From: Nitrospiraceae bacterium | GTDB lineage: Bacteria > Nitrospirota > Thermodesulfovibrionia > UBA6902 | DNA: 36,740 bases | Reading direction: 5' to 3' | NCBI GenBank assembly: GCA_003599505.1 | Contig: QZKO01000020.1 | Span: 1-36,740 of the forward strand | Shown here: positions 1 through 36,740 of the stretch, piece by piece | Position numbering within the stretch: position 1 is the stretch's first letter | Layout of the letters: each line of letters opens with the position of its first letter | Made by a program: the position numbers and the translations under genes | Notes under the pieces: generated by a model | What the model was told of the DNA's origin: nothing | Databases searched by the model: none | What the model saw: the letters and a program-made list of their open reading frames with translations, nothing else

Positions 1-1
1 T

Positions 2-496
2 AATGTAGACGAAACAAAGGGCTCAAAGAGGGTCCTGGCGTCATTCAGGGAGGTAGTAGGCCATGCAGAGGAGGTAATCCTTCTACATGTCGCGCAGCCC
101 GAAGGCAGAACACTGATGACAGCCATGCTTGGAGAGCCGGAGATGTCGACTTTGAGGGAATCACTGAAAGGCACGGAGCTTATGGAGGCGATAAGCACGA
201 AGGCGGACAAGATACTCGCATATTACAAAACCGAGCTTGAGAACAGCGGGCAGGACAATATTAAAAGCCTGATCAGGACCGGAAACCCTGTGGATGAGAT
301 CCTCAAGGTTGCGGACGAGGAAGACGTCGACATGCTGGTGCTCGGCTGTAACGGCAGGAAGTGGTACCAGAAGCTGATCACAGGCTGTGTAGCGAAAGAC
401 GTAGAGAAAATGGCAAAGGTCCCCGTTCTCATAGCAAAAGCCCTCGGGTGCGAGAAATCTGATTTTGTACTGGAGGAAGCATATGCTGCAAGGTAA
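2..496 (+). CDS. Universal stress protein (UspA family), 5' end outside the window
   Basis: The reading frame is already open at base 2, so the gene starts upstream of the window; the first visible residues (NVDETKGSKRVLASF) form the beginning of a UspA fold. The core strand VILLHV and the C-terminal block VDMLVLGCNGRKWYQKLITGCVA followed by KVPVLIA match the usual Usp ending, where a G-2x-G-9x-G(S/T) nucleotide loop sits; here that loop is altered (GCNGRKW..., GCVA in place of GSVS), so ATP binding is uncertain. Cytoplasmic stress or signalling protein. Its stop codon overlaps the start of the following transporter, so the two are probably co-translated. The internal ATG at 116 is not a plausible start because homologous sequence continues upstream of it. 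Confidence 0.88.
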   Translation, partial: NVDETKGSKRVLASFREVVGHAEEVILLHVAQPEGRTLMTAMLGEPEMSTLRESLKGTELMEAISTKADKILAYYKTELENSGQDNIKSLIRTGNPVDEILKVADEEDVDMLVLGCNGRKWYQKLITGCVAKDVEKMAKVPVLIAKALGCEKSDFVLEEAYAAR

Positions 497-1583
497 TCTC
501 TTTATTACGGCAATCACGGCAGTCGGTATGGGGCTGGCTTTGGGATTTATTTTACAAAGGGGACGCTTTTGCCTGAACTCCGCGTTCAGGGACATAATAT
601 TCATGAAAGACATGGAACTCTTCAGGGCGTATCTTCTGAGCGTAGCTGTAGCGGTTTTAGGCTCAAACCTCCTCGACGATTTCGGGCTATTAATGGCGGC
701 TGATCCGGAGACAGGGGCCCTCCAGCAGATCCATTTGATGAGACAGGGCTTCGTCCCTCTTGCAAATATCCTGGGTGGATTTCTGTTCGGCATAGGCATA
801 GTGCTTGCCGGAGGATGCGCCAGCGGCATGGTTTTCAGAGTAGGAGAAGGACAGATATCCATGGTGGGCGCGGTTATGGGTTTTTTCTTCGGCGTTGTCA
901 TGACTACTGAAGGCCTCCTCAGCCCGGTCCATCAGTATCTGAAGAGCTTTACTGTCGAGATTTCCGGAAAGACAAACCCGGCGCTGTGGGATTTGTTCGG
1001 AGGCGGCGCAGCAACCAAATGGGCCACAATAGGCGTGTTCACTGTCACGGCGCTTGTCTTTGTCATGAAAGGCAAGCCCTCTTTCGGCAAAAATTCAAAG
1101 ACATACTCGTGGGGACTGACAGGCCTGCTGATAGGGATATTAACAATAGCTTCGTGGGTGGTATCATCCTATTTTGGAGGCATTCCAAGAGGACTTGCCA
1201 TTACAACCCCCATAAGGGAGTTCTTCAACGTCCTTCTTTACAAGAGCTCTCATTCAATTTTCCCGGAATTCAGTTTCCTCGGTATGTTCAGAGGCACATG
1301 GGGCGTGTTCTTCATCCTCGCTGTCCCGTTTGGAGCGCTGTTAAGCGCCATAGGGTTGAAAGAGTTCAAGTGGAAGATCCCCCCGGCCAAGGAGTTCCTT
1401 ACGGTCTTATTCGGGAGCATCATTATGGGCATAGGCGCTGTGATAGCAGGCGGATGCAATCTCGGACACGGCGTTACGGGTTTCTCGACACTGGCAATCT
1501 CAAGCATTGTGGCCACCATGGCCATAATTCTCGGCAACTGGACGATGGTGTATTTCAAGTTTATCAAGCCTATGAATGACTAA
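483..1583 (+). CDS. YeeE/YedE family sulfur-compound transporter
   Basis: Polytopic inner-membrane protein of 366 residues with about ten hydrophobic segments. Two halves repeat the family signature: GRFCLNSAFRD and AGGCASGMVFRVGEGQ in the first, IAGGCNLGHGVTGFS in the second. In characterised YeeE the conserved Cys in GGC-type loops pass thiosulfate across the membrane, so thiosulfate or a related sulfur species is the likely substrate; the exact one cannot be read from sequence. Start chosen at ATG 483, six bases after a GGAGGA ribosome site, rather than an in-frame TTG at 465. The ATG overlaps the stop of the upstream stress protein, and a Tat-exported cytochrome follows, which suggests a sulfur/redox operon. 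Confidence 0.88.
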   Translation: MLQGNLFITAITAVGMGLALGFILQRGRFCLNSAFRDIIFMKDMELFRAYLLSVAVAVLGSNLLDDFGLLMAADPETGALQQIHLMRQGFVPLANILGGFLFGIGIVLAGGCASGMVFRVGEGQISMVGAVMGFFFGVVMTTEGLLSPVHQYLKSFTVEISGKTNPALWDLFGGGAATKWATIGVFTVTALVFVMKGKPSFGKNSKTYSWGLTGLLIGILTIASWVVSSYFGGIPRGLAITTPIREFFNVLLYKSSHSIFPEFSFLGMFRGTWGVFFILAVPFGALLSAIGLKEFKWKIPPAKEFLTVLFGSIIMGIGAVIAGGCNLGHGVTGFSTLAISSIVATMAIILGNWTMVYFKFIKPMND

Positions 1584-1665
1584 CCCGGCCTATTCATTGC
1601 TGATTCAGTTTCAATTTTAGTCCTGTTTAACAGGAAGATATTACATTCAAATCAGAGGAGGTTTC

Positions 1666-2442
1666 ATGTCTCACAACAAATTATCCAGGAGGGAGCTTAT
1701 TACCGCAACCGGGGCCGCGGCAATAGGCGCGGCGCTCGCGCAGCTCGGCGGGGGAATCGTATCAAAGGCAGAAGCAAAAGCAGAAACCAATAAATGGCCC
1801 TGGCCGTATGAAAAACTTGATCCCGCAAAGACTGCGGAGCTGGCTTACAATGAGTGGTACAGGGTATTCTGCGGAGCGGCCGTCATAAGCAGTGTCTTCA
1901 GCCAGCTTGCGGAAAAGATAGGCGAGCCCTACAAATCATTCCCGGTAGACCCATTCATCGTGCTTGAAGGAGGCATGGCAGGATGGGGAACGATATGCGG
2001 TTCAGTTGCCGGCGCCAACATAGCATCCAATCTTATTATAGGCCCGAGGATAGCGGGTCCTGACTGCGAGCATGGGCATACGATAGGCTCCAATATCATG
2101 CAGTGGTATTCTGAAGCAAACCTGCCTGTATATGTTCCGAAAACCCCAAAAGCCAATAAGGAGAAAATGGTCAGGACCACAAGCAGCTCGCCTCTGTGTC
2201 ATATCTCTGTCGGCAGATGGATGGAGGCAGCCAATAAACCCCTTGGGAGTCCTGAGAGGAAAGACCGCTGCGCAAGGGTCGCTGCAAGCGCCGCCTATAA
2301 ACTTGTTGAAGACCTGAACGCATGGAAGGATGGAAAATATAAAGAAAACGTAGGCTGGGTGGCCGCAAAGAGCGTCGGCATCACCGGACAGCAAAACTGC
2401 ACAGACTGTCACGGCTCGAATATTCCGACAGCGCCGAAATAA
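1666..2442 (+). CDS. Split-Soret-like cytochrome c, C_GCAxxG_C_C-type, Tat-exported
   Basis: 258 residues. The N-terminus carries a twin-arginine signal (S7-R8-R9-E-L then an Ala/Gly-rich hydrophobic stretch), so the protein is exported folded to the periplasm. The body resembles the C_GCAxxG_C_C/split-Soret cytochrome family: FCGAAVISSVF around C69 and GWGTICGSVAGAN. One canonical haem c site, C245-T-D-C248-H249, lies near the C-terminus. A Cys-His pair in SSPLCHIS is present but is not a CxxCH. Split-Soret cytochrome c of Desulfovibrio is a dimeric periplasmic redox protein of incompletely known role; a link to sulfur transport is inferred from the neighbouring YeeE gene. A strong ribosome site (AGAGGAGG) precedes ATG 1666. 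Haem count per monomer cannot be settled from the single motif. Confidence 0.82.
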   Translation: MSHNKLSRRELITATGAAAIGAALAQLGGGIVSKAEAKAETNKWPWPYEKLDPAKTAELAYNEWYRVFCGAAVISSVFSQLAEKIGEPYKSFPVDPFIVLEGGMAGWGTICGSVAGANIASNLIIGPRIAGPDCEHGHTIGSNIMQWYSEANLPVYVPKTPKANKEKMVRTTSSSPLCHISVGRWMEAANKPLGSPERKDRCARVAASAAYKLVEDLNAWKDGKYKENVGWVAAKSVGITGQQNCTDCHGSNIPTAPK

Positions 2443-2466
2443 TCTTTTATAAGACGCTATGAAAAA

Positions 2467-2506
2467 ATGCCGTCCATCCTCTTGCTGTAAAGGGGATGGA
2501 CGGCAT
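2467..2506. terminator. Bidirectional intrinsic terminator between convergent genes
   Basis: A perfect 13-bp inverted repeat (arms 2467-2479 and 2494-2506, ATGCCGTCCATCC and its complement) encloses a 14-nt loop. An A-rich run lies on the left (2462-2467) and an AT-rich stretch on the right, so it can terminate both the plus-strand cytochrome and the minus-strand OsmC gene, which converge here. Confidence 0.85.
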
Positions 2507-2527
2507 AATTATTTATACACTCGTATT

Positions 2528-2992
2528 TTATTTTATATTGTAGCTTACCTTAACCTCTATGTCCTTGCGCAGGGCATTGTAGACAGAGCAGTATTTGTCC
2601 TGTGAAAGGGATATCGCCCGGTCCAGTTTTTTCGGGGTGATACCGCTTCCCGAAACATTAATGACCAGGTCGATGGATTTGTAATATTGCGGGGGATCAG
2701 GCTTTCTGACGCCTGAAAAATCGATCTTGAAATCTGTTACTTCCGTCTTCATTTTTTTTAAAAAATAAAACACATCAATAGCCATACAACCGGCAACACT
2801 CATTAAAAGGGTTTCTGTGGGAGAGCAGCCCCATTGTAAATTCGCGTCAAATTCTACTACATATCCCATCTGGGTCCTTGCCGTGAATATCAGTTCTCTG
2901 TCCCAGATCAGAGAACCTTTGTTGACCTCCAGTATCCTGCTTTTATACCCTCCAAGGGATTCTTCGAGGTTTTCTACATGTTTTTCATCCAT
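2528..2992 (-). CDS. OsmC/Ohr family protein
   Basis: 154 residues, the normal length of the family. The block GCSPTETLLMSVAGCMAIDVFYFLKKMK is the typical OsmC helix, with the first peroxidatic-type Cys in AGC; a second Cys occurs in DKYCSVYNAL, the usual site of the resolving Cys. Known members reduce organic hydroperoxides in the cytosol using dihydrolipoyl or thiol donors, but this branch (SPTELLL...AGCMAIDV) has not been assigned a specific substrate. It lies just downstream of cutA on the same strand (gap about 25 bases), so the two probably share a transcript, which ends at the hairpin at 2467-2506. Confidence 0.88.
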   Translation of the reverse strand: MDEKHVENLEESLGGYKSRILEVNKGSLIWDRELIFTARTQMGYVVEFDANLQWGCSPTETLLMSVAGCMAIDVFYFLKKMKTEVTDFKIDFSGVRKPDPPQYYKSIDLVINVSGSGITPKKLDRAISLSQDKYCSVYNALRKDIEVKVSYNIK

Positions 2993-3017
2993 AACGGCCT
3001 AACATCCTCCATATATT

Positions 3018-3350
3018 TTATTCAGTCGAATCCCTCAGCCACTTCAGATAATCGTCAGAACCGGCTATTATGGGAAATGCTATGATTTCAGGGACTTCGT
3101 AGCTGTGAAGCTCTTTTACTTTTGATTGAAGTCTGTCAAAAAGTCCTCTCCTGGTTTTCACGATCATGAGGACTTCAGTGTCATCCTCGATTTTTCCCTG
3201 CCACGCATAAATAGAGCGGACGGCCCTGATAATATTCGCGCATGCCGCAAGCCTTGCCTCAACAAGGGCCTTCGCTATGGAAGCCGCCATATCTTCATCA
3301 GGCGCGGTAATAAATACTACTATCTCTTCTGTTTTAACCTGTTCCCGCAT
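3018..3350 (-). CDS. cutA: CutA1 divalent-cation tolerance protein
   Basis: 110 residues from ATG 3350; an in-frame TTG at 3386 would add 12 unrelated residues and is less likely. The sequence matches CutA1 along its length: VVFITAPDEDMAASIAKALVEARLAACANII, then SIYAWQGKIEDDTEVLMIVKTR, and ELHSYEVPEIIAFPI. The protein forms a trimeric ferredoxin-like fold related to PII; it has been linked to copper tolerance in E. coli, though its biochemical role is not settled. No good ribosome site precedes either start. It is first in a minus-strand pair with osmC and is transcribed divergently from the HD-GYP regulator. Confidence 0.93.
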   Translation of the reverse strand: MREQVKTEEIVVFITAPDEDMAASIAKALVEARLAACANIIRAVRSIYAWQGKIEDDTEVLMIVKTRRGLFDRLQSKVKELHSYEVPEIIAFPIIAGSDDYLKWLRDSTE

Positions 3351-3442
3351 GCGGAATATTTTGCAACGATAAGGACAAAAAAGCAAATGTGACAGACTCT
3401 GTTCAAGTCAATCGATTTCTAAGAACCATATAAAAATTCTTT

Positions 3443-3473
3443 ATGACCAAACTGGAATGTATTCCTTTATAAT
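3443..3473 (+). promoter_or_regulatory. Putative sigma70-type promoter for the HD-GYP regulator
   Basis: A consensus -10 box TATAAT occupies 3468-3473 in the intergenic space between divergent cutA and the regulator starting at 3505. The -35 is weak (ATGACC near 3443-3448, spacing 19). The distance leaves a leader of about 25 bases. Confidence 0.45.
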
Positions 3474-3504
3474 AGAGCAGGTTTGTAACAATTAATTACG
3501 CGCC

Positions 3505-4569
3505 ATGGTTAAAACAGACAAAAAAACGATCCTTGTTGTCGATGACGACGCAGATACCCGCGACGCTATCTTTCTTAATCTGAGCGAGATGCCTGATTAC
3601 TCTGTAATCGCCTGCGGCGGCGCGGAAGAAGCGCTTGCTGAAATACAGAAAACCGGCATCGATGTTGTCCTTACCGATATCGTGATGCCGGAAGTCTCGG
3701 GCATCGAGCTGCTTGAGAAGATAAATGACCTTAAACTTCAGATCCCCGTTATCCTGATGACGGGATATGCAGACCTGAATATCGCGGTTGCCGCGATTAA
3801 AAAAGGCGCCTTTGATTTCATACTGAAACCTTTTCACCCGGACTATCTTCACCACTCAATAAAAAAAGCCCTTCAGCACAACAATTTTCTCAAGCTGAAG
3901 GAAGATTATAACCGCTATCTCGAAAATATGGTCCTCCAGAGGACGGAAGAGCTCGAGATGTCCAGAAACCTGAGCCTTGAAGTCCTGAAACGCCTGACAA
4001 CAGCGGCTGAGTTCAGGGACATTGAGGCAATGCAGCATGTCACCAGGATAGGTTCCTATTCCGAAATCATAGCCCGGGAATTAGGAATGAACGAAGGTTT
4101 TATTCAGACCATAAAACTTGCAAGCCCCTTGCATGACATCGGCAAGATCGGGATTATTGATAAAATTCTCTTAAAACCCGGGGCGCTTACAGCCGAAGAA
4201 TTCGAGGTGATAAAAACCCACACTACAGGCGGAGAAAGGATCCTGGCCGGTTCAACCCACCCGGTTCTGCGAATGGCCGCTTCCATAGCGTTAAGTCATC
4301 ATGAAAAATGGGATGGAGCTGGATACCCGAACGGGTTGAAGGGGAAAGACATACCTCTTGAGGGCAGGATCGTTGCGCTGGCAGACCAGTATGACGCAAT
4401 CCGGAACAACAGAGTTTACAAGCCGGCATTTTCTCACGAGGAAACAATCAGGATGTTGACAGAAGGAAACGCAAGGACAAGACCCGGGCATTTTGATCCC
4501 GACGTACTGAATGCATTTATCAGGCATTCGCGGAGGTTCAGCGAAATATATAATGAATTTTTTTGTTGA
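3505..4569 (+). CDS. Response regulator with HD-GYP c-di-GMP phosphodiesterase domain
   Basis: 354 residues. Residues about 8-122 form a receiver domain with acidic pocket D13-D14-D15, phosphoacceptor D58 (VVLTD) and K108 (LKPF). A short linker helix (about 125-160) leads to an HD-GYP domain: H210-D211 (LHDIGKIG), H265-H266-E267 (SHHEKWDG), G273-Y274-P275, and the DQYDAIRNNRVYKP block, all canonical for metal-dependent c-di-GMP hydrolysis. It is therefore probably an RpfG-type enzyme that degrades c-di-GMP when phosphorylated. No cognate kinase is adjacent; orphan kinases occur 9-14 kb downstream. A PilZ protein at 33.3 kb is a possible output of the same second messenger. Confidence 0.93.
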   Translation: MVKTDKKTILVVDDDADTRDAIFLNLSEMPDYSVIACGGAEEALAEIQKTGIDVVLTDIVMPEVSGIELLEKINDLKLQIPVILMTGYADLNIAVAAIKKGAFDFILKPFHPDYLHHSIKKALQHNNFLKLKEDYNRYLENMVLQRTEELEMSRNLSLEVLKRLTTAAEFRDIEAMQHVTRIGSYSEIIARELGMNEGFIQTIKLASPLHDIGKIGIIDKILLKPGALTAEEFEVIKTHTTGGERILAGSTHPVLRMAASIALSHHEKWDGAGYPNGLKGKDIPLEGRIVALADQYDAIRNNRVYKPAFSHEETIRMLTEGNARTRPGHFDPDVLNAFIRHSRRFSEIYNEFFC

Positions 4570-4660
4570 TTGCGGAGGATGTTTTTGATATGATTGTTTT
4601 ATCGTAAATTTCTTATAATTTCAGCAGTTGAGTTTGTGGCAACAGCAAGGGAGGCCGGAT

Positions 4661-5836
4661 ATGCAAAAGATTAGAATTGCCATTGCGGGGATCGGTAACT
4701 GTGCAAGCTCTCTCATACAGGGGATTGAATATTATAAGAATAAAAACAATGGAAACGCCGCAGGGCTTATGCACTGGGATATCGGCGGCTATAAACCGTT
4801 TGACATAGAAGTGACGGCGGCTTTCGATATCGACAAAAGGAAGGTCGGAAAGGACGTGCACGAGGCGGTTTTCGCGCCGCCGAACTGCACAGCGGTATTC
4901 TGCGGAGACCTTCCAAAAACGAACGTCATGGTCCGGATGGGCAGAATACTTGACGGGTTCTCCGGCCACATGGAGGACTATGACCCGGAACATACATTTG
5001 TTCTGAGCGACCGGAAGGAAGCCTCGAAAGAGGACGTTGTCAGAGCCCTCAGAGAATCGGGAGCGGAAATGCTCCTGAATTACCTGCCCGTCGGCTCTGA
5101 GGAAGCGGTAAAATTCTACGCCGAATGCGCCCTCGAAGCCGGCACAGGATTCATAAATAATATGCCTGTTTTTATAGCAAGCGACCCCGCGTGGGCAAAG
5201 CGGTTCAAAGAAAAAAATCTGCCTGTTGTCGGCGATGACATCAAGGCCCAGCTCGGCGCCACAATCACTCACAGGACGCTGGTCGACCTGTTCCGAAAGA
5301 GGGGCGTAACACTCGACAGGACTTACCAGTTAAATACCGGCGGCAATACGGACTTCCTCAACATGCTGAACAGGAGCAGGCTCGCCTCGAAAAAGGAATC
5401 AAAGACAGAGGCCGTGCAGGCGGTTATGAACGGGAAAAGACTGGCCCCTGAAAACATACATATCGGACCGAGCGATTATGTCCCCTGGCAGAAAGACAAC
5501 AAGGTATGTTTTATAAGGATGGAGGGGAGGCTTTTCGGGGATGTGCCGATGGACCTTGAACTGAGGCTGTCCGTAGAAGATTCGCCGAATTCCGCCGGTG
5601 TGGCGATTGACGCTGTCAGGTGCTGCAAGCTTGCGCTGAACAGGGGGAAGGGCGGGGTCCTTTATTCGCCTTCCGCTTACTTTATGAAGCATCCGCCTAA
5701 ACAGTTCAGCGACGACATCGCTTACAGGATGCTGGAAGAATTTATCGCGGGTCATGACATTGAAGGAGAGCTCATTGAGTGCGCTCACGAGGAGGGCCCG
5801 GCGCAGAAGACCACGACGGCGTTTATCTCAACATAG
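4661..5836 (+). CDS. ino1: Inositol-3-phosphate (myo-inositol-1-phosphate) synthase
   Basis: 391 residues. The N-terminal Rossmann motif IAIAGIGNCASSLIQG binds NAD; the central block VVGDDIKAQLGATITHRTLVDLF and LNTGGNTDFLNML are hallmarks of the archaeal/actinobacterial-type synthase. It converts glucose-6-phosphate to L-myo-inositol-1-phosphate (EC 5.5.1.4). Start set at ATG 4661, six bases after AGGGAGG; an upstream in-frame TTG (4628) has no ribosome site. It is followed 50 bases later by a class II aldolase on the same strand. An inositol-monophosphatase-family gene at 32.4 kb could supply the next step, giving free inositol for phosphoinositides or a compatible solute; which product is made cannot be told here. 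Confidence 0.9.
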   Translation: MQKIRIAIAGIGNCASSLIQGIEYYKNKNNGNAAGLMHWDIGGYKPFDIEVTAAFDIDKRKVGKDVHEAVFAPPNCTAVFCGDLPKTNVMVRMGRILDGFSGHMEDYDPEHTFVLSDRKEASKEDVVRALRESGAEMLLNYLPVGSEEAVKFYAECALEAGTGFINNMPVFIASDPAWAKRFKEKNLPVVGDDIKAQLGATITHRTLVDLFRKRGVTLDRTYQLNTGGNTDFLNMLNRSRLASKKESKTEAVQAVMNGKRLAPENIHIGPSDYVPWQKDNKVCFIRMEGRLFGDVPMDLELRLSVEDSPNSAGVAIDAVRCCKLALNRGKGGVLYSPSAYFMKHPPKQFSDDIAYRMLEEFIAGHDIEGELIECAHEEGPAQKTTTAFIST

Positions 5837-5886
5837 CAGGGTTTAAGCATTTTTTATAAATACAAACCATACAGCAAGGAGGCAAA

Positions 5887-7248
5887 ATGGCAGATGTCTT
5901 ATCGAAACTGAAAGGATGTGTAAGCGTAGCCGGCGGGAAGGTGCAGGTCAAGGACGCTGACGCGGTCAGGGGCCTTATGGACGAGCTCATTAATGAAGCT
6001 GTTTTTAACACGGACGAAGAAAAAAGGAAGTCTCTCCAGAGGTTGGTAATCGAAATAGCAAAAAAAATGGGCGCGGTGCCTTCATCCATTCAGTCGCTGT
6101 ATGAGGAAATGGGAAAAAGCTATCCGGGTTTTTCAGTCCCCGCCATCAATATCAGAGGGCTTACCTATGATGTATCGAGGGTGATATTCAGAAAGGCGCT
6201 TGAGAAGAACGCCGGCGCGTTTATATTTGAGATAGCGCGCTCTGAAATAGGCTATACAAAGCAGAGGCCGGTCGAATACGCCGCCTGTGTGCTTGCCGCG
6301 GCGGTAAAGGAAGGTTTTAGCGGCCCGGTATTCATCCAGGGAGATCACTTCCAGCTTGTCAGAAAAAACTATTTGTCCGGTCCGGACCTTGAAAAGAACT
6401 ACATAAAAGGTCTCATTAAAGAAGCCATTGAATCTGAATTCTATAATATCGATATCGATTCATCAACGCTTGTCGACCTCGAAAAGCCGACGCTGAAAGA
6501 GCAGCAGAGGCCGAATTTTGAAATCGCCGCGGAGCTGACTGCTTATATTAGAAGTCTGGAGCCCGCGGGGATCACCGTGTCGGTCGGCGGAGAGATCGGA
6601 GAGATCGGAGGGAAAAACAGCACTCCCGACGAAATGAGGGCTTACCTCGACGGTTTTAAGGAAACAATGAAAACGGGAAAAGGCGTAAGCAAGCTCAGCG
6701 TCCAGACCGGCACGGCCCATGGAGGCGTTGTCCTGCCTGACGGAACCCTCGCGAAGGTAAAGATCGATTTTGAGACACTCAGGCAGATATCTGAGGCGGC
6801 AAGAAAAGAATATGGATTGTCAGGCGCCGTGCAGCACGGCGCGTCAACGCTGCCTGACGAGGCATTTCACATGTTCCCTGAGACAGGGACCTCGGAGGTC
6901 CATCTCGCGACAGGCTTTCAGAACATTATATACGACAACCCGTCGCTTCCCGCGTCGTTCAGAGACGAAGTCTATGCTTATTTAAAACAGGAGTGCGCGA
7001 AAGAGAAGAAAGAAGGCCAGACAGAAGAGCAGTTTCTCTACAGCACGAGGAAAAAAGGCTTTGGCCCGCTGAAGAAAAAATGGTGGGACCTCCCCTCAAA
7101 TGTCAAGGCGCCGATAATGAAGGAACTTGAAGACAAGTTCGATCTCCTGTTCAGGGAGCTCCGGGTGGTAAACTCAAAGGACATTGTCAACAGGACTGTT
7201 AAACCGGTTGCTGTCGGGAAGAGCGTGCCGGACGATATACTCGGATAA
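5887..7248 (+). CDS. Class II fructose-bisphosphate aldolase family enzyme (long form)
   Basis: 453 residues, about 90 longer than E. coli FbaA. After an N-terminal extension of roughly 80 residues, a TIM-barrel class II aldolase is seen: VPAINIRGLTYDVSRVIFR, FIQGDHFQ (D153, H154), SVGGEIGEIGG, GTAHGG (H278) and VQHGAST (H317). These fit the catalytic Asp and zinc-binding His/Glu of the family. The expected reaction is reversible cleavage of fructose-1,6-bisphosphate, although tagatose-type activity cannot be excluded. A strong ribosome site AAGGAGG precedes ATG 5887. Adjacency to inositol-phosphate synthase suggests coordinated control of hexose-phosphate flow. Confidence 0.85.
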   Translation: MADVLSKLKGCVSVAGGKVQVKDADAVRGLMDELINEAVFNTDEEKRKSLQRLVIEIAKKMGAVPSSIQSLYEEMGKSYPGFSVPAINIRGLTYDVSRVIFRKALEKNAGAFIFEIARSEIGYTKQRPVEYAACVLAAAVKEGFSGPVFIQGDHFQLVRKNYLSGPDLEKNYIKGLIKEAIESEFYNIDIDSSTLVDLEKPTLKEQQRPNFEIAAELTAYIRSLEPAGITVSVGGEIGEIGGKNSTPDEMRAYLDGFKETMKTGKGVSKLSVQTGTAHGGVVLPDGTLAKVKIDFETLRQISEAARKEYGLSGAVQHGASTLPDEAFHMFPETGTSEVHLATGFQNIIYDNPSLPASFRDEVYAYLKQECAKEKKEGQTEEQFLYSTRKKGFGPLKKKWWDLPSNVKAPIMKELEDKFDLLFRELRVVNSKDIVNRTVKPVAVGKSVPDDILG

Positions 7249-7278
7249 CCTCTTCCTCCGTCTTGGCCGGGTGTTGTC

Positions 7279-7306
7279 TTGTATCGTGTATCCTGTATCT
7301 TGTATC
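7279..7306. repeat. Four tandem heptamers (NTGTATC) upstream of dnaG
   Basis: Four consecutive 7-bp units TTGTATC, GTGTATC, CTGTATC, TTGTATC run directly up to the dnaG start. Only the first base of the unit varies. The array also happens to create a TTGTAT (7279-7284) and TATCAT (7303-7308) pair with an 18-bp spacer, a plausible promoter whose -10 box ends six bases before the dnaG ATG. Confidence 0.75.
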
Positions 7307-7314
7307 ATTAAGGC

Positions 7315-9009
7315 ATGCCTTCCGACCGGGTCCTCGAAGAGATAAAAAACAGGATTGATATCGTTGACCTGATATCCGAATATGTGCACCTGAAACACGC
7401 CGGCCAGAACTGGAAAGGGCTTTGTCCGTTTCACTCGGAAAAGACCCCGTCCTTCACTGTAAGTCCGTCAAAACAGATATATCACTGTTTCGGATGCAAC
7501 AGCGGCGGGGATATTTTCTCCTTCCTCCTGAAATATGAGAATGTGACTTTCCCGGAAGCCGTCAGCATGCTCGCCAAAAAGGCCGGCGTTACATTAAAGG
7601 CCGCTCAAAAGGACACCGTCTGGACCGGAGAAAAAGAAGTACTGCTCAACATGCACAGGGATGCTGTTTCATGTTTCCAGCAGCACCTCGCGAAAAACGC
7701 AAAGGCGGATGAATACCTCACCAAACGCGGGATCACCCCTGAAGCACGTAAGCTCTTTTCCCTCGGATACGCTCCACGCGCCTGGGACTCACTCCTGACG
7801 TATCTCACACGCAAAGGTTATAAGGCGGAGATGATTAAAAAAGCCGGGCTTGTCATACAGGGGACAAAAGGCGTTTATGACACGTTCAGGGACCGGATAA
7901 TGTTTCCTATTTATGACCTGAAAGGAGACGTGATCGCCTTCGGCGGCAGGTCCATAGACGGAGACGAGCCGAAGTATCTGAACTCTCCCGAGACGATTAT
8001 TTTCAACAAGCGAAGGGTCCTCTACGGTCTTAATCAGGCCAGGGAACCGATAAAGAAAGAAGGGCGCGCAATATTCATGGAAGGGTATCTCGACGTGATC
8101 ACCGCCCACCTGCACGGCTTTACAAACTCTGTAGCGCCCCTCGGGACCGCGTTTACACAAGAGCACGGAAAGCTGATAAAGCGGTTTGTTGAAGACGTCA
8201 TTCTTGCTTTTGACAACGATGAGGCAGGCAGGAAAGCAGCCGGAAACGCTGCGAGTATATTGCTGGAAGCGGGACTCAACGTAAAGATACTTTCCTGCCC
8301 GGAGAATGAGGACCCGGACAGCCTGCTGAGGAAAAAAGGCAAGGAGGCCTTTCAGGAACTGCTTCAGGAACCGTTAACGATCATTGATTTCTACATGCTT
8401 CAGAAGCAGGATAAGCGTCTGACAGCGCGGCAGGCGATTGAGACAATCTCAAGAATTCCGGACAGGATTTTGCAGGGTTATTATGTGAAACTGCTTTCCG
8501 AAAGGTTAAGGGTTAACGAGTTTTTTATTATAGAGGAGCTGAAGAAGCTTAAGAAGACCGGCAAAGGTGAAAACGATAAAACTCCCCTGAAACCTTCTGC
8601 AAGGACAAAGCCTCTTAATGAAGTGTATATAATCAAGCTGTTGCTGCAATTGCCTGAAAGAGCGGATGAAATTTCCGGTTTCATTTCGGCGGAGGACTTC
8701 AGGGACCCGGCAACAAGGGCGGTATTCGGGAAAATAAAGGAAGGTGTTAGAGATTTCAATGAACTGCTCTCACAGTGTGAAGGGGAAGAGAAAGACTTCC
8801 TTACCGAAGTTTCTATGAGAGAAGATATTGAAAATCCGGATAAGGCCCTTGAGGACTGCATGAACCGGATAAGCGGGAATAAAAGGAAGCTTTTGCTGCA
8901 GGAATTGCAGAATAAAATAAGGGAAGCGGAATCAAAGAAGGATTTCAACCTCCTGAAATCACTCCAGACCGAGCAGCATAAGCTGTTACGGATCAGGGGT
9001 AATCCATAA
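7315..9009 (+). CDS. dnaG: DNA primase DnaG
   Basis: 564 residues. The N-terminal CHC2 zinc finger has C37, H40, C58 and C61 (LCPFH ... YHCFGC). The central primase core contains the TOPRIM acidic residues E256-G-Y-L-D260 and D300-N-D302. The C-terminal third (from about 430) is the poorly conserved helicase-binding region. It synthesises RNA primers at the replication fork. No Shine-Dalgarno sequence is visible upstream; instead a heptamer array and a possible -10 box lie immediately before the ATG, suggesting a leaderless message. In many bacteria rpoD follows dnaG; here it does not, and a small Cys-rich gene and rpmE follow. Confidence 0.96.
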   Translation: MPSDRVLEEIKNRIDIVDLISEYVHLKHAGQNWKGLCPFHSEKTPSFTVSPSKQIYHCFGCNSGGDIFSFLLKYENVTFPEAVSMLAKKAGVTLKAAQKDTVWTGEKEVLLNMHRDAVSCFQQHLAKNAKADEYLTKRGITPEARKLFSLGYAPRAWDSLLTYLTRKGYKAEMIKKAGLVIQGTKGVYDTFRDRIMFPIYDLKGDVIAFGGRSIDGDEPKYLNSPETIIFNKRRVLYGLNQAREPIKKEGRAIFMEGYLDVITAHLHGFTNSVAPLGTAFTQEHGKLIKRFVEDVILAFDNDEAGRKAAGNAASILLEAGLNVKILSCPENEDPDSLLRKKGKEAFQELLQEPLTIIDFYMLQKQDKRLTARQAIETISRIPDRILQGYYVKLLSERLRVNEFFIIEELKKLKKTGKGENDKTPLKPSARTKPLNEVYIIKLLLQLPERADEISGFISAEDFRDPATRAVFGKIKEGVRDFNELLSQCEGEEKDFLTEVSMREDIENPDKALEDCMNRISGNKRKLLLQELQNKIREAESKKDFNLLKSLQTEQHKLLRIRGNP

Positions 9010-9021
9010 ATTGCCGCTGTT

Positions 9022-9050
9022 TTGCAAGAACCGGCAAACAGGTATAAAAT
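9022..9050 (+). promoter_or_regulatory. Putative promoter of the small Cys-rich gene
   Basis: TTGCAA (9022-9027) and TAAAAT (9045-9050) are separated by 17 bp, and the ATG of the next gene begins only seven bases on, at 9057. There is no Shine-Dalgarno sequence, consistent with a leaderless transcript. Confidence 0.5.
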
Positions 9051-9056
9051 AAAATC

Positions 9057-9263
9057 ATGAAAGACCCTTTCATGAAGAAATGCTTTGCTGTTGATACAGG
9101 AAAGCTCCACCTGCCGTGCCCTTACCGGGAAAGGACTGAAATCAATATCCATGTAGTAGTAAAAGACGGATACTGCTATCGCTCAGAGGAATGTCCGATT
9201 ATCTGGTGCAAATTTAACCGGATCCAGACCGACATCGACTCCCTGATTTCCCTCATCTGGTAA
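9057..9263 (+). CDS. Small cysteine-containing protein of unknown function
   Basis: 68 residues. I do not recognise the family. Five Cys are visible: one at position 9 (KKCFAV), one in LPCPY (21), and three in a tight group YCYRSEECPIIWC; the last four could bind a metal ion. No signal peptide or membrane segment is seen. A second in-frame ATG at 9072 gives a 63-residue version. It lies between dnaG and rpmE on the same strand with its own plausible promoter and no ribosome site. Cys spacing and the conserved-looking short length argue for a real gene, but the function is open. Confidence 0.6.
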   Translation: MKDPFMKKCFAVDTGKLHLPCPYRERTEINIHVVVKDGYCYRSEECPIIWCKFNRIQTDIDSLISLIW

Positions 9264-9280
9264 ACAATAAATCACACATA

Positions 9281-9310
9281 TTGAAAAAAATTTATTTACT
9301 CTGCTATAGT
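9281..9310 (+). promoter_or_regulatory. Promoter of rpmE
   Basis: TTGAAA (9281-9286), 18-bp spacer, TATAGT (9305-9310). A GGAGG ribosome site (9318-9322) follows, six bases before the rpmE ATG at 9329. Confidence 0.65.
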
Positions 9311-9328
9311 TAAGGTCGGAGGTTAATT

Positions 9329-9529
9329 ATGAAACAGGGAATTCATCCGGAAACTAAAGAAGTAAAAGCTGTATGCGCCTGCGGGTCGTCTTTTGCAACA
9401 AGGTCTACCCAGGCCTCCATACATGTTGATATTTGCTCCAGTTGCCATCCCTTTTTTACCGGCAAGCAGAAACTGGTCGATGCCGAGGGAAGGGTAGAGA
9501 AGTTCAAAAAGAAATACGCAAAGAAGTAG
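9329..9529 (+). CDS. rpmE: 50S ribosomal protein L31, zinc-binding form
   Basis: 66 residues. MKQGIHPE at the start and the [17 protein letters not shown] segment are diagnostic of bL31. Cys at positions 16, 18, 36 and 39 (CAC ... CSSC) mark the zinc-containing (C+) form, which can serve as a cellular zinc store. It has its own promoter, a good ribosome site and a strong downstream terminator, so it is probably a monocistronic unit ahead of the DUF1385-prfA-prmC block, an order common in bacteria. Confidence 0.97.
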
Positions 9530-9536
9530 CGTAACC

Positions 9537-9587
9537 AAAAAGGGAAACCCGCTTTATATTTTTATGTACAGCGCGTTTCCCTTTTTT
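9537..9587 (+). terminator. Rho-independent terminator after rpmE
   Basis: The stem AAAAAGGGAAAC..CGC (9537-9552) pairs with GCG.CGTTTCCCTTTTT (9571-9586) with one small mismatch region, followed by a run of six T. It begins just after the rpmE stop codon. Confidence 0.85.
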
Positions 9588-9605
9588 ATTGTTAAAATCA
9601 GGGAA

Positions 9606-9757
9606 AACCACAGAGACGCGGAGGGCTATAAATTCGAAGCACGAAACACGAAATTCGAAACAATATCAAATGACAGAAATTCGAATGTTCCAAACAGGCA
9701 AGGTTTCGGGCCTTCGGATTTTTCATGTCTTACTCCGTGACTCAGTGCCTCTGTGTT
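9606..9757. repeat. Degenerate intergenic repeat element with inverted ends
   Basis: The left end AACCACAGAGACGCGGAG (9606-9623) is a partial inverted match to the right end CTCCGTGACTCAG..CTCTGTGTT (9733-9757). Between them, AAATTCGAA-like and CACGAAA-like words recur (AAATTCGAA about 9630, CACGAAA twice, AAATTCGAA twice more). The element fills the space between the rpmE terminator and the next gene and contains no convincing ORF. Similar word-repeat elements appear elsewhere in this window. Confidence 0.6.
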
Positions 9758-9772
9758 AAAAATGAGGTAAAT

Positions 9773-10657
9773 ATGAAAGACATAGGCGGACAGGCGGTAA
9801 TCGAAGGCGTAATGATGAGGGCGGGAAACGTGTGGACGGTTGCCGTCAGAAACCCTGAAAAAGAGATTGTGATCAAAAAAGAAGGCGTCCGTGTGCTGCC
9901 CAGGCCCCTGAGACTGCCGTTGGTGCGCGGAGTTGTAGCGCTGGCCCAGTCCCTTTCCATCGGCATCAGGGCGCTTCTTTACTCTGCTGAGGCATCCGGA
10001 CATGAGGAGGAAAAACCTTCTCCGGCATCATTATTTTTCACCGTTTTTGTCGCGGTTACAATAGGAATCGCCCTGTTTTTATTGTTCCCTCTTTACGCGA
10101 CCAAGCTGTTGGGGTCCCTGTTCAGCTCTATTAATGAAAGCTCACTGGCATTTAATTTTACTGACGGAATCATCAGGGTGCTGGTTTTCCTGATTTATAT
10201 CCTGTCGATAAATATGAGCAAGGATATACGGAGAGTATTTGAATACCACGGAGCGGAACATAAAACAGTCAATGCGTATGAGGCAGGCGAGGAGCTCATA
10301 CCCGGGAATATCGAAAAATACAGCGTCCTCCACCCGCGCTGCGGGACGAGCTTTCTGCTTATTGTCATGATGCTGAGCATACTGGTCTTTTCGATGGTCC
10401 CGAAGGACTGGCATTTTACCGGGAAATTCTTATCGAGGCTGGTCCTCATTCCGCTCATAGCCGGATTGTCTTATGAATTTATCAAATTTTCATCAAAGAG
10501 GATGAAGAACCCTCTTATCCGGTTTGCGGCGGCGCCGGGGCTGTGGCTTCAGAAATTGACAACCGGCGAACCGTCGCGCGACCAGATAGAGGTCGCCGTA
10601 AGGGCGCTGAACGAAGTATTGGAAGCAGGAGAGAAAGAAATCGATGTTGTTGGATAA
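9773..10657 (+). CDS. DUF1385 integral membrane protein (YqhQ-like)
   Basis: 294 residues from ATG 9773, chosen because GAGGT lies just upstream; an earlier in-frame codon at 9725 falls in the intergenic repeat. The start [16 protein letters not shown], the [14 protein letters not shown] block and [12 protein letters not shown] are the family signatures. Several hydrophobic segments (for example residues about 90-125, 140-160, 205-260) place it in the inner membrane. Its biochemical role is unknown in any organism. The 3' end overlaps prfA by 14 bases, and the DUF1385-prfA-prmC order is conserved in many bacteria, hinting at a role tied to translation or envelope homeostasis. Confidence 0.9.
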
Positions 10658-11711
10658 ACTTGAAGAAATCGAAAATAAATATAATGAGCTGACGCGTCTT
10701 CTGTCGGACCCGGAAATCTTTTCGGATTATACCAGAAGCCAAAAATACTCAAAAGAAAGGTCCGACCTTGAGGAAATTGTGGAAAAGATCAGGGAATACA
10801 AAAAGACGCTCTCCGGCATGCAGGAGGCTGAGGAAATCCTGGGCGCGCCGGGAGATGACGGCCTGAAGGAACTTGCCGTGGCGGAGCTCGAAGAACTGAA
10901 AGAGAAAAAACCCCGCATCGAGGAAGAGATCAAACTCCTGCTCGTCCCCAAAGACCCCCGCGACGAAAAAAATATTATCCTTGAAATCAGGGCGGGCACA
11001 GGCGGGGATGAGGCCGCGCTGTTCGCGTATGACCTGTTCAGGATGTACACGAAATACGCGGAAAGCAGACGCTGGAAGGTCGAGATAATGGACATGAGTT
11101 CAACGGGGGTCGGCGGGATAAAAGAAGTCGTTGCTGAAATCCAGGGGAAGGGGGCTTACAGCCGCATGAAATACGAGAGCGGCACGCACCGCGTGCAAAG
11201 GGTGCCGGCAACAGAGACCTCCGGCAGGATACACACTTCCGCTGCAACCGTTGCCGTATTGCCGGAAGCTGAGGAAGTTGATATCAAAGTGGAAGAAAAG
11301 GACCTGCGCGTGGACACCTTCTGCTCCTCCGGCCCCGGAGGACAGGGAGTAAATACGACATATTCCGCCGTAAGAATCGTGCACGTCCCGACAGGCCTGG
11401 TCGTCTCCTGCCAGGACAGCCGCTCGCAGATCAAGAACAGGGAAAAGGCGATGAAGGTCCTGCGTTCAAGACTCTATGAAGTAGAGATTGAGAAGCAGGA
11501 GCGGGAGAGGTCCCAGGAGAGAAAATCACAGGTGGGCAGCGGCGACAGGAGCGAAAGGATAAGGACCTACAATTTCCCGCAGAACAGGGTGACAGACCAC
11601 AGGATAGGAGTTACCCTTCACAAGCTGTCGGTTATCCTCGAAGGACAATTAGACGAAATCATCGACCACCTTATCGCACATTATCAGGCTGAAAAGCTGA
11701 AAGAAATTTAG
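10644..11711 (+). CDS. prfA: Peptide chain release factor 1
   Basis: 355 residues. The stop-codon recognition tripeptide P188-A189-T190 identifies RF1 (UAA/UAG) rather than RF2, and G232-G233-Q234 is the peptidyl-transferase-centre motif whose Gln is methylated by PrmC. The conserved [17 protein letters not shown] segment is also present. It acts on the ribosome at termination. An AGGAGAG-like ribosome site lies inside the end of the upstream DUF1385 gene. The methyltransferase gene prmC follows after ten bases. Confidence 0.97.
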
Positions 11712-11721
11712 AAACGGGGTT

Positions 11722-12606
11722 ATGAAAGCCCTCGATAAACTTAAAGAAATCTCAACAATCCTTGCCTCCCATGCCAGCGAACCTCCAGACAAAGAAGCTG
11801 AAATAATTCTGCTCCACTCGAGCAATCTTGACCTCGTCACCCTTTACCGCGACAACCCCGAACTCACCCCGGAACAGATAAACGCGATCGACCGGATCGT
11901 TGTTAGAAGGACCAATCACGAACCCTTGCAGTATATCACCGGGTATGTGGATTTCATGGGACTGAAATTACTTGTCGGCAAAGGCGTCCTCATTCCGCGT
12001 CCCGAGACAGAGCTTATGGCGGAGAATGCGACAAATAAAGTAGGGGCGATTCATGAATCGCCCCTACATATCCTCGACCTCTGCACAGGCAGCGGTTGTC
12101 TTGCGCTTGCACTTGCAAAGGGATTCCCTGATGCAATGGTTTACGGCGTTGATATATCAGAGACCGCTTTGTCATATGCAAGAAGAAATGCGGAATTGAA
12201 TGAGATCAGCAACGTTTCGTTCATTAGAGGGAATCTTTTTGGTCCATTTCAAAATCCCCCTGTCTCCCCCTTTTCCAAAGGGGGACTTATATCCCCCTCA
12301 AATTTCTTCGATCTCATCATCTCAAACCCCCCTTACATAAAATCTGAAGACATTAAGGACCTCCAGCCGGAAATCAAAGACTGGGAACCACAGAACGCCC
12401 TTGACGGCGGACCGGACGGGCTCGGTTATTACAGGATTATAATTCCAGCATCGCGGCAATTTCTCAAACCCAATGGGATGCTTATGCTTGAGCTCGGTAT
12501 AGATTGCGCTGGTCCGGTAACCGCTATGCTGAAAGACGCAGGGTATAAGACCATTGAATTAATAAAAGATTACGCAGGGGTTAGAAGGATAGCGGTTGCG
12601 GCTTGA
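11722..12606 (+). CDS. prmC: Release-factor glutamine methyltransferase PrmC with two repeat-derived insertions
   Basis: 294 residues. The N-terminal helical domain (to about 90) is followed by a SAM methyltransferase: GVLIPRPETELM, motif I D119-LCTGSGC, and the substrate motif N202-P-P-Y205. It methylates the GGQ glutamine of the release factor encoded just upstream. Two stretches do not look like family sequence and coincide with DNA repeats: residues about 107-115 (VGAIHESPL) are encoded by the perfect palindrome at 12040-12067, and residues about 178-192 (NPPVSPFSKGGLISP) by a C/G-run inverted repeat at 12253-12296. Both lie in loops, ahead of motif I and ahead of NPPY, and keep the frame, so the enzyme is probably functional. 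Confidence 0.93.
   Translation: MKALDKLKEISTILASHASEPPDKEAEIILLHSSNLDLVTLYRDNPELTPEQINAIDRIVVRRTNHEPLQYITGYVDFMGLKLLVGKGVLIPRPETELMAENATNKVGAIHESPLHILDLCTGSGCLALALAKGFPDAMVYGVDISETALSYARRNAELNEISNVSFIRGNLFGPFQNPPVSPFSKGGLISPSNFFDLIISNPPYIKSEDIKDLQPEIKDWEPQNALDGGPDGLGYYRIIIPASRQFLKPNGMLMLELGIDCAGPVTAMLKDAGYKTIELIKDYAGVRRIAVAA
12040..12067. repeat. 28-bp perfect palindrome inside prmC
   Basis: The half-site GTAGGGGCGATTCA is followed by its exact complement with no spacer. A near-identical copy (A in place of G at position 9, with the matching change in the other arm) is at 29312-29339. Here it is read in frame within prmC. Confidence 0.9.
12253..12298. repeat. C/G-run inverted repeat element inside prmC
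   Basis: CCCCCTTT (12266-12273) and AAAGGGGG (12277-12284) form an 8-bp stem with a 3-nt loop, flanked on both sides by ATCCCCC words (12254-12260 and 12291-12297). The element is read in frame within prmC and is unlike the surrounding coding sequence. Confidence 0.7.
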
Positions 12607-12643
12607 GGGGGCGACTGTGATAACATAACTCAGGTATTGCGTC

Positions 12644-14497
12644 ATGAATGAAATAAGCTGCAGGGTCGTAAAAACCTTTCTCGATTATGTAAGAAACACC
12701 AGGCCGGAATTCCTGCCGGCCCTCCTTTCCGGCATCCCCTTTGACGAACATTATCTTACCGATCCGGACAACTGGATCCCCTGGGACGTTGAACGTCTTC
12801 TGGAAGAAAGACTGGCCCATCTCTATGAAGACGACATGATCATGTTCAAGATCGGAAAAAGTATACTTACGTATAAATCCGTCGGTATAGTAAACATACT
12901 CTTCAACCTCTTTATAACCCCGGAGCGGCTTATCCGGTATACCCCGAGGATAGCGCAGTATTTCACCAAAGACGTGGTCATGATCAACGTCGTCGAAACG
13001 ACCCGTGAGAGCGCCGTTGTTGAATTGAAGATACAGGGGAAGCAGACAAGAGGCGCATGCCTGTACAATCAGGGGTTGTACAGCATATTCACGGAGCTTT
13101 TCGGCCTGGAGCCCGCGGAGGTCTCGGAAGTACAGTGTGTTGTGCGCCCGGATGAAATCGGCAGGCATAACGGCATGTACTACCGCGTAGATGAAAACAG
13201 AAACGTTTTTGAATCAGGTCAGCCCGGAAAGGAGGGCAGGATTGTCGGTGTCGTCGCCGAGAATGTCTCCTTCCGGATTAACGGAGTTACTTTCGGAGCG
13301 GAGAGCTGCGTATACAGGTTAAGATGGGAAAACAGGATAATCCGGCTTGCCGGAAGGACCGCGGGGAAAAAGCAGGCGTTGAATGAAGCCCTGCAGCACC
13401 TCGATGAAAACCACAGGAAGCTTCAGGCGGCATACGAGCGTCTCTGGAAATCGGAGGCAAGGTACCGTGATCTGATGGAAAACGCGAGCGACATTATCTG
13501 TTTTGTCGACTCGGCAGGCATCATCACATCGCTTAACAGAAAAGGGCTTGATCTCTCCGGATATACAACTGATGAAGTCGTCGGACAACATTTTCTTTCT
13601 TTTGTAGACGATAAATACAAGAGGGGCGCGTTCCTGAGGTTCAGAAGGGCCTTTCGTCCTCTGTCGGGGCCCTTTGAACTGGTCATCAGGACAAAGAGCT
13701 CCGGCCTGCTGATCCTCTCTGCAAATTCCAACCCTGTGCAGGAGGGAAAAGACGCTGTAGGCCTGATGATTATAGCGAGGGACATAACAGAGGAGAGGGA
13801 AATCGGCGCGCGCCTGATAGAGGCTGAGAGATTCGCGGCAAAGGGCATGGTTGTCGCCGAGATAGCCCACGAGATAAACAATTCTCTCGCCAATATCGAG
13901 ACCGCCCTGTTTATTGTTAATAATCTGAAAACAGACATCAGATACAAGCAGGACATTTTCAAGGATATGCACGAGGAGATCGAGAGGATGTCGGGTATTG
14001 TAAAGGGCATCCTCGAGGTGTACCGTTCCGATAACGCGGCCCTGCAGTCCGTAGACCTCAATACTGAAATACGGAAGGTGATCAATATGACCAAACGGAG
14101 ACTTGATGGAAAAGTCATCTCCATAGTCTCGAGCCTCTCCCCTGACATCCAGTCTGTCCCCTGCAATCCAGGGCATATAAAACAGATACTCCTGAACCTT
14201 ATCAGGAACGCGGAGGAGGCAGTTGCGCCGGCCTCCGGGAAACAGATCATTATAAGCACTTCCCAGGATAACGGCTTTGTCAGCCTGAGAGTAAAGGATA
14301 CAGGCTGCGGGATCCCCGGGCCTATGCTTGAAAAGGTATTTTCTCCCCTTTACACGTCCAAGACCGAAGGCTGCGGGTTCGGATTGTCCGTATGCAAACA
14401 GATAGCCAGAAAATACAACGGCAATATTACGATTGAAAGCGAGGTGGACAGGGGAACAACCGTAACCGTATCGTTTCCTGTAAAAAATTATGCCTGA
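12644..14497 (+). CDS. Sensor histidine kinase with novel N-terminal sensory domain and PAS domain
   Basis: 617 residues. Residues 1-230 form an N-terminal domain I cannot name with confidence; its layout (LFNLFITPERLIRYTPRIAQYFTKD and a later strand-rich segment) faintly recalls V4R/haem-NO-binding-like sensor domains. A short coiled coil (about 245-275) leads to a PAS domain (about 275-390). The kinase core has H409 in EIAHEINN, N-box LLNLIRNAEEAV, and G-boxes DTGCGIPGP and GCGFGLSVCK. No membrane segment is visible, so it is likely cytosolic. Its end overlaps the next gene, a LuxR-type response regulator, by eight bases, so they form a cognate pair. No clear ribosome site precedes ATG 12644. 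Confidence 0.9.
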   Translation: MNEISCRVVKTFLDYVRNTRPEFLPALLSGIPFDEHYLTDPDNWIPWDVERLLEERLAHLYEDDMIMFKIGKSILTYKSVGIVNILFNLFITPERLIRYTPRIAQYFTKDVVMINVVETTRESAVVELKIQGKQTRGACLYNQGLYSIFTELFGLEPAEVSEVQCVVRPDEIGRHNGMYYRVDENRNVFESGQPGKEGRIVGVVAENVSFRINGVTFGAESCVYRLRWENRIIRLAGRTAGKKQALNEALQHLDENHRKLQAAYERLWKSEARYRDLMENASDIICFVDSAGIITSLNRKGLDLSGYTTDEVVGQHFLSFVDDKYKRGAFLRFRRAFRPLSGPFELVIRTKSSGLLILSANSNPVQEGKDAVGLMIIARDITEEREIGARLIEAERFAAKGMVVAEIAHEINNSLANIETALFIVNNLKTDIRYKQDIFKDMHEEIERMSGIVKGILEVYRSDNAALQSVDLNTEIRKVINMTKRRLDGKVISIVSSLSPDIQSVPCNPGHIKQILLNLIRNAEEAVAPASGKQIIISTSQDNGFVSLRVKDTGCGIPGPMLEKVFSPLYTSKTEGCGFGLSVCKQIARKYNGNITIESEVDRGTTVTVSFPVKNYA

Positions 14498-15083
14498 CAT
14501 ACTGATTGCTGAAGACGAAGATGTGCTGAGGAGAAATCTGACATTCATCATGAACAGCTCCGGTTATGCCGCCGTATCCGCGAGGACGAGCGCCGACGCG
14601 ATAGAGCTTTTGAAGAAGAAACATTTCGACGTGGTAATCACCGACCTTGTCATGCCTGTCATGGGCGGGGGAGAACTTATAAAATATGTCTTTGAAAATT
14701 GTCCCGATATCGCGGTCATAATTATTACAGCCTATCCGAGCACGGACAGCGCGATCAACGCCGTCAAAAAGGGTGTGTTTGATTACTTTACCAAGCCGTT
14801 CAGGACAGAAGATATCCTGAACGCGGTCCGGAGGGCAATAGAACAGAAAAAGGAAGTGCCGTTTACCTGGGAAAAACTGAAACGCTTCGAGATCACGAAA
14901 AGGGAAGAGGGCCTGCTCAGGCTTCTTGTCGAAGAAGGCGTTTCTGAAAACAAGGAAATCGCGGACAGGCTCGGGATAAAAGTCACGACCGTCAAGCATC
15001 ATCTTGAAAACCTTTACAATAAATTCACCGCCAAAAACCGCGCCTCGCTGATCTCGGCCGTCATCAAAGCGCTGAGGCAATAA
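14490..15083 (+). CDS. Response regulator, receiver plus LuxR/GerE-type HTH
   Basis: 197 residues. The receiver domain spans about 1-118 with acidic pocket E8-D9-E10, phosphoacceptor D52 (VVITDLVMP) and the KPF lysine. The C-terminal part (about 130-195) is a LuxR-family helix-turn-helix: ITKREEGLLRLLVEEGVSENKEIADRLGIKVTTVKHHLENLYNKF. It should act as a DNA-binding transcriptional regulator phosphorylated by the upstream kinase, whose gene it overlaps. The ligase/acyltransferase pair immediately downstream on the same strand is a natural candidate target. Confidence 0.94.
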   Translation: MPDILIAEDEDVLRRNLTFIMNSSGYAAVSARTSADAIELLKKKHFDVVITDLVMPVMGGGELIKYVFENCPDIAVIIITAYPSTDSAINAVKKGVFDYFTKPFRTEDILNAVRRAIEQKKEVPFTWEKLKRFEITKREEGLLRLLVEEGVSENKEIADRLGIKVTTVKHHLENLYNKFTAKNRASLISAVIKALRQ

Positions 15084-15202
15084 CCCCATACCCTCCTTTT
15101 GGAGGATGCTTTTCCCGGGAAATTTCAGCCTCCTCCTGCCTTTGGAGGTTATAAATCCATCCTTTGTTTTGTTAATCTGAATCTTAAGAAGGGAAAACTT
15201 TT

Positions 15203-16513
15203 ATGAAACCAGCGGACATTAAAAAAATTATCAGGAACTGGCCGGCCTACAGAAAGTTTGTCGAGAACAAGGGGATCGACCCGAAAACGGTCAACGACCT
15301 GAGCGAGCTCCCCGTTGTCGACAAGCAGTTCATTGCTTCCGCGATCCATATGATCCCGTTATTCAGGGTGCGGAACATTATCCCGAGCTCCGGTTCAACC
15401 GGCGACGATTTCTCTTTCGGGCTGTTCGGCGATACCGACCTGAAAAAGGCCTCATACACCGTCGATGCGATTCTCAAAAACCGCTTTCATTCGGCATACA
15501 AAAAGACTCTGCTTATCAACATGCTCCCCGGCGCGATATCGCTTCAGTCCTCAACCGCGAGCGTTGCCTCAATCGGGGTAAGGGCCGATACCGCGGTCTC
15601 CGTCATTAAATCCCTGGGGAGCTGTTTTGACCAGTTGATACTGGTCGGAGAGCCCCTTTTTATGAAAAAAGTTATTGAGCTCGGGGTAAAAGAATCAATA
15701 CTCTGGAAACATATACCGTTGTATATCATAATCGGCGGGGAGTGGACCTCATTAGGCTACGGGAATTACCTTGAGGGCATAGCGGGGCCCCAGCGCGTAT
15801 TTTCATTTATGGGCATGGCTGAGCTGGGGCTTTGCTATTTCTACGAGACCGACGCGACTATCTCCCTGAGAAAAATAGTGTCCGGGGACCGTTTGCTCAG
15901 GCAGACGCTCTTCGGTGAAGCGGATTTCTGTCCGATGCTGTTTGAGTACGATGAAAACGAAATATGCGTCGAATCACTGAGCGACCCGCCCGGACCTTTT
16001 GATTCCCTGATATTGACAACAGCAGACCCTAAAAGGGCGCTTCCGCTTATCCGCTACAGGGGCGGCGATAAGGGTAAAATCCTTTCAAAAGATGAAATCA
16101 ACCGCGCACTTGAAGCAATGGGCTATGCCCGGATTTTCGATCCCTGCGGGTCACAAATCCTTGCCCATTTCGGGAGGGGAAAAGGCATATCGAACGTATA
16201 TCCCGAAAAGGTAAAAGAGATTATTTTCAGCAGAGAGGAAATCGCGTCCACAACAACGGGCAATTTCAGGCTGTGCAGGGAAGAAGACACTTTATATCTG
16301 AAGGTCCAGCTTAAAGAAGACATATACCCGGCTTTCAGCCTTAGGAAAATGTACGAACAGGCGTTTGCCGGATTGCCGGTGCAGGTAACACCTTATCTCT
16401 TTGAAGAATTTCCACACCTCCTGGATTTTGAAAGGAAGATACGGTATGTCTGTGAAGATAATAATGGCGAGGGAAGAAGCAGAGAAAAGATCGGCGTACC
16501 GCTTGCGGTTTAA
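15203..16513 (+). CDS. Adenylate-forming ligase, PaaK/LuxE-like superfamily
   Basis: 436 residues. The phosphate-binding loop SSGSTGDDFSFG (near residue 63) and an RYRGGDKGKIL-type C-terminal hinge are typical of AMP-forming acid ligases related to phenylacetate-CoA ligase, coenzyme F390 synthetase and LuxE acyl-protein synthetase. Homology is distant, so the acid and the acceptor (CoA, protein or other) are unknown. An AAGAAGGG ribosome site precedes ATG 15203. Its 3' end overlaps the acyltransferase gene by 68 bases, which implies tight translational coupling: the ligase may activate the acyl or aryl group that the next enzyme transfers. It lies directly behind a kinase/LuxR-type regulator pair. 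Confidence 0.8.
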   Translation: MKPADIKKIIRNWPAYRKFVENKGIDPKTVNDLSELPVVDKQFIASAIHMIPLFRVRNIIPSSGSTGDDFSFGLFGDTDLKKASYTVDAILKNRFHSAYKKTLLINMLPGAISLQSSTASVASIGVRADTAVSVIKSLGSCFDQLILVGEPLFMKKVIELGVKESILWKHIPLYIIIGGEWTSLGYGNYLEGIAGPQRVFSFMGMAELGLCYFYETDATISLRKIVSGDRLLRQTLFGEADFCPMLFEYDENEICVESLSDPPGPFDSLILTTADPKRALPLIRYRGGDKGKILSKDEINRALEAMGYARIFDPCGSQILAHFGRGKGISNVYPEKVKEIIFSREEIASTTTGNFRLCREEDTLYLKVQLKEDIYPAFSLRKMYEQAFAGLPVQVTPYLFEEFPHLLDFERKIRYVCEDNNGEGRSREKIGVPLAV

Positions 16514-17081
16514 AGTGATGTGCCGGGACCTCGGATGGCTTCCTTCACAAGACTACCCCTCAGGGGAAGAGCGGGATGAATATGACGCAAAACAGAGCAT
16601 TGCATTTCTGGCCCTTGATTTCCTCGGCAATTGCGCCGGCGCATCACGTCTTATCCTCCCCGGCGAGATAGCCCTTCCGATAGAGAGCCACTTCAGGATT
16701 CTGCAAAAAACTTTACTGGAGGCAAGCTATGGAACACTGGATTACTGCGTGGAAGTCTCACGGTTCATAGTGCCGGACCATCCCTTTCTGAAAAATCACG
16801 AGATAACGTTAAAACTCTGCAGGGCCATGATCATGACAAGCATAAAAATGGGAGTAACACACATGCTCATGTCGATCGATTACAGGTTCTTCCGGCTCCT
16901 GAAGATCCTCGGCTTCTCACTTTCAGAGATCGGCGAGCCGAAATTTTACATGGGCTCCAGAACAATACCCGGGATACTGCCCCTTATAAACCTTTTGCCG
17001 GACATCAGAAAAAGCAGACCGTCCTTATACGAATATCTTACCGCGGACAAAGAAGCATTTGAAGAAGCGGTAGCGGTGTAA
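16446..17081 (+). CDS. LuxI/FeeM-like acyltransferase (autoinducer-synthase fold)
   Basis: 211 residues from ATG 16446 (AGGAAG upstream); the frame is open further back inside the ligase gene. The N-terminal half YRLRFKVMCRDLGW, then DEYDAKQSIAFLAL and GASRLILP, followed by VEVSRFIVP, follows the order of conserved blocks in LuxI acyl-homoserine-lactone synthases and in FeeM-type N-acyl amino acid synthases (GNAT-like fold). It probably transfers an acyl chain to an amine. Length matches LuxI (about 200). The donor may come from the overlapping ligase. Alternative: an unrelated GNAT acetyltransferase with convergent motifs; I think this is less likely. Confidence 0.72.
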   Translation: MSVKIIMAREEAEKRSAYRLRFKVMCRDLGWLPSQDYPSGEERDEYDAKQSIAFLALDFLGNCAGASRLILPGEIALPIESHFRILQKTLLEASYGTLDYCVEVSRFIVPDHPFLKNHEITLKLCRAMIMTSIKMGVTHMLMSIDYRFFRLLKILGFSLSEIGEPKFYMGSRTIPGILPLINLLPDIRKSRPSLYEYLTADKEAFEEAVAV

Positions 17082-17102
17082 CCGTTCGGGCCGCCCGGCC
17101 CG

Positions 17103-17129
17103 TTCGATCAGTTCAAGCGGTTGAAACGG
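17103..17129. repeat. Three tandem 9-mers before the hybrid kinase gene
   Basis: TTCGATCAG, TTCAAGCGG and TTGAAACGG follow each other with period 9. A GC-rich hairpin (CGGGCC/GGCCCG, about 17087-17102) precedes them. They end seven bases before the ATG at 17137; no Shine-Dalgarno sequence is visible. Confidence 0.55.
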
Positions 17130-17136
17130 CTATTTT

Positions 17137-18840
17137 ATGAACGACTCAGAAAAAACATTGCTTAAGGTGACCCGGGCCCTCAGGATACACAGTGAGTTCA
17201 ATAAGTCGCTTATTCGCGCGGCTGATGAAAATGGGTTCATAAATGATGTATGCCGGATAATCGTAGAATCCGGCGGGTATCGTATGGCGTGGGTCGGATT
17301 CGCCGGAACGGGGGATGAAAAACACGTGGTCCGCCCCGTTGCGCAAAAGGATTTCAGGAGAGACTATCCTGAGAATGCCGGGACAGTCCCGGATAAAACA
17401 AACCATATGGCAGGGCCTTTGGGGACAGCGGTCCTGACCGGCAAACCGGATATTGCAAGAGACATTCTTGCTGATCCGGCTTTCACCGCGTGGCGTGATG
17501 ACGCTGTCCGGAAAGGGTACGCATCATCAATTGCGCTTCCGCTTCAGGATGAAGAGCGCGTATTCGGGACGCTGAATATTTATTCTCCCGAGCCGGACGC
17601 CTTTGACCAGAAAGAGGTGGATTTGCTGACGGACCTGGCAAAGAACCTGTCCTACGGTATTATGTCGCTCAGGGAAAAAGACAAGCTGAAGCAGCTTGAG
17701 CGTCAGCTTTTACAGGCGCAAAAGATGGAGGCGGTAGGACAGCTCGCCGGCGGGGTCGCGCACGACTTCAACAATATCCTTTCGGCAATTATCAGCTATT
17801 CCTTTCTGTTAAGGAACAGACTGAAAGAAGAAGACGCGTCAAAGGACACCATAGACAAGATCCTTTTCCTTGCCGACAGGGCTTCACGGATAACAAAGGG
17901 GCTTCTTGACTTCGGCAGGAAGCAGAATTTCGAATTCCTTCCTGTAAAACTGAACGATATCATCAGGAACCTGGAAAAACTGCTTGTAAGATTCGCGGGT
18001 GAAGACGTCGAGTTCCGTACCGGGCTTTCAGACAGGGACCCCGGAATAATCGCCGATACAACCCGGATAGAGCAGGTAATTATAAACCTTGTCACCAACG
18101 CGCGCGACTCAATGCCTGACGGCGGCATATTGACAGTGGAAACGGACATTGCGGAGATAGATGATAATTTCAGGAAGTCACGGGGTTTCGGAGAGGCCGG
18201 GATATACGCCATGCTCTCAGTCCGGGACACGGGCGCCGGTATGGACGAGGAGACAAGGCGCAGGATTTTCGATCCTTTCTTTACGACAAAGGGGCCCGAC
18301 AAAGGAACAGGGCTCGGCCTGTCCGTAACTTACAGCATCGTGAAACAGCATAACGGCTATATTACCGTGGACAGCGAACCCGGCAAAGGAGCGACGTTCA
18401 GAATATATTTCCCCGCCATCCGGATGTCATCGTCGATGGGAAAAAGCAGTAACATTCCTGATATCATGGGGAAATCGGAGACGATACTTCTTGCCGAGGA
18501 CGAAAAAGACGTGAGAAATTCCATGAAAAGAATTCTTGAAGAGTTCGGCTATAAAGTCATAGAAGCTGAAGACGGCAAAGACGCGATAGAGAAATTCTTC
18601 GTGTCGAAAGATGAAGTGCGGCTTCTTGTCATCGACGCTGTAATGCCGGGGAAAAAAGGCAGGGAGGTCTTTGAAGAGGTAAAAAAAATGAAACCCGGCA
18701 TCAGGGCCATAATCACAAGCGGGTATTCGGAAGAATTTTTGCAGAGAAAAAATATCCTTGACGGCCCGGTTACTTTTCTCTCAAAACCCATTTTGCCGCA
18801 TAATTTCCTGGCAAAAATAAGGGCGGAGCTGGAGAAGTGA
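17137..18840 (+). CDS. Hybrid sensor histidine kinase: GAF, HisKA/HATPase, C-terminal receiver
   Basis: 567 residues. A GAF domain covers about 20-175 (VCRIIVESGGYRMAWVGFA ... SSIALPLQDEERVFGTLNIYS). The kinase core has H209 in GGVAHDFNN, N-box VIINLVTNARDSM, and G-boxes DTGAGMDEE and GTGLGLSVTY. A receiver domain (about 445-565) carries E-D-E and phosphoacceptor D500 (LVIDAVMP). No membrane segment is seen. The intramolecular receiver points to a phosphorelay or autoregulation; the output protein is not in the window unless it is the LuxR-type regulator at 14.5 kb. It closes the signalling block and is followed by the promoter of rplU. Confidence 0.93.
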   Translation: MNDSEKTLLKVTRALRIHSEFNKSLIRAADENGFINDVCRIIVESGGYRMAWVGFAGTGDEKHVVRPVAQKDFRRDYPENAGTVPDKTNHMAGPLGTAVLTGKPDIARDILADPAFTAWRDDAVRKGYASSIALPLQDEERVFGTLNIYSPEPDAFDQKEVDLLTDLAKNLSYGIMSLREKDKLKQLERQLLQAQKMEAVGQLAGGVAHDFNNILSAIISYSFLLRNRLKEEDASKDTIDKILFLADRASRITKGLLDFGRKQNFEFLPVKLNDIIRNLEKLLVRFAGEDVEFRTGLSDRDPGIIADTTRIEQVIINLVTNARDSMPDGGILTVETDIAEIDDNFRKSRGFGEAGIYAMLSVRDTGAGMDEETRRRIFDPFFTTKGPDKGTGLGLSVTYSIVKQHNGYITVDSEPGKGATFRIYFPAIRMSSSMGKSSNIPDIMGKSETILLAEDEKDVRNSMKRILEEFGYKVIEAEDGKDAIEKFFVSKDEVRLLVIDAVMPGKKGREVFEEVKKMKPGIRAIITSGYSEEFLQRKNILDGPVTFLSKPILPHNFLAKIRAELEK

Positions 18841-18858
18841 CCGTCTGAAGTGAAAAAA

Positions 18859-18887
18859 TTGACTTTCCCCTGAATTATATGTTAAAA
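18859..18887 (+). promoter_or_regulatory. Promoter of the rplU-rpmA operon
   Basis: TTGACT (18859-18864) and TTAAAA (18882-18887) with a 17-bp spacer lie in the gap after the kinase gene. A GGAGG ribosome site (about 18907) precedes the rplU ATG at 18919. Confidence 0.55.
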
Positions 18888-18918
18888 AATATGTCTATTT
18901 CAGTATTGGAGGCATATC

Positions 18919-19224
18919 ATGCAGGCTATAATAGAAACAGGCGGAAAACAGTACAGGGTCTCCGAAGGAGATGTCCTGAGGATAGAGAAGCTTGAGGAAA
19001 GCGGCGCGGTCACCTTTGACAGGGTACTCATGGTCTCGGACGGCGATAACATATCAGTCGGCAAACCTTTTCTCCCTTCGGCAAAGGTCACCGCTGAAGT
19101 AGTGGGAACAGGCAAAGGGAAGAAGGTGCTCGTATTCAAGATGAAGCCGAGAAAGAACCACAGAAAGATCAGAGGACACAGACAGCCCTATACAGAGGTT
19201 AAAATTAAAGGGATCCAGGTTTAA
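18919..19224 (+). CDS. rplU: 50S ribosomal protein L21
   Basis: 101 residues, the standard length. [25 protein letters not shown] at the N-terminus and KRRKNHR-like [21 protein letters not shown] at the C-terminus are diagnostic of bL21, which binds 23S rRNA near the base of the subunit. It heads the classic rplU-rpmA-obgE set; rpmA follows after 26 bases. Confidence 0.98.
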
Positions 19225-19250
19225 TAACTTTTGTTCGGAGGATATCGGAA

Positions 19251-19517
19251 ATGGCGCATAAAAAAGGTGTAGGAAGCTCAAGGAACGGTCGCGAAAGCCA
19301 CTCACAGCGCCTCGGCGTGAAAAGATATGGAGGACAGGTTGTCAAGGCAGGCAGTATTCTCGTAAGGCAAAGAGGCACAAAATTTCACCCGGGCTTCAAT
19401 GTCGGCAAGGGAAGCGATGACACGCTCTTTGCCAGGGTCAGCGGCATTGTGAAATTCGAGCGCAAGGACAAAGAAAGGCAGCAGATAAGCGTTTATCCGG
19501 TGATGGAAACAGCCTGA
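19251..19517 (+). CDS. rpmA: 50S ribosomal protein L27
   Basis: 88 residues. [29 protein letters not shown] is the canonical bL27 N-terminus, which reaches the peptidyl-transferase centre; there is no Firmicutes-type cleavable extension. A ribosome site GGAGGA lies upstream. A strong terminator follows the stop codon, separating it from obgE. Confidence 0.98.
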
Positions 19518-19543
19518 CTGTAAAAGAGTATGTTATATTTTTT

Positions 19544-19569
19544 AAAGGCGGATTAAGTCCGCCTTTTTT
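19544..19569 (+). terminator. Rho-independent terminator between rpmA and obgE
   Basis: A 9-bp perfect stem AAAGGCGGA/TCCGCCTTT (19544-19552 and 19558-19566) with loop TTAAG and a T-run to 19569. It lies only 15 bases before the obgE start, so obgE is either expressed by read-through or from a promoter not evident here. Confidence 0.88.
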
Positions 19570-19584
19570 ATTTTGCAATAACTA

Positions 19585-20595
19585 ATGCAATTCATCGATC
19601 AGGTTAAAGTTTATGTAAAGGCGGGAGACGGCGGAAGGGGATGTATAAGCTTCCGGCGGGAGAAATACGTTCCCAAAGGGGGGCCTAACGGCGGCGACGG
19701 AGGCAGAGGCGGACATATAATTTTCAAGGCCGTGAGCGATTTGAATACCCTTCTGGACATCAAATACCAGCGGCAGTACCTGGCACAGAGGGGACAGCAT
19801 GGAATGGGGAAAGACATGCACGGCAAAAACGGCAAAGACATGGTCATTCCCGTGCCTGTCGGAACACTTGTAAAAGATTTTGAAACAGACGAGGTACTGA
19901 GCGACCTTACTGTCGACGGCCAGGAATTCCCTGCAGCGCAGGGAGGCAGGGGAGGACTCGGTAATGCGCATTTCAAGACCGCCACAAGGCAGGCTCCGAT
20001 GTTTGCGCAGCCCGGGGAACCGGGGGAAGAAAAGACTTTGACCCTCGAATTAAAGCTCCTCGCCGACGTCGGCCTGATCGGACTTCCCAACGCGGGCAAA
20101 TCCACATTAATATCCGTGCTGTCCGCGGCAAGACCCAGAATCGCGGATTATCCTTTTACAACACTTATCCCTGTCCTCGGGGTTGTAAAGCGTGAGGATT
20201 TCAAGAGCTTTGTGATTGCCGATATCCCCGGGTTGATTGAAGGAGCGCACAAAGGCTCGGGATTGGGTTTTCAGTTTTTACGGCATGTGGAGAGGACCTC
20301 CATACTCCTTCACCTTGTCGATATATCCGAGATGGTGGGGGGCGACCCGGTCGATAATTTTGAAAAGATCAATAAAGAGCTTGAATTATACAGCCCTGAG
20401 CTTATTAAAAAGCCGATGGCTGTGGCAGGGACCAAATACGACATCAAAGGCAGCGGCGAAAGACTTGACAGACTTGCCCGATATTGTAAAGATAAAGGCT
20501 ATGATTTCTTCCCGATATGCGCTGTGACAGGGGAAGGGATAAAAGAGTTGATGATTTATCTCGGGAAGAAGGTCGAGGAGCATAAAAGGGGATAA
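19585..20595 (+). CDS. obgE: Obg family GTPase (CgtA/ObgE)
   Basis: 336 residues. The Gly-rich Obg fold (about 1-158: GDGGRGCISFRREKYVPKGGPNGGDGG) is followed by the GTPase domain with G1 GLPNAGKSTLI, G3 DIPGLIEGA and a TKYD-type G4. The extra C-terminal OCT domain of some homologues is absent. The protein acts in 50S subunit maturation and stress signalling. No Shine-Dalgarno sequence is visible, and a terminator sits just upstream. In many genomes proB is next; here about 7.6 kb of defence and toxin genes separate them. Confidence 0.96.
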   Translation: MQFIDQVKVYVKAGDGGRGCISFRREKYVPKGGPNGGDGGRGGHIIFKAVSDLNTLLDIKYQRQYLAQRGQHGMGKDMHGKNGKDMVIPVPVGTLVKDFETDEVLSDLTVDGQEFPAAQGGRGGLGNAHFKTATRQAPMFAQPGEPGEEKTLTLELKLLADVGLIGLPNAGKSTLISVLSAARPRIADYPFTTLIPVLGVVKREDFKSFVIADIPGLIEGAHKGSGLGFQFLRHVERTSILLHLVDISEMVGGDPVDNFEKINKELELYSPELIKKPMAVAGTKYDIKGSGERLDRLARYCKDKGYDFFPICAVTGEGIKELMIYLGKKVEEHKRG

Positions 20596-20778
20596 AATGT
20601 TTGAGCATATCCGATGCTCCTGGATTCAGCGTCTGATGAAACCTTAACACCATTCTCTGTCTCATATCTTCCCTTCCGCATGTCTGCTTCTATGCAGATT
20701 TCACAAACCTCTGACACGTCATCATCATAAATTTAATCTGAAAAATTGCGGTCATTTGGTATAAAATGTTCCATATAA

Positions 20779-23700
20779 ATGCCTCGTAAAATAGAACAGC
20801 GTAAGCCATCTAAGAACTTCTGGATAACTACGGGCATTTTTTCAAGCCATTATCTCCTTGAACGCCTCCCTCAGGCAGGGCCAATATTATGGCCTCCTGA
20901 TGAAGAAGTATCTCCAATATTAAAGGCAATTCAGGAGTTATACAAGGCTAATATTGTCGGCTTGAGAAAAGGCAATGAAGCAAATACCGAAAGGCGATTC
21001 ATTGATAAGGTATTTAAAGAATTAGGTTTTGGTTTTCTTAATCAGAATCAAATCCCTGAAGCAGAGCGCAGGCAGGTTCCCGATTATTTCCTCTATTCTT
21101 CTTACAAAGACGCTGATAAAGCGTTTGAACTGTCTTCATATAAGAAATACAGGTCAGCACTTTCAATAGCCGAGGCAAAACGATGGGACCACAATTTGGA
21201 TAAACCTTCTTCAGGAGCAGGCAAGGCTCCAAGAGGCAGGTATCCACATCAACAGATAAGGGATTATCTGAATGAATCAGAACACATTAAATGGGGAGTT
21301 CTTACCAATGGCAAGGAATGGAGGCTTTATTTCAGAGAAGGACGTTCAAGTAAGTTTTTTGAGATAGACCTTGAAGGGTGTCTTCAGGATATTCACAGGT
21401 TTAAATATTTTTATGTTCTTTTCAGACCAGTCGCTTTTATAAAAGACAGTTCCGGCAGATGTTTACTTGATAATATTTTTGACGAATCCCTGAGATTTCA
21501 GGAAGACATTGAAAAAGACCTCAGGGAGAAAGTATTTAAATGTGTTGAATGGCTCGGCCATGGATACCTTTCCGGAGAAAAAAATCATCTTTCAGAAAAA
21601 GACATCGACCCCATATACCATAATAGCCTTATTCTCCTATACAGGATACTTTTTGTGCTCAATGCAGAAGCGAGGGACTTGCTCTCTACCAATCCTTTGA
21701 CGAAATATTACAAACATTACGGGATTCAGCGAATAAAAGACAGGGTAAGACAGGAGAAAGGCGAGTTTATCAGCGCCAAGACCGTCTTGTACGATGATCT
21801 CTTAGCTCTATTTCATCTGATTAACGGCAGCAATGAAAAACTCAATAAAGATATGAATATCCCTCGATATAATGGCGGGCTTTTTGATCCTGAGAGATAT
21901 ACGTTTCTTGAGGAAAAGAAAGTAGGAGATGATGTTCTTTCAGAAATAATCTATGAACTTTCTTATCGAGCTGATAACGGAGATTTACACAGCATTGACT
22001 ATAAAGGACTCGGCGAAAGGCACCTTGGAACTATTTATGAAGGATTGCTGGAGCATAAGTTTAGTTTGGTTGACGGTAAAATTACCCTTAAAAATGATAA
22101 AGGTGAGCGGAAAGCCACAGGGGCATACTACACTCCTGACTACATCGTTAAATATATCGTTGAAAACACCTTAGCGCCTATCCTCAAAGTAATAGATGAA
22201 AGAATCAAAAAAGAACATACGGGCAATAAAGATGACTCTTTTGCACGAGAGGTGCTTAAACTCAATATCTGTGACCCCGCGATGGGTTCAGGGCATTTCC
22301 TTGTTGAAGCTGTGCAGTTCCTTGCTGATGAGATTGCATATCATCCCACCACAGAGCTTAAAACGCCGCAAAGCATAACAGAAGATGAAATTAACTACTG
22401 GAAACGCAAGGTAGTGGAGTCCTGTATCTACGGTGTTGATATAAAAGAGCTTGCCGTTGAACTTGCCAAACTCTCGCTCTGGCTTAAAACAGTGGATAAA
22501 AGCCAGCCGCTTAATTTTCTTGATCATCACCTCAGGTGCGGCAACTCTATTATTGGCGCAAGAATTAATGATCTAAATTACCTGCCTTCATCAAAAAGGA
22601 AAATAGAAAAAACCGAGAGACAAGACGAACAAGCTCTGCTTTTTGATAAGTCACAATTCAAGACTGACATCACAGAGGTAATCAAAGGTTTTCATGCAAT
22701 AGAAGAAATGCCGAGCGAGAAAATCTCAGATATTAAGGCAAAGGAAAAGACTTTCCAGAAATTAATGGAAGAGCTTGTCAGATACAAAGAGATTGCCGAC
22801 TTATGGACAAGTTTATTTTTTGGGAATAATCTTGAAGAAAAAGAGCGGGTATATGAGGAACTTTTACAAGACCAATATAAATACCAGAAGGATTTGTTCG
22901 GATCGGAGGCAGTCATTGTTGAGAAGAAGAAATCAAAAGCCGGCTTATCAAACCGGATATATAATTTCATTGTTAATTTACTGCAACGCCCTGACGGAAA
23001 GACGCAGATGCCGAAACTCGGTTCTTTGCTTGAGAACTCTGAAGCTATCGCAAGGGAGAAAAGATTTTTCCACTGGGAACTATCCTTCCCAGAGGTGTTT
23101 TTTAATGAAAATGGAAGTCCCAAAGAAACTCCCGGATTTGATTGCGTAATCGGTAACCCACCGTATGATGTTATATCAGAGATTGAACAGGAAAAAGACG
23201 TACAGCCTGAGAAAGAATATTTTTCACAGCAACACATGTATGTCCCCGCGATCGGAAGCAAGCTTAATCTTTACCGCCTTTTTAGCGTTATATCGTTGCA
23301 GTTACTTAAGGACAAAGGGATGCACGGTTTTATTGTCCCAATGGCTCTGTTGGCTGACAAACAGGCAAAGCCGTTGAGAGAATTTATTCTTAAAAAGAAT
23401 AGGTTGCAGAAAATAGAAGCGTTCCCTCAAAAAGATGATCCGGCAAACAGGGTTTTCCCTGACGCAAAGCTTTCTACATGCATATATATTCTTTGCAAGC
23501 AGAAGCCGTCTTTTTTTGATGTCAGAATTCATCCGGGAAAAGATATTTTGGAAACTTCAACTTTTTTGGCTATAAAGCCATCTCAGATTGAAGAGTTTGA
23601 TAAAGATAATCTGAGCATTCCGAGTTATCCGAATATGACCACAAAAGATTTTAATCTTGCTCTGAAATTAAACATATTTTCTAACGGGATTACACTCAAG

Positions 23701-24253
23701 CATTTTGCTCCATCACAGCAGGGAGAAGTTAATCTATCAGCACACTCCGGGTATTTGACAGATGAAAATAGAGGACAGGTCATTTTAAGAGGCGCTCATG
23801 TAAATCGATACGAATTTCAGAAAGAACCAAAACAGGGAACACCGATGTATCTTGATATTCAAAAGTATCTTGCTTCTCATGGCAAAAATACGAAGGCTTA
23901 TGATTATAGGTACATCAGAATCGGCTATCAGAGGGGGGCTGCTATAGACAACTGGCGCAGAATCATTGCAACCATTATTGGGAAGGACAGCTTTTGCTCG
24001 GATACAATTAATTATATCGTCAACCCTAAAGAGTATAACCTCTTTGCTATTCTCGCCCTGTTAAATTCATCATTATGGGAGTGGAGATTCCGTCTTACAA
24101 GTACAAATAACCATGTCAACTCTTATGAGATTGACTCCATGCCGATGCCTCCGATATCCTTCACCACCCCTGAAAAGGAGCGGAAGGAGCGGGTTGCGGA
24201 GGCGATTGCGCAGTATGAAGCTTGTATGATAGAGTTAGAGAAAGGAATATCAA
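20779..24253 (+). CDS. Type IIG restriction-modification enzyme, nuclease and methylase part (interrupted gene)
   Basis: The ORF stays open to 25038 (1419 codons), but enzyme-like sequence ends near residue 1155; the rest is Fic, annotated separately. N-terminal PD-(D/E)XK nuclease: D102 (VPDY) and E132-A-K134. Central N6-adenine methyltransferase: motif I D499-PAMGSGHF and motif IV N793-PPY. A target-recognition region follows, with GAHVNRYEF and YRYIRIGYQRG, up to FTTPEKERKERVAEAIAQYE. This matches Eco57I-like single-chain enzymes that methylate and cut DNA. In such proteins the last ~150 residues form a helical tail; here that tail is a separate ORF at 25041. Codon use is AT-richer than in the flanking housekeeping genes, as expected for a transferred gene. 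A TATAAA box lies at 20760-20765; the -35 is unclear. Confidence 0.85.
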
Positions 24254-24466
24254 ATGAGAAAGCGGAAGTCTCAAAAGAACATAGTCGAGCAATGGAGGAC
24301 AAACCTCTCTCCGGAGGAAAAAAGGAAGAAATATCTGGAAAGCATCCCCGCTCAGGTAAGCGCGTCCATGGCGTTCGAAGGCGAGCACGTAAGCCTGAAA
24401 ATGCTGAAAGAATATCTGAAGAGCCTGAGGATTACTCACCAGCCGGACGTTACACGCGTTTCATAG
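24254..24466 (+). CDS. VbhA/FicA-like antitoxin of the Fic module, overlapping in another frame
   Basis: 70 residues, in the +2 frame relative to the long ORF. AAAGGA (24241-24246) gives a ribosome site seven bases before ATG 24254. The sequence is helical and charged, and includes VSASMAFEGEHVS, where S38-M-A-F-E42-G43 fits the [S/T]xxxE[G/N] inhibitory motif whose Glu blocks ATP binding in Fic enzymes. It sits directly before the Fic domain, as class I Fic antitoxins do. In the long frame the same bases give an unconvincing, Arg/Lys/Ser-rich peptide, so this frame is the real coding one here. Its stop (24464-24466) lies inside the Fic region, so the two coding regions overlap. Confidence 0.78.
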   Translation: MRKRKSQKNIVEQWRTNLSPEEKRKKYLESIPAQVSASMAFEGEHVSLKMLKEYLKSLRITHQPDVTRVS

Positions 24467-25038
24467 AATCAAGCCTCGGCATTAAATCCTATTCCGAACT
24501 TGCGCCGTACCTTGCCAAAGGAGTTGAGCGTGTAATGGCTTCTCTCCTTGAGCAACACCCTGAAGAATTAAAGATAACGTCTGAATTTGTTTGTAAACTT
24601 CATAAAGATGCCTTTGAAGAACTTTTTCCCTCATGGGCCGGACGTTACCGCGACAGGGAGGTGGCAGTGGGCATATATAACCCTCCGCCGTATTTTGAAG
24701 TGCCGGTTTTGATGCGCGGTTACTGCGATGACCTGGAATTCCGTCTTTCTTCTCTCGGTCCAAAACCGCAGATAACGAATGGGCTTCTTGAAACCCTTTC
24801 ATTTGCCGAGGGGCGTTTTCTAAGCATACACCCTTTCCTCGATTTCAACGGCAGGGTTACGCGAATGCTTCTTTTTTCACTTCTCTACAGACTTGACCTC
24901 CCGCCTGTGCAGCTTGTCCCTGACGAAAAAGATGAAAAAGGGAAAAGTGAATATCTTGACGCCCTTGCAAAAGCGGATATAATGGACTGGCAGCCGCTAA
25001 TTGATATCTGGAGAAAAAGATTCGGGAGCGTCAAATAA
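24292..25038 (+). CDS. Fic-domain protein (AMPylase-type toxin), in frame with the restriction enzyme
   Basis: Fic-like sequence runs from about 24430 (YTRFIESSLGIKSY) to 25038 and contains HPFLDFNGRVTR (residues 1351-1362 of the long ORF; H1351 catalytic), a recognised variant of HPFxxGNGRxxR with Phe replacing the first Gly. Upstream blocks FPSWAGRYRD and FAEGRFLSIHPF are also family-typical. Fic enzymes transfer AMP from ATP to target proteins. The only in-frame ATG after the enzyme part is 24292, which would give 248 residues with an out-of-character leader of about 45; otherwise Fic is made as a fusion to the restriction enzyme or by frameshift from the antitoxin. The region is GC-richer than the enzyme part, which suggests a separate origin. 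Confidence 0.8.
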   Translation: MEDKPLSGGKKEEISGKHPRSGKRVHGVRRRARKPENAERISEEPEDYSPAGRYTRFIESSLGIKSYSELAPYLAKGVERVMASLLEQHPEELKITSEFVCKLHKDAFEELFPSWAGRYRDREVAVGIYNPPPYFEVPVLMRGYCDDLEFRLSSLGPKPQITNGLLETLSFAEGRFLSIHPFLDFNGRVTRMLLFSLLYRLDLPPVQLVPDEKDEKGKSEYLDALAKADIMDWQPLIDIWRKRFGSVK

Positions 25039-25040
25039 CC

Positions 25041-25508
25041 ATGAATCATAATAATCTTTTAAAGTGGGTTGATACCGAACTTGCTGAAAGCCATAACGAT
25101 ACAATTCATGACTTCCTCGCCCACCTTGCCGAACAGATGATTGTTTTGAACAAGCAGAAGAACGAGGAGATAAAAGGCTTCCTTAAATGGCTTGAGCGTG
25201 AGATCGGCGCAAACATTGACGACTTAACAAACAAAACCGCGATCAAAGAGTATCATGAGCATGACTTCAATCACTTCCTTGATGTTCTCAAGAGAAACAG
25301 AAACAAACTTACTGTTGATCCTTCCGACAGAAAGAAGCAGGAGCTTCTTGAGAACCATTTCACAAAGAGCATGCTGATTCTTGCGCCATTGAAATCAAAA
25401 ATACATGCTACAGACGATCTGATAGACCGGATAGTTTATAAGCTTTATAATCTTACGCTGGAGGAAGTTGAGATTGTGGAGGGGAAAAATTCAAATTATG
25501 TCTGTTAA
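25041..25508 (+). CDS. C-terminal segment of the type IIG enzyme, displaced by the Fic module
   Basis: 155 residues starting two bases after the Fic stop codon, with no ribosome site, so expression would rely on translational coupling. The sequence DTIHDFLAHLAEQMIVLNKQKNEEI, FLKWLEREIGANIDDLTNKT, ATDDLIDRIVYKLYNLTLEEVEIVEG is, from my knowledge of the family, the helical tail that ends Eco57I-like N6-methylase/nuclease proteins directly after the FTTPEKER-type segment. Here that segment is found at 24160-24230, about 0.8 kb upstream and in a different frame. The simplest reading is that this is the severed 3' end of the restriction gene. Whether it still assembles with the main chain is unknown. 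Confidence 0.72.
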   Translation: MNHNNLLKWVDTELAESHNDTIHDFLAHLAEQMIVLNKQKNEEIKGFLKWLEREIGANIDDLTNKTAIKEYHEHDFNHFLDVLKRNRNKLTVDPSDRKKQELLENHFTKSMLILAPLKSKIHATDDLIDRIVYKLYNLTLEEVEIVEGKNSNYVC

Positions 25509-26403
25509 CGTAACCAAAACAAAGCAGGAATGTATCGTTGAGTTCGACATTAATCAGCCACCGGATATTTTCTTCGATACCAATGTATGGCGTGGAATGA
25601 ATGACGATGATAAGATATTTATGGACGAAGTCCAACAAAAGATGGGCTTTCGATATCGTTATACAGTCACAAATTTTCTTGAGCTTGTTTCACATCTCGC
25701 CGACGAGTCATCGAAAAAAAACTTAAATCCTTTCAATAACTTCAAGGCTTGTTTTCGTAAAATTGTAGAGCTTTGCCATGCAGAGGTCTTGCCTTCCCCT
25801 GAGATGGATTTCATGGAAGAAGCGGGGCTTTCGCATTATATCGCTCCTTCGTGGATTCCCGACATCAATTTAATGATCAATAAAGTTGAAGCAATCGCAA
25901 ATGCAAATAGCATCGAAGACCTTTCTCAGCTTATTGATGTCAGTCATTATACGAAATTAAGGCAAACAGATGGAGAATCCTTAAGAACAGCTATCAACAA
26001 CTTTCCACAAATCTCAAAACCAGCTACAAGTGATGATTTAGAAAAAGCTCTACGGTGGTTTATGTATATAGCAAGCTTTTTCTTAATCGAGCGACCGAGC
26101 AATGGAAGAATAAAATATCAAGACCTTGCCGAGAAAGAAAAGGTAAGCTTCCAAACATCTTTCATATCCGGAACAGGTCGGCTCTTTTTTAACCATTGTA
26201 TGACAAGGATAAGGTTAACTATAAGGGATGGTAAAAAAGTAGACCCCAATGATTTATACGACATGCTCCAGTTGATTTTGCTTAGGAATCGAAATCGAAT
26301 ATTTGTGACATCCGATAAGTCATACTTCCTCTATAAAATCAATGATCCTGAAACCCATAAAGTGATTTCATGGAAACAGTTCCGAAATGCAAGATCTGAA
26401 TAA
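25498..26403 (+). CDS. PIN-like nuclease-domain protein (predicted toxin)
   Basis: 301 residues from ATG 25498, behind GGAGGGG (25478-25484); it overlaps the preceding ORF by 11 bases. Features resembling PIN nucleases: IFFDTNVWRGM with an early Asp, a Glu in TNFLELV, DLYDMLQLILL with two Asp, and IFVTSDKSY near the end. The long mid-section (about 80-220) is not typical of small VapC toxins and I do not recognise it. I call it a PIN-fold candidate RNase in the defence island rather than assign a known family. Immediately downstream lies an XRE/ImmA-type gene, often the antitoxin or regulator of PIN toxins. Confidence 0.6.
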   Translation: MSVNVTKTKQECIVEFDINQPPDIFFDTNVWRGMNDDDKIFMDEVQQKMGFRYRYTVTNFLELVSHLADESSKKNLNPFNNFKACFRKIVELCHAEVLPSPEMDFMEEAGLSHYIAPSWIPDINLMINKVEAIANANSIEDLSQLIDVSHYTKLRQTDGESLRTAINNFPQISKPATSDDLEKALRWFMYIASFFLIERPSNGRIKYQDLAEKEKVSFQTSFISGTGRLFFNHCMTRIRLTIRDGKKVDPNDLYDMLQLILLRNRNRIFVTSDKSYFLYKINDPETHKVISWKQFRNARSE

Positions 26404-26474
26404 AAGAAGATTCGTACATTATCTGTGCGTAGACGGAAGATGGAGATAAAGATAAAGGAAGGAGATAACTACTT

Positions 26475-27557
26475 ATGATAAAAAGTCCTGAAATAAAGGT
26501 TAATCCTGACGTGCTGAAAACACTCCGCGAAAGTTCTGGATATACGGTTGAAGAGATAGCAAAGAAAATTAAGACGACTGCTAATAAAGTGTATGAGGCA
26601 GAAAAGGGAATGGCCTCATTTACTTTGACTCAAATAAAGAAATTGGCGGATATTTATCAGCGTTCCCTTGCCGCATTTTTTACAGACACACTCCCTGCAA
26701 TGCCGACACTAACGGACTATAGAGTCAATCGTGAAAAAAGATTAACCCCGGAGGTATATATAGCCGAAAGAAGGGCTTATTACATTGCCAATAAGTTAGC
26801 TGAATTAACTGACAAAAGAAGTCAGATCCCGGATTTTCCGGATACGTTAAAATCTGATGAGTTAGCTCAGGAATTCAGAAAACATTTAAAAGTCGATTTG
26901 TTAAAGTCGAAGAAACCGGATGATCTTTTAGCTCATTACAAACAAGCATTAGAAGAAAAGCTATTGATTTCAATAATAGAATTACCGTTAAAGGCGGAAG
27001 ATGTCAGAGGCTTTAGTGTCTTTGCAGATATCTCTATTATTGTTTTAAATGAGAAAGACCATCAATCGATAAAATTATTTTCTCTCTTTCATGAAGTATA
27101 TCACTTGCTAAAAAGAACCTCCGGCATATGTTCAATAGAGATTGAACAAAAGGATGGAGACATAGAAGCAAGCTGTAATTTATTTTCTGCAGAATTCCTT
27201 GTACCTTTAGATGATTTAAAGGATGAGTGTAAAAAATTCCCTCAAATAGATGAAAGCACCATTTCAGAGCTTACCAAAATTTATGGAGTAAGCAAACAGG
27301 CAATAATGCTTAGACTTCTTTGGTTAGGGTATATGCCCAAAGAAAGATATGAGCAGTTTAAGAAGGTTGGAGAGAAGAAATTAAAGGAAAAAAAGTTTGG
27401 CCGCAGAGATTGGGATAAAGTATTCCAGAATCGCGTTGGGAATTTAGTCGTCAGAGAGACAGCTACTGCGTATCGGTCAGGTAAGATTTCCTATTCTGAG
27501 GTAATGGATATCTTAAGTTTGAAAACAAAATACACTGAAAAATTTATAGAACGGTAA
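26475..27557 (+). CDS. XRE-family HTH plus ImmA/IrrE metallopeptidase (COG2856-type)
   Basis: 360 residues. An N-terminal helix-turn-helix (about 10-65: LKTLRESSGYTVEEIAKKIKTTANKVYEAEKG) is joined to a zinc peptidase domain with H206-E-V-Y-H210 (LFHEVYHLL) and a downstream SAEFLVP block holding the likely third ligand. Such fusions act as repressor-proteases in mobile elements and as antitoxin-like partners in COG2856/PIN or related TA pairs. A good ribosome site (AAGGAAGGAGA) precedes ATG 26475. The DUF4411 PIN gene begins six bases after its stop, so the two are an operon. Confidence 0.88.
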   Translation: MIKSPEIKVNPDVLKTLRESSGYTVEEIAKKIKTTANKVYEAEKGMASFTLTQIKKLADIYQRSLAAFFTDTLPAMPTLTDYRVNREKRLTPEVYIAERRAYYIANKLAELTDKRSQIPDFPDTLKSDELAQEFRKHLKVDLLKSKKPDDLLAHYKQALEEKLLISIIELPLKAEDVRGFSVFADISIIVLNEKDHQSIKLFSLFHEVYHLLKRTSGICSIEIEQKDGDIEASCNLFSAEFLVPLDDLKDECKKFPQIDESTISELTKIYGVSKQAIMLRLLWLGYMPKERYEQFKKVGEKKLKEKKFGRRDWDKVFQNRVGNLVVRETATAYRSGKISYSEVMDILSLKTKYTEKFIER

Positions 27558-27563
27558 TTCAGA

Positions 27564-28043
27564 ATGCCCCGAGTGCCGGAATTATTCCCGAAAACAGTAT
27601 ATTGCATTGATACAAGCTCGTTAATAAATCTCAAGCCTTTTCGGAAAGATGTATTCCCTACAATTTGGAATAAATTAGAAAGTGTGATAAAAAATGGAGA
27701 GTTAATAGCGCCCATGGAAGTTTATGGAGAAATCGAGATTGGAAAAGATAACATCTATGATTGGTGTAAAAATAATAAGGATATGTTCAAGGATGTAGAT
27801 GAATGTCAAATCCAAAAACTCCAGGAAGTTAAAAAGCAGTATGATAAAAATTATTGGGAAAATGAAATTAATAAACCTAAGTGGGCTGATCCTTGGGTAA
27901 TAGCTCTCGGCATTTGTGAAGAGGCAATTATCGTTGCTGATGAAAAAAACAGACAAAATAGAATTCCGGCAATATCTTCCATGTCCGGATTAAGGTGTCT
28001 TGAGTTAATAGATTTTTTTAAAGAAATAGGAATTAAATATTAG
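27564..28043 (+). CDS. DUF4411 PIN-domain protein (toxin partner)
   Basis: 159 residues. VYCIDTSSLINL near the N-terminus, EVYGEIEIGKDNIYDW, KWADPWVIALG and IIVADEKN hold the four acidic positions of a PIN ribonuclease, in the arrangement of DUF4411. It follows the XRE/ImmA gene with a six-base gap, a pairing predicted as a toxin-antitoxin system (known from comparative genomics, not demonstrated here). The likely action is RNA cleavage in the cytosol. It is the last gene of the island. Confidence 0.82.
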   Translation: MPRVPELFPKTVYCIDTSSLINLKPFRKDVFPTIWNKLESVIKNGELIAPMEVYGEIEIGKDNIYDWCKNNKDMFKDVDECQIQKLQEVKKQYDKNYWENEINKPKWADPWVIALGICEEAIIVADEKNRQNRIPAISSMSGLRCLELIDFFKEIGIKY

Positions 28044-28148
28044 AGTACTATCCTGAAAATCCTCAAGGGATAGGCACATCCTAATGTGATAATCAGATGC
28101 CGATCATATATAATTTAGACTTAAATAGCTTAAATATCAATATGTTAC

Positions 28149-28170
28149 TTATGTGACGGTTATGTGATAG
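28149..28170. repeat. Tandem 11-bp direct repeat upstream of proB
   Basis: TTATGTGACGG (28149-28159) is followed at once by TTATGTGATAG (28160-28170). The period of one helical turn, 14 bp before the proB -35 box, would suit an operator. A further ATGTGATA word occurs near 28084. Confidence 0.45.
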
Positions 28171-28183
28171 AGGGGAATACTTT

Positions 28184-28213
28184 TTGAAACTCTATGTTGT
28201 TGTAATGTATAAT
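28184..28213 (+). promoter_or_regulatory. Promoter of proB, apparently leaderless
   Basis: TTGAAA (28184-28189), 18-bp spacer, perfect TATAAT (28208-28213). The proB ATG begins at 28221, seven bases after the -10 box, where transcription should start, and there is no Shine-Dalgarno sequence. Confidence 0.72.
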
Positions 28214-28220
28214 CTTTCCC

Positions 28221-29315
28221 ATGAAACGTCTTGTCATAAAAATAGGCAGCAACATCCTTGCTTCAGCAGAGAAGGGGCTGAATATGGAACGCCTTCATGC
28301 GCTGACAAAAGACATTGCCGGGGTTGTTGACCTTGGTTACAACGTTGTCATCGTATCTTCAGGGGCCGTTGCCGCCGGACTTAAGAAGCTCGGGCTAAAA
28401 GAAAAGCCGAAGGACATAAAGCTCAAGCAGGCTGCCGCGGCAATCGGGCAGTCAAGCCTGATGTGGGCTTATGAACAGAATTTTGCCGGCTTTCACAAGA
28501 AAGTCGCGCAGGTGCTGCTGACAAAAGACGACATCTCAAACCGTCAGAGATATATCAATGCCAAAAACACCCTGTTTACGCTCCTGAGTTACGACATCAT
28601 CCCGATAATCAATGAGAATGACCCTGTAGCTGTCGACGAAATCAAGTTCGGGGACAATGATATGCTGGCATCGCTCGTAGCAGGCCTCGTCGAAGCGGAT
28701 ATGTTTATAATACTTTCCGATGTTGAGGGACTTTATTCGAAAAACCCCGCGCTTAAAGACGCAGAGCTCATTGGATGTGTTGATGAGATTACCCCTGATA
28801 TCGAAAAGATCGCGGGAAGCGCAGGCAGCGCTGTCGGCACAGGAGGGATGTATTCGAAAATATTAGCCGCAAAGCAGGCAGCGAGCCATGGCATCCCGGT
28901 AATTATCATAAGCGGGAAGAAAAGCGGCCTCCTTCCGCGTCTTCTCCATGGGGAGAAGGTCGGGACATATTTCTGCCCGAAAACCCGGAGGCTTTCTTTT
29001 AAAAAAGGATGGATTGCCTACGGCGTGAAATCAAAAGGCGCTGTCTATCTCGATGACGGCGCGGTGAAGGCCCTGACTGCGCAGGGCAAAAGCCTCCTGC
29101 CGTCGGGGATTCTGAAAATAGAGGGCAGCTTCGATGTTGGAGATTACGTAAGCTGCATAAATAAAGAAGGCAGAAAAATCGCCAAAGGGCTGACCAACTA
29201 TTCTTCAAAAGAACTTGAACAGATAAAGGGCAGGAAGACATCAGAAATTGAAAAGGTATTAGGGTATAAATATTCCGACGAAGTGATACACAGGAATAAT
29301 TTAGTGCTGGCGTAG
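28221..29315 (+). CDS. proB: Glutamate 5-kinase with PUA domain
   Basis: 364 residues. The amino-acid kinase domain (1-255) shows LVIKIGSNIL, VVIVSSGAVAAG, PIINENDPVAVDE, FGDNDMLASLVAGLVEADMFIILSD and GTGGMYSKILAAK; a PUA domain (about 275-355) follows, as in the E. coli enzyme. It phosphorylates glutamate, the first step of proline synthesis. proA is not next to it in this window. Transcription probably starts at or beside the ATG. The stop codon TAG (29313-29315) lies within the 28-bp palindrome at 29312-29339. Immediately upstream is the defence island, which separates it from obgE. Confidence 0.97.
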   Translation: MKRLVIKIGSNILASAEKGLNMERLHALTKDIAGVVDLGYNVVIVSSGAVAAGLKKLGLKEKPKDIKLKQAAAAIGQSSLMWAYEQNFAGFHKKVAQVLLTKDDISNRQRYINAKNTLFTLLSYDIIPIINENDPVAVDEIKFGDNDMLASLVAGLVEADMFIILSDVEGLYSKNPALKDAELIGCVDEITPDIEKIAGSAGSAVGTGGMYSKILAAKQAASHGIPVIIISGKKSGLLPRLLHGEKVGTYFCPKTRRLSFKKGWIAYGVKSKGAVYLDDGAVKALTAQGKSLLPSGILKIEGSFDVGDYVSCINKEGRKIAKGLTNYSSKELEQIKGRKTSEIEKVLGYKYSDEVIHRNNLVLA

Positions 29316-29339
29316 GGGCAATTCATGAATTGCCCCTAC
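29312..29339. repeat. 28-bp perfect palindrome over the proB stop codon
   Basis: The half-site GTAGGGGCAATTCA is joined to its exact complement. It differs from the copy in prmC (12040-12067) only at one symmetric position pair (G to A and C to T). It supplies the TAG stop of proB and extends to 30 bp if the flanking C/G is counted. Confidence 0.9.
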
Positions 29340-29359
29340 GGATTCCCCCCGTTGTAAGT

Positions 29360-29365
29360 TATAAT
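29360..29365 (+). promoter_or_regulatory. -10 box of uvrC, six bases before the ATG
   Basis: A perfect TATAAT precedes ATG 29372 with six intervening bases and no Shine-Dalgarno sequence, consistent with a leaderless message. No good -35 box is seen at the usual distance, where the palindrome ends. Confidence 0.5.
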
Positions 29366-29371
29366 CCTTTT

Positions 29372-31252
29372 ATGGACATAAAGAAAAAACTGGCCCAGGT
29401 CCCTTCTTCTCCGGGCATCTATATCATGAAGGGAGTCAAAGAGAAGGCGCTTTATGTGGGAAAAGCGATAAACCTTAAAAACAGGCTGAGGTCCTATTTC
29501 CAGAAGTCCGCGTCTCTGGACGCGCGGAAATCGCGGATGATGCAGGAAGTCGCTGATTTTGAATATATCATTACAAAGAATGAGCTTGAGGCCCTGGCCC
29601 TTGAGGCGAATTTCATAAAAAGGACGAAACCGCGCTATAACATCATCCTCAGGGATGATAAAAATTATCCTTATCTTAAACTCACTGCAGGAGAAGAATG
29701 GCCGGGGCTTGAAGTTGTGCGCAAGATTGAAAAAGACGGCGCCCTCTATTTCGGCCCCTATATCCCTGCCGGCTCTATGTGGGAAATGCTGAAATTCATC
29801 CGGCGCAACTTCCCCATCCGCATATGCAAATATAACCTTGAAAAGCCGTTCAGGCCCTGTGTGCAGTACCAGATGGGAAGGTGCCTGGCGCCGTGCGCTG
29901 AGTCTTTAAGAACAGCGTCCGACCGCGACAGGTACCTGGAAATCGTCGGCGAAGTAAAATCATTTATACAGGGAGAAAAAAAGGGGCTTCTCGCGAGTCT
30001 CCAAAAACGCATGCAGAAGCTCTCAGATGAGCTGCAGTTTGAAGAGGCGGCCAGGATAAGGGACCGGCTGAAGGCATTGGAAAAAGCGTGGGAGTCGCAG
30101 CGTGTTATAGCACCTGAGCTCGGAGACGCGGACGTTATCGGGCTCTACAGGGAAGGACAGGACGCGTCAATATTCATGCTGTTTATAAGAAACGGCATGG
30201 TTATCGGACAAAAAGATTTCTTTCTGAAAAAAGTCGGCGATATTGAAAATGAAGAGCTTGTTGCGGGCTTCATAGAACAGTTCTATTCCAAAGAGATGCT
30301 GCTTCCTCCAAGAATAATCCTCCCTCTGAAACTGCGGCTGGCAATGCAGCAAAAGTGGCTGAGCAAAAAAAGAGGGGGAGCCGTTGAACTTGATTATGTG
30401 AAAAATGTAGTTGAAGACAAACTGCTGAAGATGGCTGATGACAACGCCTTCTACTCGTTTAACAGGCATAAGGAAACAAGGGTAGACGAGACGCTTCTGA
30501 AAACAAAAGAACTGCTCGGTTTAAAGAGAGTCCCGACAAGGATAGGGGCGATAGACGTGTCGAATATTTCCGGCTCCGAGGCAGTCGGCGCCCTGATTAT
30601 GTATGAAGACGGAAAGTTCGTGAAAGACGACTACAGGTTGTTTAAAATAAAAACGGTTGAAGGGATTGATGATTTTGCCATGATAGGGGAAACAGCGGGA
30701 AGGTACTTGAAGAATATCGCGGATGATGAAAGCAGACTGCCGAAGTTGATTCTAATTGACGGCGGGAAAGGACAGCTTGAATCCGCATTGAGGGCCATGA
30801 AACCTTTTGACCTTCCGGTCGAAGTCGCTGCGATCGCAAAGGCCAAGGAGCGGGCAAGAAAAGGAAAACCGTCAGGCGTCCCGATCCGTCGGGATGTGGA
30901 CAGGATTTATCTCCCCGGCAGGAGGGCGCCTGTTTATCTGGAGCCTTTTCTTGATACAACGCACCTGCTTCAGAAGATACGTGACGAAGTGCACCGTTTT
31001 GCAATCACTTACCATAAGAAGCTCCGCTCAAAGCGTACCCTTGAATCACCGCTTGAGAAGATTGCCGGGATAGGCAAGACAAGAAGGCTCGCGCTATTGA
31101 AACATTTCGGCAGTATCGAAGACATAAGAAAGGCATCGGTGGAAGAGATAGCGGCTTTGAAGGGAATGAACAGAAAGGTTGCGGAGTTAGTCAAGGAAAA
31201 CCTTGGTCATAAGAATGCAGGGATGGTTAGCGAACCGCACCTGCAGATTTAA
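29372..31252 (+). CDS. uvrC: UvrABC system protein C (excinuclease subunit)
   Basis: 626 residues from ATG 29372; the frame extends back to a codon inside the palindrome, but homology begins with DIKKKLAQVPSSPGIYIMKG. GIY-YIG nuclease domain at 10-95 (ALYVGKAINLKNRLRSYF), a UVR helix at about 205-240 (KLSDELQFEEAARIRDRL), the RNase H-like C-terminal nuclease (IGAIDVSNISGSEAVGALI, LILIDGGKGQL), and helix-hairpin-helix motifs at the end (IAGIGKTRRLALLKHFGS). It makes both incisions in nucleotide excision repair. Residues about 500-508 (PSGVPIRRD) coincide with an inverted repeat at 30879-30894 and look like a repeat-derived insertion before the conserved LPGR segment. Confidence 0.95.
   Translation: MDIKKKLAQVPSSPGIYIMKGVKEKALYVGKAINLKNRLRSYFQKSASLDARKSRMMQEVADFEYIITKNELEALALEANFIKRTKPRYNIILRDDKNYPYLKLTAGEEWPGLEVVRKIEKDGALYFGPYIPAGSMWEMLKFIRRNFPIRICKYNLEKPFRPCVQYQMGRCLAPCAESLRTASDRDRYLEIVGEVKSFIQGEKKGLLASLQKRMQKLSDELQFEEAARIRDRLKALEKAWESQRVIAPELGDADVIGLYREGQDASIFMLFIRNGMVIGQKDFFLKKVGDIENEELVAGFIEQFYSKEMLLPPRIILPLKLRLAMQQKWLSKKRGGAVELDYVKNVVEDKLLKMADDNAFYSFNRHKETRVDETLLKTKELLGLKRVPTRIGAIDVSNISGSEAVGALIMYEDGKFVKDDYRLFKIKTVEGIDDFAMIGETAGRYLKNIADDESRLPKLILIDGGKGQLESALRAMKPFDLPVEVAAIAKAKERARKGKPSGVPIRRDVDRIYLPGRRAPVYLEPFLDTTHLLQKIRDEVHRFAITYHKKLRSKRTLESPLEKIAGIGKTRRLALLKHFGSIEDIRKASVEEIAALKGMNRKVAELVKENLGHKNAGMVSEPHLQI
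30879..30894. repeat. Short inverted repeat inside uvrC
   Basis: TCCCGA (30879-30884) and TCGGGA (30889-30894) form a 6-bp stem with loop TCCG. It is read in frame within uvrC and encodes part of a segment that is not conserved in the family. Confidence 0.5.
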
Positions 31253-31254
31253 AA

Positions 31255-32331
31255 ATGATTAATGAGCAAAGCATAAAACAATACATCAAAAACCTCTTCG
31301 GCGTTAAAACCGAACACGTCAACATCAAAAAGCTCGGCGAAGGTGTACAGGGCGCAGGGTTTCTCGTAGAAGTGCAAACGCCGGAGGGACCCAGATCATA
31401 CGTCATAAAAGGACTCTTCCCCGACGGGCTGGAGCATGATTACCCCGCTGACAGGGCGGGAGTATTTCTGCTCGATCTCGATGAGTTCAAGAACCTGCCG
31501 AAGCATGTAAAGGCTATCGATGTGCTTGCCGAGCTGGAAGATGGCTCCATAAAATCCATCGGCGGCGGAAAAGAATATTATCTCCTGATGGAAAGGGCGG
31601 AGGGTCGTCATTATTTTCACGATCTGGCTGCTTTCGCCGGAAAAGAAAGACTTGATGATACGGACCGCGCGAAAATAAAGGCAATGACAGCTTATCTTTC
31701 TGAAATCCATTCTGTAAAAAAAGAATCGAGGCATCTTTACTGGAGAAAAATAAGAGACACTATCGGACACGGGGAATGTCTGATGGGTGTATTTGATACA
31801 TATCCTGACGGAATATTGAGCTATGAAGAGATTGCGGATATTGAAAAGAAGTGCGTGGACTGGCGGATGAAATTGAAACCGAAGGTCAACAGGCTTTGCC
31901 GGATACACGGGGATTTTCACCCGGGGAATATATGGTTTAAAGAAGAGGGGCAAGGGGCAAGGGGCAAGGGGGGGGTTATCGACTTCATCCTTCTCGACCG
32001 CAGTCGCGGTCCGTGGGGCGAGGCTGCTGATGACATAACAGCCCTGACAATAAACTACATCTTTTTTTCAATCAATAATTACGGCGATGTCAGAGGGGCT
32101 TATCTCGAAGCGCTGAAACTGTTTTATGATGACTATATAATAAAGACAGGAGATACGGAGCTGCCGGAAATTGTTGCCCCCTTCTATGCCTTCAGGGGAG
32201 CGGTAGTGGCCAATCCTGTTTTCTACCCGGACGTCACGCAGGAAAACAGGCGAAAGATTTTTAACTTTGTGCATGGCGTTCTGGATGATGAATCGTTTAA
32301 AGTAGAGAAGGTGAATGAGTATTTAAAATAA
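31255..32331 (+). CDS. APH-fold phosphotransferase (aminoglycoside/choline-kinase-like)
   Basis: 358 residues, starting two bases after the uvrC stop. Kinase-like features: a Gly-containing N-lobe loop (KLGEGVQGAGFLVEV), catalytic loop IHGDFHPGNIWF (about residues 217-228), and metal-binding Asp in VIDFILLDRSRGPWGEAADDI. Substrates of such enzymes range from antibiotics to choline, sugars and homoserine; the target here is unknown. Between the catalytic loop and the Asp motif, residues 230-240 are encoded by three GGGGCAA heptamers plus a G run (31947-31975), giving a Gly-rich loop foreign to the family. The neighbouring phosphatase-family gene may act on its product. Confidence 0.8.
   Translation: MINEQSIKQYIKNLFGVKTEHVNIKKLGEGVQGAGFLVEVQTPEGPRSYVIKGLFPDGLEHDYPADRAGVFLLDLDEFKNLPKHVKAIDVLAELEDGSIKSIGGGKEYYLLMERAEGRHYFHDLAAFAGKERLDDTDRAKIKAMTAYLSEIHSVKKESRHLYWRKIRDTIGHGECLMGVFDTYPDGILSYEEIADIEKKCVDWRMKLKPKVNRLCRIHGDFHPGNIWFKEEGQGARGKGGVIDFILLDRSRGPWGEAADDITALTINYIFFSINNYGDVRGAYLEALKLFYDDYIIKTGDTELPEIVAPFYAFRGAVVANPVFYPDVTQENRRKIFNFVHGVLDDESFKVEKVNEYLK
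31947..31975. repeat. Three tandem GGGGCAA heptamers inside the APH-like gene
   Basis: Perfect units at 31947-31953, 31954-31960 and 31961-31967, then eight G to 31975. A 7-bp unit read in frame gives a changing Gly/Gln/Ala/Arg/Lys loop. Copy-number change would shift the frame unless three units change together. Confidence 0.8.
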
Positions 32332-32377
32332 GGGTTCGAGCGGAAATACCCTTGGACCCTCGACCCCTTGAACCCTT
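32330..32377. repeat. Degenerate heptamer array with inverted ends before the IMPase-like gene
   Basis: CTTGGAC, CCTCGAC and CCCTTGA (32351-32371) run with period 7. AAGGGTTC (32330-32337) is the exact complement of GAACCCTT (32370-32377), so the region can fold as a hairpin. It occupies the whole gap between the two genes. Confidence 0.55.
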
Positions 32378-32385
32378 TTATTATT

Positions 32386-33183
32386 ATGGATATCAACGCC
32401 CTCAGAAAAATCGGTAAAAGATTACGGAAAGAGATTCTTTCCCACCTGGAGGAGCTGCGCAAAGCGGAGTCTTTCGGTAAAGGCGCGAGCGGCGACATCA
32501 CAAACCCGATCGATAAGAGGGCCGAAGAGATTGTTATTGAAGAAGTTGAAAAGCTCAGGGGGCCTGTAACGATCGTGTCGGAAGAATGCGGGATCAAAGA
32601 TATCAACGGCGGCGGGGCCAAACTCCTGCTGGACCCGATTGACGGCAGCAGGAACGCAATAAGCGGCATCCCGGTTTTTTCAACTTCAATTGCCGTTGTG
32701 GACGGAGAAACAATAGGCGACACCGCCATAGGGTATGTTATTAATCTCATCAGCGGGGATGAATTCTGGGCAACAAAAGGCAAAGGCAGTTATTTGAATG
32801 GTGTCAGGATAAAGACACAGCAGGATGATGCCTTCAGGGTTATTGCCTATGAGGCGCAGACCCCGAAAGTGGACATACCCAGGATTGTCCCCCTGCTGTC
32901 ATTGTTCCGGAGGGCACGCTGTTTTGGTTCGACAGCGCTTGATATGGCTTTTCTTGCCCAGGGAGCCGTAAGCATGTTTATCACTCCCGCCCTGTCAAGG
33001 AGTTTTGATTTTGTCGCCGGATACCTGCTGATAAAGGAAGCAGGCGGTATTGTTACCGATCTCAACGGTAAAGGGATTGAAAAGTTTGAAGTAGGATTAA
33101 AAAGGATAACCCCTCTCCTTGCCTCCGCGAATGAGAAGCTTCATAAAAAAGCGCTGGATGCGCTGAAAAAGCCGTTATCCTGA
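32386..33183 (+). CDS. Inositol monophosphatase family protein
   Basis: 265 residues from ATG 32386 (an in-frame TTG at 32368 lies in the repeat). Metal-binding motifs: S65-E66-E67 and D83-P-I-D86-G-S88, followed by GIPVFSTSIAVVDG and, near the C-terminus, SRSFDFVAGYLLIKEAGGIVTDLNG. Family members dephosphorylate myo-inositol-1-phosphate, fructose-1,6-bisphosphate or related sugar phosphates with Mg2+. The presence of inositol-phosphate synthase at 4.7 kb makes inositol-1-phosphate an attractive substrate, but archaeal-like branches also act on fructose bisphosphate. No clear ribosome site is seen. Confidence 0.88.
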   Translation: MDINALRKIGKRLRKEILSHLEELRKAESFGKGASGDITNPIDKRAEEIVIEEVEKLRGPVTIVSEECGIKDINGGGAKLLLDPIDGSRNAISGIPVFSTSIAVVDGETIGDTAIGYVINLISGDEFWATKGKGSYLNGVRIKTQQDDAFRVIAYEAQTPKVDIPRIVPLLSLFRRARCFGSTALDMAFLAQGAVSMFITPALSRSFDFVAGYLLIKEAGGIVTDLNGKGIEKFEVGLKRITPLLASANEKLHKKALDALKKPLS

Positions 33184-33193
33184 AAAAAACTTT

Positions 33194-33257
33194 TCAGCCA
33201 CGGATTATCTTTATAGTTTTACTTCTTTCGTGGTTTTTCGTGTTCCTTCGTGGCTGA
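33194..33257. repeat. Intergenic repeat with inverted ends and three 10-mers
   Basis: TCAGCCACG (33194-33202) is the exact complement of CGTGGCTGA (33249-33257). Inside, TTCGTGGTTT, TTCGTGTTCC and TTCGTGGCTG (33227-33256) run with period 10. It fills the gap between convergent genes and could help end transcription, though no T-run follows the stem. Confidence 0.6.
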
Positions 33258-33262
33258 TTAAA

Positions 33263-34015
33263 TTACGTAATTACTACTGAATCATCCGCTCCGAAAGAAT
33301 TGGGGGCATACTTATCAGCGTGCCAGTCGTTCTCCCAGCGATCGCCGTCAATAAGATATTTAAATTTGTACTCCCTGCCGGAACTCAGGTCCACTGAAAC
33401 GGAAAAATCACCGCTCTTAAGTTTTATCATTTGAATACCGGACATGTCCCAGTCATTAAAATCACCAACGACTGTTACACTCCGGGCCTCCGGCGCCGCC
33501 GCCTTCGACAGTCTGAACGTTACCCTGCACGTGCTTCCGTCTTCAAGATACTGTTTCACGAGGCCCTGCTTTTCCGGTTTTTGAGGCATCTCTTTTTTCT
33601 GAACGGTGGGTCTGGATAAAACTTCTTTCCCGCGGCCCTTGTGATAGACGTCTTTACCTTTAAGAAAACTGTCCCTGGGGATATTTGTATGATGGGATAT
33701 TCTTTCTATTATCTCATTGTAAAGGCCTTCCTTCTGCGCCTGAAATTTGACCCCGGCATAGTTTATATTCCCTTCCCTTCTCTTCCACATCACATCGCCG
33801 AACATGGAAAGGGGGGCATCGCCCTGAGGAAATTTCAGTTGCAGCTCCAGGCTTTCATTCCGGATGAAATTAAATTCACGAGCCTCAAGACTCAGCCCTT
33901 CAGCGGATATGTTTTTCATCAAACCAAGTGAATACTGGGTTTTCCCGCCTGTGGGTCTGAATTTTACAATAAGAGGGAGATCGAATCTTTTAAATCTTCT
34001 TTTGCCTTCCAGCAT
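33263..34015 (-). CDS. PilZ domain fused to a glycogen-binding (CBM48/AMPK-beta-like) domain
   Basis: 250 residues. PilZ domain at about 5-110, with the c-di-GMP-binding pair R6-x3-R10 and N35-x-S37-x2-G40 both present. A linker rich in Lys/Gln/Pro (about 120-165) joins a C-terminal E-set domain: VTVVGDFNDWD, then FSVSVDLSSGREYKFKYLIDGDRWENDWHADKY and NSFGADDSVV, typical of CBM48 modules that bind alpha-glucan. The protein is probably cytosolic and could relay c-di-GMP level to glycogen or to a glycogen-associated enzyme. A strong ribosome site (AAGGAGAG) precedes the start. The window also holds a c-di-GMP-degrading HD-GYP regulator at 3.5 kb. Confidence 0.85.
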   Translation of the reverse strand: MLEGKRRFKRFDLPLIVKFRPTGGKTQYSLGLMKNISAEGLSLEAREFNFIRNESLELQLKFPQGDAPLSMFGDVMWKRREGNINYAGVKFQAQKEGLYNEIIERISHHTNIPRDSFLKGKDVYHKGRGKEVLSRPTVQKKEMPQKPEKQGLVKQYLEDGSTCRVTFRLSKAAAPEARSVTVVGDFNDWDMSGIQMIKLKSGDFSVSVDLSSGREYKFKYLIDGDRWENDWHADKYAPNSFGADDSVVIT

Positions 34016-34143
34016 GGTTTCTCTCCTTTCATTGTCGGTTAGCCATTACACTATAATCCACAATCACACAGTATCTGTCAATTAAATTCTTCGGCAGCCG
34101 CAGACCTTAGTCCCGGTTTCAATCCGTGAAGACCCCTTTGTGT

Positions 34144-34149
34144 TATATT
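34144..34149 (+). promoter_or_regulatory. -10 box of the DUF3786 gene, six bases before the ATG
   Basis: TATATT ends six bases before ATG 34156 and there is no Shine-Dalgarno sequence. The -35 is poor (TTTCAA at 34117-34122, spacing 21). Confidence 0.35.
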
Positions 34150-34155
34150 TAAATT

Positions 34156-34905
34156 ATGAGCCCCCTCGACGTCTATAAAAAACTCCCCCGCAAAAACTGC
34201 GGGAAATGTCCGTCAGGGACCTGCATGCCGTTTGCGGCGCAATTTCTGAGGAGACTTGTCTCTTCAACTGACTGCCCTGAGCTCGATGAGCAGGGCAGGC
34301 AGGAGCTTGACGCCATGCTCTCCGGCTCAAGCGACTGGAAGGAGAGACGTCTTCAGGAATTGTTTCAGGAGATTTTCAGTGTGGGGTTTTCAGAGATTGC
34401 AGAGAGAATCGGCGCAACTGTTAAAGACGGCGAACTGAAAATTCGCTATATGGGAAAAGACATTATCGTAACCCGCTCCGGGTTCAGTCCCGAGTTGAAC
34501 ATATGGGACAAACTGCTTGTCCTCATGTATATTAAAACCGCGGGCAGCCGGCCTCTTACCGGAAAGTGGGTGCCTTTCAGGCAGCTCAAAGACGGGCTTA
34601 TCAGATCAGAAAGTTTTCACGAGGCATGTGAACAGTCGCTTGCAAGGATGTTCGGAAAAAATCCCGACGGCTTTCTTCAGAAGCTGTATGGATCAGGCGC
34701 GCAGGAGGCGGAGGGTTTTTCTGCAAGGCACAGTCTCATAGTTTATCCCCTGCCTAAAATTCCCTTCCTCATCCTTCTCTGGCCGGCAGACGAAGAGTTC
34801 GGGCCTGATTGCAAGGTACTCTTCGACTCCACTGTTACGGATTATATCGACGTCGAGGCCCTGCTCTACCTCGGGATAGCGCTGGTACGGGAACTTGGAA
34901 CTTGA
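34156..34905 (+). CDS. DUF3786 protein with N-terminal 4Fe-4S motif
   Basis: 249 residues. LPRKNCGKCPSGTCMPFA with C15, C18, C23, and C40 a little later matches the 4Fe-4S domain found at the N-terminus of the corrinoid iron-sulfur protein large subunit and in related anaerobe proteins. The remainder fits DUF3786 (NIWDKLLVLMYI, GKWVPFRQLKDG, FPILLWPADEEF-like block FLILLWPADEEFGPDCKVLFD). These proteins are common in acetogenic, sulfate-reducing and methanogenic organisms; their role is not established but is likely linked to one-carbon or corrinoid metabolism. The presence of the cluster motif suggests an anaerobic host. Confidence 0.85.
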   Translation: MSPLDVYKKLPRKNCGKCPSGTCMPFAAQFLRRLVSSTDCPELDEQGRQELDAMLSGSSDWKERRLQELFQEIFSVGFSEIAERIGATVKDGELKIRYMGKDIIVTRSGFSPELNIWDKLLVLMYIKTAGSRPLTGKWVPFRQLKDGLIRSESFHEACEQSLARMFGKNPDGFLQKLYGSGAQEAEGFSARHSLIVYPLPKIPFLILLWPADEEFGPDCKVLFDSTVTDYIDVEALLYLGIALVRELGT

Positions 34906-34983
34906 ATATTCCTGAACTCACCCCCAATGGGAAAGAAAGGGGTCGTCAATGTTGGAGTCTTCAAGTAAAGTTCATCCTGAAGG

Positions 34984-35217
34984 TCATGCAGCGTATTCTT
35001 CTTCATGTGCCAATCGTTTTGCCGCATACAAAAGCGCGGCCCTTATATCATCTACTTTCAGAAATGGATAATCCCTCCTGATATCTTCAAAAGACTCACC
35101 ATATGCAATCTTCTCGACGATAATCTCAACAGTGAGTCTCGTCCCTTTAATAACAGGCTTTCCAAGCATTATCCGGGGATTCACTGCAATCCGTTTAAGT
35201 AATTTTCCCTCCGTCAT
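34984..35217 (-). CDS. DUF433 protein (antitoxin-like)
   Basis: 77 residues. ISVNPRIMLGKPVIKGTR-like sequence (RIAVNPRIMLGKPVIKGTRLTVEIIVEKIA) and DIRRDYPFLKVDDIRAALLYA are the standard DUF433 signature, a small winged-helix-like protein usually paired with a DUF5615 (PIN-like, Mut7-C) toxin. A GGAGGA ribosome site precedes the ATG. Its start overlaps by four bases (ATGA) the stop of a short upstream ORF that resembles the end of a DUF5615 protein, so it appears to be left over from, or still part of, a TA pair. Confidence 0.88.
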   Translation of the reverse strand: MTEGKLLKRIAVNPRIMLGKPVIKGTRLTVEIIVEKIAYGESFEDIRRDYPFLKVDDIRAALLYAAKRLAHEEEYAA

Positions 35218-35411
35218 TTTATGTCCTCCAAAGGTATAAACCTGATCTTTTTGTCCGTTATAACGACAAAATGGTTTATAAGCTTCTTATTATAATGCTG
35301 CAGGAGTTTCTTAACCAATCTAAGTTTATCAGTAACCCCTTGCCCCTTCATTCTTATAAGAATTAATGGTGCAAAGCGCCAGGCATATCTAATCGAGCTT
35401 GACGCGGCATG
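35214..35411 (-). pseudogene. Truncated DUF5615-like toxin remnant
   Basis: On the minus strand the frame is open from 35411 to a TGA at 35214-35216. It reads FAPLILIRMKGQGVTDKLR then HFVVITDKKIRFIPLEDIK, which resembles the C-terminal third of DUF5615 proteins (a PxILLR strand followed by a helix and an xVVVxxxxVRIRPL ending). The N-terminal half with the catalytic Asp residues (LLDENL-type start) is missing; a stop codon lies at 35412-35414 and nothing similar is found further upstream. An internal ATG at 35351 could still give 45 residues. It overlaps the DUF433 start by four bases. Confidence 0.6.
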
Positions 35412-35513
35412 TTAAATTCTATGAATGTCGTTTATCCTGTCAATCATAATGCACTCTGAGAACCAACGTTATATATAGAAATAGCATACGATTAAACTCC
35501 CCCATGTCTTTCT

Positions 35514-36134
35514 TCAGCGTTCTTTTTCCCTTTCCTCCCACAACTGATCTACTGGAATATTTATTCTTTCCCTTTTCTCATCATATCTGTACCACTTAAT
35601 TCGTGGATCAAAAACATTCACCTGTGAAATATCAGTCCACTTGGTAGGCGCAAGCTCAATTCCGTAATCGCCTTCGGCTTGGTAACGCTTAAAAAAATAT
35701 ACAGACCCTCTGCCGGTCCACCAGAGCCTTATAGTGCCACATTTAATCTCTTTGTTAACGCCAAATAAAACCACCGGATGACCAAAAAGCGACCACTTTG
35801 CCTTTGGAGAAGAGAGCACGTCTTTTCTGAATTTCACATTGTCTTTTGTAAAATCTCCAGTCTTGTCATCCTGGTAATATGATTCGTATTCAGCATAGCG
35901 ATCATCCTCTGTTTTCCCAGTCCAAAACTTTGTGAACTTTACAGCACAATAGTCTGCGTCTTTACGGACAAACAATATCTTTCCCAACGGCATTGATACT
36001 CCATTAGGAGCAATATGAACTTCATCGGAAACTGAGGGGATATTAGCCACTTGATTAGACGCCGCCATTCCTTTCTCCACCATTAGCAGTATTATTACTA
36101 AATAAAAAATAATCACGCATATGGATTTTCTCAT
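35514..36134 (-). CDS. Secreted protein of unknown function
   Basis: 206 residues. A signal peptide is clear (MRKSICVIIFYLVIILLMVEKGMAAS, with cleavage likely after AxA-like GMA-A). The mature part contains two Cys (DADYCAVKF, EIKCGTIRLWW), many aromatic and charged residues, and a Glu/Arg-rich tail. No catalytic motif or repeat is visible, and I do not recognise the family. Base composition is AT-richer than the housekeeping genes. No strong ribosome site is seen, though coding character and the signal sequence support it. Confidence 0.65.
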   Translation of the reverse strand: MRKSICVIIFYLVIILLMVEKGMAASNQVANIPSVSDEVHIAPNGVSMPLGKILFVRKDADYCAVKFTKFWTGKTEDDRYAEYESYYQDDKTGDFTKDNVKFRKDVLSSPKAKWSLFGHPVVLFGVNKEIKCGTIRLWWTGRGSVYFFKRYQAEGDYGIELAPTKWTDISQVNVFDPRIKWYRYDEKRERINIPVDQLWEEREKER

Positions 36135-36205
36135 TATTTATCACTCACGTAACTCATTTACCACAATCTCTGCGGCTTAAAATATTTTTTGTGTTTTGAT
36201 ATGCC

Positions 36206-36233
36206 TGTGGAATAGATGTATGTGGAATAGATG
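36206..36233. repeat. Short tandem duplication (15-bp unit)
   Basis: TGTGGAATAGATG occurs at 36206-36218 and again at 36221-36233, separated by two bases. It lies in the roughly 210-base gap between two minus-strand genes, where I see no other feature. Confidence 0.5.
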
Positions 36234-36347
36234 GGTGTCAAAGCTTCATTATACATTAAGCCTTCGAGTGATTCTTTTATTGAGCAGCGCACCGTTGATT
36301 TTGTCTCGTGGCGAGAACTCACCCTTTTATTCCCTTTGTCTTTCTAC

Positions 36348-36584
36348 TTATTTGCTTTTCTCATTTTTATTTATCCTTTTTTCAAATCTCCATCCTATAT
36401 AACCAACCAAAATCCAGTATATTAGTAATTTAAACCCGCCAAATAGTTTTTGAATTATGAAACTGTTCGGGTATATATCTCTTATAATGGCAGGCACAAT
36501 TATCAAAATAAGCCCAATAAAAGCAGTCATAACATCTCTTTTAGCTACCTTACGACTTAGATTATTTGAAGGCACATTATTCAT
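36348..36584 (-). CDS. Small membrane protein of unknown function
   Basis: 78 residues with two hydrophobic segments (about 20-35, VMTAFIGLILIIVPAII, and 50-68, LLIYWILVGYIGWRF) and a basic tail, so a two-span inner-membrane protein with both ends probably cytosolic. A good ribosome site (GGAGG complementary to 36593-36597, eight bases away) supports the start at 36584. No family recognised. The stretch from 36585 to the end of the window holds no further convincing gene. Confidence 0.62.
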   Translation of the reverse strand: MNNVPSNNLSRKVAKRDVMTAFIGLILIIVPAIIRDIYPNSFIIQKLFGGFKLLIYWILVGYIGWRFEKRINKNEKSK

Positions 36585-36740
36585 TATCTACACCTCCGAT
36601 AATATTGTCTTAGTAAGGCTGCTTCTGCGGGATGAAAGAGATTGTGCATACCATGAGTTTATGATAACGAAATCAGAAGAAACTGGGTAACACTTTTCCG
36701 TTTACGGTAATGGTAATAAAGCCCTTCATGTTCAGCCAGA

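Follow-up and report, generated by a model that had tools for sequence, protein, structure and literature searches.

The window analysed here is a single contig of 36,740 bases from a 2.64 Mb assembly that is 95% complete, and the locus of interest lies on its forward strand, flanked by prfA/prmC and rplU/obg (gene names from our reading of the translations). The first gene encodes a sensor histidine kinase of 617 aa (12644..14497), whose N-terminal ~230 aa (12644-13339) probably form a divergent V4R/H-NOX-like sensor, judging from a fold match and invariant residues; a coiled linker and the PAS, HisKA and HATPase domains recognized by Pfam follow. It overlaps by 8 bases the gene of a response regulator (14490..15083), in which Pfam detects a receiver domain (REC) and a LuxR/GerE-type HTH (FixJ/NarL class). 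Beyond an intergenic gap with two operator-like palindromes lie the genes of a predicted adenylate-forming acid ligase of the PaaK/LuxE/F390-synthetase kind (15203..16513) and of a LuxI-superfamily acyl transferase, the candidate signal synthase (16446..17081). The ATG of the synthase lies inside the ligase reading frame, giving an overlap of 68 bases. This length recurs in seven of nine cassettes, the remaining pair having overlaps of 71 and 23 bases, and we therefore favor ATG 16446 over a longer TTG start at 16401. An accessory hybrid kinase with GAF, HisKA, HATPase and REC domains in Pfam (17137..18840) follows the synthase. A preliminary description of this DNA had already pointed to the ligase and its overlap, to the kinase/regulator pair upstream, and to the synthase motif blocks RxxV..LGW, DEYD, GASRLILP and VEVSRFIVP, and all of these are borne out.

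A search of 230 genomes of the class Thermodesulfovibrionia with a ligase profile retrieved 12 genomes. Eight of them (G000, G001, G005, G035, G064, G188, G219 and G128) carry kinase, regulator, ligase and synthase in the same order and on the same strand, and three further copies are truncated or reduced: those of G093 and G029 break off at contig ends, and G020 has the kinase, regulator, palindromic site and ligase with no synthase beside them. The cassettes span six families (f1, f8, f9, f15, f17 and f20) and mostly lie in unlike surroundings, indicating that their order is kept by selection or joint transfer; their recurrence is more than coincidence. The regulator is 71-91% identical among five cassettes. 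The gene 3′ of the synthase differs between copies and encodes a hybrid kinase, an HD-GYP regulator or a PAS kinase, with a 65% relative of the window's hybrid kinase following the cassette of G001. Thus, the downstream hybrid kinase noted earlier does exist, but we rejected it as a constant partner, as other genes replace it in other copies.

The twelfth genome, G163, harbors a distant ligase (31%) directly after two FeeM-like proteins, which match FeeM and Acetyltransf_5 above the Pfam cut-offs, in a locus without regulators. Searches with this ligase returned the same loci only (11 of 229 class genomes), the truncated ligase copy of G029 falling below the threshold. Ligases of this subfamily adjoin a synthase of the autoinducer superfamily in every genome where they were found among the 229 searched, with G020 as sole exception. 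Together with the conserved overlap, this supports the proposed coupling of ligase and synthase, and the pair is constantly linked to the kinase/regulator pair. No regulator-free pair in a known metabolic role was found among these genomes, G163 with its two FeeM-like proteins being the only regulator-free case. The kinase sensor occurs in 14 class genomes, namely ten cassette genomes plus G075, G160, G117 and G120; the copy of G075 is truncated at an edge, that of G160 is distant, and G117 and G120 retain the kinase-regulator pair without the ligase. Named public records with the same cassette are metagenome-assembled genomes (MAGs) of Thermodesulfovibrionia/Nitrospirota, all copies being confined to one class, and a scan of public contigs recovered copies in Nitrospirota only, with search patterns so narrow that a wider spread is possible.

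The ligase of the window has no Pfam match. Its NCBIfam matches are weak but repeated over the 12 ligase members, the DVU_1553-type family being matched by 11 of them (best 1e-13), with further weak matches to PaaK, FlxY, LuxE and F390 synthetase. The profile of the PaaK phenylacetate-CoA ligase, TIGR02155, gave 30.7 bits against a cut-off of 646.3, and sequence comparisons with the PDB, by single sequence and by profile, yielded only insignificant PaaK matches. The window protein contains an SSGSTG loop, RYRxGD, GRGK and a C-terminal ERK, and across the 12 members the adenylation motifs SSG..G, P-L-x-R...D, G-R and the C-terminal R-K are invariant or nearly so. The gene is thus predicted to encode an adenylate-forming acid ligase of the PaaK/LuxE/F390 superfamily: the adenylating character of the PaaK/LuxE-like ligase described earlier stands, but its closer family rests on weak PaaK-type matches. 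Its final acceptor may be CoA, a protein or another molecule.

The synthase belongs to the autoinducer-synthase superfamily. It passes the cut-off of Pfam PF00765 (Autoind_synth; 46.7 bits, cut-off 24), lies just under that of the exosortase acyltransferase profile TIGR03694 (108 bits, cut-off 111.95) and shows no match up to E 1 to the FeeM family PF21926 in Pfam, with a fold that is nevertheless similar to FeeM. Its AlphaFold2 model (pLDDT 90.5) retrieves BjaI as best PDB match in Foldseek (E 4.8e-10), followed by TofI, FeeM, MesI, RpaI and LasI. The top 16 matches are all acyl-homoserine-lactone (AHL) synthases or FeeM, and we rejected an assignment to the ordinary GNAT acetyltransferases, the first of which appears only at rank 17. 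BjaI, MesI and RpaI form a CoA-dependent LuxI branch, in which RpaI and others need a CoA ligase (PMC10470506); this fits a ligase that forms CoA thioesters.

In a tree of the cassette synthases with 32 Nitrospirota LuxI and 10 exosortase-type sequences, the cassette synthases form one clade (100/99), apart from LuxI (100/98) and from the exosortase acyltransferases. This clade lies on the exosortase side, with several long branches and an unsure deeper placement. The LuxI/FeeM-like identity first read from motifs is therefore supported by profile, fold and tree, and the synthase does not group with GNATs. Cassette synthases and Nitrospirota LuxI proteins have R21, W31, E42, D44, D47, R68, E103 and R106 in common. 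Of what we take to be the conserved set of LuxI-type AHL synthases (R24, F28, W34, E43, D45, D48, R70, E100 and R103), eight of nine residues are kept in the cassette synthases. The exception is F28, which is conserved, like the others, in Nitrospirota LuxI and is Met in all nine cassette synthases, so that an AHL as product is doubtful. The exosortase proteins lack the W31 that the cassette synthases share with LuxI.

For the N-terminal ~230 residues of the kinase, no Pfam match was found in the window protein, although the AraC-type Arabinose_bd domain was detected in two relatives (best 7e-5). The V4R profile PF02830 gave no match beyond one member at E 0.31, and sequence searches of the PDB returned coiled-coil noise. 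A structure model of moderate confidence (pLDDT 75.6) resembles H-NOX domains (E 3.6e-5, target TM about 0.6). Five residues, C6, C139, E162, C165 and C222, are invariant in the sensors, the distant G160 copy included, and the C-E-C spacing of 23 (C to E) and 26 (C to C) is that of the V4R proteins of the class; the last Cys, C222, comes after a variable insertion. In the V4R group of phenol sensors, three Cys and one Glu hold zinc (PMC10715001). The DmpR zinc ligands C151 and C177 are likewise 26 apart, with the Glu at 172, five residues before C177 versus three in the cassette sensor, i.e., not an exact match (PMC7264223). An hhalign comparison with class V4R proteins aligned the Cys/Glu site but was not significant (P 0.07), and the His and Trp that anchor phenol in DmpR have no evident counterpart at the corresponding sites. 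Haem binding is unlikely, because the aligned sensors lack both an invariant His and the YxSxR of the H-NOX haem signature. We predict an H-NOX/V4R-like fold whose C-E-C-C residues form a site resembling the one that holds zinc in phenol sensors. Hydropathy analysis revealed no strongly hydrophobic segment in the kinase, which is therefore probably cytosolic.

The canonical luxI genes of the class are convergent with a LuxR gene that bears PF03472 and GerE. The PF03472 receptor is absent from all 11 cassette genomes and present in all five luxI genomes; a simple P value for these counts would be unsafe, given that the genomes share ancestry and given how those with luxI were chosen. Within genus g98, the cassette of G188 sits where its sister species G192 has luxI/luxR, between flanks that are 82-95% identical (alanine-tRNA-synthetase, ABC1, XRE-type, hybrid-kinase and other genes); here, a replacement of one module by the other seems to have taken place.

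This exchange bears on the main rival to a signalling function, an inducible biosynthetic operon in which the kinase senses the precursor acid or another metabolite, the regulator turns on the genes of both enzymes, and the pathway makes a non-signal N-acyl amino acid or lipid for membrane or matrix, as proposed for exosortase-linked acyltransferases. The near-cut-off TIGR03694 score and the exosortase side of the tree fit such an operon, as do the sensing of pathway substrates such as phenol by V4R-type domains (PMC7264223, PMC10715001) and the regulator-free pairing of the G163 ligase with two FeeM-like proteins. However, the synthase forms its own clade, BjaI and LasI rank before plain acetyltransferases in the fold search, W31 is retained, and the genome carries a true exosort_acyl protein of its own elsewhere. 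The lack of LuxR and the exchange with luxI/luxR in genus g98 further argue for signalling, and we consider the biosynthetic operon possible but rather unlikely.

The gap between regulator and ligase contains two operator-like palindromes, TACCCTCCTTTTGGAGGATG at 15089..15108 and CTCCTGCCTTTGGAGGTT at 15133..15150, and a -10-like box TAATCT at 15173..15178. This tandem site (15089-15178) is absent from the preliminary description. Two CCT-N8-AGG palindromes, with small variations, and a TAnnCT box are found in 10/10 cassettes reaching this gap; the palindromes are 43 bp apart in the window, which corresponds to some four turns of the helix, and ~43 bp across copies, and the box lies 23-24 bp downstream of palindrome 2. 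Relative to the start predicted from the -10 box, palindrome 2 is centered at about -43.5, where activators of the LuxR or FixJ type usually bind.

A covariance model of the double site, R1, gave one hit in each cassette genome, at the cassette, and nothing else of note; in the window's own genome the cassette scores E 1.7e-15 and the next hit 0.9, values that are no independent test as R1 was trained on the 10 cassette sites. The regulon was sought with the double-site model only, which single sites elsewhere would escape. Beyond the 10 training sites, strong hits were confined to two in G055 (3.3e-6 and 7.1e-5), and the next, in G092 (1.4e-3), has no obvious meaning. G055 encodes a regulator 72% identical to that of the window, paired with a different GAF-PAS kinase, and has no ligase match; one of its sites sits between this regulator and a receiver gene, immediately 3′ of the regulator, and the other precedes a possible 65-aa ORF on a different contig. 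G117 also has the full site, with a weaker score (E 0.006 among the searched loci), after a regulator of 55% identity. Neither genome has the ligase-synthase pair beside these sites, indicating that the site tracks the regulator and not the ligase. This is good evidence from sequence comparison that the tandem site is the regulator's putative binding site, and its position suggests that it is probably an activator operator.

The palindromes stand directly after the regulator stop codon, and the first is followed by a T-rich stretch in some copies, as might be expected if they were terminators or RNA hairpins and the ligase-synthase pair escaped control by the regulator. Against this, both share the CCT-N8-AGG core and keep fixed distances to each other and to TAnnCT, a full-length site in G055 lies on another contig away from the regulator gene, and an Rfam scan of the region gave no match. 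We rejected the terminator explanation on these grounds and regard it as improbable. It also seems very unlikely that the regulator runs a larger, unrelated response, with ligase and synthase as just two targets among others and with a kinase that senses redox state or a metal through its cysteines. The five invariant sensor residues, the kinase-regulator pairs without a ligase and the G055 sites before a receiver gene and a small ORF would suit such a response, but the double site occurs once per cassette genome, at the ligase promoter.

The computed results establish the gene content of the cassette and its conservation, the superfamily of the synthase, the tandem site and the lack of LuxR. 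The best reading, which we hold with modest confidence, is that the cassette is a signalling unit complete in itself, which controls its own expression and uses the kinase as receptor of a small molecule. In the circuit that we infer, including its substrates, product, ligand and sign of regulation, the ligase would activate a fatty or aromatic carboxylic acid, probably by forming the CoA thioester, and the LuxI-fold synthase, translationally coupled to it, would move the acyl group onto an amine, which could be an amino acid, or S-adenosylmethionine if a homoserine lactone is made. In the cytosol, the V4R/H-NOX-like kinase domain would bind this product, with or without the precursor, and the kinase would then change the phosphorylation of the partner regulator. 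The regulator would bind the tandem palindromes (15089-15150) and activate the promoter of ligase and synthase, which would complete the feedback loop. The preliminary proposal of a diffusible signal, made by ligase and synthase and sensed by one of the kinases, is supported in part. The cassette would thereby stand in for LuxI/LuxR in these bacteria. Several observations count against this signalling circuit: the missing synthase beside the G020 ligase, the pairing of kinase and regulator in G117 and G120, where the ligase is missing, the non-significant V4R link and missing DmpR His/Trp, the F28-to-Met change, and the confinement of the copies to one class and, where named, to MAGs.

In LuxI/LuxR systems, autoinduction depends on an inverted repeat that precedes the synthase gene. 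The cassette shares with them a PF00765 synthase of the same fold with most active-site residues. It differs in its dedicated, overlapping ligase, in its separate synthase clade with M for F28, and in the lack of LuxR, whose receptor role would pass to the two-component pair. CqsA/CqsS, LqsA/LqsS and LuxM/LuxN of Vibrio and Legionella resemble the proposed circuit in that a signal from a dedicated synthase, whose gene is linked to that of the kinase, is sensed by a cognate histidine kinase. However, those kinases are membrane-bound, whereas the cassette kinase has no clear membrane segments; their synthases belong to unrelated families, CqsA being a PLP enzyme and LuxM not LuxI-like, and are not known to have a dedicated ligase. 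The Rpf/DSF cluster likewise unites a ligase (RpfB), a synthase (RpfF, a crotonase-type enzyme) and a two-component pair (RpfC/RpfG). The RpfB acyl-CoA ligase acts in signal turnover (PMC9040794, PMC10226988), whereas the cassette ligase precedes and overlaps its synthase.

TIGR03694 exosortase acyltransferases and FeeM belong to the same superfamily as the cassette synthase, which scores near the cut-off and has FeeM among its best folds; in contrast, the cassette synthase stays under that cut-off, lacks PF21926, forms its own clade and has a dedicated two-component pair, and no exosortase gene was seen beside it. With DmpR, MopR, PoxR and H-NOX proteins, the sensor shares the predicted fold, the C-E-C-C arrangement and the 26-residue Cys spacing of DmpR C151/C177 (PMC7264223). 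It differs in sitting on a histidine kinase, in an insertion before the last Cys and in a non-significant profile match, and neither the phenol-anchoring residues nor the haem-ligand signature are evident. The preliminary description could not name such a ligase-fed, two-component-linked signal system, which holds in part: ligase-fed AHL synthesis is known from R. palustris and P. hirschii (PMC10470506), and synthase-kinase circuits are known as well, but a LuxI-fold synthase combined with a dedicated ligase and a V4R-like kinase was not found as a described system in the open-access literature searched.

We advance more tentatively, as a proposal that may well prove wrong, that the cassette represents a distinct quorum sensing system of Nitrospirota, in which a ligase and a third clade of LuxI-fold synthases make an acyl- or aryl-amine signal for a soluble V4R-like kinase with tandem-operator feedback, exchangeable with luxI/luxR at the same site. 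If true, a synthase of the LuxI type can do without LuxR when combined with a dedicated acid ligase and a receptor of the two-component kind, and quorum sensing would have to be sought more widely, as such loci escape searches for LuxI/LuxR pairs. The little-studied and largely uncultured Nitrospirota would then gain a testable circuit whose receptor, operator and two enzymes are defined and can be expressed in E. coli.

The genome to which the window belongs encodes a true exosort_acyl protein (185.5 bits; L019:10438-11196, corresponding to C7:35434-36162 of its own assembly) at a locus distinct from the cassette, and two-component genes together with polysaccharide-export-like genes are found 3′ of this gene. 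Within the window itself, positions 20779-25038 encode a 1419-aa protein of uncommon make-up, in which an Eco57I/N6-methylase type restriction-modification region is fused to a Fic domain at the C-terminal end.

The cassette of genome G020 (locus L023) is reduced: kinase, regulator, operator-like site and ligase are present, the synthase is absent, and a NarL-type regulator gene takes its place 3′ of the ligase. Genome G128 harbors a Cas9-type gene (L048:248-3403; RuvC_III, HNH and Cas9_a domains) near its cassette, the kinase of which carries an additional Cro/C1 HTH at the N-terminal end.

Genome G055 contains a second full operator-like site on contig C10 (L167:6285-6382, minus strand), which is distant from the regulator gene and precedes a possible 65-aa ORF with cysteine, a candidate member of the regulon. 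Two copies of the cassette are followed immediately 3′ of the synthase by REC-HD-GYP regulators (L020:11054-12133 and L047:6606-8126), hinting at c-di-GMP as a downstream output.
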